Assembly (NCBI RefSeq): GCF_900177485.1
Contig: NZ_LT840186.1
Coordinates: 806,001 to 870,000 of the forward strand
DNA from: Candidatus Pelagibacter sp. HIMB1321
GTDB lineage: Bacteria; Pseudomonadota; Alphaproteobacteria; Pelagibacterales; Pelagibacteraceae
DNA length: 64,000 nt
Direction of reading: 5' to 3'
The position numbers and the translations under genes are program-made. The notes under the pieces were generated by a model. The model was not told the DNA's origin. It saw only the letters and a list, made by a program, of their open reading frames with translations, and ran no database searches. Shown in pieces: positions 1-64,000 of this stretch. Every line of letters begins with the position of its first letter. Within the stretch, counting starts at the first letter, position 1.

Positions 1-689
1 TCTAGAAGTTTAACATGATTGTTAAATTTTAAATCATTATCAAACAGTTCATTTTTTTTTAAAGTAGCTAAATCGATCATCTTATAATAATCAAATTCTG
101 GGTGATACTGAACTGCCCAAACTTCAGATTTTTCAAACTTGAAACTTATGGATTGAAATTTGTTTATATTGTTAAAAGATAAGCAATTCGTATTATGAGG
201 TAACTTTGAAACTTCATCAAAATTAAAAGCTGGAGAATTAAAATTATTCTTTTTTTCTTTATACATAGGATGAACTTTACCTTCGTCTGTTAATTCAATT
301 TGAAGGCTTACTCCTATATTTGGTCCTTTAATTGATTTTCTTACATCTCCTTCTGCTGCTTTAACAGCGACTTGCATGCCCCAACAAATTGCAAATATTT
401 TATCTACTTTTTTAAAACACGATTTCATAAATTCCACTTGTAATTTAGTTTCATAGTCATTTTCATAGATATGCCCATTACCACCACTCCAAATTAAACC
501 ATCATATTTATCTAAATCTAATTTATTTAAATTATCTTTTATAGATGGATCAAATTGATCTAATTCTAAATTTGAGTTTAATTTTTTTAAAGAATTGTGA
601 ATACTTTGTGTATGAGTTTCAATATTATTCGATATTAATTCTAAATTATTTTCTTTTGTATTTCCCTCTACAACAAGAATTTTTTTCAC
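1..689 (-). CDS. class I glutamine amidotransferase, C-terminus cut by window edge
   Basis: Read directly from the minus strand; the frame stays open to base 1, so about 229 residues are seen and the C-terminus is missing. It starts with GTG at 689-687, which shares a base with the TAG stop of the upstream dehydrogenase (TAGTG), implying translational coupling. The nucleophile motif CWGMQ lies near residue 102 and the catalytic His motif YHPEF lies near the end of the visible part, the two hallmarks of class I glutaminase domains. It looks like a free-standing GMP-synthase-like amidotransferase; the ammonia acceptor is unknown. Its place at the end of the glycerol operon is unexplained. Family confident, substrate unknown. 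Confidence 0.8.
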   Translation of the reverse strand, partial: MKKILVVEGNTKENNLELISNNIETHTQSIHNSLKKLNSNLELDQFDPSIKDNLNKLDLDKYDGLIWSGGNGHIYENDYETKLQVEFMKSCFKKVDKIFAICWGMQVAVKAAEGDVRKSIKGPNIGVSLQIELTDEGKVHPMYKEKKNNFNSPAFNFDEVSKLPHNTNCLSFNNINKFQSISFKFEKSEVWAVQYHPEFDYYKMIDLATLKKNELFDNDLKFNNHVKLL

Positions 690-1717
690 TACCAAACAAT
701 TTTTAATTTCTTATTTTCACAAATACACTCAATCATGCCAATTAGTAATGGAAATTCTTTTTTATCAAATTCTTTTATAATTTTAGGACCAATAGCAAAT
801 GCTAAATCTGCGCCCTCAACAGTTACTTCTTTCATATAATTCTCTTTAGCATCACTAAATGTGTGACCCTGTCCTAAATAAAAACCCATCTTACTATTAC
901 GACCTCCAGCAGAACTCACATGAAGATCTCCCAATCCAGCTAAACCATAAGCTGTTTCTGGCTTACCATTAAGTTTTTTTGTCAAATTTTTCATTTCAGA
1001 AACTGCCTTGTAGACTAAGGACGCTGCTGTATTTAAATAATATTTTTTTTTAATATCGTCACTTTGCTCTTCACTACTCAAGCCCTCTGATGCACCAATT
1101 AGCATTGAATAAATATTTTTTGTTGCAGCACACACTTCAACTCCAATTAAATCATCTGAATATTCTGTTGAATAGTATTTTGTTGAGATTATAGATCCTA
1201 TTTTTTTAACAATTTCTATATCTTCATTTGCTAAAACCACACTACTATTAATTCTATTTGCCAAACCATTTGCTAAACATGGTCCTCCAACTGCGGAAAT
1301 TTTTGCTTTTTTTATATTTTTTTCCTTTAAGATTTTATTTAACTTTTCTGCTAAAGTTTCAAAATTATTATTTATTACAGCTAATCCTTTGGTTAATAAA
1401 AGTATGTTGGTTGTTTCTTTATAAAATTTTGATAACTCCTCTCCTATCCACTCTATACCTTTGGAACTTACTCCAACTACTAGCAAATCTATATTTTTTT
1501 TTAATTCATCATTAAACTCTGAAAACTTTATTACTTTAATAGATGATGGAAGTTGAGATTTTAATATTGGATGAAAATTTTTTTTTAAATTAATTTCTTC
1601 AATTACTTTATCTTCTAAAAATGAACCAACTAAATAAACTTCGTTTGAATTATCTGCACACGGTACTGCAAAAGCAGAACCCATAGCACCAGCTCCAATA
1701 ATCACAATTTTGCTCAT
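689..1717 (-). CDS. gpsA: GpsA-like NAD(P)-dependent glycerol-3-phosphate dehydrogenase
   Basis: 342 residues, normal for the family. The N-terminal Rossmann motif GAGAMGSA binds NAD(P); the conserved GGPCLA segment, the VCAATKN segment carrying the likely catalytic lysine, and the C-terminal YGLAGLGDL motif are all present. The family interconverts sn-glycerol 3-phosphate and dihydroxyacetone phosphate. It sits 3 bp after the DUF2160 gene inside the glycerol transporter operon, so here it may oxidise the product of GlpK rather than only supply lipid precursors. No recognisable membrane GlpD lies in the operon. The family is clear; direction of flux is inference, and a second housekeeping gpsA may exist elsewhere. 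Confidence 0.85.
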   Translation of the reverse strand: MSKIVIIGAGAMGSAFAVPCADNSNEVYLVGSFLEDKVIEEINLKKNFHPILKSQLPSSIKVIKFSEFNDELKKNIDLLVVGVSSKGIEWIGEELSKFYKETTNILLLTKGLAVINNNFETLAEKLNKILKEKNIKKAKISAVGGPCLANGLANRINSSVVLANEDIEIVKKIGSIISTKYYSTEYSDDLIGVEVCAATKNIYSMLIGASEGLSSEEQSDDIKKKYYLNTAASLVYKAVSEMKNLTKKLNGKPETAYGLAGLGDLHVSSAGGRNSKMGFYLGQGHTFSDAKENYMKEVTVEGADLAFAIGPKIIKEFDKKEFPLLIGMIECICENKKLKIVW

Positions 1718-1720
1718 AAA

Positions 1721-2077
1721 CTACACATACTTAAACACAAAAATTGCAAACATTGATGACAAAACTGTAGCAATCCATAGATTAAAATCAGTAAGGCCTA
1801 ACCAAGCTAAATGAATAAATGCTGCACTAAGAAGAGAAATAAATAATCTATCTCCTCTTGTAGTATTTAATGTTAATATTCCTTTTCTAGGGTTTCCACC
1901 TGGATCTTTTTTTTCCCAGAAATACATAACTGTAATACATAGAGCTATAAAAATAAAAAAACTAGCTGTAGGCCAAGTCCAAGCCATCCAAGTTATAAAG
2001 TCAAAATCAAAAAGGCTTTTTTCTTTAGGTTGACCAACTGTAGACCAACTAGATGCATATAGATTTGTAAAAATCAT
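1721..2077 (-). CDS. small DUF2160-type membrane protein of the glycerol ABC operon
   Basis: 118 residues with about three hydrophobic segments (near residues 33-52, 78-95 and 97-116) and a short soluble N-terminus. It overlaps the glpQ stop by 4 nt and is followed 3 bp later by the gpsA-like gene. A DUF2160 protein of this size and position is a known companion of rhizobial-type glycerol transporters, where it is thought to be an accessory membrane component; its role has not been established. The assignment rests on size, topology and context more than on a catalytic motif. Confidence 0.7.
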   Translation of the reverse strand: MIFTNLYASSWSTVGQPKEKSLFDFDFITWMAWTWPTASFFIFIALCITVMYFWEKKDPGGNPRKGILTLNTTRGDRLFISLLSAAFIHLAWLGLTDFNLWIATVLSSMFAIFVFKYV

Positions 2078-2874
2078 ACTCTCCCCATTGCAAATCCCTT
2101 AGCAATATAATTTCTTACAAAGTAAATTACTACAGCGCCTGGAATTATAGTTAAGCTTCCAGCTGCTGCAAGTAAACCAAGTTCATAGCCTGAAGTACTC
2201 GAGGTTCTAGTCATTATAGCAGCAATAGGTTTGGCCATTGTAGCCGTAAGAGTTTTAGCTAACAATAATTCAACCCAAGAAAACATAAAACAAAAAAACA
2301 TCGTAATACCTATTCCGGCAGCTATTGTAGGTATAAAAATTTTAAAGAAAAATTTAGGAAAAGAATAACCATCAACATATGCAGTTTCATCTAATTCTTT
2401 AGGAACTGCAGACATAAATCCTTCTAATATCCAAACCGCAAGAGGAATATTAAAAAGACAATGAGATAACGCTATAGCTATATGAGTATCAAATAAATTT
2501 ACCGATGAATAAAATTGAAAGAATGGTAAAGCAAATACAGCTGGTGGAGCCATTCTATTTGTTAAAAGCCAAAAAAATAAATGTTTATCGCCTAAGAACT
2601 TATATCTTGAAAAAGCATAAGCAGCTGGGAGTGCTGCAGATACAGAAATTAACGTATTAAACACCGTATACATTATGGAATTAACATAGCCCATATACCA
2701 AGTGCTATCTGTAAATATTGTTTTATAATTTTCTAAAGTAAAATCTTGAGGCCACAATGAATAAACATTTATAATTTCAGTCGTTGATTTAAATGACATA
2801 TTTAACAACCAATAAATAGGTAACATCAAAAAGATTATGTAAAATGTAGGTACTACCCATTTAATTTTTTTCAT
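2074..2874 (-). CDS. glpQ: glycerol ABC transporter permease GlpQ
   Basis: 266-residue inner-membrane permease of the MalG/UgpE type with six predicted membrane segments. The cytoplasmic EAA-type loop, which contacts the ATPase, is visible as ELDETAYVDGYSFPKFFFKIFIP. This is normal length for the family. It overlaps glpP by 4 nt upstream and the DUF2160 gene by 4 nt downstream. The order binding protein, two ATPases, two permeases, DUF2160 matches the rhizobial GlpSTPQV glycerol importer, which is the basis for the substrate call. Confidence 0.85.
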   Translation of the reverse strand: MKKIKWVVPTFYIIFLMLPIYWLLNMSFKSTTEIINVYSLWPQDFTLENYKTIFTDSTWYMGYVNSIMYTVFNTLISVSAALPAAYAFSRYKFLGDKHLFFWLLTNRMAPPAVFALPFFQFYSSVNLFDTHIAIALSHCLFNIPLAVWILEGFMSAVPKELDETAYVDGYSFPKFFFKIFIPTIAAGIGITMFFCFMFSWVELLLAKTLTATMAKPIAAIMTRTSSTSGYELGLLAAAGSLTIIPGAVVIYFVRNYIAKGFAMGRV

Positions 2875-3737
2875 CTCGTGCCCTCATCTTTCATCATTAT
2901 GCTATAAAAAACCCAGCATATTAAAAGCACAATTAAGAAATAGATTAATGACATAGCAGCTGCAGGTCCGAGATCAAATTGGCCCAAAGCCATTTTTACT
3001 AAATCCAATGACAAGAAATTTGTAGCATTACCTGGGCCCCCTCCTGTTAAAACAAAAGGTTCAGTATAGATCATAAAGCTATCCATAAATCTTAAAAGTA
3101 TCGCTAAAGTTAATACTTTTTTCATTTTAGGTAGTTCGATGTATCTAAAAATATCCCATCTACTAGCACCGTCTATCTCTGCTGCCTGATAATAGGCAGG
3201 TTGAATTGAGTTTAAACCTGCATAAGATAAAAGAACAACTAAAGAGGTCCAATGCCAAACATCCATAAGAATGGTTGTAAACCAAGCATCCCCACTCTGC
3301 TGAGTAAAATTATAATCGAAACCAATTGAATTTAAAGAATTTCCAAGAAAACCTATATCCGGAAGAGCAAATATATTCCACATAGCTCCAACAACGTTCC
3401 AAGGTATCAATAACGGCATTGACATTAAGATTAAACAAACAGGCACCCCCCAGCCTTTTTTTGGCATAGTCAAAGCAATTGCCACACCTAGAGGCAACTG
3501 AATTAAAAGAATTATAAAAGTAAATATAAATTGTCTTCCTAGTGAATCATGAAATCTTTCAGAATTTAAAACTTGTTTAAACCACCTTGTTCCTTCCCAT
3601 GCAAATACATTGCTTCCAAAAGTTTCTTGAAAAGAATAATTAACAACTGTCATTAAAGGAACGACTGCATTAAATGCAACAAGTACAAATACAGGGATAA
3701 CAAAGAACCAGGCTTTTTGATTAAATGTTTTATTCAT
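2871..3737 (-). CDS. glpP: glycerol ABC transporter permease GlpP
   Basis: 288 residues, MalF/UgpA-type sugar permease with an N-terminal membrane segment followed by five more. The EAA loop reads AAEIDGASRWDIFRYIELP, a good match to the ATPase-coupling consensus. Its ATG shares its last base region with the glpT stop (1-nt overlap) and its 3' end overlaps glpQ by 4 nt, so the two permeases are translationally coupled and should form the heterodimeric channel. The glycerol substrate is inferred from glpV and glpK in the same operon. Confidence 0.85.
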   Translation of the reverse strand: MNKTFNQKAWFFVIPVFVLVAFNAVVPLMTVVNYSFQETFGSNVFAWEGTRWFKQVLNSERFHDSLGRQFIFTFIILLIQLPLGVAIALTMPKKGWGVPVCLILMSMPLLIPWNVVGAMWNIFALPDIGFLGNSLNSIGFDYNFTQQSGDAWFTTILMDVWHWTSLVVLLSYAGLNSIQPAYYQAAEIDGASRWDIFRYIELPKMKKVLTLAILLRFMDSFMIYTEPFVLTGGGPGNATNFLSLDLVKMALGQFDLGPAAAMSLIYFLIVLLICWVFYSIMMKDEGTR

Positions 3738-4801
3738 TATTCAATTATCCAATTATCTCCATATGCATAAGTATATTTTTGATCAAATGTTATATGTGCG
3801 CTGTCGCTTGGTATTTCATCTGAAGCATTAGCTAAAATCTTAATACTTCCACTATCACATTCAGTATCAATTACTTTATGTCTGCCTGTATCACTAACTC
3901 TTTTAATTTTTACTTTTATGCCATCATTAGAAAATTTTATAAATTCAGGTCTTATACCTACTTCTGTTTTACTAAAATTTGTTTTTTCAATGCTGATATT
4001 ATTAGATAACAATTTGCCCTCAAAATTAATTTGACCATTTTTAATTTCACAAGGAAGTATATTCATGCCAGGTGAGCCAATAAAATGTCCAACAAAAGTA
4101 TGTTTTGGTTTTTCAAATAGTTCCACTGGGGTGCCTGTTTGAACAATTTGCCCCTCATGCATTACCACAACTTGATCTGCAAAAGTTAATGCTTCAATTT
4201 GATCGTGAGTAACGTAGATCATAGTCCGATTAATTTTTTGGTGTAACTCTTTTAATTTTGATCTTAATACCCATTTCAAATGAGGATCAATAACAGTTAA
4301 AGGCTCATCAAACATAATTACATTTACGTCTGATCTTACTAATCCTCTTCCTAAAGAAATTTTTTGTTTTCCATCTGCAGTTAATCCAGCAGCTTTATTG
4401 TTTAGAGTTGATGTAAGCTCTAACATCTCTGCAATTTCTTTTACTTTTGAATCAATTTCTGTTTTAGAAAGACCTCTATTTTTAAGTGGAAAAGCTAAAT
4501 TGTCATACACAGTCATAGTATCGTATATTACTGGAAACTGAAAAATTTGAGCAATATCTCTATCAACTGGATTTAAAGATGTTACATCTTTATTATCAAA
4601 TAAAATTTCACCTTTAGTTGGTTTTAACAAACCTGAAATAATATTTAATAAAGTTGTCTTTCCACAACCAGAAGGACCTAATAAGGCATAAGCGCCACCA
4701 TCTTTCCAATCAATATTAACCCCTTTTAATGCCCAGTCTGAATCATTATTGGGTTGTTTTAAATAGCTATGACTTAAATCTTTTAAAGTAATTTTAGCCA
4801 T
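3737..4801 (-). CDS. glpT: glycerol ABC transporter ATPase GlpT (degenerate signature motif)
   Basis: 354 residues: an ABC ATPase domain plus a C-terminal TOBE-type regulatory domain, as in MalK/UgpC. Walker A GPSGCGKTT is at 42-50, Walker B D165-E166 and the H-loop His at 199 are intact. The signature, normally LSGGQ, reads LTADGKQ at 140-146, so it cannot form a standard composite site with its partner's nucleotide. GlpS has the opposite defect (canonical LSGGQ, no H-loop His), so the pair should have one working site. The gene overlaps glpS by 8 nt. The name follows the rhizobial operon and should not be confused with the G3P antiporter GlpT. Confidence 0.82.
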   Translation of the reverse strand: MAKITLKDLSHSYLKQPNNDSDWALKGVNIDWKDGGAYALLGPSGCGKTTLLNIISGLLKPTKGEILFDNKDVTSLNPVDRDIAQIFQFPVIYDTMTVYDNLAFPLKNRGLSKTEIDSKVKEIAEMLELTSTLNNKAAGLTADGKQKISLGRGLVRSDVNVIMFDEPLTVIDPHLKWVLRSKLKELHQKINRTMIYVTHDQIEALTFADQVVVMHEGQIVQTGTPVELFEKPKHTFVGHFIGSPGMNILPCEIKNGQINFEGKLLSNNISIEKTNFSKTEVGIRPEFIKFSNDGIKVKIKRVSDTGRHKVIDTECDSGSIKILANASDEIPSDSAHITFDQKYTYAYGDNWIIE

Positions 4802-5858
4802 TGGTTACCAATCTATTATTAGAGTCAAAATATAAAAATTCATTCACATTCATAAATAACTTTGTATTCTCACCAATATTTTTTTGCTGTATACCGTTTG
4901 ATAAAGAAACCCAATTAAGTTTACCGGTGGTGAAATGAATTAAACTTTCAGAACCACTTATTTCTGAAATCAAAACTTTTCCATCAATTTCAACTGAATT
5001 ATTTCCCTCTTTATTTGTTGTAATATTATGAGGTCTGATACCTATTTTATAATCCCCATCTTTGATCTTTATATTTGATTTCCATTGAACGTTATTGTCT
5101 TTTAACTTGAACATTTCTCCACTTTTGCTCACTTCTGCAACATTTATGGGGGGGTCGCTAAATACTTTAGCTGAAGTTAAATTTTCAGGTTTCTTGTAAA
5201 CATCTAAAGTTTTTCCATATTGAATAACATTTCCTTCTAATAAAGTTGCTGTGTTTCCGCCTATCATTAATGCATCTAAAGGTTCTGTTGTTGCATATAT
5301 AACAACACAATCTCGATCTTCAAAAAGTTTAGGTAATTCCTCTCTTAATTCTTCACGAAGTTTAAAATCTAAATTAGCTAATGGTTCATCAAGCAATATT
5401 AAATCTGAGTCTTTTACTAATGCTCTCGCTAAAGCGGTCCTTTGTTGCTGTCCTCCAGATAATTCATCAGGTTTTTTATTTAGCATAGCTGATAATTTTA
5501 AAAGTTCAGCCACTTTCCCTACTCTTTGTTTAATTTCATAAGGTTTCACTCCAATAATTTTTAATGGAGAAGCTATATTTTCAAAAACTGTAAAATTAGG
5601 ATAATTAATAAATTGTTGGTAAACCATAGAGCAATTCCTTTTTTGAACTTCTTTGTCAGTAACATTTTCATCATTAAACCAAATTTCACCTGATGTAGGC
5701 TTGTCAAGACCAGCCATAATTTGCATAAGAGTTGTTTTACCCGATAGTGTAGAACCCAACAGAACATTAATGGTGTTTTTTTCTAATTTTAGATTAGTTG
5801 AATATATATGAGTTTCTATTCCTACTTTTTTTTCAACATTCTTTAATTCTAGGCTCAT
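4794..5858 (-). CDS. glpS: glycerol ABC transporter ATPase GlpS (H-loop histidine replaced)
   Basis: 354 residues with an ATPase domain and a C-terminal TOBE-type domain. Walker A GSTLSGKT is at 35-42, signature LSGGQ at 133-137 and Walker B D157-E158, all canonical. The switch region, normally YVTHDQ, reads YATTEP, placing Thr191 where the catalytic His belongs. With GlpT it should form a heterodimer that has one canonical and one degenerate ATP site. The gene begins 20 bp after a strong hairpin that follows glpV, so its expression probably depends on read-through or a weak internal start. Confidence 0.83.
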   Translation of the reverse strand: MSLELKNVEKKVGIETHIYSTNLKLEKNTINVLLGSTLSGKTTLMQIMAGLDKPTSGEIWFNDENVTDKEVQKRNCSMVYQQFINYPNFTVFENIASPLKIIGVKPYEIKQRVGKVAELLKLSAMLNKKPDELSGGQQQRTALARALVKDSDLILLDEPLANLDFKLREELREELPKLFEDRDCVVIYATTEPLDALMIGGNTATLLEGNVIQYGKTLDVYKKPENLTSAKVFSDPPINVAEVSKSGEMFKLKDNNVQWKSNIKIKDGDYKIGIRPHNITTNKEGNNSVEIDGKVLISEISGSESLIHFTTGKLNWVSLSNGIQQKNIGENTKLFMNVNEFLYFDSNNRLVTNG

Positions 5859-5874
5859 ATATTTTTGTAATTTG

Positions 5875-5908
5875 TTTTAAAAAAAAGGGGCAATAAATGC
5901 CCCTTTTT
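5875..5908 (-). terminator. intrinsic terminator / attenuator between glpV and glpS
   Basis: A perfect 10-bp stem, AAAAAGGGGC at 5882-5891 with GCCCCTTTTT at 5899-5908, and a 7-nt loop. On the minus strand the stem is followed by an unbroken U-rich tract. It lies between the glpV stop and glpS start of the same operon, so it probably lowers ATPase and permease expression relative to the binding protein. Confidence 0.8.
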
Positions 5909-5928
5909 AAATTTAGATTAACCCAAGA

Positions 5929-7647
5929 TTATTTCCAAGCGTCTTTATATGCTATGGTTTTACCTTGAGGTTTCTCATTAACTTTAGCTTTTGGCGAACC
6001 AGGCTGATTTAACCAATAAGAAGCTTCTCTTGGTTTGTTAAGTCTTGGCCCACATCCACCGTATGCGTTACTAGCTTTATCAGCTGCTTCCATACGAGAC
6101 ATAACTAAGTCCATCTCATCTGCAAGACGATCCATAGTTTCTTGTGGTGTAAATGTACCAGAGTTAACTTCTCCAATGTGCTGCCACCATAATTGTGCTA
6201 GCTTCGGATAGTCTGGAACATTGATGCCTGTTGGAGACCATACATTTCTGTTGTCTGATCTATAGAACTCAACAAGTCCACCTAGTTCAGGCGCTCTTTT
6301 AGTGAAGTGATCATGGTTAACCGTACTTTTTCTTACGAAAGTTAAACCAACATCTGCTTTTTTAAGAGATACAGTTTTTGAAACTGCAAATTGAGCGTAT
6401 AACCATGCAGCTTTTCTTCTCTCAACATCAGTAGACTTAAATAAAGTCCATGATCCAACGTCTTGATATCCAAGCTTCATACCTTCTTCCCAGTAAGGTC
6501 CTTTAGGTGATGGCCCCATTCTCCATAATGGCATACCGTTTTCATCAACTACTTTATTATTAGGATCTTTTCCTACTAAAGATGCTGTGAAAGCTGTGTA
6601 CCAGAAAATTTGCTGAGCAACATTTCCAGAAGAAAGAGATGGTAAAGACTGGTAAAAGTCCATAGCTGCTGCACCTGGAGGCGCATAAGCTCTTAACCAC
6701 TCATCCCATTTTCTAATTGCGTATACTGCAGCAGGGCCATTAGTAGCTCCACCTCTAGATACGTTAGCACCAACTGGGTTACAAGAACCTGGCTCCATTC
6801 TAATTCCCCACTCATCTACAGGCACTCCGTTAGGTAGACCTTTACTTCCTGCACCAGCCATTGATAACCATGCATCAGTCATTCTCCAACCTAAGTCAGG
6901 AGCTCTTTTACCGTAGTCCATATGACCATAAATATTAACACCATCTATCGTCTTAACATCTTCTGAAAAGAACTTAGCGATGTCTTCATAAGCAGACCAG
7001 TTTACTGGTACACCTAATTCATAACCATATTTTGCTTTAAATTGTTTTTTTATTTCAGGTCTATCAAACCAATCTTTTCTGAACCAATAAAGGTTAGCAA
7101 ATTGTTGGTCTGGTAGTTGATAAAGGTTTCCATCAGGACCTGTAGTAAATTGAAGTCCTATGAAGTCATCTAAATCCAAATATGGATTAGTAACAGCTTT
7201 ACCTTCACCTTTCATCCATTCCGTTAAATTTACAGCTTGTTGCATACGAGCGTGGGTACCAATTAAGTCTGAGTCATTAACATATGCATCGTAAATACTT
7301 ACGTTAGTTTGCATTTGTGTTTGAACGGCCATTACTACATCACCTTCTCCGATGATTTGGTGTTGTACTTTGATGCCTGTTATTTCTTCAAACGCTTTTG
7401 TAAGAGTCTTAGACTCATACACGTGAGTTGGTATCCCCTCAGATACTACTTTTAAAGTCATTCCTTTGAATGGCTTTGCAGCATCTTGAAACCACTTTAG
7501 CTCTTTCTCTCTTTCTTTAGCAGATAAAGCTGAAAGACTAAACTCACCATCAGACCATTTCTTGATTGCATTTGCAGATGCACCAGAAATAGTTACGATT
7601 GAAAGTGTAACAGCAACAGCAAGAACAGTTTTTAATGTTTTAATCAT
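5929..7647 (-). CDS. glpV: glycerol ABC transporter periplasmic binding protein GlpV
   Basis: 572 residues, long for a solute-binding protein but typical of the rhizobial GlpV family. The N-terminal signal peptide is a charged MIKTLK start, a hydrophobic core and an ASANA-like cleavage site near residue 26. The mature part is rich in aromatic residues and resembles class F extracellular binding proteins. A strong Shine-Dalgarno (GGGAGAA) precedes the ATG. The gene has its own candidate promoter after glpK and a terminator hairpin directly downstream, the pattern expected for an abundantly made binding protein. Glycerol as ligand is inferred from family and operon. Confidence 0.85.
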   Translation of the reverse strand: MIKTLKTVLAVAVTLSIVTISGASANAIKKWSDGEFSLSALSAKEREKELKWFQDAAKPFKGMTLKVVSEGIPTHVYESKTLTKAFEEITGIKVQHQIIGEGDVVMAVQTQMQTNVSIYDAYVNDSDLIGTHARMQQAVNLTEWMKGEGKAVTNPYLDLDDFIGLQFTTGPDGNLYQLPDQQFANLYWFRKDWFDRPEIKKQFKAKYGYELGVPVNWSAYEDIAKFFSEDVKTIDGVNIYGHMDYGKRAPDLGWRMTDAWLSMAGAGSKGLPNGVPVDEWGIRMEPGSCNPVGANVSRGGATNGPAAVYAIRKWDEWLRAYAPPGAAAMDFYQSLPSLSSGNVAQQIFWYTAFTASLVGKDPNNKVVDENGMPLWRMGPSPKGPYWEEGMKLGYQDVGSWTLFKSTDVERRKAAWLYAQFAVSKTVSLKKADVGLTFVRKSTVNHDHFTKRAPELGGLVEFYRSDNRNVWSPTGINVPDYPKLAQLWWQHIGEVNSGTFTPQETMDRLADEMDLVMSRMEAADKASNAYGGCGPRLNKPREASYWLNQPGSPKAKVNEKPQGKTIAYKDAWK

Positions 7648-7685
7648 TATTTCTCCCGTTAAGTTATTTTTATTTAGAAAATTAA

Positions 7686-7714
7686 AGTAAACTAAATCAA
7701 AGTATTAAAGTCAA
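7686..7714 (-). promoter_or_regulatory. candidate glpV promoter
   Basis: On the minus strand, TTGACT (7709-7714) is separated by 17 bp from TTTACT (7686-7691), about 40 bp upstream of the glpV start. The same -35/-10 pair with the same spacing lies upstream of potD. The -10 is only a fair match to TATAAT, so this is a prediction. Confidence 0.4.
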
Positions 7715-7736
7715 AAAAAAACTCGCACTTATTAAT

Positions 7737-7753
7737 TTCAATTTCAAATTGAA
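7737..7753. repeat. 17-bp perfect palindrome upstream of glpV
   Basis: The sequence TTCAATTTCAAATTGAA is an exact inverted repeat around one central base. It lies between the glpK stop and the candidate glpV -35 element, a plausible regulator site. The same half-site occurs in inverted orientation upstream of glpK (9268-9275 and 9301-9308). In DNA this A+T-rich, a few palindromes of this size are expected by chance in 64 kb. Confidence 0.3.
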
Positions 7754-7756
7754 TAT

Positions 7757-9241
7757 CTATGATAATGTTTTTCTAATTGCTTTATCCCAACCATTAATAA
7801 GTTTTTTTCTTTCATTTGATTTCATTTTAGGAATAAAACTTCTATCGACCTGCCAATTATTAGATATATCTTCAAGAGATTTATAAACTCCAATTTGTAG
7901 TCCTGCCATAAATGCCGCACCTAAAGCAGTAGTCTCATCCACTTTTGGTCTCAATACTTTAATGTCAACAACATCAGATAAAAATTGTGAAAACCAATTA
8001 TTTTTTACCATCCCACCATCTACTTTTATTATCTTTGGTTTCAATCCATCATTTTTCATAGCTTCAAATAAATCATGTGTTTGATAAGCAACCGACTCTA
8101 CAGTAGCTCTTACAATTTCTTTTGGTCCAGTATCTCTTGTTAGACCAGAAAGTATTCCTCGCGCATTTACTGCCCAATAAGGTGCTCCCAATCCTGTGAA
8201 AGCTGGGACTAAATAAATCCCATTATTTGATTTCAGTGATTTAATAATTTTTTCTGTATCTGATGCTTTTTTGATAAATTTTATTTTATCTCTTAACCAT
8301 TGCACTCCTGCACCAGCTATAAAAATAGATCCTTCTAATGCATAAGTAGTCTGTCCTTTAATTCTATAACCAATTGTAGTTAACAATCTATTCTTAGAGT
8401 AAACTTTTTTTCTTCCTGTGTTTAAAAGAACAAAAGCACCTGTCCCATATGTACTCTTTAGTGAACCAGTTTCAAAACAACATTGCCCAATACTTGCCGA
8501 TTGTTGATCGCCTACTATTCCTGTAATTGGATAAGATACACCAGTAAGACTGGGATCTGTATGACCAAAATCAGCTGAACAATCTTTAACTATGGGTAAT
8601 ATTTCTCTTGGTATTTTTAAAATTTTCAATATTTGATCATCCCACTCATTTGTAGAAATATTGAATAACATTGTTCTACTTGCATTTGTAGCATCAGTAG
8701 CGTGATCTGCACCGTTAGTTAATCTCCATAAGAGAAAGCTATCCACTGTTCCAAATAATAATCTTTTCTTTTTTATTAACTCTCTAGCTTTTGGAACATT
8801 ATCAATTATCCATTTAATTTTTGTTGCTGAAAAATAAGCATCAATTAACAACCCGGTTTTATTATAAATAATAGTTTCTTTTTTTTGTTTTATTAATTTT
8901 TTGCAGTATTCTGAGGATCTTCTATCTTGCCAAACAATAGCATTATAAACTGCTTTGCCAGTATGTTTGTCCCAAAGGATAGTTGTTTCTCTTTGATTGG
9001 TAATTCCAATCGTCAAAACTTTTCCATTAAGTTTTTTACTTTTTGCAATAACATCTTTAAGAACTTTTTTAGTTGAAGACCAAATCTCCTCTGGATCATG
9101 CTCTACCCAACCATCTTTTGGAAAATATTGTTTAAACTCCATTTGAGATACAAATTTTGGTCTACCCTTAAGGTCAAAAAGAATTGCTCTACTTGATGTA
9201 GTGCCTTGGTCAATTGAAATAATAAACTTGTGTTTTGGCAT
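7757..9241 (-). CDS. glpK: glycerol kinase
   Basis: 494 residues from the ATG at 9241, preferred over a TTG one codon upstream. It phosphorylates glycerol with ATP to sn-glycerol 3-phosphate. Visible FGGY-family features are the N-terminal SIDQGTTSSRAI phosphate loop, the NQRETT segment, WQDRRS, the GDQQSASIGQ region and the C-terminal KVDGGMVKNNWF and TTALGAAFMAG segments. Length matches E. coli GlpK. It lies directly before glpV on the same strand, which fixes glycerol as the likely substrate of the adjacent importer. One of the firmest calls in the window. Confidence 0.95.
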   Translation of the reverse strand: MPKHKFIISIDQGTTSSRAILFDLKGRPKFVSQMEFKQYFPKDGWVEHDPEEIWSSTKKVLKDVIAKSKKLNGKVLTIGITNQRETTILWDKHTGKAVYNAIVWQDRRSSEYCKKLIKQKKETIIYNKTGLLIDAYFSATKIKWIIDNVPKARELIKKKRLLFGTVDSFLLWRLTNGADHATDATNASRTMLFNISTNEWDDQILKILKIPREILPIVKDCSADFGHTDPSLTGVSYPITGIVGDQQSASIGQCCFETGSLKSTYGTGAFVLLNTGRKKVYSKNRLLTTIGYRIKGQTTYALEGSIFIAGAGVQWLRDKIKFIKKASDTEKIIKSLKSNNGIYLVPAFTGLGAPYWAVNARGILSGLTRDTGPKEIVRATVESVAYQTHDLFEAMKNDGLKPKIIKVDGGMVKNNWFSQFLSDVVDIKVLRPKVDETTALGAAFMAGLQIGVYKSLEDISNNWQVDRSFIPKMKSNERKKLINGWDKAIRKTLS

Positions 9242-9350
9242 CAAGTAATTCTAACTAAAATATTTACAAATTGAAAATAAATTTAACTAATTTATTAATA
9301 TTCAATTTGGTCGATCTAAGAAAAGGTTTTTAGTTATAAATATATAAAAT

Positions 9351-10673
9351 TTAACTCCATGGAAATGGACTATTTGATGTTGGGTGAAGATTTCCTTTTT
9401 TGTAGCGATCAAATCTAAATGGCTTTAATAAATTACTTTCTTTACCAATTATCTCATTTGCAACCAGGTGACCCACCCCGATCATCTTATACCCATGATT
9501 TGCATCAGCAATTAAATATACATTATCAAAAAATCTATCAAAAATTGGAAAGCTGTCTGGTGTCATACATCCCAATCCTCCTGAAGGACCTTTTCTATAT
9601 AAAGAGGAGTTGCCTTCAAATCTTTTTTGACAATGTGATAAAGCTGAAGTCCACATATCTGAAAATGCATCTGTTGTTTGATATTCATCAGACTCTAAAC
9701 CATATGGATCCACGTTAACTTCATCAAAATGTTTATCTACTATGTGTGGTGATGTTCCACCTTGAACACCTAAACCTTCAATGTCAGGTTTATAATAAAT
9801 GCCCCATAATTTATCAGTCAAAAGTTTTTTATTCTTGTCTGAATAAAGTGGTGCATCTGTATCAACATGAATTACAGGAGGTTGTTTATTTTCATTAGTT
9901 CTTAAATAATCTGATTTAACTCCCAAAACTCCTTCTTGTAAAAACCAATATTTCCACATTTCAGTTTGATGTAATTTTTCATCTTTACCTTTAATTTCTA
10001 TTTTTTTAGGTAATTCTAACATGTTCCAAAAATCTCTAACCCATGGTCCTGCACCAATTACTACTTGCTCACATTCAATTATTCCCTCATTTGTAATTAC
10101 ACTTCTAACTGTACCGTTATTTTCTTTATTAAAACCATTTACAGCAATTCCTTTAAGAATAGTCACTCCCCCAGCGCTTGCCTTTTTTTCTAAGGCCTTA
10201 ATTGAATCTTTATTAAAAGCATAACCACCCTTTTTTTCATGAAGAACTGAAGTAATTCTTTTTGCTTGCCAATCATCGAAAATATTTTTCATATATTTCA
10301 TGCAATCTTTTTCACCTTCAATAAAAACTGACTCATAACCAATAGATTTCTGTTGCTCAAAAATGCTGGCAACATCTTCATGCATAATTTCAGATGAAAT
10401 TTGCATGTATCCAACAGCATTATATTTAAAAGATTTTGGATCACTTTCCCAAACTTCAACTGAATGAGCCATTAACTCTCTCATTGCTGGCTGGAAATAA
10501 TTATTTCTTACAACACCACAAGCAATTCCACTGGCACCAGCAGCTGTATCTTTTTTTTCTAAAAGAATTATATCACCAGCATTTTTATAAGTTTCAGATA
10601 ATTTCCAAGCAGTACTTAATCCGTGAATACCACCACCGATAATGACAACTTTTGCTTTTTTGGGTAAAGACAT
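9351..10673 (-). CDS. FAD-dependent oxidoreductase, DAO / sarcosine-oxidase-beta-like
   Basis: 440 residues with an N-terminal FAD-binding Rossmann motif (VVIIGGGIHGLSTAWKL), a GASGIACGVVR segment resembling sarcosine oxidase and dimethylglycine dehydrogenase subunits, a VVIGAGPWVRD mid-domain motif and a C-terminal NHGYKMIGVGHLVA FAD-contact segment. The family oxidises secondary or tertiary amines or amino acids. It is the first gene upstream of glpK on the same strand, with a 109-bp gap, so it may or may not belong to the glycerol operon. It does not look like GlpD. The amine substrate cannot be read from the sequence. Confidence 0.7.
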   Translation of the reverse strand: MSLPKKAKVVIIGGGIHGLSTAWKLSETYKNAGDIILLEKKDTAAGASGIACGVVRNNYFQPAMRELMAHSVEVWESDPKSFKYNAVGYMQISSEIMHEDVASIFEQQKSIGYESVFIEGEKDCMKYMKNIFDDWQAKRITSVLHEKKGGYAFNKDSIKALEKKASAGGVTILKGIAVNGFNKENNGTVRSVITNEGIIECEQVVIGAGPWVRDFWNMLELPKKIEIKGKDEKLHQTEMWKYWFLQEGVLGVKSDYLRTNENKQPPVIHVDTDAPLYSDKNKKLLTDKLWGIYYKPDIEGLGVQGGTSPHIVDKHFDEVNVDPYGLESDEYQTTDAFSDMWTSALSHCQKRFEGNSSLYRKGPSGGLGCMTPDSFPIFDRFFDNVYLIADANHGYKMIGVGHLVANEIIGKESNLLKPFRFDRYKKGNLHPTSNSPFPWS

Positions 10674-10759
10674 TTTAAAAGTAATTATTAATACCTAATT
10701 TCATAAAAATATAATTATTAATATTAATATTATTTATATATAAAAACTAGATACGTTGT

Positions 10760-11122
10760 TTAATATTCAATATTTCTAAGAGTATCTAAATAATTCTCAA
10801 ATTCTTTTAAAAACGATTCTGAAGGCACAATATTTTTAATTCTTTGATCGGGTGAGTTTTTTATCAGTTTAAAAAAACCTTTCTCACAGGCTTCATTAAT
10901 CATAATTGCAGACTTTGGTCGAGAAGTTTTAAACAGCCTAGTTTTTAAACCTTCTACTGATAATTTTTCATTCAACTTATATGATGACATAACAACTAAC
11001 ATCATATGGTAGTGAGATGGTGATTTTCTAAAAAAATAATTGCTTGAAGTTGAAGAATGCTTCATTTGCTCTTCCCAGAACTGAAGTAATGTTTTTTTAT
11101 TTTTTATTTCTTTTTCAATCAT
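10760..11122 (-). CDS. small winged-helix (MarR-like) putative regulator
   Basis: 120 residues. The C-terminal half has a winged-helix look: a recognition-helix-like TSRPKSAIMINEACEKGFFK, then a wing with SPDQRIKNIVPSESFLKEF, the S-D-R-K pattern common in MarR-type proteins. No ligand-binding domain is evident. It is divergent from the dpaL-like gene across a 125-bp gap that contains a short TTTATA-N5-TATAAA inverted repeat at 11196-11212, a possible site. The DNA-binding role is inferred from this pattern; target unknown. Confidence 0.5.
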   Translation of the reverse strand: MIEKEIKNKKTLLQFWEEQMKHSSTSSNYFFRKSPSHYHMMLVVMSSYKLNEKLSVEGLKTRLFKTSRPKSAIMINEACEKGFFKLIKNSPDQRIKNIVPSESFLKEFENYLDTLRNIEY

Positions 11123-11247
11123 TACAAACCAATAGTTGAGTTTAAATTTATATTAACATACTGATTAATTTTATAAGTAAAAAGTATCATTTTTGTTTAT
11201 AGAATGTATAAATAATTCCATATAAATTATAGTTCGTTTTTCAATTA

Positions 11248-12402
11248 ATGCATAAGATTTTAGAAAATAAAATTTATTCAATTTCAAACATTGTTTACAA
11301 TGAAAAACATCTTTTAGATAAAGACAATATTTTTCAAAATTTAGAGGAGAAACTCATCACAGAAGCAGTCACAACAATTGAAAATTGGGAAACATATAAA
11401 CCAACACCTTTAATTGAATTAGATAAACTTAGCTCATATCTAAATATAAATAAGATTTATTATAAAGATGAAGGATTTAGATTTGATTTAAAATCATTCA
11501 AAGCTTTAGGTGGCGCATTTGCAGTTAATAAAATTGTCAAAGAAACTAAAGCAAAAACTGTATCTACGGCTACAGCTGGAAACCATGGAAGATCTGTTGC
11601 GTGGGGTGCTCAAAGATTAGGTATTAAATGCAAGATATTTATCAGTGAGTTTGTAAGTGAAGACAGAGCAGAGGCAATGAGGAATTTAGGAGCTGATGTA
11701 ATTAGGGTTAAAGGCAATTATGATGCTTCTTTGAAAGAGTGCATAAATCAATCCAAAAAAAATCAATGGGAAATTGTTCAGGATGTTTCTTGGGAAGGAT
11801 ACAAAACTGTACCAAGATATATCATGGCTGGTTATACAATAATGATTAAAGAAATTTTTGATAAGATCAAAAATGAAAAAATTTCACATGTATTTTTACA
11901 AGCTGGTGTAGGTGGAATGGCTGCTGCAGCAATTGCAGGTTTTGCAAAATATTCAAATAATTTGCCATGCTTTATTACAGTTGAGCCAAAAGATGCTGAA
12001 TGTGTATTACAAAGTATTAAAAATAAAAAGCCCACTTCAATAAATATACAAAAAGAGTCTATTATGGGTGGTATGTCATGTGGTGATGTATCTAGTTTAG
12101 CTTGGGAAATACTCAAACATTCAACAAATTATTCAATATCAATTTCAGATGAAGCTATCGCAACAACTGTTGCACTTTTAAAACAAAAAGAATTTTCAAA
12201 TGATGAAATTATTGCTGGAGAATGTGGAGTGCCTGGAGTTATTTCTTTAATATCGGCGATTAAAGACAAAAATATTTGTGAAAAACTTAAGCTTAATTTT
12301 CAATCAAATGTTCTACTAATAGGTTGTGAGGGTCTGACTGACTTTAAAATGTACAATAAACTTTTAAAGGAAGGACAAGAAATTATAAAAAATGAACAAT
12401 AA
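11248..12402 (+). CDS. dpaL: diaminopropionate ammonia-lyase-like PLP enzyme
   Basis: 384 residues, fold type II PLP enzyme. The Schiff-base lysine is in the RFDLKSFKALGG segment, the phosphate-binding glycine-rich loop is QAGVGGMAAA, and TATAGNHGRS is the Asn loop typical of threonine dehydratase relatives. The overall pattern, especially the YKDEGFRF...KALGGAFAV start, matches diaminopropionate ammonia-lyase, which converts 2,3-diaminopropionate to pyruvate and ammonia. It overlaps the photolyase start by 11 nt. A related serine/threonine or hydroxy-amino-acid ammonia-lyase role is possible. Confidence 0.75.
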   Translation: MHKILENKIYSISNIVYNEKHLLDKDNIFQNLEEKLITEAVTTIENWETYKPTPLIELDKLSSYLNINKIYYKDEGFRFDLKSFKALGGAFAVNKIVKETKAKTVSTATAGNHGRSVAWGAQRLGIKCKIFISEFVSEDRAEAMRNLGADVIRVKGNYDASLKECINQSKKNQWEIVQDVSWEGYKTVPRYIMAGYTIMIKEIFDKIKNEKISHVFLQAGVGGMAAAAIAGFAKYSNNLPCFITVEPKDAECVLQSIKNKKPTSINIQKESIMGGMSCGDVSSLAWEILKHSTNYSISISDEAIATTVALLKQKEFSNDEIIAGECGVPGVISLISAIKDKNICEKLKLNFQSNVLLIGCEGLTDFKMYNKLLKEGQEIIKNEQ

Positions 12403-13816
12403 AGCTATTGTTTGGATTAGAGAAGATTTTAGGATTAATAACAATCCTGCTTTAGCTTATGCAAGCCATCAGCATAATTTGGTTTCAGCATTATTTATAT
12501 TTAATCCAAAAGTATTTATTAAAAAAAGAGAAGCTCAACAATGGTGGCTATCAAAATCTTTGGAAAATTTTAAAGTTGAATTATCAAAATTTAATATAAA
12601 CCTCGAAATTCAAATTGGTGAAGAGATGGATATATTATCAAAAATTAACTCAAAAGATAATCTAACAATTTATTGGAATAAAATTTATGAACCAGATGTT
12701 ATAAGTTTAGGAAAAAAAATCAGAGATAATATTTTTTTAAAAAAAAATATAAAATTCAAATATTTCAAAGGGAATATATTAAATGAATTTCAAAATGTGA
12801 CTAAAAAAGATGAAACGCCTTTTAAAGTATTTACTCCTTTTTGGAGAGTCGCAGAGCAAATTTATATCAATGCAATACCTTCTAAATTATCAAAAGTTTT
12901 AAAAAGAGAAAAAAGTTTTGAATACTTTAAAAATAATAGATTGCCTGAAGAAATTTTACCAAAAAAAAAATGGTATAAAAAGTTTGAAAATTATTGGGAT
13001 GTATCTGAAAAAAGATCTCAGAGCCTTTTAAATGATCTAATCAAAAATAAAATCAATAGGTATGGTGTAAATAGAGATATTCCCTCAGTTGAAGGAACAT
13101 CAAAACTTTCACCATATATTAAACATGGACAAATACATGTTGAAAAAATTTATAAAGAATGTTCTTTAGTAAAACCTAAAAACATCAATATACAAAAATA
13201 TATTAACGAACTTGGTTGGAGAGAGTTTTCACACAGTTTAATCAATTATTTTCCTGAAATGTTAAAAGGTAATTTAAGAAAAGAATTTGATAAATTTCCA
13301 TGGGTCAAAAATGAAAAACATTTGAAAGCCTGGAAAGATGGAATGACTGGTTATCCTATTGTAGACGCTGGTATGCGTGAACTATATGAAACTGGTTGGA
13401 TGCACAACAGAATTAGAATGGTTGTAGGATCCTTTTTGGTAAAACATTTAAGAATAAGTTGGGTTGAAGGTGAAAAACATTTTAGAAACTGTTTATTAGA
13501 TTTTAATGAAGCTAATAATGTAGCTCAATGGCAATGGGTTGCTGGCTGTGGTGCTGATGCAGCGCCTTATTTTAGAATATTCAATCCTATCCTTCAGGGT
13601 GAAAAATTTGATAAAGAGGGAATATATGTAAAAAAATGGATACCAGAACTTAATAAAGTCCCAGCAAAATTTATTCATAAACCATGGGAGATGGAGATAA
13701 AATATCAAGAAGCTATAAAAACTATAATTGGTAAAAATTATCCAAAACCAATTGTAATTCATGAAAAGGCAAGAGCATCTGCATTAGAAGCTTTCCAATC
13801 CCTAAAAAATAAATAA
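12392..13816 (+). CDS. phrB: deoxyribodipyrimidine photolyase
   Basis: 474 residues, a class I CPD photolyase/cryptochrome. The N-terminal alpha/beta antenna domain begins with VWIREDFRINNNPAL; the C-terminal FAD domain carries TSKLSPYIKHGQI, WREF, GMTGYPIVDAGMREL, WMHNRIRM and the WQWVAGCGADAAPYFRIFNP region, all FAD or lesion-contact segments. It would repair UV-induced pyrimidine dimers using blue light, fitting a surface-ocean organism. Its ATG lies within the end of the dpaL-like gene, so the two are co-transcribed, although no functional link is known. It ends 1 bp before the convergent yjbQ. Confidence 0.93.
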   Translation: MNNKAIVWIREDFRINNNPALAYASHQHNLVSALFIFNPKVFIKKREAQQWWLSKSLENFKVELSKFNINLEIQIGEEMDILSKINSKDNLTIYWNKIYEPDVISLGKKIRDNIFLKKNIKFKYFKGNILNEFQNVTKKDETPFKVFTPFWRVAEQIYINAIPSKLSKVLKREKSFEYFKNNRLPEEILPKKKWYKKFENYWDVSEKRSQSLLNDLIKNKINRYGVNRDIPSVEGTSKLSPYIKHGQIHVEKIYKECSLVKPKNINIQKYINELGWREFSHSLINYFPEMLKGNLRKEFDKFPWVKNEKHLKAWKDGMTGYPIVDAGMRELYETGWMHNRIRMVVGSFLVKHLRISWVEGEKHFRNCLLDFNEANNVAQWQWVAGCGADAAPYFRIFNPILQGEKFDKEGIYVKKWIPELNKVPAKFIHKPWEMEIKYQEAIKTIIGKNYPKPIVIHEKARASALEAFQSLKNK

Positions 13817-13817
13817 A

Positions 13818-14237
13818 TCAATTACCAATAAAATGATGAATTATTATTCTTTTATGAGGTTGAATTCTGTGTTCAAATAAAAATATTCCCTGCCAAGTAC
13901 CCAGCAGTAATTCTGTATTTTTTATGCTTAAAGAAATTTGATTGTTTGTGAGAGCTGATTTTATATGAGCAGGCATATCATCTTTGCCTTCTGCTGTATG
14001 ACTATACAACGAGTTATTCATCGGTACTAATTTATCAAAATATGAGATCATATCTCTTTGAACATCAGGGTCAGCATTTTCCTGGATAACTAATGAAGCA
14101 CTGGTATGCTGAATACTTAGATTGATAATTCCATTTTGAAAGTTGTTTTTGTTAATCCAGTTTAATGTATTGTTAGTAAACTCATAAAATCTTTGTCCTT
14201 CGGTTTTTATTTCTAGATTGTAAAATTCTTGTTTCAT
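13818..14237 (-). CDS. yjbQ: YjbQ / UPF0047 family protein
   Basis: 139 residues, full length for this small one-domain family. Conserved signatures are all visible: IQHTSASLVIQENADPDVQRD, the YSHTAEGKDDMPAHIK segment with metal-coordinating His residues, and LGTWQGIFLFEHR near the C-terminus. Some members have weak thiamine-phosphate synthase activity, but the physiological role is unsettled. It overlaps the zapE stop by 4 nt and is the last gene of the cluster. Confidence 0.88.
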   Translation of the reverse strand: MKQEFYNLEIKTEGQRFYEFTNNTLNWINKNNFQNGIINLSIQHTSASLVIQENADPDVQRDMISYFDKLVPMNNSLYSHTAEGKDDMPAHIKSALTNNQISLSIKNTELLLGTWQGIFLFEHRIQPHKRIIIHHFIGN

Positions 14238-15283
14238 GTAGTCTGAATTTTTATTGATGTAAGTTCATGTAGCCTGCTGATTGTTCTTTTAAATATTTTT
14301 GCAAGACTCCCTGATGAATTTAAATCATTTAATGAATTTGCTGATGAGATTAAAATTGGAATTTTTTTTTCATAAATTATATCGATTAAAGTAATAAATC
14401 TTTGCTGTTGATTAGAGTTATCTTCATTAAAATCTGGCAATCCTTCAATCAAAATGAAATTGCAACAATTCGATATCTGAAGATAGTCCTCTGCACCTAA
14501 ATTTCTATCACATAATTCATTAAATCTAAATTTAGCAATACCTTCATAAAAATTTTCAATTAATAATTCTCTGCCTTTTATATTTAAATTTTTAGGATTA
14601 TTCTTTTTATTTTTAGTTAACTCCCTAAAAAATTTATTTAATTTAAAATTTGTTGTTTCATTTATTGGAGATAAAAATCTATTTAGAATATCTTTTTTAT
14701 TAATTCTATAATCTTCATTAATTGATAATTCCTTTTCAATCGAATTTTCCTTTAAAATTTTAAGAAATGGTAAAAATTGATCTCTTTGTAAACCATCTTT
14801 ATAAAGATCATTAATCTTTATATTTGATGAAAATAAAACACATATTTTTTTTTCAAATATTTTTTCAAATAATCTTCCTAGTATCATTGCATCCACAATA
14901 TTCGTGACTTGAAATTCATCAAAAAATAGTATTTTTGCCTTATCTTTTAAGTCTTTAACAAATATACCAATAGCCTTATCTTTTTTGTCATTCTCAAACA
15001 TAAAATCATGAAAGCTAATCATGAATTCATTAAAGTGGACTTTTAATTTTTTTATTTCTAGTTGTTTAAAAAAGAAGTCTAAAATCATTGTTTTGCCAAC
15101 ACCAACATCACCATGTAAGTAAAAACCCAATTTTGAGCTTTTTTTAAAAAAACTATTTAAGAATGAACGATCAAAATTTATATTCTGAAAATTTTTGAGT
15201 GTATTAATAATTTCTATTTGATTTGGGTTAATTTCTAGTTTTTTATTACTACAAAATTCAATAAACTTTTTATCTAATTTCAT
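14234..15283 (-). CDS. zapE: cell division ATPase ZapE (AFG1-like)
   Basis: 349 residues, AAA-type ATPase. Walker A reads LHGDVGVGKTMILDFF and Walker B ILFFDEFQVTNIVDAMIL; the sensor/arginine region SSNIKINDLYKDGLQRDQFLPF is typical of AFG1/ZapE. In E. coli ZapE associates with the division ring under stress; mitochondrial relatives act in protein quality control. It sits between the cupin gene and yjbQ with 4-nt overlaps on both sides, so it is embedded in one transcription unit with bamB. Family confident, exact role in this lineage unknown. Confidence 0.88.
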   Translation of the reverse strand: MKLDKKFIEFCSNKKLEINPNQIEIINTLKNFQNINFDRSFLNSFFKKSSKLGFYLHGDVGVGKTMILDFFFKQLEIKKLKVHFNEFMISFHDFMFENDKKDKAIGIFVKDLKDKAKILFFDEFQVTNIVDAMILGRLFEKIFEKKICVLFSSNIKINDLYKDGLQRDQFLPFLKILKENSIEKELSINEDYRINKKDILNRFLSPINETTNFKLNKFFRELTKNKKNNPKNLNIKGRELLIENFYEGIAKFRFNELCDRNLGAEDYLQISNCCNFILIEGLPDFNEDNSNQQQRFITLIDIIYEKKIPILISSANSLNDLNSSGSLAKIFKRTISRLHELTSIKIQTT

Positions 15284-15705
15284 TTATCCATAAAATTAAT
15301 TCCATACTCAGAACGTGGTCCTTTTCTCAACCCAAAAGGTCCTGGTATAAATATAGTCATTGGTTTTGTACCTTTTTTTAAATCTACTCTGTGATAAGCA
15401 TTTGCAGATCTAAAACCAATATAGCCGGGCTTTCTCCAAAATTTTCCATGCTTTGTGGTTTCCCAATAACCACCTCTTAATATTATAGTGATATAAGGGC
15501 ATAAATGGTTGTGAACACCTTCGCCATGATCATCTGCTAACATCTCGTGAATTAAAATATTAAATGGAAACCATTTTGGTCTATTTCTAAAAATTAGATA
15601 ATATCTATTCATCCATGGTTTTGCTAAATCAAATCTAGGATGGGAAGGGCCTCTATCTAAGACAACCTTTTTTCTACCTATTTTTTCTAAGAATTTTAAA
15701 ATCAT
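15280..15705 (-). CDS. uncharacterised cupin-like protein
   Basis: 141 residues. The central part has a cupin-like pattern: EMLADDHGEGVHNHLCPYITIILRG-type first motif with an HNH metal-ligand pair, followed by a GYIGFRSANAYHRVDL second motif with another His. This suggests a single-domain metal-binding beta-barrel. No signal peptide. It overlaps zapE by 4 nt and lies 2 bp after bamB. I do not recognise a specific enzyme; similar small cupins also occur in marine phage genomes, so function and origin are open. Confidence 0.55.
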   Translation of the reverse strand: MILKFLEKIGRKKVVLDRGPSHPRFDLAKPWMNRYYLIFRNRPKWFPFNILIHEMLADDHGEGVHNHLCPYITIILRGGYWETTKHGKFWRKPGYIGFRSANAYHRVDLKKGTKPMTIFIPGPFGLRKGPRSEYGINFMDK

Positions 15706-15707
15706 AC

Positions 15708-17000
15708 TTAATCATATTTAACGATGCTACCATTTTTAATTAAATATAAACTTTGATCTTGAATATAAGGTTGTAAAATTTCATCTCTTCCAATTTTAAT
15801 TTCATTTATTACTGAACCAGACAACAAATCGACTACAATCAAAGTTCCATTATTGTTAGTTAAATATAATTTTCCATCGCCAACAATAAAACCAACTGGT
15901 TTTAATGATTTTCTTTTTTTTTCTTTAAAAGATTTATATAAATTGTTTATTCTAATTATATTTCCTTTATTTTTTTGTATCACAAATAAATATCCCTCTT
16001 CTGAAACTGTAAATATAAAATCATCTAAAATAATTGGAGTTAATGTTGAATTCACTTCATTTTTCCAATTAATAGATCCTGTAGTTAAATCCACAGAATG
16101 AAATTCATTCTTATTGTTTGAAAAAAAAATTGAACTTCCATCAGTTACTAATTTTGAACTTTGAAAATCATAATTCTGTGCAATAGAACTTCTGCTTTGT
16201 GTTGGAAGTTGCCAAGTAATTGAACCAGATATCGCATCCAAAGCAGTAATATCTCCAATAGAATTATTAAAAACAATTAAATTATTTATTAAAATCAATG
16301 AGTATTTGTTGTTTGGGATTGTAAATGCATTTTCTGTTGGAAGTGTCCAACAGCTTTTTCCATCTAAAATATTAAAACATTTAATATTGTTATTATAATC
16401 AATTGCAAAAAATTTATCGCTAAATATTCTAATTTCTGAATTAAAAGGGTACTCATTTTGTTTAGTCCAAATCAGATCTCCAGTATTAAAATCAACTAAA
16501 TAAAAATTAGCTATATTATCTATCACGACTAATTTATCATTATGTATTGCAAAACTTAATTTTGGATAAAGTTTTTTTTCACTTTTTGAATAAAAATTTT
16601 TCTTCCAAATTATCTTGGCATTTTTATCATATTTTATTATGGAACCTTTTTTATCAAAAAAAATTAAAGAATTTTCACTAATTAAGGGTTTTACATCTAA
16701 GATATTAAAATCTTCAAATTTCGAAAATTTAAAGTTTCTAACTTTATTGAGTTGGCCTTTATATTTTTGAGAGCTATAAAAATTAAAGTCTTCGTTTTTT
16801 TTAATAAATTCATCTTTAAGATTTATTTTTAATGATGAATTAAATTCTTTTTGAACTTTAATTTTTTCATCTAAAATTTTAACTTGGTTTTGATTTAATG
16901 ATGTGTCTTCTTCTTTTTTATTCCAAATTCTTGAGTTTTCATTTAAAGAACAATTTGATATTAAAAAAAATAATAAAATTAATATTTGAATTCTATTCAC
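15708..17000 (-). CDS. bamB: outer-membrane assembly lipoprotein BamB-like (PQQ beta-propeller)
   Basis: 430 residues from a GTG start at 17000, overlapping the TPR gene by 8 nt. A short signal peptide ends in a lipobox-like LISNC at about residues 13-17; Asn at -1 is atypical for lipoprotein processing. The rest shows repeated beta-propeller blades of the PQQ type, for example LYLVDFNTGDLIW-, ITALDAISGSITW- and LTTGSINWKNE-like units. In other bacteria BamB supports insertion of outer-membrane proteins. The YfgM-like gene directly upstream matches the yfgM-bamB order of other proteobacteria. Confidence 0.82.
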   Translation of the reverse strand: MNRIQILILLFFLISNCSLNENSRIWNKKEEDTSLNQNQVKILDEKIKVQKEFNSSLKINLKDEFIKKNEDFNFYSSQKYKGQLNKVRNFKFSKFEDFNILDVKPLISENSLIFFDKKGSIIKYDKNAKIIWKKNFYSKSEKKLYPKLSFAIHNDKLVVIDNIANFYLVDFNTGDLIWTKQNEYPFNSEIRIFSDKFFAIDYNNNIKCFNILDGKSCWTLPTENAFTIPNNKYSLILINNLIVFNNSIGDITALDAISGSITWQLPTQSRSSIAQNYDFQSSKLVTDGSSIFFSNNKNEFHSVDLTTGSINWKNEVNSTLTPIILDDFIFTVSEEGYLFVIQKNKGNIIRINNLYKSFKEKKRKSLKPVGFIVGDGKLYLTNNNGTLIVVDLLSGSVINEIKIGRDEILQPYIQDQSLYLIKNGSIVKYD

Positions 17001-17637
17001 TTAAATCTCTATTTAATCTTTTTTGAGCTTCAGTTTTAAGATACTGATTAGCGTTATCTATTAGGATTATTTGATTAAAGAATTCTTTTGATTTTTGTTT
17101 TTCATCTTTAGAATAAAAATATTCTGCTATAAGGTAAAGTGCTTGAGCTTTCCAAATACTCTCGGAGTTGGTAATTGGTTTTAATATTTCTAAAAGCTCA
17201 TTTTCTTCACTAGAGTCAGCATTATAAAGTGCTTTTTTATAGATAATTAAATTTTTGATTTCCTTGTCTAAAGAAACTTCTTCAATAATATTGTCAAACA
17301 AGTCATTAATTTCTGACTTACCAGTAATTAGTTTATTATCGATTATAAAGTAAAGAGATAAAGGAGAGTAAGTAGAATCATTCTTATAAACTAAATCAAC
17401 TAGTGAATTTTTAGTTATCTCCTTATTCTCCTCTGAATACTTAGTTACAGCAGAATTGTACTGATCAGAAATTTCTAATTTTTTATTTTCTTTATATTCT
17501 TCATTGGCAAAGTACCCAAATAAAATTGCTATGATGATTACAACAAATGTTAGAAGTGTTTTTTTATTATTAACAAAAAAGTTTCTGATTTTTTCATTTC
17601 TTGTATTGCTATTAATAATTGCTGTTTCTTCATCCAT
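16993..17637 (-). CDS. yfgM: YfgM-like membrane-anchored TPR protein
   Basis: 214 residues. A basic N-terminus is followed by one membrane segment near residues 27-44 (LLTFVVIIIAILFGYF), then an extracytoplasmic helical region with TPR character (WKAQALYLIAEYFYSKDEKQKSKEFFNQII). This matches the YfgM/TPR_21 family, an inner-membrane partner of periplasmic chaperones and the translocon in E. coli. The 8-nt overlap with bamB supports a joint envelope-assembly role. Sequence conservation in this family is weak, so the name rests on topology plus context. Confidence 0.72.
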   Translation of the reverse strand: MDEETAIINSNTRNEKIRNFFVNNKKTLLTFVVIIIAILFGYFANEEYKENKKLEISDQYNSAVTKYSEENKEITKNSLVDLVYKNDSTYSPLSLYFIIDNKLITGKSEINDLFDNIIEEVSLDKEIKNLIIYKKALYNADSSEENELLEILKPITNSESIWKAQALYLIAEYFYSKDEKQKSKEFFNQIILIDNANQYLKTEAQKRLNRDLSE

Positions 17638-17639
17638 AA

Positions 17640-20309
17640 TTAAATCATATTCCGAAGAACATACTGAAGAATTCCACCATTTTTATAATACTCAAGCTCA
17701 TTTTTGGTATCTATTCTACAAAGAGTATTAACAATTTTTATTTCACCTGAAATATATTTTATTTCAAGTTTTACAATGTCTGATGGATTAATACCTTTTT
17801 CAATATCCACAACACTAATCAATTCTGAACCTTTTAGTTCAAGATTAGATCTATTTAAATTATCTTTAAATTGTAATGGCAATATTCCCATCCCAATTAA
17901 ATTAGATCTATGAATTCTCTCAAAACTTTCTGCTATGACAGCTTTAACACCTAATAATTTTGTCCCTTTTGCTGCCCAGTCTCGTGATGATCCAGTTCCA
18001 TATTCTTTTCCACCTATTACAACGAGATCGGTACCTCTTTTTTTATACTCAACAACCGCGTCATAAACTGGCATAACTTTTTCCTCTGGATATAATTTTG
18101 TAAAACCACCCTCAGTTCCAGGCGCCATTTCATTTCTAATTCTAATGTTTGCAAAAGTTCCCCTCATCATAACTTCATGGTTACCTCTTCTTGAGCCATA
18201 AGAATTATAATCTTTTGGTAAAATCTGATGTTTCATAAAATATTCTCCAGTTGGGCTTTCTTTTTGTATGTTACCAGCTGGTGAAATATGATCTGTTGTA
18301 ACCATATCTCCTAAAATTAATAAAGGTCTTGCATCTTTGATAGGCTTGAATCCTTCTGGTTGATCTGACAAGTTTTCGAAGAACGGGGGTTTCTTTACAT
18401 AAGTTGAATTTTCATCCCAATTATAAATACTGCTTTTTTCTGTTTTAATCTCTTGCCACTGTTTAGGTCCTTGTGAAACATTAGAGTATCTCTTTATAAA
18501 CATGTCAGCATTTAATGAAGTTTTTAATGTTTCTTCAATTTCTTGATTGGATGGCCAAATATCTTTTAAGTAAACATCTTTCCCATTTTTGTCTTTCCCA
18601 AATGAGTCTTTATATAAATTAAAAGACATATGTCCTGTTAATGAATAAGCAACTACCAATGGTGGTGACGCTAGATAATTAGCTTTAATATGTGGAGATA
18701 TTCTTCCCTCGAAATTTCTATTCCCTGATAAAACAGAAACTCCATATAAATTCTCTTTTTGAATTGCTTTGACTATATTATCTGCTAATGGTCCTGAGTT
18801 TCCTATGCAAGTCGTACATCCATATCCAACAAGGTTAAAACCTAATTTATCTAAATAAGTGTTCAAACCTGCTTTTTCTAAATAATCTGTTACTACTTGA
18901 GAGCCAGGTGCTAGTGATGTTTTTACCCATGGCTTTGTTTCAAGACCAAGTTCAACTGCTTTTTTAGCCAATAAACCAGCTCCAATTAAAACATTTGGAT
19001 TTGAAGTATTTGTACAAGAAGTAATTGCAGCAATTAAAATACTACCATCTTTTATTTCATAATCTGTATTAGAAACTTTTGATGATTTGAATTCATCTCT
19101 TGCGGCAACTTCTTTAAAACTTTTATCAAAACTTTGAGATGCCTCTGATAATAAAACTTTATCTTGAGGTCTTTTTGGTCCTGAAATAGTTGGAACAATA
19201 GTAGACATATCTAAAGTTAAAGAATCAGTAAACTCAATATCAGAGGTTGCCCATAGGCCTTGAGCTTTTGCATATTCTTCAACAATTTTTACTGTTTCAT
19301 CATCTCTTCCTGAAAATTTAAGATACTTTAATGTTTCTTCATCAATTGGAAAAAAGCCACATGTTGCACCATACTCTGGCGCCATATTCGCAATTGTTGC
19401 TCTATCTGCTAAAGTAAGATTTTTTAAACCTTCGCCAAAAAATTCTACAAATTTACCGACTACACCTTTATCTCTTAACATCTTAACGACTGTTAAAACA
19501 AGATCTGTCGCAGTTGTACCCTCGGGCATTTTATTTTTGACTTCAAAACCAATAACTTCTGGTATCAACATTGAGATAGGTTGCCCCAGCATGCCTGCTT
19601 CAGCCTCAATACCACCAACACCCCATCCAAGTACTGATAATCCATTAACCATTGTGGTATGACTATCTGTTCCAACTAATGTGTCTGGAAAAATATATTG
19701 TTCGTCTTTTACTTTTTCAGACCAAACAACTTTAGACAAATATTCTAAATTTACCTGATGACAAATACCTGTTCCAGGTGGAACAATTCTAAAATTATCA
19801 AATGCGTTTTGACCCCATTTTAGAAATGAATATCTTTCACCATTTCTTTTGAATTCTATTTCAACATTTTTATCAAAGCTATCTGCTTTAGCAGATTGAT
19901 CTACTTGTACTGAGTGATCAATAACTAAATCAACTGCTGACAAAGGATTGATAGTATTTGGATCTTTTGATTTTTCTTTTACAGCTTCTCTCATTGCAGC
20001 TAAGTCTGCAACAGCTGGAATTCCAGTATAATCCTGAAGCAAAACTCTTGCGGGTCTATAGGCAATTTCTATATTTGACTTTTTCGTTTTTAGCCAATCT
20101 TTGATAGCTGTGATTTGAGATTTATTAACTGTTAAGTCATCTTCGTATCTTAATAAATTTTCTAACAGAACTTTTAATGATTTTGGAAGTTTTGACACTC
20201 CTTCAAGGCCATTTTTTTCAGCTTCAGGTATTGAATAATACGTATACTCTTTATTGTTAATACTAATTGCACTTTTAGAGTTAAAAGAGTTTTTGGTTCC
20301 TGGTTTCAT
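17640..20309 (-). CDS. acnA: aconitate hydratase A
   Basis: 889 residues, the usual AcnA/IRP length. It isomerises citrate to isocitrate in the TCA cycle with a [4Fe-4S] cluster. Cluster cysteines are visible in SCTNTSNP and YGCTTCIGNSGPL; substrate-contact motifs include GTDSHTTMVNGLSVLGWGVGG and the C-terminal swivelling domain with GGKEYGTGSSRDWAAKG. The gene lies 2 bp from the YfgM-like gene and 1 bp from the LysE gene, so it is part of a longer minus-strand unit. A firm call. Confidence 0.95.
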   Translation of the reverse strand: MKPGTKNSFNSKSAISINNKEYTYYSIPEAEKNGLEGVSKLPKSLKVLLENLLRYEDDLTVNKSQITAIKDWLKTKKSNIEIAYRPARVLLQDYTGIPAVADLAAMREAVKEKSKDPNTINPLSAVDLVIDHSVQVDQSAKADSFDKNVEIEFKRNGERYSFLKWGQNAFDNFRIVPPGTGICHQVNLEYLSKVVWSEKVKDEQYIFPDTLVGTDSHTTMVNGLSVLGWGVGGIEAEAGMLGQPISMLIPEVIGFEVKNKMPEGTTATDLVLTVVKMLRDKGVVGKFVEFFGEGLKNLTLADRATIANMAPEYGATCGFFPIDEETLKYLKFSGRDDETVKIVEEYAKAQGLWATSDIEFTDSLTLDMSTIVPTISGPKRPQDKVLLSEASQSFDKSFKEVAARDEFKSSKVSNTDYEIKDGSILIAAITSCTNTSNPNVLIGAGLLAKKAVELGLETKPWVKTSLAPGSQVVTDYLEKAGLNTYLDKLGFNLVGYGCTTCIGNSGPLADNIVKAIQKENLYGVSVLSGNRNFEGRISPHIKANYLASPPLVVAYSLTGHMSFNLYKDSFGKDKNGKDVYLKDIWPSNQEIEETLKTSLNADMFIKRYSNVSQGPKQWQEIKTEKSSIYNWDENSTYVKKPPFFENLSDQPEGFKPIKDARPLLILGDMVTTDHISPAGNIQKESPTGEYFMKHQILPKDYNSYGSRRGNHEVMMRGTFANIRIRNEMAPGTEGGFTKLYPEEKVMPVYDAVVEYKKRGTDLVVIGGKEYGTGSSRDWAAKGTKLLGVKAVIAESFERIHRSNLIGMGILPLQFKDNLNRSNLELKGSELISVVDIEKGINPSDIVKLEIKYISGEIKIVNTLCRIDTKNELEYYKNGGILQYVLRNMI

Positions 20310-20310
20310 G

Positions 20311-20898
20311 TTAAATATAAAATCCGATTATACAGACTAAAATTAGCCCCGACATAACATAATTAAACCTTTTTATAAAACTGTTATTTGTCGCAAATTT
20401 TCTTAAAAATTTACCCAACAAAGTCCAAGCAGTTATTGATGAAAAGGCTGTTAAACTACAAACAATAATTACCATCACTGAGGTTGAAATATAATTACCT
20501 TGATCAACAAACTTAGAAATCAATGTTGTTGCAGCCATCACTCCTTTTGGATTTATAAACTGGAAAATAAATGTGTCATAAAAAGTTACTGGGTTAGTTT
20601 TTTTTTCATTATTTGAAGCAGTTGCAGTTGCAATCTTATAAGCAAGATAAATCAAAAATACTGTTCCAAGAATTCTAATTATTTCCTGAATAATTGGATA
20701 GGTTTTGAACAAAGATATTAAAACAAAATTAATTAAAATTACTAATACTGTATAACCAAATCCAACACCCATTATCAGTGGAATTGTTTTTTTAAAGCCA
20801 AAATTGAAGCCTGAATATGATGCTACTGCATTATTAGGACCCGGGGTATATCCCAATGAAAAAGAGATACCAATTAACAAAAGTAAATCAGAACTCAT
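20311..20898 (-). CDS. LysE/RhtB family amino-acid exporter
   Basis: 195 residues with about six hydrophobic segments. The N-terminal family signature SLGYTPGPNNAVASYSGFNFG is clear, as is the FQFINPKGVMAATTLI segment, a hallmark of LysE/RhtB translocators. These proteins export amino acids such as lysine, threonine or homoserine in exchange for protons; the substrate cannot be told here. The gene is packed 1 bp from acnA and 2 bp from the CsaA-type gene. Confidence 0.85.
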   Translation of the reverse strand: MSSDLLLLIGISFSLGYTPGPNNAVASYSGFNFGFKKTIPLIMGVGFGYTVLVILINFVLISLFKTYPIIQEIIRILGTVFLIYLAYKIATATASNNEKKTNPVTFYDTFIFQFINPKGVMAATTLISKFVDQGNYISTSVMVIIVCSLTAFSSITAWTLLGKFLRKFATNNSFIKRFNYVMSGLILVCIIGFYI

Positions 20899-20900
20899 CC

Positions 20901-21242
20901 TTAGGCTATTGGAAGCCCATTTTCAGATTTTTGAGAAGGATGAACTAAAATTACTTTTCCATCTTTATCAATTGATCCTAAGATTAAAACTTGTGAAACA
21001 ATACCAGCAATATTTTTTTCTGGGAAATTACAAACACCTATTACTTGTTTTCCTTTAAGATTTTCTTCATTGTAGTAATGCGTTATTTGAGCAGATGATT
21101 GTTTAATTCCTATTTCATCACCAAAATCAACTTCTACAACTAATGAAGGTTTTCTTGCTTTTTCATTTTTTTTAACAGAGATAACTGTGCCAACTCTAAT
21201 ATCTACTTTTTCAAAATCCTCATAGGTAATTTGTGGTTTCAT
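20901..21242 (-). CDS. csaA: CsaA-type tRNA-binding-domain protein
   Basis: 113 residues using the ATG at 21242; an upstream TTG would extend it by 17 residues but would run into the divergent argE gene and lies outside the normal family length. The whole protein is one OB-fold EMAP/tRNA-binding domain: FEKVDIRVGTVISV, the basic KARKPSLVVEVDFG segment, IKQSSAQITHYY and QVIGVCNFPEKNIAG. CsaA has been described as an export-related chaperone and as a free-standing tRNA-binding protein. Family clear, cellular role uncertain. Confidence 0.87.
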   Translation of the reverse strand: MKPQITYEDFEKVDIRVGTVISVKKNEKARKPSLVVEVDFGDEIGIKQSSAQITHYYNEENLKGKQVIGVCNFPEKNIAGIVSQVLILGSIDKDGKVILVHPSQKSENGLPIA

Positions 21243-21267
21243 AAAAATAATATATAGTTGATTAAAA

Positions 21268-22449
21268 ATGACTATAGAAAGTAATTTATACAAAAAATCA
21301 ATAAAGATTTTATCTGATCTAATTGGATTTCAAACTATATCTGGTCAAGATAATAGTGAACTTATCAATTATTGTGAAAAAATTCTTAATAGTTTGAACA
21401 TAGAAACTTTTAAAGTTTTTGATGAAGACAAAAAAAGAGTAAATTTATTTGGAACTCTTAAAGCTAAAAAAACTAATGGAAAAAAACCAATAATATTATC
21501 TGGTCACACTGATGTTGTTCCAGTTTCCAAAGGTTGGAGTTCTGATCCTTTCACTGCAACAATTAAAGATAATAAATTGTATGGTAGGGGATCTTGTGAC
21601 ATGAAAGGTTTTATAGCTTGTACACTTGCTTACGCTGAAATTTTCAAACAGAGCAATTTAGATAGAGACATTCATTTTTGTTATACGTTTGATGAGGAAA
21701 CTGCATGTATTGGTGCTCCTTTATTAATTAAAGAATTAAAAAAAAGAAATATTAAAGATGGAATTTGTATTATTGGAGAACCAACTAATATGAAAATAAT
21801 TGATGGCCATAAAGGAATGAATGAATATACAATTCACTTTGGTGGACTAGCGGGTCATAGCTCCAAACCTCATAAAGGAGTTAACGCAATTGAATATGCA
21901 TCTCGATATATAAATAAACTTTTACAAATTAGACAAGAGTTAATCAAAAGAGCACCTAAAGATTGTATTTTTGATCCTCCGCATTCAACACTTTCTATAG
22001 GAGGAATATCTGGTGGTATTGCTCACAACGTAATTGCAGATAAATGTAAAGTTGAATGGGAAACAAGACCTTTCAATAAAGCAGATGCCGATTTTGTAAC
22101 AAGCGAAATGGATAAATTTGTTAATGAAGAGCTTTTACCAAATATGAAAAAAGTTTTTCCGAACTCTTTCATTAGAAAAGAAATTATTGGAGAAGTGATT
22201 GGATTTGAAAAATTAAACGAGTCTGAAGCTTGTGAATTTGTGACAAGTATTACTGGCGATAATTCAAGAGAGGTTGTTTCTTTTGGAACTGAAGCAGGTT
22301 TATTTCAAGAAATAGGAATTAGCACTGTAGTTTGCGGCCCAGGTTCAATTGAACAAGCTCATAAAATTGATGAATTTATTGAGCTTAATGAAATTAAAAA
22401 ATGTCTAAAATTTTTAGATGGGGTTAAAGAAAAATCTATATTAAATTAA
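21268..22449 (+). CDS. argE: acetylornithine deacetylase-like M20 amidohydrolase
   Basis: 393 residues, M20 di-zinc amidohydrolase. Metal-ligand motifs are LSGHTDVVP, GRGSCDMKG and the TFDEETACIGA glutamate motif; the dimerisation domain starts near GHKGMNEYTIHFGGLAGHSSKP, and GTEAGLFQE plus the C-terminal AHKIDEFI complete the ArgE pattern. ArgE hydrolyses N2-acetylornithine to ornithine. Many alphaproteobacteria use ArgJ for arginine synthesis, so this copy could instead serve a catabolic N-acetyl compound; the nearby DoeA-like gene would yield one. Overlaps the convergent aldehyde dehydrogenase by 4 nt. Confidence 0.82.
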   Translation: MTIESNLYKKSIKILSDLIGFQTISGQDNSELINYCEKILNSLNIETFKVFDEDKKRVNLFGTLKAKKTNGKKPIILSGHTDVVPVSKGWSSDPFTATIKDNKLYGRGSCDMKGFIACTLAYAEIFKQSNLDRDIHFCYTFDEETACIGAPLLIKELKKRNIKDGICIIGEPTNMKIIDGHKGMNEYTIHFGGLAGHSSKPHKGVNAIEYASRYINKLLQIRQELIKRAPKDCIFDPPHSTLSIGGISGGIAHNVIADKCKVEWETRPFNKADADFVTSEMDKFVNEELLPNMKKVFPNSFIRKEIIGEVIGFEKLNESEACEFVTSITGDNSREVVSFGTEAGLFQEIGISTVVCGPGSIEQAHKIDEFIELNEIKKCLKFLDGVKEKSILN

Positions 22450-23882
22450 TTTGTCCAGCCACCAACAGCTTTAACTTCTAAAAACTCTTCCAACCCATGT
22501 TGGCCAGCTTCACGGCCAATTCCTGAATGCTTAAATCCACCAAATGGTGCATCAACTGCTATACCTGCTCCATTTACATCTACCATTCCAGACCTTACTC
22601 TTCTTGAAACTCTTTTTACTTTTTCTGGATCTTGAGTTTGAATATAGTTTGTTAAACCATATGGAGTATCGTTTGCAATTTTAATTGCTTCTTCTTCATT
22701 TTCAAATGGTATGACTGATAACACTGGACCAAAAATTTCAGTTCTTGCAATTTCCATATTATTATTAACATCTGCAAAAACTGTTGGTTTGACAAAATAA
22801 CCTTGGTTAATTCCTTCAGGTTTTCCTGGTCCACCTGCAACTAGTTTTGCACCTTCATCAATACCTTTTTGTATTAAAGTTTGAATTTTATTATATTGAG
22901 TTTCTGAAATTACAGGTCCAATATGTTCTCCTTCTTTTGTGGGATCATCTACTTTAAATTCTTCAGCATATTTCTTTAATCTTTCAACAGCTTCATTGTA
23001 CATAGATTTTTCAACAAGCATTCTTGTTGGGGCATTACAAGATTGTCCTGAATTTCTAAAACATCTTAAAGCACCTCTTTCGATTGCCTCAGGGTCTGCA
23101 TCTTTAAAAATGATGTTAGCCCCTTTTCCTCCAAGTTCTAAACTTACTCTTTTAAAATCTTTTGCCGCATTTTGAGAGATTAAAGCACCAGCTCTTGTTG
23201 AACCTGTAAATGAAATCATATTAATGTCGGGATGGCTAGTCAGAGCATCACCTGTAGTTGCTCCATCTCCATTTACTAAATTAAATACACCAGCAGGGAA
23301 TTTTACTTCATCAATTAATTCTGCAAGTATCATTGAAGAAAGCGGAGCAAGCTCTGATGGTTTTAAAACCATAGTGCATCCAGCTGCAAGTGCTGGCATT
23401 ACTTTTAAACAAACTTGGTTCATTGGCCAATTCCAAGGTGTGATTAAAGCGCATACACCTTTTGGCTCATAAATCAGTCTTTGATTAGGAGCATGTTCAC
23501 CTAATGGTTTTTCAAATTCAAAATTTTTTAAATATTTTATAAATGATTTAATGTGTGCAGCACCAGTGCCGGCCTGTAATTTTGTTGAAAAATCTTTAGG
23601 AGCCCCCATTTCCATAGTAATTGCTTCAGCAATATCAGCCCATCTTTTTTTATAACTGTCATAAAGTTTTTCTAATAATTGAATTCTTTCCTCTTTTGAA
23701 GTGAAGGCCCAAGTATCATAAGCATTTTTTGCAGCCACAACTGCATCATTAATATCATCTTTATTAGCAAGTCCAATTACTGCACAATCTTGCTCTGTTG
23801 CAGGATTTACAACTTTAATTTCTTCTTTAGATTTAGGACTTACCCATTGTCCATTAATATAAAAATTTTTTTTATCTATCAT
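22446..23882 (-). CDS. NAD(P)-dependent aldehyde dehydrogenase
   Basis: 478 residues, full-length ALDH superfamily. Catalytic Cys lies in FRNSGQSCNAPTRM, the general-base Glu in LELGGKGANIIF, the cofactor motif is FTGSTRAG, and ITPWNWPMNQV is the conserved N-terminal segment. It oxidises an aldehyde to the carboxylate; the exact substrate cannot be read from motifs. It lies 20 bp downstream of the agmatinase-family gene on the same strand and near PotABCD, which suggests aminoaldehydes from polyamine breakdown. That substrate link is inference. Confidence 0.88.
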   Translation of the reverse strand: MIDKKNFYINGQWVSPKSKEEIKVVNPATEQDCAVIGLANKDDINDAVVAAKNAYDTWAFTSKEERIQLLEKLYDSYKKRWADIAEAITMEMGAPKDFSTKLQAGTGAAHIKSFIKYLKNFEFEKPLGEHAPNQRLIYEPKGVCALITPWNWPMNQVCLKVMPALAAGCTMVLKPSELAPLSSMILAELIDEVKFPAGVFNLVNGDGATTGDALTSHPDINMISFTGSTRAGALISQNAAKDFKRVSLELGGKGANIIFKDADPEAIERGALRCFRNSGQSCNAPTRMLVEKSMYNEAVERLKKYAEEFKVDDPTKEGEHIGPVISETQYNKIQTLIQKGIDEGAKLVAGGPGKPEGINQGYFVKPTVFADVNNNMEIARTEIFGPVLSVIPFENEEEAIKIANDTPYGLTNYIQTQDPEKVKRVSRRVRSGMVDVNGAGIAVDAPFGGFKHSGIGREAGQHGLEEFLEVKAVGGWTN

Positions 23883-23902
23883 AGATAATTCCTAACCCTT
23901 CC

Positions 23903-24862
23903 TTATTTTTTTGCAAACAAATTTGTTAATTCATAAACAATAGTTGCAGCTGCAAGAGATGTAACTTCAGCATGATCATAAGCAGGAGATACTTCAACTA
24001 CATCTGCTGAAATCAAATTCATTCCAGATAGTCCTCTTATAACATTTACCATTTCTCTAGTTGTCATTCCTGCAATCTCAGGTGTACCAGTGCCTGGTGC
24101 AAAAGCAGGATCTAATACATCAATATCAATTGATAAATATAAAGGATTATCTCCAACTCTATCTCTTATTCTTTGTGCAATTTTATCTGTTCCTTGAGTT
24201 TGAAATTCATCACAGTGAATTATTTTAAATCCAAAACTTTCATCATTTTTAATATCATTTCTACTATATAGTGGTCCTCTTATTCCAACGTGCATTGAAG
24301 CATCATCTAAAAATAGATTTTCTTCTCTAGCTCTTCTAAATGGAGTCCCATGTGTATATGGAGCACCAAAATAAGTATCCCATGTATCTAAATGTGCATC
24401 AAAATGAACTAATGCGACAGGTCCATTATTAATTCTATTGATTGCTTTTAATAAAGGAAAAGCAATTGTGTGATCACCACCTAAACTTATAATTCCTCCA
24501 ACTTTTTGTAATAATTCATAAGCGCCCTCTTCTACCTGTTTAATTGCTTCATCAATATTGAAAGGATTGCAAGTAATATCCCCTGCATCAGCAACTTGTT
24601 GCACCTTAAAAGGTTCTACATCATAACTTGGATGATAATTTGTTCTTAAATGACGTGATGCCTGACGAATACTTTGAGGACCAAATCTTGCACCTGGTCT
24701 ATAACTTGTACCTGCATCAAAAGGAATTCCAACAATAGCTACATCACAGCTTTCAACATCTCTCAATTCAGGAAGTCTTGCAAATGTAGAGGGACCTGCA
24801 AATCGTGGGACTTTTGTTCCGCTTACAGGTTGAATTGGATTTTTATTTTTTTCTTTTTTCAT
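23903..24862 (-). CDS. speB: agmatinase-family ureohydrolase
   Basis: 319 residues from the ATG at 24862; a GTG five codons upstream is also possible. The bimetal Mn site of the arginase/agmatinase family is complete: LGGDHTIAFP, VHFDAHLDTW and SIDIDVLDPAFAPGTGTPE. FDAGTSYRPGARFGPQSIR at the N-terminus is typical of agmatinase and guanidinobutyrase rather than arginase. It would release urea from agmatine or a related guanidino compound. Together with the downstream aldehyde dehydrogenase and nearby PotABCD it supports polyamine catabolism. Guanidinobutyrase or guanidinopropionase activity is a real alternative. Confidence 0.85.
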   Translation of the reverse strand: MKKEKNKNPIQPVSGTKVPRFAGPSTFARLPELRDVESCDVAIVGIPFDAGTSYRPGARFGPQSIRQASRHLRTNYHPSYDVEPFKVQQVADAGDITCNPFNIDEAIKQVEEGAYELLQKVGGIISLGGDHTIAFPLLKAINRINNGPVALVHFDAHLDTWDTYFGAPYTHGTPFRRAREENLFLDDASMHVGIRGPLYSRNDIKNDESFGFKIIHCDEFQTQGTDKIAQRIRDRVGDNPLYLSIDIDVLDPAFAPGTGTPEIAGMTTREMVNVIRGLSGMNLISADVVEVSPAYDHAEVTSLAAATIVYELTNLFAKK

Positions 24863-24914
24863 ACGTAATTGTATCACATTGTTATTAATTAGAATATCTT
24901 GGATTATCTTATTA

Positions 24915-25637
24915 ATGAAAAAATTGTTTCATATTATAATCTTAATTTCTTTAATTTCTCCAGTAAAAGCAAATACACTTTATGAATTAATAAAGATTCC
25001 TAACTTGGAAATTTATGATTTAAACACACCTAATAAATTAAGGTATGTATATGCAAAACAACCTTTCACTATTGGCTTAGATAATAATATTAATTGTTAC
25101 AATTCATCTGATACAGATTTAAAAAAAAAATATGAAATTATAAGAAATGAACTTGATAAATATGATCAAAAATTTCTTAGAAAAATAAATTTAAAATATA
25201 TAGTTTTATGTGAAGATTTATCTATATCAGGAATAAACACCGCAGGAATTCCTGACAATGTCATGAAAACATTAATTGTTGATATTAAATTTAATAATAA
25301 ATATTTTAAAAGAGTACTTCATCATGAAGTATTCCACATAATTAATGATAGCTATAAAGAAATATTCAATGAAAATGAATGGTCATCGTTAAATGATAAA
25401 AATTTTTCCTATGCGGAATGTTCAACTTGTACAGACAAATTAGGACTAGATACTTATCATAATACAAATGGTTTTATTTCAGAATATTCACAATCTACTG
25501 CATCAGAAGATATGGCTGAAGTTTATTCGCATATTATAAGTAAAATAATTCCAAAAAAAATTGATCCTATTCTTAAAAGTAAAATTAATTTTATAAAAGA
25601 AAAACTAGAACTAATAGATCAAGATTTTAAAATATGA
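24915..25637 (+). CDS. putative secreted zinc metallopeptidase (HExxH)
   Basis: 240 residues from the ATG at 24915; an upstream TTG start would spoil the signal peptide. The N-terminus MKKLFHIIILISLISPVKA is a Sec signal peptide, so the protein is exported. A zincin motif HHEVFH places H137, E138 and H141, and a downstream SEDMAEVYSH segment (E198 or E202) could give the third ligand, a gluzincin-like spacing of roughly 55-60 residues. Two Cys (CSTC) lie between. I cannot name the family. It overlaps the cyclophilin gene by 4 nt, suggesting a joint role in periplasmic protein turnover or folding. Confidence 0.6.
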   Translation: MKKLFHIIILISLISPVKANTLYELIKIPNLEIYDLNTPNKLRYVYAKQPFTIGLDNNINCYNSSDTDLKKKYEIIRNELDKYDQKFLRKINLKYIVLCEDLSISGINTAGIPDNVMKTLIVDIKFNNKYFKRVLHHEVFHIINDSYKEIFNENEWSSLNDKNFSYAECSTCTDKLGLDTYHNTNGFISEYSQSTASEDMAEVYSHIISKIIPKKIDPILKSKINFIKEKLELIDQDFKI

Positions 25638-26281
25638 TTGAACAAATAAAACCTTCAAGATCAGAAAAAGTAATTTTTATATTTATTATATTGTTAGCAT
25701 TATTTTCAATTACATCTTTTTTTTTGATTAAAGATAAATGTCTATTTGTTAAAAATCATGATCCAAATGAACTGAAATTTGAAAATCCTCAAAATATTGC
25801 AATCTTAAATGTTGAATGTGGTAACGTCATAATTGAACTTTATCCTGAAACATCTCCAATTGCTGTTAAAAGATTTAAAACTCTAATAAGAACAAAAGCA
25901 TATGACAATGTTGCATTCCATAGAGTGATCAAGGACAAACTAGTTCAAGCAGGAGATTTAGAGTTTGGTAAAAAAGATAATTTAGATTATGGAAAAATAG
26001 GTACAGGAAAATCAGGACTAGGGACTTTAAAATCTGAAATAGATAATCCATTTGATTATAAAAAAGGTAGTGTTGGATTTTCAAGGACATCTAAATTTGA
26101 TACCGAAGATAGCCAATTTTTTATAATTCTAGATGATGAACCTTTATATGAAGGGGAGTATACACCTTTGGGCAAAGTTCTTTACGGACTAGATGCACTT
26201 AAAAAAATCAAATATTTAGATAAATCTGTTTATGTATTAAGGCCTGATTTTATCAATACTTTTAGAATGCTAATTAATTAA
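25634..26281 (+). CDS. membrane-anchored cyclophilin-type peptidyl-prolyl isomerase
   Basis: 215 residues: one N-terminal membrane segment (about residues 14-32) acting as anchor or uncleaved signal, then a bacterial-type cyclophilin domain. Core motifs are YDNVAFHRVIKDKLVQAGD, KKGSVGFSRTSKFDTEDSQFFIIL and YTPLGKVLYGLDAL; F-H-R and the Q-F-F triad of the active site are present. It would catalyse proline isomerisation in periplasmic proteins. Its start overlaps the metallopeptidase stop by 4 nt, and its 3' end overlaps the convergent fad gene by 8 nt. Confidence 0.87.
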   Translation: MIEQIKPSRSEKVIFIFIILLALFSITSFFLIKDKCLFVKNHDPNELKFENPQNIAILNVECGNVIIELYPETSPIAVKRFKTLIRTKAYDNVAFHRVIKDKLVQAGDLEFGKKDNLDYGKIGTGKSGLGTLKSEIDNPFDYKKGSVGFSRTSKFDTEDSQFFIILDDEPLYEGEYTPLGKVLYGLDALKKIKYLDKSVYVLRPDFINTFRMLIN

Positions 26282-28496
26282 CCAAAGGCTTACCAGTAGT
26301 TAAAGTATGTTTAATTCTATCTTGTGTTTTTTTAGTTTCAATTAATTTCATAAAAGCATCTAATTCTAATTTAAAAAAGGCATCTTCAGATATTTCCTTA
26401 TCAATTGTCGTATCTCCTCCACTTAATACAAACGCAAGTTCTTTAGCAACTTCCATTCCATGATCTAAAATAATTTTATCATTATAAAGTTTATCTAAAA
26501 TTTTATACATTTTTCCCCTCACACTCTCTCCAGGAAGTTTAAAAACAAGTTCACTTGGTGCTTTAAAGTCTTTATTGTTGTTTAAAATTTCTTTTGAAAC
26601 TTCTAATAAACTATTTCTATTCATTATTTGTTTATCATCTGGCATCAAATATTTCATAGGTACAGCTTCAACTGGTGATGTTGCAGTTTTTCCATATCCA
26701 ATGATGTCAAAAACTTTTAGTGGAGCAAAATTTGGATCTTTTTGAGCATCCTCTGTATTCATCCATCTAGCTAACATTTCTTTACATCCGCCACCTGCAG
26801 GAATTAAACCAACAATTGTTTCGACAAGCCCAATAACAATATTTGTATGTGAGGCAACAAAATTACTTTGAACTAAAACTTCAAAACCTCCCCCTAAAGT
26901 CAATCCTGATGGGGCAGATACTACTGGATATTTTGAATACTTTAACGTTTTGCAGGTTTCTTGAAAATATTTAATAAATTTTTCTATAGATTTAAAATCA
27001 CCTTTGTCAGCAAAATCCATTGTGTAAGTTAAATTAACACCAGCAGAAAATTGCATACTTTCGTTAATTATAATTAATGGTTTATCGGTTGCTTTCTTTA
27101 ATGCATCCATTGAATCGTAATCAAGTGCATTAGCTTTGGTGGTGAACTCAACAATATTATAATCTTTGAATCTATAAATCTGCGCTGAACTATTACCATC
27201 AAGGCTAATAGCTTTTCTTTTTACTTTTCCTAAAGTTTCAATTTCGGTATACTTTTGACGCTCACCATAGAAATCTTCATTCTTTGTTTTAGATAAGTTT
27301 TCTAAAAATTCATTTCCTTGATATTCATCAATTTTATCAAAAAAGTTTTTCACTCCTATCTCTTCCAGCATTTCAAATGGACCTTTTGCCCAGTTAAAAC
27401 CTAATCTCATTGCCTCATCAATATCATTAAATTTTTTTGTAATTTCTGGAACTAAAGATGAAGCGTACTTAATAATTTTTGAAATTACTGACCAAGCATA
27501 TTCACCGTATTTATCATCTCTTGAAATCAAGTTTTTAAGATCAACTTTGTCTGATTTAATATCTATTTTCTTACTTGGTGAATATTCACCTGTTTCAAGA
27601 TTAAGTGCTTCTAATACTTTGCTACCTTCAGATTTATTTATTCTATAAAATCCTCCCTTGCCTTTTCTGCCAGTATAGCCAGTATCAATTAATTTTTTTA
27701 CTAATGGAATTTCTTTGGCAACTATTTGAAATTTATCCTCTTTAGGAAGTTCTTTAATAAAACTTTTTAAAACATCAGCCATTAAATCTATTCCAATTAA
27801 ATCATAAAGGCCAAAAACACCCGTTTTTGGTATGCCCATTGGTCTTCCAAAAATAGCATCCGCTTCTTCAACAGATAGTTTCATTTTAAATGCTTCTGTC
27901 ATTGCAATTTGCATTGCATAAACACCTACACGATTGCCTAAAAAACCAGGTGTATCATTACAAACAATTGCACCTTTACCAAGTTCTACTTCACAAAATT
28001 TTTTAAGATCATTAATTTTATTTAGATCATTGTTTTCGTTTTTAACAATTTCTAACAAACCCATGTATCGAACAGGATTAAAAAAATGTGTTATACAAAA
28101 GTCTTTTTTTTCATTCTCAGATAAATGTTCTGATAATACTTTAATTGGAATTGAAGATGTATTTGAAGAAACAATCGCTCCATCTTTTCTACTTTTAAAA
28201 ATTTTTTCATAAATTTGATGTTTGATATCTATTCTTTCTACAACGGCTTCTACAATCCAATCTGCTTGTTTAACAACATCAAAATCATCTGAGATATTTC
28301 CTACTTTGATATTATTAATTCTAGTTTTATCTATAAGTAATGGCGGTCTTGATTTAAAAATTCTATCTCTTGCATTAGTTGAAATTTCTGTTGTTAAATC
28401 TAAAAGTGTAACTGGAATATTTGCGTTACATAAGTGTGCAGCAATTCCACTTCCCATTGTACCTGAACCAATGACAACGACTTTCTTAATTTCCAT
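26274..28496 (-). CDS. fused 3-hydroxyacyl-CoA dehydrogenase / enoyl-CoA hydratase
   Basis: 740 residues. The order is inverted relative to FadB/FadJ: an N-terminal NAD-binding dehydrogenase (VVVIGSGTMGSGIAAHL; FFNPVRYMGLLEIV; NDTPGFLGNRVG), its C-terminal helical domain, then an enoyl-CoA hydratase/crotonase domain from about residue 450 with the oxyanion and catalytic segments GLTLGGGFEVLVQS and GLVETIVGLIPAGGG. It would carry out two consecutive beta-oxidation steps. It lies 17 bp downstream of potC on the same strand, so it may be read with the Pot operon. The chain length handled is unknown. Confidence 0.88.
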   Translation of the reverse strand: MEIKKVVVIGSGTMGSGIAAHLCNANIPVTLLDLTTEISTNARDRIFKSRPPLLIDKTRINNIKVGNISDDFDVVKQADWIVEAVVERIDIKHQIYEKIFKSRKDGAIVSSNTSSIPIKVLSEHLSENEKKDFCITHFFNPVRYMGLLEIVKNENNDLNKINDLKKFCEVELGKGAIVCNDTPGFLGNRVGVYAMQIAMTEAFKMKLSVEEADAIFGRPMGIPKTGVFGLYDLIGIDLMADVLKSFIKELPKEDKFQIVAKEIPLVKKLIDTGYTGRKGKGGFYRINKSEGSKVLEALNLETGEYSPSKKIDIKSDKVDLKNLISRDDKYGEYAWSVISKIIKYASSLVPEITKKFNDIDEAMRLGFNWAKGPFEMLEEIGVKNFFDKIDEYQGNEFLENLSKTKNEDFYGERQKYTEIETLGKVKRKAISLDGNSSAQIYRFKDYNIVEFTTKANALDYDSMDALKKATDKPLIIINESMQFSAGVNLTYTMDFADKGDFKSIEKFIKYFQETCKTLKYSKYPVVSAPSGLTLGGGFEVLVQSNFVASHTNIVIGLVETIVGLIPAGGGCKEMLARWMNTEDAQKDPNFAPLKVFDIIGYGKTATSPVEAVPMKYLMPDDKQIMNRNSLLEVSKEILNNNKDFKAPSELVFKLPGESVRGKMYKILDKLYNDKIILDHGMEVAKELAFVLSGGDTTIDKEISEDAFFKLELDAFMKLIETKKTQDRIKHTLTTGKPLVN

Positions 28497-28512
28497 TAAT
28501 TTTTTTGATCAA

Positions 28513-29367
28513 TTATCGGTTAATTCCTCTAAGTCTTTCAGATCTTCTTCTTAAAAGCTCAGCTGTAACTAAAATTAATGTTGAAAGAATAATCAAACAG
28601 GTAGCAACAGCTAAAATTGTTGGACTTAACTGTTCTCTTAAACCTGTCCACATTTGAATTGGTATTGTAGTATTTTCTAAGCCTGCCAAAAATAAAACAA
28701 CCACAACTTCATCAAATGATGTAACGAATGCAAATAATCCCCCAGAAATTACTCCTGGTAAAATTAAAGGCAATGTAATTTTCATAAATGTATTTACTGG
28801 ATTACTGCCAAGACTAGCAGCTGCTCGTGTAACACTATGATCGAAACCAGATAATGTTGCAGTAACTGTAATTACCACAAATGGCGTTCCTAAAATCATA
28901 TGTGCTAGAACAATCCCAGCATGAGTTGCAGCTAAACCAGCTTTTGCCATAAAGAAAAATATTGCAACTCCAGAAATAATTAATGGAACAATCATTGGAG
29001 AAATTAAAACTGCCATGATCAATCCTTTGTAAGGCATATGTCTACTGCTTAAACCTAGAGCAGCAACTGTTCCTAGTATTACTGATCCAATAGTTGCAAA
29101 TATTGCAATTATAAAACTATTTTTAGCAGCTAAACCCCATGGATTCTTTGTTCCATAGATCATATCTTTATACCATCTAAGTGAAAAAGCATCTGGGTCT
29201 AAACTTTTCATTCCATCAGAAAAACTTAAAAATTCTTCTGCATTAAAAGATAATGGAAAAATTACAAACAGTGGTGCAATTAAAAAGAAAAATACTGATG
29301 CACAGATTGTCAAATATACATAGTGCCAAATTCTATAATGAGGTTCTGTATATTTTGGTAATGCCAT
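28513..29367 (-). CDS. potC: PotC-type ABC permease
   Basis: 284 residues, six membrane segments, binding-protein-dependent permease of the polyamine/opine class. The EAA loop reads TRAAASLGSNPVNTFMKITLP, the usual PotC form. It is 3 bp downstream of potB and forms the second half of the channel. Basic C-terminus RRRSERLRG. Substrate is inferred from PotD-like binding protein and from agmatinase and aldehyde dehydrogenase genes nearby; other cationic or cyclic amine solutes remain possible. Confidence 0.85.
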   Translation of the reverse strand: MALPKYTEPHYRIWHYVYLTICASVFFFLIAPLFVIFPLSFNAEEFLSFSDGMKSLDPDAFSLRWYKDMIYGTKNPWGLAAKNSFIIAIFATIGSVILGTVAALGLSSRHMPYKGLIMAVLISPMIVPLIISGVAIFFFMAKAGLAATHAGIVLAHMILGTPFVVITVTATLSGFDHSVTRAAASLGSNPVNTFMKITLPLILPGVISGGLFAFVTSFDEVVVVLFLAGLENTTIPIQMWTGLREQLSPTILAVATCLIILSTLILVTAELLRRRSERLRGINR

Positions 29368-29369
29368 AA

Positions 29370-30623
29370 TTATCCTAATTTAATATTATCTATTCCAACT
29401 AATTTGTTATAGAGCCAATAAATTGCTAATACACCTGCAAGTAACATTAATCCCATTGCAGATGCAAAACTCCAATCAAGTGTGCTTTTCATATGAAACG
29501 CGATTTGGTTACTAATCAATGTTCCAGAAGCTCCACCAACTAAGGCTGGAGTGATGTAATATCCAATTGCTAAAATAAAAACTAATAAACTTCCAGCACC
29601 TATACCTGGAATTGTTAATGGAAAATAAACTTTCCAGAAGGCAACAAAAGGTGTTCCACCCAATGATTTTCCCGCTCTCATTAATGAAGGTGATATTGTT
29701 TTCATCACACTGTAAAGCGGAAGGACCATGAAAGGTAATAAAATTTGTGTCATCGCAACATAAGTTCCAATCTTATTGTACATCATCTCAGGTCTGTTAT
29801 CGTCAGTTACAAGTCCAATCCATACAAAGAAATCATTAACTACACCTTGTTGCTGAAGTAATATCATCCAGCTAGCGGTCCTGACTAATAGAGATGTCCA
29901 AAATGGAAGTAAAACACAGATCATTAGCAAATTACTATATTTCATTGGTAATGTTGCTAGTAAATGAGCAATTGGATAAGCCATTAAAAAACAAAATATT
30001 GTAACAAAAAAAGCTACCTCTAAAGTTCTAAGCCAAAGCACTCTGTGAACTCTCCTATCTTCTGAAACGCTAACAATATCTCCATTCTCATTTGTATACA
30101 TATCCATACCTTTTAGATATTTTTGACCAGTATAGGCATTAGATCTTGCTTTAATTGCTCTCCAGTATTCAACATCAGCCCACCGTTTATGAACAGACAT
30201 GATTTGCTCTTTATAATTTCCTTCTTCAAATTTTCTCATTGATCGACGAAGCTTTTTAATAATACTTTTAAATCCGTTCTTTGTATAATTAAGCTGTGTA
30301 GAAAGTTTACCCTCACGTTTTTCTTTAATTAACAACTCCATATCAAAGTAAAATGCTTCAAAAACTTCTTCAGAAGGTAGATCTTGACCGTCCCAATTTT
30401 CCATAGCTTTAAATGTTTTTGGGAGCATATTTGTTACTTCTCTATCATCAACACTTCTGACAAGCATGTCTCCGATAGGAAATACGTAAGTGATTATTAA
30501 AAATAAAAGTAATGGTGCAACTAATAAAAAAGCTTTTAACTTATTTTTCCTTTCAGATTTTTTTAAGCTTACCTCTAAAGGTATTCCATCAGTCGTAAGA
30601 ATTTGTTGTGTTTCAGAGCTCAT
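29370..30623 (-). CDS. potB: PotB-type ABC permease with long periplasmic insertion
   Basis: 417 residues, about 120-130 longer than E. coli PotB. A first membrane segment (about residues 29-50) is followed by a roughly 145-residue hydrophilic, probably periplasmic region rich in charged helices (about 52-197), then the five remaining membrane segments and the EAA loop MRAGKSLGGTPFVAFWKVYFP. The start codon lies only 7 nt after the arm of a 10-bp hairpin that follows potD and no Shine-Dalgarno is visible, so expression should be lower than that of potD. Insertions of this kind occur in some alphaproteobacterial Pot homologues. Confidence 0.85.
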   Translation of the reverse strand: MSSETQQILTTDGIPLEVSLKKSERKNKLKAFLLVAPLLLFLIITYVFPIGDMLVRSVDDREVTNMLPKTFKAMENWDGQDLPSEEVFEAFYFDMELLIKEKREGKLSTQLNYTKNGFKSIIKKLRRSMRKFEEGNYKEQIMSVHKRWADVEYWRAIKARSNAYTGQKYLKGMDMYTNENGDIVSVSEDRRVHRVLWLRTLEVAFFVTIFCFLMAYPIAHLLATLPMKYSNLLMICVLLPFWTSLLVRTASWMILLQQQGVVNDFFVWIGLVTDDNRPEMMYNKIGTYVAMTQILLPFMVLPLYSVMKTISPSLMRAGKSLGGTPFVAFWKVYFPLTIPGIGAGSLLVFILAIGYYITPALVGGASGTLISNQIAFHMKSTLDWSFASAMGLMLLAGVLAIYWLYNKLVGIDNIKLG

Positions 30624-30654
30624 AAATAAAAAGGGCGGTTAAGTAACCGCCCTT
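30624..30654 (-). terminator. intrinsic terminator / attenuator between potD and potB
   Basis: Perfect 10-bp stem AAGGGCGGTT (30631-30640) with AACCGCCCTT (30645-30654) and a 4-nt loop, followed on the minus strand by a T-rich stretch that runs straight into the potB ATG. It sits just after potD in the same operon and probably sets a high binding-protein to permease ratio. Confidence 0.8.
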
Positions 30655-30692
30655 AAATTATAATATATAAAATAAGTTAATCAAAACTTAAA

Positions 30693-31814
30693 TTATAAAC
30701 CTGCTTTCATAGCTTCCCATTTTTCACCAAGCTCCGTTCCATTGTCGGCCCAGTAAAGAGGGTCTACTAAAAAGTAGTTTTTAGTGTTTTGTGGCGCTGT
30801 TGGCATTTGTGGTACCATGTTAGTCTTACCATCTTTATACCAAGGCTCTCCTTTTTCCATCACCGCAATTGATGATTTTCTCCAAGGAGCGTATGCAATG
30901 TATTTAGCAGATCCAGCTAACATTTCAGTGTTAGTCATCATCGCTAAAGCTTTTTTAGCATTTCCATTTGCATCGTTTGGTCCACCTTTAACTTGTACGA
31001 AATACTCGTAGTCAAGACCTTGAGCATCCCAAACTTGTTTAATAGGAGCACCTTCGCCTACTTCTGCATTAAAGAATCTACCGTTCCAACCAGTTGCCAT
31101 TACAACTTCACCTGAAACAAGTAATTCTGGTGGTTGAGCACCTGCTGACCAAAATACACATCCGCCTTTTGGATCTGTACATAATTCTTTGATCTTGTTC
31201 ATCGCTCTTTCAACACCTTTTTCTGTTTCTAACAATTCGTAGATGTTAGCTCCACCTTTTCCAGGTTTTACACCATCAGCAGCTAAAGCAATCTCTAAGT
31301 TTGTTAGAGCGCTTTTGTAGATAGCTCTTTTTCCTGGGAACTTTTTAGTGTTAAAGAAATCTTTGATAGTTTTTGGAGTGCCTTTAACGTTGTTCACGTT
31401 GTAAGCATAGTTCCAAGAATATAAAATATTTCCTACAGCACATTTACTTGGCATAGAAGTAAAGAAATCTTCTGATGCTGGAGTTCCATCTGGTGCAGGT
31501 GGGAAGTCTTTGTCAAAATCAAATTCTACAAATAATCCTTCATCACATCCGTTGATAGTATCCATAGCAAATACGTCAATGATATCCCACGTAATTTTGC
31601 CAGCTTCTTTTTGTGCTTTAATTTCAGATAATCCACCTGAGTAGTCTACCCAGTTGATATCAATTCCAAGTGCTTTCGCAGTTGGGTCACCATAACCTAA
31701 CTTTTGAGACTCAGTGTACGCACCACCCCAAGACACTACAGTAACTGCAAATGCCGAAGTAGCCATAGAGACAGCAAAAGAAATAGCTAGTAACAATTTA
31801 CTTAGTTTTTTCAT
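30693..31814 (-). CDS. potD: PotD-type periplasmic solute-binding protein
   Basis: 373 residues with a clear signal peptide (MKKLSKLLLAISFAV..., cleavage near SAFA at about residue 23). The mature start TVVSWGGAYTESQ is the PotD/PotF and opine-binding class pattern. An unusually strong Shine-Dalgarno (GGAGG) lies just upstream, with its own candidate promoter between potA and potD and a terminator directly downstream. The family binds polyamines and some related cations; SAR11-type PotABCD is known to handle several polyamines, but the ligand of this copy is not proven. Confidence 0.85.
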   Translation of the reverse strand: MKKLSKLLLAISFAVSMATSAFAVTVVSWGGAYTESQKLGYGDPTAKALGIDINWVDYSGGLSEIKAQKEAGKITWDIIDVFAMDTINGCDEGLFVEFDFDKDFPPAPDGTPASEDFFTSMPSKCAVGNILYSWNYAYNVNNVKGTPKTIKDFFNTKKFPGKRAIYKSALTNLEIALAADGVKPGKGGANIYELLETEKGVERAMNKIKELCTDPKGGCVFWSAGAQPPELLVSGEVVMATGWNGRFFNAEVGEGAPIKQVWDAQGLDYEYFVQVKGGPNDANGNAKKALAMMTNTEMLAGSAKYIAYAPWRKSSIAVMEKGEPWYKDGKTNMVPQMPTAPQNTKNYFLVDPLYWADNGTELGEKWEAMKAGL

Positions 31815-31844
31815 TTATCCTCCGTTTAAACGTTTTAAAAGTTA

Positions 31845-31873
31845 AGTAAAACAATTTACATGGTATGAGTCAA
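31845..31873 (-). promoter_or_regulatory. candidate potD promoter
   Basis: On the minus strand TTGACT (31868-31873), 17-bp spacer, TTTACT (31845-31850), about 30 bp before the potD start and its GGAGG. Identical -35, -10 and spacing occur upstream of glpV. A GC-rich GGCC-N5-GGCC inverted repeat at 31876-31888 lies just upstream and could be a regulator site; it has no U tract. Confidence 0.4.
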
Positions 31874-31916
31874 CAGGCCTTTTTGGCCAATGTTTATGGG
31901 GAATCCTATTAATTTT

Positions 31917-33002
31917 TTATTTTGGATCTAAAGCTCTAGCGTCTTCACTATTCCAACCAATTTTAATTTCTTTACCGAGTTTAATGTCTAAGTTGGATGA
32001 ACTATTTGGTACTTTTAAAATAAATTGATTATTTTGAAGTAGATTGATTCTTATTCTTGTGTGATCTCCATGATAAATAACTTCTTCTATTTTACCTGAA
32101 TGTATATTATCCATATCATTACTTGGATTTATTAATGCTCTTTCTGGTCTTAATGAAACAGTAGTTTTTTCACCCTTAGATTTAACAGTAATTGGATTAG
32201 CTAAAATTTCTGCATTTGCTAATTTAACTTTACATTTTTTTCCTGAAATTTCTGATACTTCACCTGCAAAAGTATTATTTTCTCCAATAAACTCTGCCAC
32301 AAATGAGTTAACTGGTTTTTCGTATAATTCGTCTGGACTTGAAAGTTGTTGTACTTTTCCATCATTAAAAACTGCAATCCTATTTGACATTGTTAAAGCT
32401 TCACTTTGATCGTGAGTAACATAGACAACTGTTACACCAATACTTTCATGAATATGTTTAATTTCATATTGCATGCTCTCTCTTAAATTTTTATCTAATG
32501 CACCTAATGGCTCATCCATTAAAACTAGTTGAGGATCAAATACTAAAGATCTTGCTACTGCCACCCTTTGTTGTTGACCTCCTGATAACTGACCCGGCAT
32601 TCTAGATGCAAATCCTTGAAGCGATACCATTGATAATGCTTTATCAATTTTTTTATCTGCTTCATCTTTTGGTATTTTTCTAACTCTTAATGGAAATGCT
32701 AAATTTTCATAAACTGTCATATGAGGGAATAAAGCATAGTTTTGGAATACCATTCCAATCCCTCTTTTGTGTGGAGGGATACTTGAAATCGCTTTTCCAT
32801 CTAAATAAATTTCACCATGGGTTGGGGTTTCAAATCCTGCCAACATCATCAAGCAAGTAGTCTTACCAGAACCAGATGGTCCTAACATTGTTACAAACTC
32901 ACCTTCTTCGATGTCTAACTGAAGATCTTTTACAACAAGTACTTTACCGTCGTAGCTTTTATCGACTTTATCGAATTTTACGAATTCAGGATTTTTTGCC
33001 AT
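31917..33002 (-). CDS. potA: PotA-type ABC ATPase
   Basis: 361 residues: ATPase domain plus C-terminal TOBE domain. All motifs are canonical: Walker A GPSGSGKTT, Q-loop VFQNYALFPHMTV, signature LSGGQQQRVAVARSL, Walker B LVLMDEPLGALD and switch His in YVTHDQSEAL. It energises import by the PotB/PotC channel, and a homodimer should have two working sites, in contrast to GlpS/GlpT. It is the first of the four pot genes and starts 54 bp after the DoeA-like gene. Confidence 0.9.
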   Translation of the reverse strand: MAKNPEFVKFDKVDKSYDGKVLVVKDLQLDIEEGEFVTMLGPSGSGKTTCLMMLAGFETPTHGEIYLDGKAISSIPPHKRGIGMVFQNYALFPHMTVYENLAFPLRVRKIPKDEADKKIDKALSMVSLQGFASRMPGQLSGGQQQRVAVARSLVFDPQLVLMDEPLGALDKNLRESMQYEIKHIHESIGVTVVYVTHDQSEALTMSNRIAVFNDGKVQQLSSPDELYEKPVNSFVAEFIGENNTFAGEVSEISGKKCKVKLANAEILANPITVKSKGEKTTVSLRPERALINPSNDMDNIHSGKIEEVIYHGDHTRIRINLLQNNQFILKVPNSSSNLDIKLGKEIKIGWNSEDARALDPK

Positions 33003-33055
33003 AAAGCATGTATGTTAAACATTTGTTAGATAAGAATTCAACATGTAAAATTGAT

Positions 33056-34222
33056 TTATTTTATAAATAAATCTTTTGAAAGATTACAAAACAATTCTGC
33101 ACCATTTTCAGTCACTCTAATAGATTCTGAGGCTTCAACACCCCAGTTACCAAACTGCATTACTGCAATCATATGGAATGTTACATTAGGCTTTAGCTCT
33201 GTCATATCCCCTTTAGAAATATTTAAAGTATGCTCACCCCAATCAGGTGGGTAGCCAATTCCTATTGAATAACCAGTTCTTGAGGTCTTCTCAATTCCAT
33301 ATTTGTCTAAAATTTTCCAAAAAGCTTGAGCAACATCATCAGCAGTATTTCCTGCTTTTACCGCATCAATACCCGATTGAAGCGCTTCATTGGTTTTTTT
33401 CATTGTATCAATTTTCAATTGATCTGATTTTCCAAGTAAAATTGTTCGAGCCATTGGGCAATGATATTTTTTATGTGAGCCTGAAATCTCAATAATGGTT
33501 GCTTCTCCTTCAACAAATTTGTCATCTGTCCATGTTAAATGAGATGCTGATGTACCTTTTCCAGTTGGTAGCATTGGAACTATAGATGCATAATCTCCTC
33601 CAAATTCAGGTGTTCCCTTAATTAATGAGGAATAAATTTCTGAAACAGCATCACACTGTCTTACGCCCGGACTAATAACCTCAAATGCTTTTTTCATTCC
33701 ATTTTGAACTATCTTAGAGGCAGCTTTCATCAAATCTATTTCAGTATCTGATTTAACAACTCTGACCCAATTTACTAATCGTTCACAATCTGAAATTTTT
33801 GCATTAGGCAATCCTGTTTTTATTTTCTCATAACAATAGGCAGTAAAATAATGACTATCCATTTCAAGACCTATTGAAAGTTTATCCCACTTTTTTTCTT
33901 TAATTAAATCAACTAATGCATCGTAAGGATGTAATGGCCAAGTATGAATATATTTTTCATCATACTTAATAATATTTTCATCTTTTAAATAAGTTTTAAT
34001 ATATGCACCACCTGCATCTTGATTTCTTACAAAACATAATGGCTCATCTGCATTTACATGTACAATTACACATTGAGCATAATAAAAAGACCAAGCATCA
34101 TAGCCTGTTAAATAATTCATGTTAGATGGATCTTGAGAAATTAATAATTCAATTCCTTTTTTCTGCATTGAGGCTTGAACTTTTTTTAGCCTATCTTGAT
34201 ATTCATTTTTTGAAAAAATCAT
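33056..34222 (-). CDS. doeA: M24-fold hydrolase of the ectoine hydrolase DoeA/EutD type
   Basis: 388 residues with the two-domain creatinase/aminopeptidase P layout. The five metal ligands of M24 peptidases are mostly replaced: the D-x-G motif reads EISG, the DxTR motif reads CPMART, and the metal His/Glu positions read GYSIG and TFHMI. A metal-free M24 hydrolase with a YPPDWGEHT segment fits ectoine hydrolase, which opens ectoine to N-acetyl-diaminobutyrate. The adjacent EutA-like gene supports this. Creatinase or another C-N hydrolase is the alternative. The downstream transporter is Pot-type rather than a known ectoine importer. Confidence 0.68.
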   Translation of the reverse strand: MIFSKNEYQDRLKKVQASMQKKGIELLISQDPSNMNYLTGYDAWSFYYAQCVIVHVNADEPLCFVRNQDAGGAYIKTYLKDENIIKYDEKYIHTWPLHPYDALVDLIKEKKWDKLSIGLEMDSHYFTAYCYEKIKTGLPNAKISDCERLVNWVRVVKSDTEIDLMKAASKIVQNGMKKAFEVISPGVRQCDAVSEIYSSLIKGTPEFGGDYASIVPMLPTGKGTSASHLTWTDDKFVEGEATIIEISGSHKKYHCPMARTILLGKSDQLKIDTMKKTNEALQSGIDAVKAGNTADDVAQAFWKILDKYGIEKTSRTGYSIGIGYPPDWGEHTLNISKGDMTELKPNVTFHMIAVMQFGNWGVEASESIRVTENGAELFCNLSKDLFIK

Positions 34223-34225
34223 AAA

Positions 34226-34969
34226 TTAATAATTAAATAATTTTCCATACCCTACAACATTAATATTAGAGTTAATTTGATTTAGACTATCCCAGATTAA
34301 AGCTTGATTACTTGATACAACGAATTTTCCAAGTTTATTTTCAAGGTCGTTTATTAAAGATAGCACAGGTAGAGCTGTACAAGAAACAAATAACGCATCA
34401 CTATCATTTAAGTTAATTCTACTTAACACATCAAATAGATATTTATCATCGACTTTTCCTATATCTAAATCAGAAGGTATATCAAAATAAGATAATTCAT
34501 TAATTTCAAAATTTTCATTTTTAAAATACTCAACAACAGAATTGTTAATTTCATTAGTGTATGGTGTGAAAATAGAAATTTTATTAATATTTAATTTTTT
34601 TAGAGCTTTGATGGCTGCTGTAATTGGAGTGGTTACTTTAGTATTTGGTTTTGCAGCATTTACTTTTTCAAATATTGAATTGTATCCTGCAGCAATAGTT
34701 CCAGATGTACAACCATAAGCAACACAATCTAATTTCTGATCTGGCAATATATCTTTAGTGACATTGGTAATATCATCTGCCATTTTTTTCAAAGTTTCAT
34801 TAGTTAATGGATTGTAGCAATGAATTCGATTGCAATATAAGTCTATATCTTTTCCATTAATCACATTATTAAAATCTTTTTCGATTCTAAAATCACTAGC
34901 AAGAGTGATTAATCCAATACGTGGGTTAGATTTAGCGATATATTTAGGATCTATTTTGGAAAGTTTCAT
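34226..34969 (-). CDS. eutA: EutA-like Asp/Glu racemase superfamily protein
   Basis: 247 residues with two pseudo-symmetric halves, each carrying a cysteine expected in the Asp/Glu racemase / maleate isomerase / arylmalonate decarboxylase fold: VAYGCTSGTIAAG in the first half and FVSCTALPVLSLI in the second. The start PRIGLITLASD and the NP-L-T segment recall EutA of ectoine utilisation clusters. It is 3 bp upstream of the DoeA-like gene. In known clusters EutA has been proposed to act on a hydroxyectoine intermediate. Name is by resemblance and context. Confidence 0.6.
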   Translation of the reverse strand: MKLSKIDPKYIAKSNPRIGLITLASDFRIEKDFNNVINGKDIDLYCNRIHCYNPLTNETLKKMADDITNVTKDILPDQKLDCVAYGCTSGTIAAGYNSIFEKVNAAKPNTKVTTPITAAIKALKKLNINKISIFTPYTNEINNSVVEYFKNENFEINELSYFDIPSDLDIGKVDDKYLFDVLSRINLNDSDALFVSCTALPVLSLINDLENKLGKFVVSSNQALIWDSLNQINSNINVVGYGKLFNY

Positions 34970-35031
34970 GATATTTATGAGGTAAATATATATTTACAAT
35001 TATGTCTAGTTAAATCTATTAACAATCAATT

Positions 35032-35889
35032 ATGTCAACTAAACATTATTTTTTAGTATTGCTAATCATGGCAATCTTTGGGAGTGCTTATCCAGTTGGA
35101 AAACTCATTCTTAATACTTCTCTTCCACCAATGCTCATGGCTTCAATTAGAATGGGAATTGTTTTTTTATGCCTAATTCCTTTCTGGAGGTTTAAAATCC
35201 CTAATAAAAAATACTTTATACCTTTGTTAGGTTTTTCATTATCTATGGGTGCTGGTGTTTTTACTTTTATGAATTTGGCTCTTCAAAAAGCTTCTATTGT
35301 TTCCCCAATAATTATTGGAGCCCAACTGGCTGTGCCGTTTGCAATAATTATTAGCTCTATTTTTATAAATGAAAAAATAAGTTTTAATAAATGGGTGTTA
35401 GTGGTGATGGCTTTTATCGGAATAATAATTATTGGTTATGACCCTAATCTTAAAGATGAAAAATTGGCATTACTTTATACAGCTTTAATGTCTTTGTGCT
35501 ATGCGCTTGCGCAAGTTTTTTCAAGACACCTAAAAGAACTCGGTGTTAAACTAACCAATGCATTTATGGGTTTAACTGGTTTTTTAACTTTAATAATTAT
35601 ATCTGTGATATTTGAGGGAGATACTATTTTTCATTTAAGTAATATAAATTTAAAGACTTGGTTGTTAATTTTACATAGTGCGATAATAATTTCTTTAGTT
35701 GCACACATGTCTATGTTCTATCTATATAAATTTTATCCTGTTGGAAATGTGATGCCCTTTTATACTTTGTTTCCAATTTTTGGTATATTACAGACATTTT
35801 TGATTTTTAATGAAATTCCACCTTTATTAACATTTATAGGTGGAGCGATTGTTCTTTCATCTGTATTTTTCTTGCAAAAAATAAGATAA
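35032..35889 (+). CDS. EamA-family (DMT) transporter
   Basis: 285 residues with about ten hydrophobic segments arranged as two EamA repeats; the N-terminal MAIFGSAYPVGKLIL and C-terminal EIPPLLTFIGGAIVL segments are characteristic. Such proteins usually export or exchange small metabolites across the inner membrane; the substrate is unknown. Divergent from the EutA-like gene across 62 bp. Its stop overlaps an A/T-rich 8-bp hairpin at 35888-35907, a weak terminator candidate. Confidence 0.82.
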   Translation: MSTKHYFLVLLIMAIFGSAYPVGKLILNTSLPPMLMASIRMGIVFLCLIPFWRFKIPNKKYFIPLLGFSLSMGAGVFTFMNLALQKASIVSPIIIGAQLAVPFAIIISSIFINEKISFNKWVLVVMAFIGIIIIGYDPNLKDEKLALLYTALMSLCYALAQVFSRHLKELGVKLTNAFMGLTGFLTLIIISVIFEGDTIFHLSNINLKTWLLILHSAIIISLVAHMSMFYLYKFYPVGNVMPFYTLFPIFGILQTFLIFNEIPPLLTFIGGAIVLSSVFFLQKIR

Positions 35890-35897
35890 TTTTTCCA

Positions 35898-35925
35898 TTG
35901 AAAAATTTTGCTATTTGTCTTTAAT
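35898..35925 (+). promoter_or_regulatory. candidate promoter of the lone livK-type gene
   Basis: TTGAAA (35898-35903), 16-bp spacer, TTTAAT (35920-35925). A Shine-Dalgarno AGGAAG (35961-35966) follows, 4 nt before the ATG at 35971. The element resembles TTGAAC-N17-TTTAAT upstream of the second livK-type gene. Confidence 0.38.
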
Positions 35926-35970
35926 CCATCTTTTAATTAATTAAAACAATTACATAATAGAGGAAGTATA

Positions 35971-37167
35971 ATGAAAAAAATATTAACAGCTGCCGCTATT
36001 TTTGCTTTAAGCTTAGGAGCAAATGCAATGGCAGGTTCACACAGTAAAACTATAAAAATGGGTATCATTTTAGGTTTTACTGGTCCAATTGAGTCTTTAA
36101 CTCCTGCAATGGCTGCTTCTGCAGAACTTGCTTTCAAAGAAGCATCAGACTCAGGGTCACTTTTAAATGGATCAAAAATAGAAGTAGTAAGAGCAGACTC
36201 AACTTGTGTTGACTCAGCTGCTGCGACAGCTGCTGCTGAGGGAGTAATATCTCAAGGCGTTGCTGCAATTATGGGAGCAGATTGTTCAGGTGTAACTGGC
36301 GCAATCGCATCTAACGTTGCTGTACCAAACGGTGTAGTAATGATTTCACCATCAGCAACTTCACCAGGTTTAACTACTTTAGATGATAATGGTTATTTTT
36401 TTAGAACTGCACCATCAGATGCAAGAGGTGGACAAATCCTAGCTGATATAACTAAAGACAGAAAAGTAAAAAGTGTTGCAATAAGTTACACAAATAATGA
36501 CTATGGTAAGGGTCTAGCAGATGTTTATGCAGCTGCAGTAAAAGCTCATGGCATCAAAGTAACAACTGTTGCTGCACACGAAGATGGTAAAGCTGACTAT
36601 TCTTCTGAAGTTGCAACTTTAGCTTCTGCAGGTGGAGATGCTGTTGCAGTTATTGGTTATCTTGATCAAGGTGGAAAAGGTATAATTCAAGCGTCATTAG
36701 ACTCTGGTGCCTTCGACAAATTTATCTTATCAGATGGTATGATTGGTCAATCTTTAGTTGATGCATTTGGAAAAGATTTAAGAAAGTCTTTTGGATCAAT
36801 GCCTGGTTCAACTGGAAAAGGTGCTGGTGTTTTCGCTGATGTTGCTGGTGCTGCTGGAATTGATAGTTCTGGCCCTTATACATCTGAGTCGTATGATGCA
36901 GCAGCATTGATCGTGCTTGCTATGCAAGCAGGTAATTCTGCTGACAGAGCGTCTATTGCAAAAAATGTAATGGATGTTGCTAATGCACCCGGTACAAAAA
37001 TTTACCCAGGTGAGTTAAAAAAAGGTTTAGATTTATTAGCTCAAGGTAAAAAAATTAACTATGAAGGTGCTACTGGTGTAACTTTTACTGATGTTGGAGA
37101 AGCTCAAGGTTCATTCTTAGAACAAGAAGTAAAAGGCGGCAAATTTAAAACTAAAAAACAAAGATAA
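35971..37167 (+). CDS. branched-chain amino acid/amide ABC substrate-binding protein, orphan copy
   Basis: 398 residues with a signal peptide cut near ANAMA. The mature part begins IKMGIILGFTGPIESLTPAMA, the standard type I periplasmic-binding (LivJ/LivK) start. Two-lobe Leu/Ile/Val-binding architecture, normal length. Composition is rich in Ala, Gly and Ser with few Asn, typical of highly expressed SAR11 binding proteins. It is alone on the plus strand, flanked by its own promoter and strong terminator, and converges on the livM end of the large minus-strand Liv operon. It most likely feeds the nearby permease set that lacks its own binding protein. Confidence 0.85.
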   Translation: MKKILTAAAIFALSLGANAMAGSHSKTIKMGIILGFTGPIESLTPAMAASAELAFKEASDSGSLLNGSKIEVVRADSTCVDSAAATAAAEGVISQGVAAIMGADCSGVTGAIASNVAVPNGVVMISPSATSPGLTTLDDNGYFFRTAPSDARGGQILADITKDRKVKSVAISYTNNDYGKGLADVYAAAVKAHGIKVTTVAAHEDGKADYSSEVATLASAGGDAVAVIGYLDQGGKGIIQASLDSGAFDKFILSDGMIGQSLVDAFGKDLRKSFGSMPGSTGKGAGVFADVAGAAGIDSSGPYTSESYDAAALIVLAMQAGNSADRASIAKNVMDVANAPGTKIYPGELKKGLDLLAQGKKINYEGATGVTFTDVGEAQGSFLEQEVKGGKFKTKKQR

Positions 37168-37182
37168 TTAAAATCTTTTAAG

Positions 37183-37217
37183 AAAACCCCAGTGCTATTA
37201 GTGCTGGGGTTTTTTTT
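37183..37217 (+). terminator. strong intrinsic terminator after livK-type gene
   Basis: Perfect 10-bp stem AAAACCCCAG (37183-37192) with CTGGGGTTTT (37204-37213), an 11-nt loop and a run of T to 37217. It lies in the convergent gap and may also work on the minus strand, where the hairpin is followed by TTTTCTT. Confidence 0.85.
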
Positions 37218-37219
37218 AT

Positions 37220-37288
37220 TTAAAAAATATACTTATCAGCCATATACATCGTCCAGGCTATTGCAGCTCCAAGAATAATATATTTCAT
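37220..37288 (-). CDS. possible 22-residue membrane mini-protein
   Basis: A short reading frame, MKYIILGAAIAWTMYMADKY plus IF, starts 8 bp after the livM stop and ends against the convergent terminator. It would be a single membrane helix. There is no clear Shine-Dalgarno, and a frame this short can arise by chance, so it is listed only as a candidate small protein downstream of livM. Confidence 0.25.
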   Translation of the reverse strand: MKYIILGAAIAWTMYMADKYIF

Positions 37289-37296
37289 AACTAAGA

Positions 37297-38667
37297 TTAT
37301 TTTATTTCAATTTTTTCAGGTAGTATACCTTTTGGTCTATATCTCATAATTAAAAGCAGACCTATTCCCATTAATAAAAATCTAAAATAAGGAACACTTT
37401 CAATTAAATGTGCTCTAAAAGCATTTCCATCATCTAAGCCTGACGTAAATAAATTTATTAAGTATAAAGAAATTGGAGCAGCTTCAATCCATAAAAACCA
37501 TACTGCAAAACCACCTAAAACAGCTCCAAAATTATTTCCACTTCCGCCTACAATAACCATAACCCAAATTAAGAAAGTGTATCTCATCGGTTGGTAGCTA
37601 CCTGGGGTAAATAATCCATCTTGAGTGACTAACATTGCTCCAGCTATTCCCACAATTGCAGATCCTAATATGAAAATAAATAAATGATGTTTAACCACAT
37701 TTTTACCCATAGCATTTGCTGCTTCTTCATTATCTCTTATTGCTCTCATCATTCTTCCCCAGGGTGAGTACAATGCTTTTTGAGTGAATATTAACAACAA
37801 TATAACAACAATTAAAAATAAACCTGAATAACAAAGTTTTACAAATACAGATGATCCTTCAATAACTAATTGGTTAAGAGCCTGTTGTCTTTCAGTTAGA
37901 TCGGAAATTAAATTTAATTTTCCAAAATTAAATTTTTCAACTAAATTTACAAACCATTCTTTTGTTTGAAGATCTACTTCATAGGGTGCAGGCCTTTTTA
38001 AACCTATTACATTTTTTACACCTCTAGTTAACCAGTCTTCATGCTTAATTATTGCTATTACTATTTCTGAAATCAATAATGTAGCAATTGCTAAATAATC
38101 AGCTCTTAAACCAAGCGCTACTTTACCAACAATAAAAGCAAGTCCACCTGCAAAAATTGCTCCAACTATCCAAGAAAAGATTATTGGCAAACCAAAACCG
38201 CCTAGAAAACCTGTTGATGCAGGATTTGTTGCCTCAATAGCCTCAATTCCAGGCGCTGCAGTAACTCTTATTGCTATTATTCCACCAACTATTATTCCAA
38301 TAATTGAGTATGTTCTAATTTGGCTTTTTTCATAATTTTTTAAAATAAATCTTACGACCAGTATCATCACAATAATTAGCCATAGACACATTAGAATATC
38401 AAAACCACCAGCACGCCAAGCTTCTTGAACTGGATCAACGGAGATTAAAACTGCAGCGAGACCTCCAAGTGCTGTGTATCCCATTATTCCAAAGTTTATT
38501 AGGCCAGCATAACCCCACTGCATGTTTGCACCTATAGTCATAACTGCTGATATTAGACATAAATTAAATATTGATAATGCTACGTTCCAAGATTGAAAAA
38601 AGCCAACTAAAATAATTAAGCCCATCATGATTGCATAGGCATAAATAACATTCAAATTTTTCATCAT
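37297..38667 (-). CDS. livM: branched-chain amino acid ABC permease LivM (set 1)
   Basis: 456 residues, about 30-100 longer than typical LivM, with extra hydrophobic sequence in the N-terminal third and a hydrophilic insertion in the middle. Family motifs MQWGYAGLINFGIMGYTALGG, LRADYLAIATLLISEI and the cytoplasmic coupling loop WGRMMRAIRDNEEAANAMGKN are present. The ATG at 38667 overlaps the livH stop as ATGA, so the second in-frame ATG is less likely. It pairs with LivH set 1. Substrate class (amino acids or amides) is by family only. Confidence 0.87.
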   Translation of the reverse strand: MMKNLNVIYAYAIMMGLIILVGFFQSWNVALSIFNLCLISAVMTIGANMQWGYAGLINFGIMGYTALGGLAAVLISVDPVQEAWRAGGFDILMCLWLIIVMILVVRFILKNYEKSQIRTYSIIGIIVGGIIAIRVTAAPGIEAIEATNPASTGFLGGFGLPIIFSWIVGAIFAGGLAFIVGKVALGLRADYLAIATLLISEIVIAIIKHEDWLTRGVKNVIGLKRPAPYEVDLQTKEWFVNLVEKFNFGKLNLISDLTERQQALNQLVIEGSSVFVKLCYSGLFLIVVILLLIFTQKALYSPWGRMMRAIRDNEEAANAMGKNVVKHHLFIFILGSAIVGIAGAMLVTQDGLFTPGSYQPMRYTFLIWVMVIVGGSGNNFGAVLGGFAVWFLWIEAAPISLYLINLFTSGLDDGNAFRAHLIESVPYFRFLLMGIGLLLIMRYRPKGILPEKIEIK

Positions 38668-39683
38668 AAAACCTTACCTTTGAAAATTCCTGATGGTCTG
38701 TAGAGTAGTACTATTACCAATATTGAAAAAGATACTGCAAATTTATAATCTGTAGATAATAGTTGAACTAAGCTTTCTGGTTCCATACTTGCTGGTAATA
38801 CATACATAAAAAATTTTTTGTAAGCATAAGTTAAAAATATTTCTGAAAAAGCGATTACATATCCTCCTAAAAATGCTCCAAAAGGATTCCCTATTCCACC
38901 AACTATTGCTGCAGCAAAAATAGGAAGCATATTGTTGAAATAAGTAAAAGGTTTAAAGCTCTTATCAAGTCCATATAAAACACCACCAATTGTTGCAAGT
39001 ATTCCTGCTATTATCCAGGTAATCATAACTATTCTTTTAGGATCTATACCAGACAAAAGCGCAAGGTCTTCATTATCAGAATAAGCTTTCATGCTCTTTC
39101 CAGTTTTGGTTTTATTTAAAAACCAAAAAAGAATTGAAACCAAGACAACCGTTATTAAAATTGTCATAACTTGTGTTGATTTAAGGGCCAAACCTTCATT
39201 CAAACCTGTCACCTCTTTAAATTCACCTGCCTTGATTAAAAATCTTTCTCCATCAAAAAATCTTCTATCATCTGGTCCAATAATAATTCTTACAACAGCT
39301 TGAGTTACAAACATGACCCCAATACTTACCATTGCAAGCATAACTGGAGGGCTTTTGTTAAAACGATAATATTTGAAAACAAATTTGTCGATAAATAACA
39401 TATAAAAAATCATACATATTACTGCAAATGGAATTGCTAAAAGTGCAGTTGGTAGAACTCCTAATGAAATGCCCAATGATTGAAAATACCAAGTAAATAA
39501 AATAGTCATCATGGTTCCAAATGACATCATGTCTCCTGTTGCAAAATTAGCAAATCTTAAAATTCCATAAATTAATGTCACAAAAATTGCACCAAGTGCA
39601 AGTTGAGAACCATAAGTTAAAGCTGGAATAAATATGTAATTAAGTAAAAGAATGATTGCGTTTAAAATATCCATATTAACCAC
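38664..39683 (-). CDS. livH: branched-chain amino acid ABC permease LivH (set 1)
   Basis: 339 residues, polytopic, slightly longer than E. coli LivH (308). Conserved segments are GAIFVTLIYGILRFANFATGDMM near the start, the coupling loop TGKSMKAYSDNEDLALLSGIDPKR and the FAAAIVGGIGNPFGAFLGG motif. It overlaps livF upstream by 8 nt and livM downstream by 4 nt. Forms the heterodimeric channel with LivM. Confidence 0.87.
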   Translation of the reverse strand: MVNMDILNAIILLLNYIFIPALTYGSQLALGAIFVTLIYGILRFANFATGDMMSFGTMMTILFTWYFQSLGISLGVLPTALLAIPFAVICMIFYMLFIDKFVFKYYRFNKSPPVMLAMVSIGVMFVTQAVVRIIIGPDDRRFFDGERFLIKAGEFKEVTGLNEGLALKSTQVMTILITVVLVSILFWFLNKTKTGKSMKAYSDNEDLALLSGIDPKRIVMITWIIAGILATIGGVLYGLDKSFKPFTYFNNMLPIFAAAIVGGIGNPFGAFLGGYVIAFSEIFLTYAYKKFFMYVLPASMEPESLVQLLSTDYKFAVSFSILVIVLLYRPSGIFKGKVL

Positions 39684-40383
39684 CTAAAAAAGATCTTCTT
39701 ACCTCTGGATTATTTAATAATTCTTGACCTGAACCAGAATAACGATTTTTACCTGTTACAAGGACATATCCACGATCTGAAATATTCAAAGCTTGTTTGG
39801 CATTTTGTTCAACCATCAATATAGCAACATTTGTTCTTTTTACTTTCACGATGTGATCAAATAATTCATCCATTACTATCGGGGAAACACCTGCTGTAGG
39901 TTCATCCAGCATCAAAACAGAAGGTCTGATCATTAAAGCTCTGCCAAGCGCAACTTGTTGTCTTTGCCCTCCTGACAATTCTCCTACTAATTGATTTCTT
40001 TTTTCTTTAAGGATTGGAAACAAAGAATAAATTTCGTCAATAATTGATTTATAATCCTCTAATACTAAGAAAGCTCCCATTTCTAAATTTTCTTCTACAG
40101 TCATACCTGCAAATACATTTTTTGTTTGGGGGACAAATGATATTCCTTCTTTAACTCTATCCTGTGGTGAAAGTTTTGTGATATCTTTTCCATCTATTTT
40201 TATTGATCCCGACTTTAAGTTTAATAAACCAAGCATAGCTTTCATTGCTGTTGATTTTCCTGCTCCGTTTGGACCTAATATTGAAACAATCTCACCTTTC
40301 TCAACTTTAAGTGAACAAGAATTGATAATATCTGGTCCATTACCATATCCTCCCGTCATATTTTTTCCCTCAAAATATGCCAT
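39676..40383 (-). CDS. livF: branched-chain amino acid ABC ATPase LivF (set 1)
   Basis: 235 residues. Canonical motifs: Walker A GPNGAGKST, signature LSGGQRQQVALGRAL, Walker B VLMLDEPTAG, switch His replaced by the family-typical VEQNAKQAL (LivF proteins normally carry Gln-Asn here). The ATG shares a base with the stop of the DUF2306 gene (TAATG), so translation is coupled to that membrane protein. It energises the LivH/LivM set 1 channel with LivG. Confidence 0.88.
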   Translation of the reverse strand: MAYFEGKNMTGGYGNGPDIINSCSLKVEKGEIVSILGPNGAGKSTAMKAMLGLLNLKSGSIKIDGKDITKLSPQDRVKEGISFVPQTKNVFAGMTVEENLEMGAFLVLEDYKSIIDEIYSLFPILKEKRNQLVGELSGGQRQQVALGRALMIRPSVLMLDEPTAGVSPIVMDELFDHIVKVKRTNVAILMVEQNAKQALNISDRGYVLVTGKNRYSGSGQELLNNPEVRRSFLGG

Positions 40384-40745
40384 TAATATAAACCTAAAGT
40401 TTCAGGAATATATCTTCCTGGTAAAATAGTAAAAATACCTGCTAAAGTTAAACCAATAAAATTTCCAACCATAAAAATTTTATGCAGAAATACTTTTTTT
40501 TTTCTAATAAAATAGATTGAAAGAGTTAAAGAGATTATTACCCAAATACTTAGTAAATGTATCCAGCTATATAACCCATTATTCAATTCTTTGATCCAAA
40601 AAGAAGATACAGCTACATACATCATTAAAGTTACCCAAATCCAACCTATTATCTTATGAGTTAATCCACCTTTTTTCGATAGAAGATTTTTAAAACCAAA
40701 TCCAACAGCTAAAATTGCTAATAATAAGTGTGAAGTTATTGTCAT
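40383..40745 (-). CDS. DUF2306-like small membrane protein inside the Liv operon
   Basis: 120 residues, four hydrophobic segments with a short loop carrying GGLTHKIIGWIWV and a second His in the HKIFMVGN segment, the layout of the DUF2306 membrane family. It lies between livG and livF with a 1-bp gap and a 1-nt overlap, so it is strictly co-translated with the ATPases. It is not a normal Liv component. The two His in membrane-proximal positions might bind haem or metal, which is speculation. Family name is by pattern. Confidence 0.55.
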   Translation of the reverse strand: MTITSHLLLAILAVGFGFKNLLSKKGGLTHKIIGWIWVTLMMYVAVSSFWIKELNNGLYSWIHLLSIWVIISLTLSIYFIRKKKVFLHKIFMVGNFIGLTLAGIFTILPGRYIPETLGLY

Positions 40746-40746
40746 A

Positions 40747-41532
40747 TTAGTTATCTTTTAATTTTGAACCCCTTCCTAAATAACTTTCAATTACTTTTTC
40801 GTCTTTTTTTGCATCTTCTACTTTACCTTCAAATAAAACAGAGCCTTCAGCCATCACAATTACTGGATCACATAATCTTCCGATAAAATCCATATCATGC
40901 TCAATCATACAAAATGTATAACCTTTTTCTTTATTAAGTTTTTCGATTGCTGTTCCTAAATCTTTTAATAATGTTCTATTCACGCCTGCTCCAACTTCAT
41001 CTAGTAAAACTAATTTTGCATCAACCATCATAGTTCTTCCAAGCTCAAGTAATTTTTTTTGCCCTCCAGATAAATTTCCAGCAAGTTCATTTGTTAAATG
41101 ACCAAGATTTAAAAATTCAACAACTTCTATAGCTTTATCTTTAACTTTTTGCTCCTCTTGTTTAATAAGATTTGGTTTTAAAAAATTATTCATTAAGTTT
41201 TCACCAGACTGATTAGCTGGAACCATCATAAGATTTTCTAAAACTGAGAGATTGCTAAATTCATGGGCAATTTGAAATGTTCGAAGCAATCCTTTAGAAA
41301 ATAATTCATAAGAGGGAACATTAGTAATATCTTCATTGTTAAAATTAATATTTCCAGATGAACATTTAAGATTACCAGCTATTAAATTAAATAGTGTAGT
41401 TTTACCAGATCCATTAGGTCCAATTATTCCTGTTATGCTTCCTTTTTTAACAGAAATGGAACAATTAGATACTGCAGACAATCCTCCAAAATTTTTTGAT
41501 AAACTTTTAATTTCTAAGATGTTTTCTGACAC
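40747..41532 (-). CDS. livG: branched-chain amino acid ABC ATPase LivG (set 1)
   Basis: 261 residues from a GTG start at 41532, which lies 2 nt beyond the proC-like stop. Motifs: Walker A GPNGSGKTT, Q-loop RTFQIAHEFSNLSV, signature LSGGQKKLLELGRTM, Walker B LVLLDEVGAGVN and switch His in CMIEHDMDFI. LivG subunits have this DE-V/P-AGxN form. Partner of LivF set 1. Confidence 0.87.
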   Translation of the reverse strand: MSENILEIKSLSKNFGGLSAVSNCSISVKKGSITGIIGPNGSGKTTLFNLIAGNLKCSSGNINFNNEDITNVPSYELFSKGLLRTFQIAHEFSNLSVLENLMMVPANQSGENLMNNFLKPNLIKQEEQKVKDKAIEVVEFLNLGHLTNELAGNLSGGQKKLLELGRTMMVDAKLVLLDEVGAGVNRTLLKDLGTAIEKLNKEKGYTFCMIEHDMDFIGRLCDPVIVMAEGSVLFEGKVEDAKKDEKVIESYLGRGSKLKDN

Positions 41533-41533
41533 T

Positions 41534-42301
41534 TTATTTATCTAGTCTTTTGTAAATACTATTTAGAGAATTTATTAATGATTTATAAACATCTTTTTTA
41601 ATCATTTCTTTTAAACCTTGTTCATTTAAACCTTTTGGTGTTTGTGAGTCTTTAACCAATAACTTCAAATCTTTATTTGAATTTATGACTGCATCTTTTG
41701 ATAATGCTAAAAATAATGAAGTTACATATTTTTGGGCATCTAATTTTTTCACACCTCTTTTATTAAGCCATAAACTCATCGTATCTAACATGTTGTAATA
41801 AGATGCCATCATGCCGGAAGTAGACCAAAAATTAATTGATAATTTTTCATTTTTAATTTCAACTGTTGAGCCAAGTTTATCAAAAAAAGCTTTAACTTTT
41901 TTATTAGGTGGACAAATGGGTACAGGACCCTCTCTTAGAGAAATTGGAGGTAAAGGTATGGCTCTAACAATATCTATCTTTTTTTTAATCATCTTTTTTA
42001 GCTGAGATAAAGTTATTGTGGAAATGAAACTAATGACTTTTTGATTTATTCTAAATTTTAAATCTTTAATAATCTTTTCACCTACCGAGGGTGTAACAGA
42101 TAAAAAAACCCAATCTGATTTATCTACAATTTCTTGATTTGTTTTTGATATTATAATTTTCTTAAATTTTTTTTTTAAACTTAAAGCTATTTTTTTATTT
42201 CTAGGTGAAATAATTATCTGTTTATATTTAATATTTGAATTACATATTCCAATAATAACTGAGGAGGCAATTTTTCCTGTTCCTATAAATCCTAATTTCA
42301 T
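41534..42301 (-). CDS. proC: divergent pyrroline-5-carboxylate reductase-like protein
   Basis: 255 residues, ProC-like layout: N-terminal NAD(P)-binding GFIGTGKIASSVI, then VFLSVTPSVGEKI, a RAIPLPPISLREGPV stretch where ProC normally has a RxMPNTP motif, and a C-terminal helical dimer domain with DSQTPKGLNEQGL replacing SPGGTTxxGL. It is very lysine- and isoleucine-rich. These changes make it unlikely to be the housekeeping proline enzyme; it may reduce another cyclic imine. It lies between glaH and livG in the operon, which supports a catabolic role for an imported substrate. Confidence 0.65.
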   Translation of the reverse strand: MKLGFIGTGKIASSVIIGICNSNIKYKQIIISPRNKKIALSLKKKFKKIIISKTNQEIVDKSDWVFLSVTPSVGEKIIKDLKFRINQKVISFISTITLSQLKKMIKKKIDIVRAIPLPPISLREGPVPICPPNKKVKAFFDKLGSTVEIKNEKLSINFWSTSGMMASYYNMLDTMSLWLNKRGVKKLDAQKYVTSLFLALSKDAVINSNKDLKLLVKDSQTPKGLNEQGLKEMIKKDVYKSLINSLNSIYKRLDK

Positions 42302-42340
42302 AATCTTATAATTAAAAAATTCTAAATTAATATTTATAAA

Positions 42341-43252
42341 TTAATTTATAAAAAAAGATCCTCTTATTCTAAGAAGTTCTCTGCTTAAATTTTTATTCTC
42401 TTTAAAAGGTTTTCTTCCATGTAACCAAAAATAGTTATTTGCAACAATTGCTGAACCAACTGGTAATTTTGTTATAACCTTATTTTTACTGCCCTCTAGT
42501 GCATCAGATAATTTTTGTAAAAATTGACCTTGTTTCATATTTTTTGGTTCAGGAAATTGATCAATATAGGAGATTTGAGGTAGACCTTTGCTATCTTCAA
42601 AAAAAACTGGGTGTTCAACTTTATAATCAACATTTTTGCTTTTAGGTGAAGACCAGGTAAAATTTTCTCTTCCTATTGGATCATTATATAATTCTTTACA
42701 ATATTCCCAGTCATCTAAATGAAGCATTGCACTTTCTCCACCTTCAACATTTTTTTCTTCAATTTTAGTCATCATCAACCAATCTGTAATTTCTTTAACA
42801 TAAGTTCCATCAGTGTGAAGATCCATGTTTGTGTAAGCTTTTCTCAAATATGAATCACTTTTATCTTCATGCTTAACATGAAAACGTGCATAGAATTTAC
42901 CAGCCATAGAATCATAATTTGGTGTCCCAATCAAATGTGTTACTGCTGTTGATAATTTTACCAAAAAAATATCATTAGTTTCATTGGTGACTGTTTCTGG
43001 TCCAATAATAAAACAACCTGTTTTTCTATCTCTCAAAATATCATTTAGATATTTGCTAAGTTCATTATTGGTTAAGTCATCCAAATATTTTGCAACAGTA
43101 AATCTTGTAAAGGGTTTGTATTCAATTGCAGTTAGATCAAAATTGTTAAATAAACTCACTAAATCACTAACAATCTTATCTTTAATTTTGATATCTATAA
43201 TTCGTTTAGAAGAACTGTTTTCAGCAATTAACAAACCATCAATTTTTTTCAT
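42341..43252 (-). CDS. glaH: glutarate 2-hydroxylase GlaH (CsiD family)
   Basis: 303 residues, a non-haem Fe(II)/2-oxoglutarate dioxygenase. From memory it follows E. coli CsiD/GlaH along its whole length: YDSMAGKFYARF, SDSYLR, DLHTDGTYVKEITD, the LLHLDDWE-like segment, YIDQFPEPK, WLHGRKPF and RELLRIRG. Iron ligands are H146, D148 and H278; an Arg near 291-295 should bind 2-oxoglutarate. GlaH converts glutarate to L-2-hydroxyglutarate, part of lysine/cadaverine catabolism. No L-2-hydroxyglutarate oxidase is seen in this window. It lies 40 bp upstream of the proC-like gene and 9 bp after azlD. Confidence 0.88.
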   Translation of the reverse strand: MKKIDGLLIAENSSSKRIIDIKIKDKIVSDLVSLFNNFDLTAIEYKPFTRFTVAKYLDDLTNNELSKYLNDILRDRKTGCFIIGPETVTNETNDIFLVKLSTAVTHLIGTPNYDSMAGKFYARFHVKHEDKSDSYLRKAYTNMDLHTDGTYVKEITDWLMMTKIEEKNVEGGESAMLHLDDWEYCKELYNDPIGRENFTWSSPKSKNVDYKVEHPVFFEDSKGLPQISYIDQFPEPKNMKQGQFLQKLSDALEGSKNKVITKLPVGSAIVANNYFWLHGRKPFKENKNLSRELLRIRGSFFIN

Positions 43253-43261
43253 AATATATAT

Positions 43262-43585
43262 TTATAACCAATTATTTAATAATGCCATACCAAGAGCTGA
43301 AAAAATTGTTGGGTAAACATAATTCTTTTTTGAAATAAAAAAAATAATTAAACTTAGAATTACAATTAAAAATATACTTAAATATGTTGCCTCCTCTAAC
43401 ACGCCAACAGGAAAAATTACTGTTCTTGCAATAACGGCTGCCAATGTTGAATATGCAAGACAATTAAACCATCTAAATAGTTTTGAAGTTTCTTTAATTT
43501 TTACTGACGAGATAAATCCTAAAAATCTAGAAAGAAATGTGGCTAAGGAAGTCACTAAAATTGCTAAAAATATATTAATTGCCAT
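43262..43585 (-). CDS. azlD: AzlD-type branched-chain amino acid export subunit
   Basis: 107 residues, four hydrophobic segments, the small subunit of AzlCD. It overlaps azlC by 11 nt, the normal arrangement. The N-terminal LATFLSRFLGF and central LAYSTLAAVIARTVIFPVG segments are AzlD-like. AzlCD exports branched-chain amino acids or analogues, so this exporter sits in the same unit as importers. Nine bp upstream of glaH. Confidence 0.82.
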   Translation of the reverse strand: MAINIFLAILVTSLATFLSRFLGFISSVKIKETSKLFRWFNCLAYSTLAAVIARTVIFPVGVLEEATYLSIFLIVILSLIIFFISKKNYVYPTIFSALGMALLNNWL

Positions 43586-44279
43586 TAAGTTCTCCTATTA
43601 TAAAGGCAACCGACCCAGCAACAAAACCTCCTAGTAATATTGACCATTGAGGAGATAAAAAATAAAAAATTGGACCTAATATAAATCCAAGTACAATTGA
43701 GAGAATTATTTGTAGTGTTTTCATTGCTCCAACCATCATACAAATAAAATACACAGGGTTTAAAATTGCTAAACCCATCAACATATCTTTATTAAGATAG
43801 TCAGACATATAGAAACCTAAAATTGTTGCTAATACTGAAACTGTCCAAGTAGCAGTTCCTATACCAATCCAGAAATCTACTCTATTTTCTTTTTCAATGG
43901 TTTGATAATTGCTTTTCATAATTAGCCAAGCAGAAACAGCAATAAAATGACACGATAAGACAAATTTCCATTTTGGCTGTTTATCATCCATCATTAATGG
44001 AAATAAAGAAACCGCCATTGGATAAAGTCTTGCATTAACAAACCAAACAGCAATAAAAATACTTAATAAAGAAGCGCCGACCAAAAGTGACTCGGCCATT
44101 ACCAAAGAACCTGGTAATGCATAAGTCAACATTGTTGAAAATACACTTTCTTGAATATTAAAGCCTAGATTTTTAAATAGTGCGCCAATTGCAATAAAAC
44201 AACATCCTAAAGCGATAGCTGGACTATCAATTTTTAAAATTGATTTAAAACCTTTTAGAAAATATTTTTGATTAATCAA
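43575..44279 (-). CDS. azlC: AzlC-type branched-chain amino acid exporter, large subunit
   Basis: 234 residues from a TTG start at 44279; no downstream ATG would preserve the family N-terminus. Six to seven membrane segments with the AzlC signatures YALPGSLVMAES, WFVNARLYPMAVSLFP and a KWKFVL-type loop. It begins 1 bp after the livF stop of set 2, so it is part of the Liv operon. Pairs with AzlD. Confidence 0.85.
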   Translation of the reverse strand: MINQKYFLKGFKSILKIDSPAIALGCCFIAIGALFKNLGFNIQESVFSTMLTYALPGSLVMAESLLVGASLLSIFIAVWFVNARLYPMAVSLFPLMMDDKQPKWKFVLSCHFIAVSAWLIMKSNYQTIEKENRVDFWIGIGTATWTVSVLATILGFYMSDYLNKDMLMGLAILNPVYFICMMVGAMKTLQIILSIVLGFILGPIFYFLSPQWSILLGGFVAGSVAFIIGELNGN

Positions 44280-44280
44280 A

Positions 44281-45066
44281 TTAGCCGCCTAAAAATAAGC
44301 GACCTACATCTGGGTTATTTAATAATTCATCACCCTTTCCAGCGATAGCAGTTTGGCCTGAAACTAAAACATAACCAATATCTGCAAATTCTAGACCTTT
44401 CTTTGCATTTTGCTCAACTAGAATGATGGTTTTTTTTTCATTTTGCTGAAGATCTTTAAGTATTTCAAAAACCATATCAATGTACCTTGGCTCTAGTCCA
44501 ATTGATGGTTCATCTACCAACAATACTGATGGCTTCATTACTAATGCTCTTGATATTTCTAATAATCTTCTTTCACCTCCTGATAAAACTTTTGCAGGTT
44601 GATTTCTTCTGTTTCTTAATCTTTCATATTTTTGAAATATCTTTTCAGCTTCCTCATATGACTCTTCTGTTTTGTCTTTGATATAACCGCCCATTAATAA
44701 ATTTTCTTCTACAGTCATATCTGGAAATACAGAGTTATCTTGAAGGATATATGCAATTCCTACAGACTTTAATTTTTCGGCAGGTGTTAGATTGGTGATT
44801 TCTTTGCCATCTATTTCAATTTTTCCAGTAAAAATATTAGTAAAACCATATATTGAATGTAAAATCGTAGACTTTCCAGCTCCGTTTGGTCCAATTAAAC
44901 AAAGTGATTGTGCTTTGCTGACAAATAAATCGAGATTATGAAGTATTTCCATTTTGCCATAACCTGCATTAAGGCCGTTTATGGTTAAATGAATATTATT
45001 TGGTGATAATCTTTTTAAATCTTCTGCTTCTGGTGCTTTCCCTAAGACTTCATATTGATTAGCCAT
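44281..45066 (-). CDS. livF: branched-chain amino acid ABC ATPase LivF (set 2)
   Basis: 261 residues, about 25 longer at the N-terminus than typical LivF owing to a hydrophilic leader before INGLNAGYG. Motifs: Walker A GPNGAGKST, signature LSGGERRLLEISRAL, Walker B VLLVDEPSIGLEP and the family-typical LVEQNAKKGL. It overlaps livG set 2 by one base and is followed 1 bp later by azlC. Confidence 0.88.
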   Translation of the reverse strand: MANQYEVLGKAPEAEDLKRLSPNNIHLTINGLNAGYGKMEILHNLDLFVSKAQSLCLIGPNGAGKSTILHSIYGFTNIFTGKIEIDGKEITNLTPAEKLKSVGIAYILQDNSVFPDMTVEENLLMGGYIKDKTEESYEEAEKIFQKYERLRNRRNQPAKVLSGGERRLLEISRALVMKPSVLLVDEPSIGLEPRYIDMVFEILKDLQQNEKKTIILVEQNAKKGLEFADIGYVLVSGQTAIAGKGDELLNNPDVGRLFLGG

Positions 45067-45806
45067 TATTGCGCTCCTAAGTAGGCATCAACTACTCTTT
45101 TGTCATTTCTAATTTCATCTGGAGTACCGTTTGCAAGCATTTTGCCATGTGCTAAACAAAATATATTCTGAGCTAATTGCATAATAACTCTCATATTATG
45201 CTCAATGACTAACAAGGTTATTCCAAAATCTTGATTGACTTTTATTAATCTATCAATAATTCCATTAATTAAAGTTGGATTTATACCTGCTGTTGGTTCG
45301 TCTAATAAAAGCATTTCTGGCTCATTCATTAAAGCCATTGCAAGTTCTAATAACTTTTGCTGACCAAATGACAAGTCTCCAGCTCTTAGTTTTCTTTTTT
45401 GAAATAACCCAACAAAACTTAATAAATTTTCAGCTTTATCTGTTAATTCTGCTGGAACCTTAGAAAATATAGCTTTAAAACTTTCATCACTAGCTTTGTG
45501 GCTAATCAACATATTATCTATACAATTAAGCTTACTGTAAATTCTGGTTTGTTGAAAAGTTCTAAGTAAGCCAAGTTTTGCAATTACCGGAACTGGTAAT
45601 TCAGATACTTCTCTATCATTAAATTTTATTGAGCCAGAGTCTATTGGATATGTTCCAACAATTGAGTTAAATAGAGTTGTTTTGCCTGATCCATTTGGGC
45701 CAATTAGACCAACAATAGATCCTTTTTCAACTGACATTGAAATATCAACATTGGCTTTTACGCCTCCAAAAGATTTACTGACATTATTTACTTCTAATAT
45801 ACTCAC
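45066..45806 (-). CDS. livG: branched-chain amino acid ABC ATPase LivG (set 2)
   Basis: 246 residues from a GTG start that overlaps the livM stop as GTGA. Motifs: Walker A GPNGSGKTT, Q-loop RTFQQTRIYSKL, signature LSFGQQKLLELAMAL (the normal LivG variant), Walker B MLLLDEPTAGINP and switch His in LVIEHNMRVI. Partner of LivF set 2. Confidence 0.9.
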   Translation of the reverse strand: MSILEVNNVSKSFGGVKANVDISMSVEKGSIVGLIGPNGSGKTTLFNSIVGTYPIDSGSIKFNDREVSELPVPVIAKLGLLRTFQQTRIYSKLNCIDNMLISHKASDESFKAIFSKVPAELTDKAENLLSFVGLFQKRKLRAGDLSFGQQKLLELAMALMNEPEMLLLDEPTAGINPTLINGIIDRLIKVNQDFGITLLVIEHNMRVIMQLAQNIFCLAHGKMLANGTPDEIRNDKRVVDAYLGAQ

Positions 45807-46852
45807 TTTAATTCCACCTGTGCCTTACGATCTTCTTCATCAACTACTTCACCAAATTTCTCAGGATATTTTTCTCTTAACCAACCCATTAAACCTTCTG
45901 GAAAGTAAATTACTATAACTACAATCAAAACACCTAAAGCAACATACTGCCAACCCAAAAAGAAAGTCCAAAAACCTTCTTTGAAGAAATGAAACAATGT
46001 GGCACCAATTACTGGTCCCCATAAAGTTCCTTTACCTCCAAGAATTGCCATTAAAACCATAAACACTCCCATTTCTCTTCCATCAAAAGCAACATCGGTA
46101 GAATCGATATAGCCAACCAAACCACCCATAATTCCACCTGCTAATCCACAGAAGAAAGCTGAAATCATCCAACCAGTAATTTTATATTTCATAGTTTGAA
46201 TACCCATTGCTTCAGCTTTATCTTCATTATCTCTTATTGCATTTAAAACTAATCTGAACCTTGTTGAATAAATAGCTTTGACCACTACAAAAGTAAGAAC
46301 AAGAGTTAAAAAACTTAGATAGTAAAAGAATTCTCCTCTAGCTTCAGTGCTACCAATGTTTGGAAAAGGAGGTGTTGTAAAACCTTGACCAGCTCCAATG
46401 ATTTCAATACCACCTGAAATTTCTCCAGCAGCTACTCCTAGTCCTAATGTACAGATCGCAAAATAGTGACCTCTTAATCCAAGTATTGAATAACCAATTA
46501 AACCTGCAACTATAGTTGGAACTACAGCTGCAACCAATAATCCAACTCCCATACCCTGAAAAAACTGTGCAGGTGTATGAACAAATGTTTTTTCTCCACC
46601 ACCTTCTGTCCATTCAGCTAATGGAAAAAACATTCCAACCTGAACTGAGGCGCAGAGATACATCCCAAGTCCATAAAAAAGAATATTACCAAAAGTATTA
46701 TACCCCATTTCACCACCTTGAATATTCCAGGTAGTTGCTAAAATAATTAAGATACAAAGAATTGATAATTGAACTTTAAAAGCTGGAAATATATATGGGG
46801 CAACTAAACCAAAAACTAATATTGATCCATATAATAATAAGTTTCTATTCAT
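45803..46852 (-). CDS. livM: branched-chain amino acid ABC permease LivM (set 2)
   Basis: 349 residues, polytopic. Family motifs: WNIQGGEMGYNTFGNILFYGLG near the start, the coupling loop FRLVLNAIRDNEDKAEAMGIQTMKYK and LMAILGGKGTLWGPVIGA. Soluble C-terminal tail rich in charge. It overlaps livH by one base and livG by 4 nt. Forms the channel with LivH set 2. Confidence 0.9.
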   Translation of the reverse strand: MNRNLLLYGSILVFGLVAPYIFPAFKVQLSILCILIILATTWNIQGGEMGYNTFGNILFYGLGMYLCASVQVGMFFPLAEWTEGGGEKTFVHTPAQFFQGMGVGLLVAAVVPTIVAGLIGYSILGLRGHYFAICTLGLGVAAGEISGGIEIIGAGQGFTTPPFPNIGSTEARGEFFYYLSFLTLVLTFVVVKAIYSTRFRLVLNAIRDNEDKAEAMGIQTMKYKITGWMISAFFCGLAGGIMGGLVGYIDSTDVAFDGREMGVFMVLMAILGGKGTLWGPVIGATLFHFFKEGFWTFFLGWQYVALGVLIVVIVIYFPEGLMGWLREKYPEKFGEVVDEEDRKAQVELK

Positions 46853-47745
46853 TATTTTAAATATTCCCTTTTTCTTGAAAGTTTAAATCTTCTATAAACT
46901 AATATTAAAACGAGTAATAAAAATACCGATCCTATTCTAAACTCTGTTCCAAAGATATAGTCTGCAAATTCTTCAAAAACTCCAAGTCCCATTCCAGACA
47001 TAGCAACACCTGGTAAGTTTCCAAGTCCTGCAACTATTACAATCATAAAAGATCTAATTGTATATGGAAGTCCCATATAAGGATGAATGGTAAAAGTAAT
47101 TGCAATCAAAGCACCTGCTACACCACATAAAGCAGCATTAATTCCAAAAGTTGCTGCATAAACTTTTTCTGTATCAACACCTAAAATCTTTGCAGCTCTT
47201 GCATTTTGAGCTGTTGCCCTAATTGCTCGTCCTAATTTTGATTTTTTCATGTATAAAACTAAACAAATAGCAAAGACAATACTTACAACAGCAGAAAATA
47301 TTTTAGAATTTGGTAGTGTTACCGAATTATTAAATAACATGGTTGTACCGAATTCTGAATTTGCAAGCACAACATCAGCACCAAATGCAAAATTCATTAA
47401 TTGCATCATTAAAATACTAATTCCAAACGTTGCTAAAATTGAGATAAATAAATCTCTATCAACTACTTTATTAATTACTGTTTTATAAATTCCAACACCA
47501 ACAAAATACATCACTATAGGACACACAATAATTCCCCATGCAGGGTGAATTCCTGAAAGATACATAAAGTAAGCAATATATCCGCCTAAAATTACCAAAT
47601 CACCTTGAGCAATATTGATAATGTTCATCACGCCCCATTGAAGAGCCATACCATAAGCAATTAATGCAAATAAAATTCCAAGTAGCAAACCATCTAAGGT
47701 TGCTTGTAATGTAAGCATAGGTACTTGAAATATTAAAAAATCCAT
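46852..47745 (-). CDS. livH: branched-chain amino acid ABC permease LivH (set 2)
   Basis: 297 residues, normal LivH length. Motifs: GLLLGILFALIAYGMALQWGVMNIINIAQGD, the coupling loop LGRAIRATAQNARAAKILGVD and VIVAGLGNLPGVAMSGMGLG. It starts about 20 nt after a terminator hairpin that follows livK, so its expression should be reduced relative to the binding protein. Confidence 0.9.
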   Translation of the reverse strand: MDFLIFQVPMLTLQATLDGLLLGILFALIAYGMALQWGVMNIINIAQGDLVILGGYIAYFMYLSGIHPAWGIIVCPIVMYFVGVGIYKTVINKVVDRDLFISILATFGISILMMQLMNFAFGADVVLANSEFGTTMLFNNSVTLPNSKIFSAVVSIVFAICLVLYMKKSKLGRAIRATAQNARAAKILGVDTEKVYAATFGINAALCGVAGALIAITFTIHPYMGLPYTIRSFMIVIVAGLGNLPGVAMSGMGLGVFEEFADYIFGTEFRIGSVFLLLVLILVYRRFKLSRKREYLK

Positions 47746-47764
47746 AAATAAAAAATTCTTTTAT

Positions 47765-47795
47765 AAAAAAATGCCCCCTATTACTAGAGGGCATT
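47765..47795 (-). terminator. intrinsic terminator / attenuator between livK and livH (set 2)
   Basis: On the minus strand ATGCCC(T)CT pairs with AGGGGGCAT across a short loop (arms 47771-47779 and 47786-47794, one mismatch), followed by seven T. It lies between the livK stop and livH start within one operon. Confidence 0.75.
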
Positions 47796-47808
47796 CTTTA
47801 ATTTTTAA

Positions 47809-49050
47809 TTATCTTGAAGACCAACTTGGAATTGGATGTATCAATTCAGCTGAAGCCCATTTAGTAGGAGCTACAACTTTATTCTCACATTTACTTCCAT
47901 CATCGTTACACATTACTTGGAAAAGTACCATTGGTTTGTCAACGTTTTGACCACCTTCAGCAAATTTTATATTTCCATAAAATGTTTGCATGTTGGTTGC
48001 TGCTAGAGCATCTCTGACTTTCTTTTTATCGAAAGATCCTGCTCTTTCAAAAGCATCTTTAAACACTAACAATGCAGCAGAAGATTCTGCAGCTTGATAT
48101 GGAGGGTCATAGCCAAACTCCTTATCAAAGTCAGCAGCATATTTCATACCATTACCAAAGAAATCATCTTTGTAAGTTAATGTTTTATGCCATTGAGAAG
48201 CACATAGAGCAAACTCAGAGTTTTTACCATGTTGCTTAGAAAGTTTAGCCGCATCACAGTGTGTCATTGCTAACATTGGAACATCAACTTTCATCTCAGC
48301 AATTTGTCTAACTGCAGTCAATGCACCTTTTGTGTGACCTGAAACAACTAGAACATCTGGTTTTACAGCTTTAACTTTTGCTAAAGTTGCAGCCATATCA
48401 TTTAGCTCTTTAGGTAATTTATCATCAATAATGATTTCAGAACCTGTTCTTTTAGCAGCTTCAAGAATACCTAATCTTACATCTTGAGAAAAAGCATCTT
48501 GTTCAAATGCTTGTGCTATTTTTACAGGTTTGCCACCATTTTTCTCTACAGCTAAATCGATTGCAACATCAAGATATAAATTTGCTGGTGCAAGCACTGC
48601 AAATAAATATTTGTAACCTTTTGTAAACAAAGATCTTGATGCACCATTAGCTTCAACCATTGGCACTCCATATTTCTCTGTAACAGGAGCTATTGCTTTA
48701 GTTAATCCTGAAGAATATGGGCCAAGCATAAACTCAACTCCATCTTGAGAGATTAATCTTTCTGCAAGTTGTGCTGCTCTTTTTGGGTTTGACTCATCAT
48801 CATAATAGATGATTTCAAACTTATAAGTTTTTCCACCAACTTTAACTCCACCCATGCTATTAATTCTATCAACAGCCATATTGTAACCGTTTTGAGTATG
48901 AACACCATTAGATGAATATTTACCAGTTAATGAAATCGCAGATCCTAAAATTATCTTATCTCCAACAACTTTTGCAAAAGATATTGCAGAAGAAGATAAT
49001 AAAATTGCAACTGCAGAAACAAAACTTAAAATAATTTTAGTTATTTTCAT
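47809..49050 (-). CDS. livK: branched-chain amino acid/amide ABC substrate-binding protein (set 2)
   Basis: 413 residues with a signal peptide cut near ISFAK (about residue 26). The mature start DKIILGSAISLTGKYSSNG and the YYDDESNPKRAAQLAERLI segment are typical of amide/urea- and branched-chain amino-acid-binding proteins. Four Cys in the C-terminal half (for example MCNDDGSKCENK) may form disulfides. A Shine-Dalgarno AAGGAA precedes the ATG. It is the first gene of the Liv set 2 operon, with its own promoter and a hairpin downstream. The ligand could be an amide or amino acid; it cannot be settled by motif. Confidence 0.87.
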   Translation of the reverse strand: MKITKIILSFVSAVAILLSSSAISFAKVVGDKIILGSAISLTGKYSSNGVHTQNGYNMAVDRINSMGGVKVGGKTYKFEIIYYDDESNPKRAAQLAERLISQDGVEFMLGPYSSGLTKAIAPVTEKYGVPMVEANGASRSLFTKGYKYLFAVLAPANLYLDVAIDLAVEKNGGKPVKIAQAFEQDAFSQDVRLGILEAAKRTGSEIIIDDKLPKELNDMAATLAKVKAVKPDVLVVSGHTKGALTAVRQIAEMKVDVPMLAMTHCDAAKLSKQHGKNSEFALCASQWHKTLTYKDDFFGNGMKYAADFDKEFGYDPPYQAAESSAALLVFKDAFERAGSFDKKKVRDALAATNMQTFYGNIKFAEGGQNVDKPMVLFQVMCNDDGSKCENKVVAPTKWASAELIHPIPSWSSR

Positions 49051-49087
49051 TTTTATTTCCTTTGGTTTATTAATTAATTAATCCTTA

Positions 49088-49116
49088 ATTAAAACTTACT
49101 TTGTGTAATTGTTCAA
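49088..49116 (-). promoter_or_regulatory. candidate livK (set 2) promoter
   Basis: On the minus strand TTGAAC (49111-49116), 17-bp spacer, TTTAAT (49088-49093), about 40 bp before the livK ATG. Two AT-only palindromic runs (TTAATTAA) lie just downstream. It resembles the promoter of the lone livK-type gene at 35971. Confidence 0.42.
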
Positions 49117-49132
49117 GAAGACAAAAATTAAG

Positions 49133-49747
49133 TTAATATTGTTGTGCAATAACAATAATAACAGCAATTATAACTAAAACACTCGCAGAAATTGTATTTA
49201 TTGTTTTCGGATTGACTGTTATCCATTTAATTAGTTTTTGTGCGAGCATTGCATAACCAATTAAAGATAAAAAATCCAATACGATGTATGATGTAATAAG
49301 AATTACAAACTGAGTTAAAAGATTTGAGTTAAAATCTATAAATTGAGGAAATATAAAAGGAAAAAACATCCAAGCTTTAGGACTTGTACCGGCAACTAAA
49401 AAACCATCTTTAAAAAAAGATAAATTGCTTTTTTTAATTATATTTTTTTCAGTTAGATTTTTTGGGTGTGACTTATAGATATCATAAGCAAGATACAGAA
49501 TATAAAAAACCCCTACCCACTTAAATATATTTAGTATGATTGAATTTTCCGAAAAAAAAGAACCTATTACGAATACTACTAAAACTGCTTGAATAAAATT
49601 TGCAGTTACGTCTCCAAAAGCTGACCATATACATTTCCCAACTCCATAATTCATTGAGTAAGAAATTATAACTACTCTTGGTGTTCCTGGGGAGATGAAC
49701 AAAAAAATTATAATCTGAAGATAGAGTATAAAATCTAAAGGAAGCAT
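49133..49747 (-). CDS. LysE/RhtB family exporter
   Basis: 204 residues, six hydrophobic segments. The N-terminal FISPGTPRVVIISYSMNYGVGKCIW is a variant of the LysE signature (PGPN replaced by PGTP), and AGTSPKAWMFFPFIFPQFID replaces the NPK motif region. Family likely, with a divergent substrate site. The upstream region folds into a 10-bp hairpin that covers its AAGGA Shine-Dalgarno, suggesting translational control. It is the last gene before livK. Confidence 0.78.
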   Translation of the reverse strand: MLPLDFILYLQIIIFLFISPGTPRVVIISYSMNYGVGKCIWSAFGDVTANFIQAVLVVFVIGSFFSENSIILNIFKWVGVFYILYLAYDIYKSHPKNLTEKNIIKKSNLSFFKDGFLVAGTSPKAWMFFPFIFPQFIDFNSNLLTQFVILITSYIVLDFLSLIGYAMLAQKLIKWITVNPKTINTISASVLVIIAVIIVIAQQY

Positions 49748-49753
49748 TATTTG

Positions 49754-49800
49754 GATAGTCCTTAAAAACCGGGAGCTAAAGATGGCTAAGAAGGACTATC
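49754..49800 (-). promoter_or_regulatory. hairpin covering the lysE Shine-Dalgarno
   Basis: Perfect 10-bp inverted repeat, GATAGTCCTT (49754-49763) and AAGGACTATC (49791-49800), with a 27-nt loop that can form a smaller AGCT/GGCT stem. On the minus strand the second arm is AAGGACTATC, whose AAGGA is the only ribosome-binding-like sequence before the lysE ATG (49745-49747). The fold would hide it. A DNA-level operator for both divergent genes is the alternative. Confidence 0.45.
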
Positions 49801-49863
49801 TAAATCAATATAGCAAATCTCAAAAAAAATGCATTATAGATTTTTTTCAAATATAAAGGATTT

Positions 49864-50160
49864 ATGAAAAAAAAAGGCTATAGCCCAGTCACAAAAGTTA
49901 AAAATCCTGAGCCCAAAGTTGATGATCCTGACTGGATCATATGGGCAGCATGGGCAGATAGAATAACCTTTGAGGAAATTAAACAAAAAACTGGAAAATC
50001 AGAATCTGAGGTAATCAAGATTATGAGAAAAACTCTTAAACCGTCATCATTCAGATTATGGAGAAGAAGAGTTCACGAAAAAAGTATTAAGCATAAAAAA
50101 AAGTTTGAATATTCAAGAAAAGAAATAGCTAGTAAAATAAAAAAAAGTGACTATTTATAA
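49864..50160 (+). CDS. TIGR03643 / DUF2805 family small basic protein
   Basis: 98 residues, very basic. The core WAAWADRITFEEIKQKTGKSESEVIKIMRKTLKPSSFRLWRRR matches the TIGR03643/DUF2805 pattern, with a helix-turn-helix-like middle (FEEIKQKTGKSESEVIKIM). Function is unknown; the fold suggests nucleic-acid binding. It is followed 3 bp later by the glutaredoxin gene, so the two are co-transcribed. Confidence 0.8.
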   Translation: MKKKGYSPVTKVKNPEPKVDDPDWIIWAAWADRITFEEIKQKTGKSESEVIKIMRKTLKPSSFRLWRRRVHEKSIKHKKKFEYSRKEIASKIKKSDYL

Positions 50161-50163
50161 ATT

Positions 50164-50418
50164 ATGAAATCAGTAACTATATATACAGGTCCACTTTGTA
50201 ATTTTTGTGATGCAGCTAAAAGATTATTAACTAGAAATAATGCTGAATACAAAGAAATTAATATTGCAACAACAGATGGTGCGATAGATGAAATGATTAA
50301 AAAGGCTAATGGCAGAAGAACAGTTCCACAAATATTTTTTGATGATCAACACATTGGTGGATATGATGATATTCGTGCATTAGAGAAAGAAAATAAGCTT
50401 CAGGAACTATTAAAATAA
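50164..50418 (+). CDS. grxC: glutaredoxin 3-like
   Basis: 84 residues, single thioredoxin-fold glutaredoxin. The active site is CNFC rather than the usual CPYC, and GRRTVPQIFFDDQHIGGYDD supplies the cis-Pro TVP and the GG-D glutathione-binding elements. It reduces disulfides or glutathione adducts with glutathione. Loss of the Pro in the active site should alter its redox potential. It converges with msrB with no gap, and MsrB may be among its targets. Confidence 0.9.
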   Translation: MKSVTIYTGPLCNFCDAAKRLLTRNNAEYKEINIATTDGAIDEMIKKANGRRTVPQIFFDDQHIGGYDDIRALEKENKLQELLK

Positions 50419-50790
50419 TTATTCTTTTGGTTTAAAAACTAAACACACACCATTATTACAAAATCTTTTTCCGGTAGGTTTCGGCCCATCATCAAAAATA
50501 TGACCATGATGTGCATTACAATTTTTGCAGTGGTATTCAGTTCTTCCATAACCTAATAGATGGTCTGTTTTTGTATCAAAAACATCTGGTAATGATTGAT
50601 AAAAGGATGGCCAACCTGAACCACTTTCGTACTTTGCATCAGAGTCAAAAAGTTTTATCCCACAGTTTGCACAGTGGTAACTTCCAACTCTTTTTTCATT
50701 ATTCAATTCACTAGATCCAGGTGCTTCAGTACCATCTTCAAACATCACTAATTTTTGTTCAGCTGTTAGGTTTGGATTTTTTTTATTCAT
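50419..50790 (-). CDS. msrB: peptide-methionine (R)-S-oxide reductase MsrB
   Basis: 123 residues. Two CxxC pairs (YHCANCG and YHCKNCN) bind structural zinc. The catalytic Cys is in GKRFCNNGVC. The usual resolving-Cys position (CGWPSF-type segment) reads YESGSGWPSF without Cys, so another thiol, perhaps the second Cys of the NGVC segment or glutaredoxin, must regenerate the enzyme. It repairs oxidised methionine. It lies 2 bp downstream of the histone-deacetylase-like gene and abuts grxC. Confidence 0.92.
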   Translation of the reverse strand: MNKKNPNLTAEQKLVMFEDGTEAPGSSELNNEKRVGSYHCANCGIKLFDSDAKYESGSGWPSFYQSLPDVFDTKTDHLLGYGRTEYHCKNCNAHHGHIFDDGPKPTGKRFCNNGVCLVFKPKE

Positions 50791-50792
50791 AA

Positions 50793-51689
50793 TTAATTAA
50801 CAAATTTAGCACATGTTTCATGTAATATTGAATGTAATTCTACAAGTTTTTTAAAATCTTTGTTGTAACCGCCACCTAATACACCACAGAAAGGAATTTT
50901 TTTAGAAAAAAAATTTTCAATTACTAACTCTTCCCTTTTTTTTATCCCTTCATCTGTTAATTTCAATTTACCTAAACGGTCATTGCAATGAACATCAACT
51001 CCAGCAATATAAAAGGCGAAATCAAATTTTTCCTTATTTAAATCATGAAGATTGTTTTTAAGAATTTCTATATATTTCTTATCTTCGGTATTGTCTTCTA
51101 ATTCAATATCCAAATCGCTTTTTGATTTTTTAGCTGGATAATTAGATTTTGAATGAATACTAAAAGTAAATACATCTTTATTATTTTTGAAAATATCTGA
51201 GTTACCGTTTCCTTGATGAACATCTAAATCAACTATAATTATCTTTTTAACTAGACTTCTGTTTAGTAGATATTGAGCGGCCACTGCAACATCATTGAAC
51301 ACGCAATATCCTGCTCCTTCATCAAAATTTGCATGATGACTTCCCCCAGCAGTATTACAAGCTATCCTGGAATCTAATGCTAATTTTGAGGCTAAAACTG
51401 TTCCACCAGTCGCAACTAAAGATCTTTTGACAACACTGTCAACTAATGGAAAACCAATTTTCTTTACCTGATTTTGATCTAATGATTTATTGATTATATT
51501 ATTTATATAAGTTTCAGAATGAGCTCCTTTAAGTGTATCAACTGAGCACGGATATGGCTTATGAAAATTATTAATTATTTTTTTTTCTAAGAGATATTTA
51601 GCCAACTCTCCAAATTTATTTATTGGAAACTTATGATCATCGCCAATTTTTGCAAAATAGTCTTCGTGATTAATTACTGCTAATTCCAT
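50793..51689 (-). CDS. histone deacetylase-like amidohydrolase
   Basis: 298 residues, class II-like HDAC/acetoin-utilisation fold. Zinc-site and catalytic motifs are visible: GGSHHANFDEGAGYCVFND, the VDLDVHQGNG Asp-His pair and YIAGVDVHCNDRLGKL. Bacterial members deacetylate acetyl-polyamines, acetyl-lysine or other small acetyl amides. With polyamine transport in the same genome region, an acetylpolyamine amidohydrolase is plausible, but it is not adjacent to it. Packed between msrB and a 2-hydroxyacid dehydrogenase. Confidence 0.83.
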   Translation of the reverse strand: MELAVINHEDYFAKIGDDHKFPINKFGELAKYLLEKKIINNFHKPYPCSVDTLKGAHSETYINNIINKSLDQNQVKKIGFPLVDSVVKRSLVATGGTVLASKLALDSRIACNTAGGSHHANFDEGAGYCVFNDVAVAAQYLLNRSLVKKIIIVDLDVHQGNGNSDIFKNNKDVFTFSIHSKSNYPAKKSKSDLDIELEDNTEDKKYIEILKNNLHDLNKEKFDFAFYIAGVDVHCNDRLGKLKLTDEGIKKREELVIENFFSKKIPFCGVLGGGYNKDFKKLVELHSILHETCAKFVN

Positions 51690-52640
51690 TTACTCAATAA
51701 CACGAATAGGCTTACCATTAACACATGCCTCAAGGTCTTCGATCATTTGAGTATAAAAAATACTATAATTTTCTGCAGTTACATATCCAATATGTGGAGT
51801 GAGTAATGCATTTGGTAAAAACCTTAATTTATTATTTTCTGGTAAAGGTTCTTTTTCATAAACATCAATTCCAGCACCAGCAATAACATTAGTTGATAAT
51901 GCAATAATCAAATCATCTTCATTAATAATGGGACCACGTGAAGTATTAATTATAAAAGCAGTTTTCTTCATTTTGTCTAACTCTTTAAGTGTGATGCAAT
52001 CTTTATATCTTTCACCACCTTGCACATGAATTGATAAAAAATCTGAAGTTTTAATTAAATCCTCTTTACTACAAGGCAGAACATCTAACTCTTTACACTT
52101 ATCTAGATTTAAATTTTCACTCCAAGCCATTACCTGCATTCCAAATACTTTACCAATTTTTGCAACTTCTGACCCAACACGACCTAATCCAATAAGTCCT
52201 AGAATTTTTCCTCTCAGCTCAATACCAACTGATGTTTGCCAATAACCTTGATACATATTATCTATTTCTTCTTTAAAATTTTTTGCTAAACCCAACATTA
52301 GTGCCCAAGTCAATTCTGAGGTTGGATAAAAATTTATCTCAGTACCACAAACAACTATTTTTCTTTTTTTAGCTGCCTCTAAGTCAATTGCTTTATTCCT
52401 TGAACCGCTTGTTATAATAAATTTAAGCTTGGTTAAATTATCAATTAAATTTTTTGTCATGGGAGTTCGTTCTCTCATAATTAAAAGTGCCTCAAATTCT
52501 GATAACTGATCTAAAGCATCTGCCTCATCTACAAATGGTTCGCTGAATATTTTAAATTCATACTTTCCAGATAATTTTTCTAAATCTACAAATTCTTGGG
52601 CAACATTTTGATAATCATCTAAAATAGCAACTTTAAGCAC
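51690..52640 (-). CDS. D-isomer-specific 2-hydroxyacid dehydrogenase
   Basis: 316 residues from a GTG at 52640 that overlaps the DMT transporter by 8 nt. NAD-binding GLIGLGRVGSEVAKIG, the Arg in INTSRGPIINEDDL, the Glu in VYEKEPLPENN and the catalytic His in TPHIGYVT form the canonical triad. It interconverts a 2-ketoacid and a D-2-hydroxyacid; substrate not known. The upstream DadA-like enzyme makes 2-ketoacids, so the pair could work together. Confidence 0.86.
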   Translation of the reverse strand: MLKVAILDDYQNVAQEFVDLEKLSGKYEFKIFSEPFVDEADALDQLSEFEALLIMRERTPMTKNLIDNLTKLKFIITSGSRNKAIDLEAAKKRKIVVCGTEINFYPTSELTWALMLGLAKNFKEEIDNMYQGYWQTSVGIELRGKILGLIGLGRVGSEVAKIGKVFGMQVMAWSENLNLDKCKELDVLPCSKEDLIKTSDFLSIHVQGGERYKDCITLKELDKMKKTAFIINTSRGPIINEDDLIIALSTNVIAGAGIDVYEKEPLPENNKLRFLPNALLTPHIGYVTAENYSIFYTQMIEDLEACVNGKPIRVIE

Positions 52641-53535
52641 TTAACCTCTTTTGATTTGAAAGAATTATTCCTGTTAAAATAAATATTGCCCCTAAAATAT
52701 GATAAAACATAAATTTTTCATCAAAAATAATTATTGCCATTACTGCGCTTAGAATTGGCATTAAATGAAGAAAAACTCCCGATCTATTAGCACCAATCAT
52801 GGAAATACCTTTTATCCAAAGTATAAATGATGCAAGTCCAGGGAGCAAAACTACATACCCAAGAATTAAGAAAAAGGGTTTTTCTAATGTAATCCTAAAA
52901 CCCATTTGATACTCAATAAAATAAATTGGTATCAAAAATAATAGGCCAAAAGTAATGATAATTTCTAACAACCCTAATTGAGAAATCTCATAAGTTTGTT
53001 TTTTAAGTAATGCTGAATAAATTGCCCATGAAAGCATAGCAACAACCATTGTTAAATCCCCTTTGTTAAAATCTAAGTTTAACAAAATTTCAAAATTTGC
53101 TTTGGTAATGATTAAAACTACTCCTGTAAAAGAACAAATTACTCCAATCAATTGAAAAATATTTGTTTTTTCAGTTTTTAAAATTGAAGAAAAAAACATA
53201 ATCATGACAGGTATTGTTGAAATCATCAACACACCACTGATGACTTGGGTAAAATTTAATGAATAGTAAACAATAGAATTAAATACTGTAATACTGGTTA
53301 TCCCAAGAATGATAAAAAGTTTATAGTTCTTTAAAATATAATCTTTTTTTTTAAACAGTTCCGGAAGTGTAAATGGGGCGAGTATCAACCATGCAAAAAA
53401 CCATCTATAAAAGTTTAATGAAAATGGAGGAACTTCATAAAAGCTGGCAAATTTTCCAACGATAAAATTACCAGCCCAAAAGCTAACAGTTAATAATAGA
53501 TATATATAAGCAAAAAAATTTGATGATTTACTCAC
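52633..53535 (-). CDS. EamA-family (DMT) transporter
   Basis: 300 residues from a GTG start at 53535 one base from the DadA-like stop. About ten membrane segments in two EamA repeats, with FWAGNFIVGKFAS at the start and MPILSAVMAIIIFDEKF in the second repeat, the family signatures. Probably a small-metabolite exporter. It overlaps the 2-hydroxyacid dehydrogenase by 8 nt, so a metabolite of that pathway is a candidate. Confidence 0.85.
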   Translation of the reverse strand: MSKSSNFFAYIYLLLTVSFWAGNFIVGKFASFYEVPPFSLNFYRWFFAWLILAPFTLPELFKKKDYILKNYKLFIILGITSITVFNSIVYYSLNFTQVISGVLMISTIPVMIMFFSSILKTEKTNIFQLIGVICSFTGVVLIITKANFEILLNLDFNKGDLTMVVAMLSWAIYSALLKKQTYEISQLGLLEIIITFGLLFLIPIYFIEYQMGFRITLEKPFFLILGYVVLLPGLASFILWIKGISMIGANRSGVFLHLMPILSAVMAIIIFDEKFMFYHILGAIFILTGIILSNQKRLSA

Positions 53536-54777
53536 TTAAGCAAATCTATGTGAGCTATATGGATTTAAATCTAAGTTAGTGTTTTCTTCAGCTACCATTC
53601 CAGACACAATCTTCCCAGATATTGGTCCAAGTGTCCAGCCCAAATGATGATGTCCAAAACAATAAAATACATTTTTATAATTTTTTGAAGGTCCCATGAC
53701 AGGTAAAAAATCTGGCAATGTAGGTCTAAACCCTAACCATTCATCCTCATGTTCTGGTAAATCACCTAACATATATTTTGCATTATTAATTAAATTTTTA
53801 ATTCTAGATTTTGATAAAGGGTTTTCTAAACCTCCAAATTCAACAGTGCCAACTACTCGTAAGCCTTGCTCCATTGGTGTTATACCAAATCCTCTATTAG
53901 AAAAAATAACTGGTCTAGACAAAAGATGATCACAGTCTTTAAAATGAACATGATAACCTCTTTCGGTGTCTAGTGGAATTTTTTCTCCAAGATTATCAGT
54001 CAACTTTTTAGAAAAAGCACCACATGCAATAACAATTTTATCAAATTTATATTCTTCTTTTTCTGTTTTAAAAATAGGTTTTTCGTTTTCAAATTTTATT
54101 TCTTGAATATTAGATTTTTCAAATTTTCCACCTTTCTTTAAAAAAAGTTCAAATAATTTTAGAAGTATTCTTTTTGGATTTCTTGCATGCCTTGCATAAG
54201 GATAATAAACACCAGCATGATAAAATGGTCTTATATTTGGTTCTAAATCATGAATTTCATGTTTATTAACCAATTGTTGTTTAACGCCTAATTCATCTCT
54301 TACTTTTATTTCTAATTCTCTACTCTTTAAATCTTTGTCATTCCAAATATATAAAATCCCTTTATTCTCAACTAACCCCTCTAAATCTATTTCATCAAAT
54401 AATTCATCATAAGCTGGTAAGGCAAGATCTAAAATTTGATGCATATACTTTGCTGTGTGCATCATTTTTCTTTTTGATGTGTTTAGTATGAATTTGATAA
54501 ACCATGGAATCATTTTTGGCACATAGTTCCACTTAAGTGCTAAGGGACCAGTAGAACTTAAAAGCATTGCGGGTACATCCGCAAGTACATCTGTTCTATT
54601 CAATGAAAGGGAGGCATAAGGAGAAAAATGACCTGCATTTCCATATGAAGCAGCTGGGCTTCCAGGCTCATCTCTATCAAACAAAGTTACATCAAAGCCT
54701 TTTTTTTGTAAAAAAAGTGCATTTGATACTCCTTGAATTCCAGCACCTACTATTCCAATTTTGGGATTGCTACTCAT
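53536..54777 (-). CDS. dadA: DadA-like FAD-dependent D-amino acid dehydrogenase
   Basis: 413 residues. FAD-binding IGIVGAGIQGVSNALFL at the N-terminus, PAASYGNAGHFSPYAS, LLPTERGYHVHF-like substrate region (DTERGYHVHF), and the C-terminal GFRPTLPDFLPVMGPS and GHHHLGWTLGPISGKIV, all features of DadA-type enzymes. It would oxidise a D-amino acid to the 2-ketoacid. The following transporter and 2-hydroxyacid dehydrogenase genes are packed onto it. Fifty bp from rodA. Confidence 0.83.
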   Translation of the reverse strand: MSSNPKIGIVGAGIQGVSNALFLQKKGFDVTLFDRDEPGSPAASYGNAGHFSPYASLSLNRTDVLADVPAMLLSSTGPLALKWNYVPKMIPWFIKFILNTSKRKMMHTAKYMHQILDLALPAYDELFDEIDLEGLVENKGILYIWNDKDLKSRELEIKVRDELGVKQQLVNKHEIHDLEPNIRPFYHAGVYYPYARHARNPKRILLKLFELFLKKGGKFEKSNIQEIKFENEKPIFKTEKEEYKFDKIVIACGAFSKKLTDNLGEKIPLDTERGYHVHFKDCDHLLSRPVIFSNRGFGITPMEQGLRVVGTVEFGGLENPLSKSRIKNLINNAKYMLGDLPEHEDEWLGFRPTLPDFLPVMGPSKNYKNVFYCFGHHHLGWTLGPISGKIVSGMVAEENTNLDLNPYSSHRFA

Positions 54778-54827
54778 AAAAAAAGTATACTTCTTTTTAT
54801 GATTGTTTTTTAAGCGACAAATTATAC

Positions 54828-55952
54828 TTAGGCGATCGATTGCTTGCTATGGATTTTAGCACTCATAACAATCCCAAAGCCTATCATTGTCGCAAGCATA
54901 GATGATCCCCCGTAAGACATAATTGGTAATGGAGAACCAACAATAGGTAACAAACCTAAAACCATACTCATATTAATGACGATAAACACAAATAATGAAC
55001 CACCAAAACTATAACAAAATAATTTGGCAAAATAACTTCTGGATATAGAGCCTATTTTAATAATTCGATAAATTATAATCGCATACAATAATAAGAGTAA
55101 AACTGAACCTAAAAATCCAAATTCTTCGGAAAATAAAGTAAATATGAAATCTGTATGTTTTTCAGGTAAAAATTCTAAATAACTCTGCGTTCCTTGTAAA
55201 AAACCTTTTCCAAATAATCCTCCAGAACCTACAGCAATCTTCGATTGGATAATCTGATATCCAGCGCCTAGTGGGTCTCTATCAGGATTTAAAAATGTCA
55301 ACACTCTCAGTTTTTGGTAGGGTTTTAAAAAAGATATAATGAAAGGAAGAGATAAAATAGATATCAAAAATGAGTAAAAAAAATATTTATGATTTAAGCC
55401 TGAAAACCATAAAACCAAAATTCCACTTACTGAAATTAGAATTGAAGTTCCCAAGTCAGGCTGAATAATTACCAAACTCATAGGTAACAAAATAATAATC
55501 ATTGAAACAATGATAGAATAAAATGAATTAACATTTTCTAATCTTTTTCTATGAAAGTATTTAGCCAAGCATAAAATTATAAAAATTTTCATTAGCTCAG
55601 AGGGTTGAAGATTAATAAAGTATAAATTTATCCACCTCTGAGAACCTGAGGCAGTTATACCAAAATTTATAGTCCAAATTAACATTAGAATTAAAATTAG
55701 GTATGCAATATAGCTAATAGAAAACCAAAACCTTATATTTAAAAAAGAGATTACTAACATTAATCCTGTAAAGACTACAAATTTTATAAAATGACTTTTG
55801 GTATGAAATAATATTTGACCTCCATCAGTAGAGTACATTGTTGAAACACTTATGAATCCAAGAAGTAAAATCCCTATCAATAAAATAAAATCAATATCCT
55901 TTATCTTTTGAAAAAAATTATTTCTATTTTCTAATCTGTTGTAGAGATACAT
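54828..55952 (-). CDS. rodA: rod-shape SEDS glycosyltransferase RodA
   Basis: 374 residues, about ten membrane segments, SEDS family. The QPDLGTSIL, IQSKIAVGSGGLFGKGFLQGTQS, PEKHTDFIFTLFSEEFGF and YGGSSMLATMIGFGI motifs are all present. It polymerises peptidoglycan glycan strands in the elongation machinery with PBP2. The gene abuts mrdA, completing mreBCD-mrdA-rodA. Confidence 0.93.
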   Translation of the reverse strand: MYLYNRLENRNNFFQKIKDIDFILLIGILLLGFISVSTMYSTDGGQILFHTKSHFIKFVVFTGLMLVISFLNIRFWFSISYIAYLILILMLIWTINFGITASGSQRWINLYFINLQPSELMKIFIILCLAKYFHRKRLENVNSFYSIIVSMIIILLPMSLVIIQPDLGTSILISVSGILVLWFSGLNHKYFFYSFLISILSLPFIISFLKPYQKLRVLTFLNPDRDPLGAGYQIIQSKIAVGSGGLFGKGFLQGTQSYLEFLPEKHTDFIFTLFSEEFGFLGSVLLLLLYAIIIYRIIKIGSISRSYFAKLFCYSFGGSLFVFIVINMSMVLGLLPIVGSPLPIMSYGGSSMLATMIGFGIVMSAKIHSKQSIA

Positions 55953-57827
55953 TTAAATATTTAAATATTTATTACTTTCAAAATTTTTTCTAATTTCGTG
56001 TCGGTCAATTATCTTTTTAAATAATTTCTTTGCAAGCGGTGCAGCTACACTTCCTCCTGACCCTCCATGCTCTATGACAATACTTGCAGCATATCGGGGA
56101 TTTTTATAAGGCCCAAACGCTACATATAAAGCATGATCTCTTTCCTCATATGGTATTTCAGAAGTATCAAGATCTAACTCTCGATCTTGTTTTGTAATTC
56201 TTTTGACTTGAGCAGTTCCTGTTTTCCCAGCAAATTGATATTTTGGATCATCTATTCTTGATCTATATGAAGTTCCTCTAACTTCGTTAGTTGAGCTAAA
56301 CATAGCATCTTGTACTAATTTCATATTTTTTGCGTCTTCTACAATAGGTGCAAATTTATCTTCTTCTTCACTTTTACTATCTAAAATTATTTTTGGGATT
56401 ATCTTATGTCCCCCGTTCGCAATTTGGGCTGTCATTAAACAAAGTTGAATAGGTGTTGTCTGAATATACCCTTGTCCAATACCTGTAATGATAGTTTCTC
56501 CAAGCAACCAATTTCTACCAAGGGCATTTTTTTTCCAAAATGTACTTGGTATTAAACCAGATTTTTCAATTTCAAATAAATCCCCAAAGACTTTTTTTCC
56601 TAGACCAAATTTTTTTGCAGTATCACTTAATTTATCTACACCAAGCCTTCTTGCAACCTCATAGAAATAGGTATCACATGATTCTTTCATTGCCTCTCTC
56701 ATATTTACAATTCCATGACCTTCTTTTTTCCAACAATGATAAGTTTGTCCATAAAGTTTGAGAGGGTTCTTGTGCCCTCTGCAATTTACTTTAAAATTTG
56801 AGTTTACAACTTTATTTTCAAGTGCTGATAAAGCTACAATTGGTTTAATAGTTGAACCTGGTGAATAGTTTCCTGATAATGATTTATTAACAAGTGGTTT
56901 CATTGGATCATTTCTGATCAATTGCCAGTCATCATTACTGATACCAAACACAAATTTATTGGCATCAAAAGATGGCGATGAATGCATCGCAACCACATCA
57001 CCTGTGAAAATGTCCATAACACATATAGATCCTGCTTTTTCTTTCAATAGTTCATTGGCTAATTTTTGTATCTCGGTATCTATGGTAAGTTTTATTGTTT
57101 TACCTTTTTTACCTTTTTGAAATTCTAATTGACTAATTCTTCTGCCATAAGCATTAACTTCATATCTCTCTATAGAGTTGTTTCCAATAAGGTCATTCTC
57201 AAATGTTTTTTCTAAACCAATTTTCCCAACTTTAAGGCCTTGAACAAACTTCTCTTTAATAATTTCATTCGAGAAAATATCTTGATCATTTGCTTGACTC
57301 ACATACCCTAATACATGTGTAAAATTTTCTTTAAATGGATAACTTCTAGAAATAGAAATTACTGGTTTAACACCATTTAAATCATATAAATTATTATTAA
57401 TTTTAGAAAAATTCTCCCAAGTAAGATTATTGGAGACTATTAAATTTTCCCAAGGTTTAATTTGATTTTTTTTCTTTAAAATTTTTTGAAATTGACTATC
57501 CGATAATTGAAGAATATTTCTAACTCTATTAATAGTATATCTAAAATTTTCTATTTCTTCTGGAATTAAATGAAGTTCATATGCTTCAAAATTTCCAGCA
57601 ATAGTATTACCAAAGTAATCTTCAAAATTTCCTCTTATTGGTGGTAATTTCCATTCTCTAATTCGATTTTTATCAGAAAGAGTTAAATATCTTTTATTTT
57701 CTTTAACTTGCAAAAAAAATAACCTTGAAACTATACCGCCTAATATAACTACTTTAGCAGCAGCCAAAATAAACATTCTTCTGTTAATTGAATTTAATTT
57801 TAAAACATTATCGCTTTGATTAATCAT
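55953..57827 (-). CDS. mrdA: penicillin-binding protein 2 (elongation transpeptidase)
   Basis: 624 residues. One N-terminal membrane segment, a dimerisation/pedestal domain, then a transpeptidase domain with the three class B motifs: SPGSTIKP (nucleophile Ser), SCD and KTGTAQV. Length and order match PBP2/MrdA. It crosslinks lateral-wall peptidoglycan with RodA, directed by MreB. It overlaps mreD by 8 nt. Confidence 0.93.
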   Translation of the reverse strand: MINQSDNVLKLNSINRRMFILAAAKVVILGGIVSRLFFLQVKENKRYLTLSDKNRIREWKLPPIRGNFEDYFGNTIAGNFEAYELHLIPEEIENFRYTINRVRNILQLSDSQFQKILKKKNQIKPWENLIVSNNLTWENFSKINNNLYDLNGVKPVISISRSYPFKENFTHVLGYVSQANDQDIFSNEIIKEKFVQGLKVGKIGLEKTFENDLIGNNSIERYEVNAYGRRISQLEFQKGKKGKTIKLTIDTEIQKLANELLKEKAGSICVMDIFTGDVVAMHSSPSFDANKFVFGISNDDWQLIRNDPMKPLVNKSLSGNYSPGSTIKPIVALSALENKVVNSNFKVNCRGHKNPLKLYGQTYHCWKKEGHGIVNMREAMKESCDTYFYEVARRLGVDKLSDTAKKFGLGKKVFGDLFEIEKSGLIPSTFWKKNALGRNWLLGETIITGIGQGYIQTTPIQLCLMTAQIANGGHKIIPKIILDSKSEEEDKFAPIVEDAKNMKLVQDAMFSSTNEVRGTSYRSRIDDPKYQFAGKTGTAQVKRITKQDRELDLDTSEIPYEERDHALYVAFGPYKNPRYAASIVIEHGGSGGSVAAPLAKKLFKKIIDRHEIRKNFESNKYLNI

Positions 57828-58326
57828 TTATAGCTTTTAAATAGTTATCAAAAATAAATGAAATTGGAATATACAACAAAAATGTGAATAAATTATTAAT
57901 CACATAAAACATTATATCCAGCTCATAAGAAAAGAAAAAAAATAAAATTAAGTAATTCATTGAATTAATTAAAGTGATGACAAATAAAAAATAAAACCAA
58001 TCCTTAATTAAGTTAGGCCTTATAGTAATATTTCTTAAATAAGCAGAGAATATGCAAACAAAGATATATGAAAATGAGCTCAATCCTAAAGGTGTACCAA
58101 TTACAGTATCGTTCACTAGACCTGCAACAAAGACCAATAGATAATCAAATCTATTATACTCTTTAAGTGTAAAATAAAAAATTAATACAAAAGGAAAATT
58201 AAATGAAAAATATTCAATTTTTAAATAATTTAAATCAAATTCATTTAAAACGGAAAAGAAAAGAAATAAAATTGGTAACCATGCATAAAGCTTGTATACA
58301 AATTTATTTTTTTTAAAAATGATCAT
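57820..58326 (-). CDS. mreD: rod-shape protein MreD
   Basis: 168 residues, five to six hydrophobic segments, including a LVNDTVIGTPLGLSSFSYI segment characteristic of MreD. Sequence conservation is low; the identity is secured by its place between mreC and mrdA with a one-base gap and an 8-nt overlap. Confidence 0.85.
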   Translation of the reverse strand: MIIFKKNKFVYKLYAWLPILFLFFSVLNEFDLNYLKIEYFSFNFPFVLIFYFTLKEYNRFDYLLVFVAGLVNDTVIGTPLGLSSFSYIFVCIFSAYLRNITIRPNLIKDWFYFLFVITLINSMNYLILFFFFSYELDIMFYVINNLFTFLLYIPISFIFDNYLKAIND

Positions 58327-59535
58327 TTATTCTCTTCCTCTTTTTAGAATACAATTTTTATATTCTGGCGTACCCACTTTATAACCTTTCTTAAAAATGG
58401 TTTTTTGACATTTTGCACTGTATAATAAATTTAATCTCAGGAATTCAAATTCCTCTTGATCTAATTTATTCTGATTAATTTCTTTAGTTTGCTTTTTAAT
58501 TTTATCTTCTAATTTATTATTATGTATTAATAGGTTTTTATTCTGAGAGGCTAATTCAGTATTTTCTTCAATAAATTTTTTATTTGTTTCGTTTAAAATA
58601 TTAATTTGATCATTTAATATATTTATTTTAATGGTCTCTTCGTTCTGAGTAGCATCCACATTCACCTCTGTATCATTGTCTAATACAATATTGTTAGTTT
58701 TGGTCTCAACTTCAACTAAAACATATTTAAGTTGGCTAAAATCACTATAAAAATTTACAAAAAATTCATTTTGATTGAAGGATACTCTTCCAACTGGAAC
58801 ACCACTTCTAAATAGAGCGCCTGTCCCTGAAGTATAGCCAATACTTTGATCTTGAATTTCTTCAATTAAATTATTTTTAATGTACTTAATTTTACCAGAA
58901 TCTATCCCGTCACCTACCACAATCGCTTGAATATCTCCTGGCACTATGGATATTGGAACGTTTGAATTAAGATCTGATAATAATAATACTCTAGATGTTT
59001 TAAAATTGGTCTCGATAACTCTCCCAATTAAGTAATTTCTATCAAAGATATTAGTACCAATTTTTAATCCATCTTTGCTACCTTTGTTAATTATAATTGT
59101 TTTTGAAAAAGGACTATCATGATCAACAATTACCTTTGCTAAAATTTTATTTTTTGTAAAAGTAAAATCTTCAATTAATTTTTTTAATTCTTCATTTTCA
59201 TTTATAATAATTTCATTTAATATTTCTTTTGTTTCAAAATTTTTTGTCTCTTTTTTGATTCTTAAATACTCTTCATAAAAGTTAGAATATTCATTGATTT
59301 TTAAATAATAATTTTTTATTAAGTTTTCTGGGACAGATACAATAAAAGAAGATCTATAGACGGCTTCGTTGATTATACTTTTTAAATCTTTGATAATTTT
59401 AAAATTTAAATTTGATGAAACAATTATAAGAATAGATACAAATAATAATGTTAATAGCGAAAATTTTTGTTTAGTCTCTTTCCTTAAAAAAGCAGATCTA
59501 AATGCTATGACAAAATCATCTCTGCTTGAGGCCAT
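58327..59535 (-). CDS. mreC: rod-shape protein MreC with C-terminal coiled-coil extension
   Basis: 402 residues, long for MreC. One membrane segment (about residues 24-43), a short coiled coil, then the two beta-domains with PFSKTIIINKGSKDGLKIG, LLSDLNSNVPI and GTGALFRSGVPVGRV. Beyond about residue 290 there is an extra roughly 100-residue stretch of heptad-like N/K/E-rich coiled coil (NILNDQINILNETNKKF onwards) ending in CQKTIFKKGYKVGTPEYKNC. The two Cys could form a disulfide in the periplasm. MreC organises PBP2 and MreB. Confidence 0.87.
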   Translation of the reverse strand: MASSRDDFVIAFRSAFLRKETKQKFSLLTLLFVSILIIVSSNLNFKIIKDLKSIINEAVYRSSFIVSVPENLIKNYYLKINEYSNFYEEYLRIKKETKNFETKEILNEIIINENEELKKLIEDFTFTKNKILAKVIVDHDSPFSKTIIINKGSKDGLKIGTNIFDRNYLIGRVIETNFKTSRVLLLSDLNSNVPISIVPGDIQAIVVGDGIDSGKIKYIKNNLIEEIQDQSIGYTSGTGALFRSGVPVGRVSFNQNEFFVNFYSDFSQLKYVLVEVETKTNNIVLDNDTEVNVDATQNEETIKINILNDQINILNETNKKFIEENTELASQNKNLLIHNNKLEDKIKKQTKEINQNKLDQEEFEFLRLNLLYSAKCQKTIFKKGYKVGTPEYKNCILKRGRE

Positions 59536-59540
59536 TGATC

Positions 59541-62148
<2,608 letters not shown>

Positions 62149-62171
62149 AATTTTAAAATTTAAAAAAATGG

Positions 62172-62199
62172 ATAATACAATCTATAATAGATTTTGCAA
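62172..62199 (-). promoter_or_regulatory. candidate leuA promoter with internal palindrome
   Basis: On the minus strand TTGCAA (62194-62199), 16-bp spacer, TATTAT (62172-62177); transcription would begin about 15-20 nt before the leuA ATG, and no Shine-Dalgarno is visible. The spacer is largely the palindrome AATCTA-TTA-TAGATT (62179-62193), a possible operator; such short AT palindromes are common by chance. Confidence 0.4.
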
Positions 62200-62224
62200 A
62201 ATAATTGTTAGAATTTCTTACCTT

Positions 62225-63265
<1,041 letters not shown>

Positions 63266-63814
63266 TTAGTTAAAAACTTCCGCACCTCTTGTCATTGCGA
63301 TCGCCCCTGTTCTAGAAGTGCTAATTAGACCTAGAGGTTTTAATTTTAAATTCATTTTATCAATTTCTCTTCTTAATGCTGTAATTTGAAGAACTACTGA
63401 TTTTTTTGTTTTATCTATTATTACTGGATTATAGTTTTTACAAGCTTTTAAACATTTATCAATTTTAGTCTTATTACCAATAATTTTTAAAAGTGCCATT
63501 TCTTTGAAAATTACTTGCTTATCTTCTCTTTTAAAGTTTGCCACTTTGTGTACTGGCACTAGTTTTCCTAATTGTAACTTAATTTGATCAATTACTTGTG
63601 GAGTACCAGTAGTTACAATTGTTATTCTTGAAATATTTTTTTTAGCATCAATCTCTGCAACTGCTAAAGACTCTATATTATAACCTCTTCCAGAAAATAA
63701 ACCTACAACTCTTGCTAATACACCAGCTTCATTATCCACCCATAAAACAAATATATGTGTATCTGATTTTTCCTTTTTAGTTGAAAAACTATAAGCTGAC
63801 TTAGATTTTGCCAT
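63266..63814 (-). CDS. ilvH: acetolactate synthase small (regulatory) subunit
   Basis: 182 residues: N-terminal ACT domain (VLWVDNEAGVLARVVGLFSGRGYNIESLAV) followed by the conserved second domain ending GLISTSRTGAIAMTRG. It activates the catalytic subunit and mediates valine feedback. Its ATG shares a base with the ilvB stop (TAATG). Confidence 0.95.
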   Translation of the reverse strand: MAKSKSAYSFSTKKEKSDTHIFVLWVDNEAGVLARVVGLFSGRGYNIESLAVAEIDAKKNISRITIVTTGTPQVIDQIKLQLGKLVPVHKVANFKREDKQVIFKEMALLKIIGNKTKIDKCLKACKNYNPVIIDKTKKSVVLQITALRREIDKMNLKLKPLGLISTSRTGAIAMTRGAEVFN

Positions 63815-64000
63815 TAAACTAAAGACTTACCCTTGCCAGTTATTTTATTCTCAGCTTGATCATTTGGACCTAGTATCATTTGGTTATGAGGTTTGCCTGA
63901 TGGTATCATTGGAAAACAGTTTTCTCCTGGATCTACCTGGCAGTCGAATATTACTGGACCTTTATGATCAATCATTTCTTGAATTTTTTCATCTAATTCT
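63814..64000 (-). CDS. ilvB: acetolactate synthase large subunit, C-terminal end only
   Basis: About 61 codons plus TAA are visible before the window ends. The C-terminal segment GPVIFDCQVDPGENCFPMIP is the conserved end of the thiamine-diphosphate enzyme acetolactate synthase, and PSGKPHNQMILG follows. One-base overlap with ilvH fits the usual ilvB-ilvH-ilvC order. Confidence 0.9.
   Translation of the reverse strand, partial: ELDEKIQEMIDHKGPVIFDCQVDPGENCFPMIPSGKPHNQMILGPNDQAENKITGKGKSLV

Follow-up and report, generated by a model that had tools for sequence, protein, structure and literature searches.

The window analysed here is a stretch of 64,000 nucleotides from Candidatus Pelagibacter sp. 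HIMB1321, in which a EutA-like protein and an M24-fold protein related to the ectoine hydrolase DoeA (here M24A) are encoded upstream of a Pot-labelled ABC importer. The same arrangement is conserved among relatives as an operon-like block. We read it as a GABA-type importer of Pelagibacteraceae that supplies a metal-free hydrolase acting on a cyclic amidine or amide, and give this reading as a whole a probability of roughly one half. The features concerned are:

34226-34969, minus strand: EutA-like two-cysteine racemase/isomerase-fold protein (247 aa), first gene of the block; TIGR02990 205.7 bits, GCTSG and SCTA motifs
33056-34222, minus strand: M24A, predicted M24-fold metal-free DoeA-like hydrolase (388 aa); Glu245 corresponds in the alignment to Glu255 of Halomonas DoeA
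31917-33002, minus strand: PotA-like ATPase of the ABC importer; TIGR01187 383.2 bits (cut-off 355.6)
30693-31814, minus strand: PotD-like solute-binding protein of GABA/opine type; phmmer match to 8jv1, E 3.9e-180; Foldseek 75% identity
29370-30623, minus strand: PotB-like permease
28513-29367, minus strand: PotC-like permease
26274-28496, minus strand: FadB-like 3-hydroxyacyl-CoA dehydrogenase/crotonase, 16 bp after PotC; NF052272 493 bits (cut-off 999)
23903-24841, minus strand: SpeB, agmatinase/ureohydrolase family, a possible link; TIGR01230 237.7 bits (cut-off 174.3)
22446-23882, minus strand: aldehyde dehydrogenase (Pfam Aldedh), a possible later step; no NCBIfam equivalog cut-off reached among its best 25 matches
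21268-22449, plus strand: ArgE-family deacetylase, candidate N-acyl-diaminobutyrate deacetylase; TIGR01892 344.6 bits (cut-off 297.7)

Layout and conservation of the block

The reading frames of the M24, EutA-like and PotA-like proteins, all on the minus strand, lie where an earlier sequence-only reading had placed them, and that observation was confirmed as a whole. The adjacency it described between the pair and a transporter also stands, with the change that all of these genes form one conserved block. Among the best 80 of 588 PotD relatives, that is, the closest loci only, 73 of the 75 loci that could be judged have EutA-M24A upstream of PotADBC in an operon-like arrangement; along the order EutA-M24A-PotA the gaps are 6-15 bp in 70 of 73 cases and 40-60 bp in 74 of 76, and the FadB-like gene was seen, within the available flanks, in 50 of the 80. 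Two loci of this set (L216 and L218) have the transporter but lack M24A and EutA, and at L057 EutA-M24A is present with no Pot genes following, so that the coupling of importer and enzyme pair is not absolute. Pot neighbours of M24A were not found in the genomes of family f2 that were examined. Of 81 SAR11 genomes, 67 encode an M24 protein of nearly full length that is at least 58% identical, with an 82-residue fragment in one more, and the presence of the gene across SAR11 is more than chance.

Outside SAR11, a PotD-like gene (at least 200 bits) lies within 15 kb of a DoeA-like gene (at least 270 bits) in six of the 27 alphaproteobacterial genomes that have both, against 0.24 expected if placement is assumed to be uniform in 4 Mb; two of the six (G162 and G277) share a genus, so that five genera are represented. 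For most PotD relatives in the class, DoeA is not a neighbour. In the PotD tree, where the long branch of G241 leaves its placement unsure, the G361 protein groups with PotDs that are not beside DoeA, so that PotD clade and DoeA are not strictly linked.

M24A and the EutA-like protein

M24A carries the Pfam domains M24 and Creatinase_N, and DoeA is both its nearest model (TIGR02993, 474.5 bits, E 2.8e-142) and its nearest solved protein (6twk, from Halomonas elongata, E 1e-104), in agreement with the DoeA-like identity first proposed. Homology to the DoeA/EutD proteins of Halomonas and S. meliloti extends over the full length at 40-47%, and these proteins, like M24A, often adjoin EutA and an importer. 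At the positions that we take to be M24 metal ligands, alignment with the metallo-M24 enzymes of the same genome gives the changes D to E, D to P, H to Y and E to I, with the last Glu kept. The ligand loss read earlier from the motifs EISG, CPMART, GYSIG and TFHMI is thus real; all four are present, and S. meliloti DoeA has lost the same ligands. The catalytic Glu and its flanking residues are invariant in 16 aligned relatives; the role of the corresponding Glu255 in Halomonas DoeA was reportedly described by Mais et al. 2020.

The M24A score is nevertheless below the TIGR02993 equivalog cut-off of 613; of four canonical-clade DoeA proteins scanned with the same profile, three score 675-720 and one, at 608, is itself slightly below. 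In the tree, M24A groups with a protein from one other genome, G241 (support 100/97), outside a 17-row DoeA clade (100/100) that includes the proven enzymes of Halomonas and Sinorhizobium; the two clades may be sisters (support 79/51). Twenty-two positions differ systematically between them, among them Trp367 to Gln356 and Phe253 to Ile243, and there are changed residues adjoining the catalytic Glu. The phylogeny proposed as a check thus placed M24A outside the clade of proven ectoine hydrolases; by sequence score, DoeA rather than creatinases or peptidases is nearest. Canonical DoeA identity is ruled out by the sub-cut-off score and the separate clade; by these measures M24A is a putative separate subfamily related to DoeA, and it has no DoeB partner.

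The neighbouring racemase-fold protein had been likened to EutA, and this held: it matches TIGR02990 with E 7.5e-61 and retains both cysteine motifs, which we take to be catalytic. Its score falls short of the cut-off (318), which was reached in none of the 81 SAR11 genomes; the EutA beside DoeA-DoeB in L107 is also under it, at 158 bits. Identity to S. meliloti EutA is 34%, and two canonical EutAs are no closer to that protein (34-35%). Unlike EutA, the protein has no EutB or EutC alongside.

The importer and its ligand

The nearest solved relative of the PotD protein is an entry titled 'SAR11 PotD in complex with GABA' (8jv1), 75% identical but from another strain; the entries 8jv2-8jv4 have the same sequence, and a literature search for 8jv1-8jv4 or for SAR11, GABA and PotD found no relevant publication. 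Next come the MotA/Atu4243 opine and GABA receptors at about 27% identity, followed by spermidine PotDs at 14-19%. Fold comparison gives the same order (VIA Z 25.9 for the SAR11 GABA PotD, 19-22 for MotA/Atu4243 and 16-18 for spermidine PotDs), on a predicted model of low confidence (mean pLDDT 60.6); the 8jv1 match stands by sequence too. The binding protein of this 'Pot-like' transporter is of the GABA/opine type. It should be noted that GABA itself has no ring to open, an observation against the reading given at the outset. In the available text of published accounts, PotD is given as the SAR11 transporter for nitrogen-related compounds with the highest expression, and the SAR11 'PotABCD' is described as among the most abundant SAR11 proteins.

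Candidate substrates and the proposed route

The absence of the usual partner genes was borne out. The DoeB model found nothing in the 81 SAR11 genomes, the present one included, many of which are incomplete; in the present genome the EutC model had no match and the EutB model only weak ones (best 67 bits, cut-off 413). The earlier suggestion of a reduced or rewired route, or of one for a different cyclic amide, is also supported.

A special case nested within our explanation, possible though on balance doubtful, is reduced catabolism of ectoine or 5-hydroxyectoine. M24A would open the ring to give N-acetyl-diaminobutyrate, an ArgE-like or DoeB2-like M20 enzyme would remove the acetate, a general aminotransferase and an aldehyde dehydrogenase would lead to aspartate, and EutA would serve the 5-hydroxyl. 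DoeA being the nearest family to M24A favours this, as do canonical DoeA clusters with a Pot-type importer, two of which (G361 and G248) also have DoeB. The idea that an ArgE-like deacetylase takes part also gained support: the gene, 10.6 kb from the pair, exceeds the acetylornithine deacetylase cut-off, ArgJ is encoded elsewhere in the genome, making ArgE dispensable for arginine, and ArgE-family proteins directly adjoin DoeA in two other loci. In one (L106) the protein takes the place of DoeB in an order that is canonical in other respects, DoeA-ArgE-AsnC-ALDH-aminotransferase; in the other (L124) EutA and Pot are nearby. In the other SAR11 family, 26 of 32 genomes have a DoeB2-like M20 gene as the immediate neighbour of M24A, and 2 more have EutA between the two, whereas the 49 genomes of the window's genus have no close homologue of it and the ArgE-family enzyme is nearby instead. 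A diaminopropionate-ammonia-lyase-like gene accompanies M20-EutA-M24A in L049/L051 and EutA-DoeA-DoeB in L107.

Against an ectoine substrate stand the position of M24A outside the canonical clade, with its exchanges at Trp367 and Phe253, and the missing DoeB, EutC and canonical EutB. The M20 enzyme reaches 319 of 550 bits with the DoeB2 model (NF038260), and the best score with the diaminobutyrate aminotransferase model TIGR00709 is 155 of 402, a model that DoeD itself may not fit. We know of no ectoine-bound SAR11 protein. A further point in favour of ectoine is that its transport is annotated for marine SAR11 in the available text of two SAR11 publications. DoeA-like genes without DoeB, with other gene sets, also occur in the EutE-less EutD clusters of Thermodesulfobacteriota, Bacillota and haloarchaea, which the authors of PMC13188858 call putative ectoine clusters; in the available portion of that paper SAR11 occurs in a reference title alone, and polyamine, spermidine, putrescine and potABCD are absent from the main text.

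Slightly less probable is that the substrate of M24A is no ectoine ring but a compound of N-methylated, guanidino or N-acyl (pseudopeptide) type, with the EutA-like protein as a general racemase of the route. The neighbours of M24A outside the genus point this way: a Rieske oxygenase of GbcA type with M20; in G241, sarcosine oxidase subunits, a member of the proline racemase family and an M19 dipeptidase; in g4, an arginine:glycine-amidinotransferase-like gene. L114 has the run SpeB-M24-ArgE with a related M24, and L071 a rhizobial ABC-racemase-M20-M24 set. These neighbours, however, vary between lineages. The amidinotransferase gene is found in 67 of the 81 SAR11 genomes, usually beside another M24 gene, as in the present genome; its place beside M24A in g4 may therefore be incidental, and it is weakened as a functional clue. 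Homarine catabolism was considered as a possible explanation of the Rieske-M20-M24A set in the other SAR11 family.

We regard it as unlikely that the system transports polyamines as annotated, with M24A and the EutA-like protein processing a polyamine-derived product or being unrelated passengers. The Pot annotation, the TIGR01187 match of PotA, and SpeB and the aldehyde dehydrogenase less than 10 kb away agree with it. So does the uptake by SAR11 cultures of five polyamines, putrescine, cadaverine and spermidine included, which its authors assigned to PotABCD while calling that assignment, in the available text, unvalidated. PotD, however, matched no NCBIfam family, the polyamine-binding ones included, and by sequence and fold lies nearer to GABA/opine receptors than to polyamine PotD/PotF proteins, and the near-absolute linkage to M24A and EutA among the best 80 of 588 PotD relatives argues against passengers. 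The whole-cell uptake data, as available, and the presence of Rieske, sarcosine-oxidase and amidinotransferase genes nearby in other lineages also stand against our preferred reading. That M24A is an ordinary Xaa-Pro peptidase or creatinase, as its common fold and Pfam families might suggest, is very improbable and was ruled out by the loss of metal ligands, which means that it is not a metallopeptidase, and by best scores of 62 bits (prolidase) and 37 (creatinase) against 354 for DoeA, so that the grouping that would have undone the first interpretation was not seen.

In the import-and-hydrolysis reading that we prefer, EutA-M24A-PotA-PotD-PotB-PotC would act as a single block in Pelagibacteraceae. 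The importer, labelled polyamine-type, would bring in a small zwitterion built on the skeleton of GABA (an omega-amino acid), and M24A would hydrolyse its cyclic amidine or amide form, metal-free, through Glu245. The two-cysteine EutA-like enzyme may invert or isomerise a stereocentre, either in the substrate or in the product. An M20 deacylase would follow, of ArgE-like type here and of DoeB2-like type in the other SAR11 family, and the route would end with general steps by an aminotransferase and an aldehyde dehydrogenase. Family relations, the gene order with its conservation, the residue changes and the ligand named in the title of the 75% identical PotD entry are observed; we infer the common substrate of importer and enzymes, the reaction and the order of steps. 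The single substrate class with the highest likelihood, though unproven, is ectoine or 5-hydroxyectoine, because the ectoine ring contains the N-CH2-CH2-CH-COO skeleton of GABA. Since the Pot-labelled transporter sits in a tight block with two genes resembling ectoine enzymes, the block probably serves the cell in consuming a compound that resembles ectoine or GABA. The interpretation first offered for the locus is partly supported.

More tentatively, 'PotABCD' may not be mainly a polyamine importer, and may instead supply a route, so far unrecognised, by which a cyclic solute of GABA type (a relative of ectoine or an unknown osmolyte) is processed by a metal-free DoeA-like subfamily specialised for it across Pelagibacteraceae. 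SAR11 cells rank with the most abundant in the ocean. If the imported compound is ectoine-like or another GABA-type solute, the standard interpretation of PotD in marine metaproteomes, 'polyamine uptake', would have to be revised, and a route for a major dissolved-nitrogen compound could then be put to the test.

Conservation of the EutA-M24A-Pot block

The genome (1.32 Mb, one contig) encodes M24A, the window's M24-fold, DoeA-like protein, between an EutA-like gene and a Pot-type transporter:

34226-34969, minus strand: EutA-like gene (TIGR02990 205.7 bits, cut-off 318)
33056-34222, minus strand: M24A, M24 fold (DoeA model 474.5 bits, cut-off 613; DoeA_2 209 bits, cut-off 575)
31917-33002, minus strand: PotA-like ATPase

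PotD, PotB, PotC and a FadB-like gene follow downstream of the PotA-like gene, on the minus strand throughout and with short gaps. The pairing of EutA-like and DoeA-like genes noticed in the sequence-only reading is real and strongly conserved. Proteins at least 58% identical to M24A were found in 67 of 81 SAR11 genomes, made up of 37 of the 49 from the window's genus and 30 of the 32 from a second family, f2; EutA-like matches occurred in 68 of 81. The block was also examined in the best 80 of 588 PotD loci from a scan of genome contigs, all labelled Pelagibacteraceae or Pelagibacter; two were too short to judge M24A and EutA, and three more to judge EutA. Identity of the window PotD to relatives from named Pelagibacteraceae reaches 94%, which places the window in SAR11. 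Among these best 80, M24A lay upstream of PotA in 76 of 78 judgeable loci and the EutA-like gene upstream of M24A in 73 of 75. The match-to-match gaps were 6-15 bp for EutA-M24A (70/73) and 40-60 bp for M24A-PotA (74/76). Two loci, L216 and L218, had neither M24A nor EutA, though 6-10 kb of upstream sequence was present; in one further genome (locus L057) no Pot genes come after EutA-M24A.

Relationship of M24A to ectoine hydrolase

When M24A was aligned with three metallo-M24 enzymes of its own genome, E, P, Y and I replaced D, D, H and E at what we take to be the ligand positions, with the final E retained, bearing out the predicted loss of metal ligands. S. meliloti DoeA has the same substitutions in the alignment. 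Glu245 of M24A, unchanged across 16 aligned relatives, is the counterpart of Halomonas DoeA Glu255, presumably the catalytic residue. In a sequence search, Halomonas DoeA was the closest solved protein (E 1e-104, 354 bits), versus at most 62 bits for prolidases and 37 bits for creatinases.

The suggested likeness to DoeA held in part: DoeA is nearest by sequence, but M24A falls outside the clade of the Halomonas and S. meliloti enzymes. A 44-protein M24 tree placed the SAR11 sequences and one protein of genome G241 in a single clade (99/98), with S. meliloti DoeA in a separate 16-row clade (100/100). A 41-row tree, with Halomonas DoeA added and long outgroups removed, gave 100/97 for SAR11 plus G241 and 100/100 for the DoeA clade, Halomonas DoeA included; the joining of the two (79/51) was neither backed nor rejected. 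Twenty-two alignment columns separate them, each with one residue in 15 or more of the 17 DoeAs and another in 11 or more of the 13 SAR11-clade members. They include Phe253 to Ile243 (DoeA to M24A), two places ahead of the Glu, and Trp367 to Gln356, the Trp being kept in 1 of 13 (G241). The changed residues may line the pocket. M24A is DoeA-like, yet not DoeA.

A second DoeA-like gene, M24B (contig C1 318232-319386; 10190-11407 of locus L036), is 43% identical to M24A (TIGR02993 414 bits), and is carried by this genome and G030 only among the 81. It is followed by a gamma-glutamyltransferase-like gene and a divergent racemase-like gene, both named by eye.

Route partners and neighbouring genes

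The absence of DoeB extends to all SAR11 genomes examined (0/81). In the window's own genome EutC had no match, EutB at best 67 of 413 bits, and no diaminobutyrate aminotransferase was recognised. A DoeB2-like M20 protein (319 of 550 bits) directly adjoins M24A in 26 of 32 f2 genomes, with EutA between them in two and a location elsewhere in two; the window's genus has a close homologue in 0 of 49 genomes and weak partial matches in three. ArgE-family genes occur beside DoeA or a related M24 gene: at L106 one occupies the usual place of DoeB (DoeA-ArgE-AsnC-ALDH-aminotransferase), at L124 one adjoins DoeA with EutA and Pot close by, and at L114 the run is SpeB, a related M24 gene, then ArgE-family. 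ArgJ exceeds its cut-off in the window's genome, so arginine synthesis can complete its acetyl cycle without the ArgE-like enzyme.

M24A neighbours in other lineages include a Rieske oxygenase and an amidinotransferase, and in G241 sarcosine oxidase subunits, a proline-racemase-family protein and an M19 dipeptidase. None of these is part of established ectoine catabolism, so M24A may act on an N-methyl, guanidino or N-acyl compound.

Several related gene sets were seen. A cluster of GbcA-like Rieske oxygenase, M20 amidohydrolase and M24A occurs in SAR11 genera g2 (L047, L048, L053) and g3 (L049, L051), the latter with an additional diaminopropionate-ammonia-lyase-like gene and EutA. The window encodes a PLP protein of diaminopropionate ammonia-lyase type (11248-12402; NF006058 406 versus 276 bits), 32% identical to the g3 gene, and glutarate dioxygenase GlaH (42341-43252; 452.5 versus 333 bits), flanked by two ABC transporter sets assigned to the Liv type by eye. 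An arginine:glycine-amidinotransferase-like gene, present in 67 of 81 SAR11 genomes, adjoins a third, more distant M24 protein at C1 176862-179143 of the window's genome; in genus g4 the amidinotransferase directly adjoins M24A. On a Rhizobium sp. NLR16a plasmid (L071), an ABC transporter is grouped operon-like with an EutA-like racemase, an M20 and a more distant M24 protein that shares 38% identity with M24A, perhaps pointing to a wider family of amide-catabolic modules.

Transporter specificity and Pot-DoeA pairing

The window PotD fits no NCBIfam family. The phmmer search placed 8jv1, 'Structure of the SAR11 PotD in complex with GABA', at the top (E 4e-180), followed by GABA/opine-type receptors, and a search with a structure model of modest quality (pLDDT 60.6) also placed it first (75% identity). 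Spermidine PotDs are only 14-19% identical, with VIA Z of 16-18 versus 25.9 for 8jv1. The polyamine label of the transporter is doubtful. Whole cells take up five polyamines, according to the accessible part of a report whose authors credit PotABCD and term this not yet validated; these data count against a GABA-type reading of PotD.

In its accessible text, a 2026 survey of ectoine catabolism (PMC13188858) assigns alphaproteobacterial clusters two kinds of transporter, TRAP (Ueh) and ABC (Ehu), and mentions SAR11 in a reference title only; its main text has none of the words polyamine, spermidine, putrescine and potABCD. Two SAR11 papers, as far as accessible, report ectoine transport in marine SAR11 by annotation. 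A literature search with incomplete journal coverage returned no title or abstract on a DoeA-like gene in SAR11.

Across 289 class-wide genomes, a DoeA-like gene (at least 270 bits) was found in 33 outside SAR11, 27 of them also with a PotD-like gene (at least 200 bits). The two lay within 15 kb in six of the 27 (expected 0.24); five of the paired DoeAs belong to the canonical clade, which holds the Halomonas and S. meliloti enzymes, and the sixth is that of G241. In the PotD tree G162, G277, G234 and G248 form one clade (100/100) and SAR11 with G241 another (96/90), which includes one long branch; PotD relatives are mostly without an adjoining DoeA. At L122, L123, L124 and L109 (four genomes, three families) the 100/100 PotD clade is linked to canonical DoeA, and these Pot-type importers are candidate ectoine importers of a type not yet described. 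For the SAR11 block, ectoine-type solutes are the leading candidate substrates.
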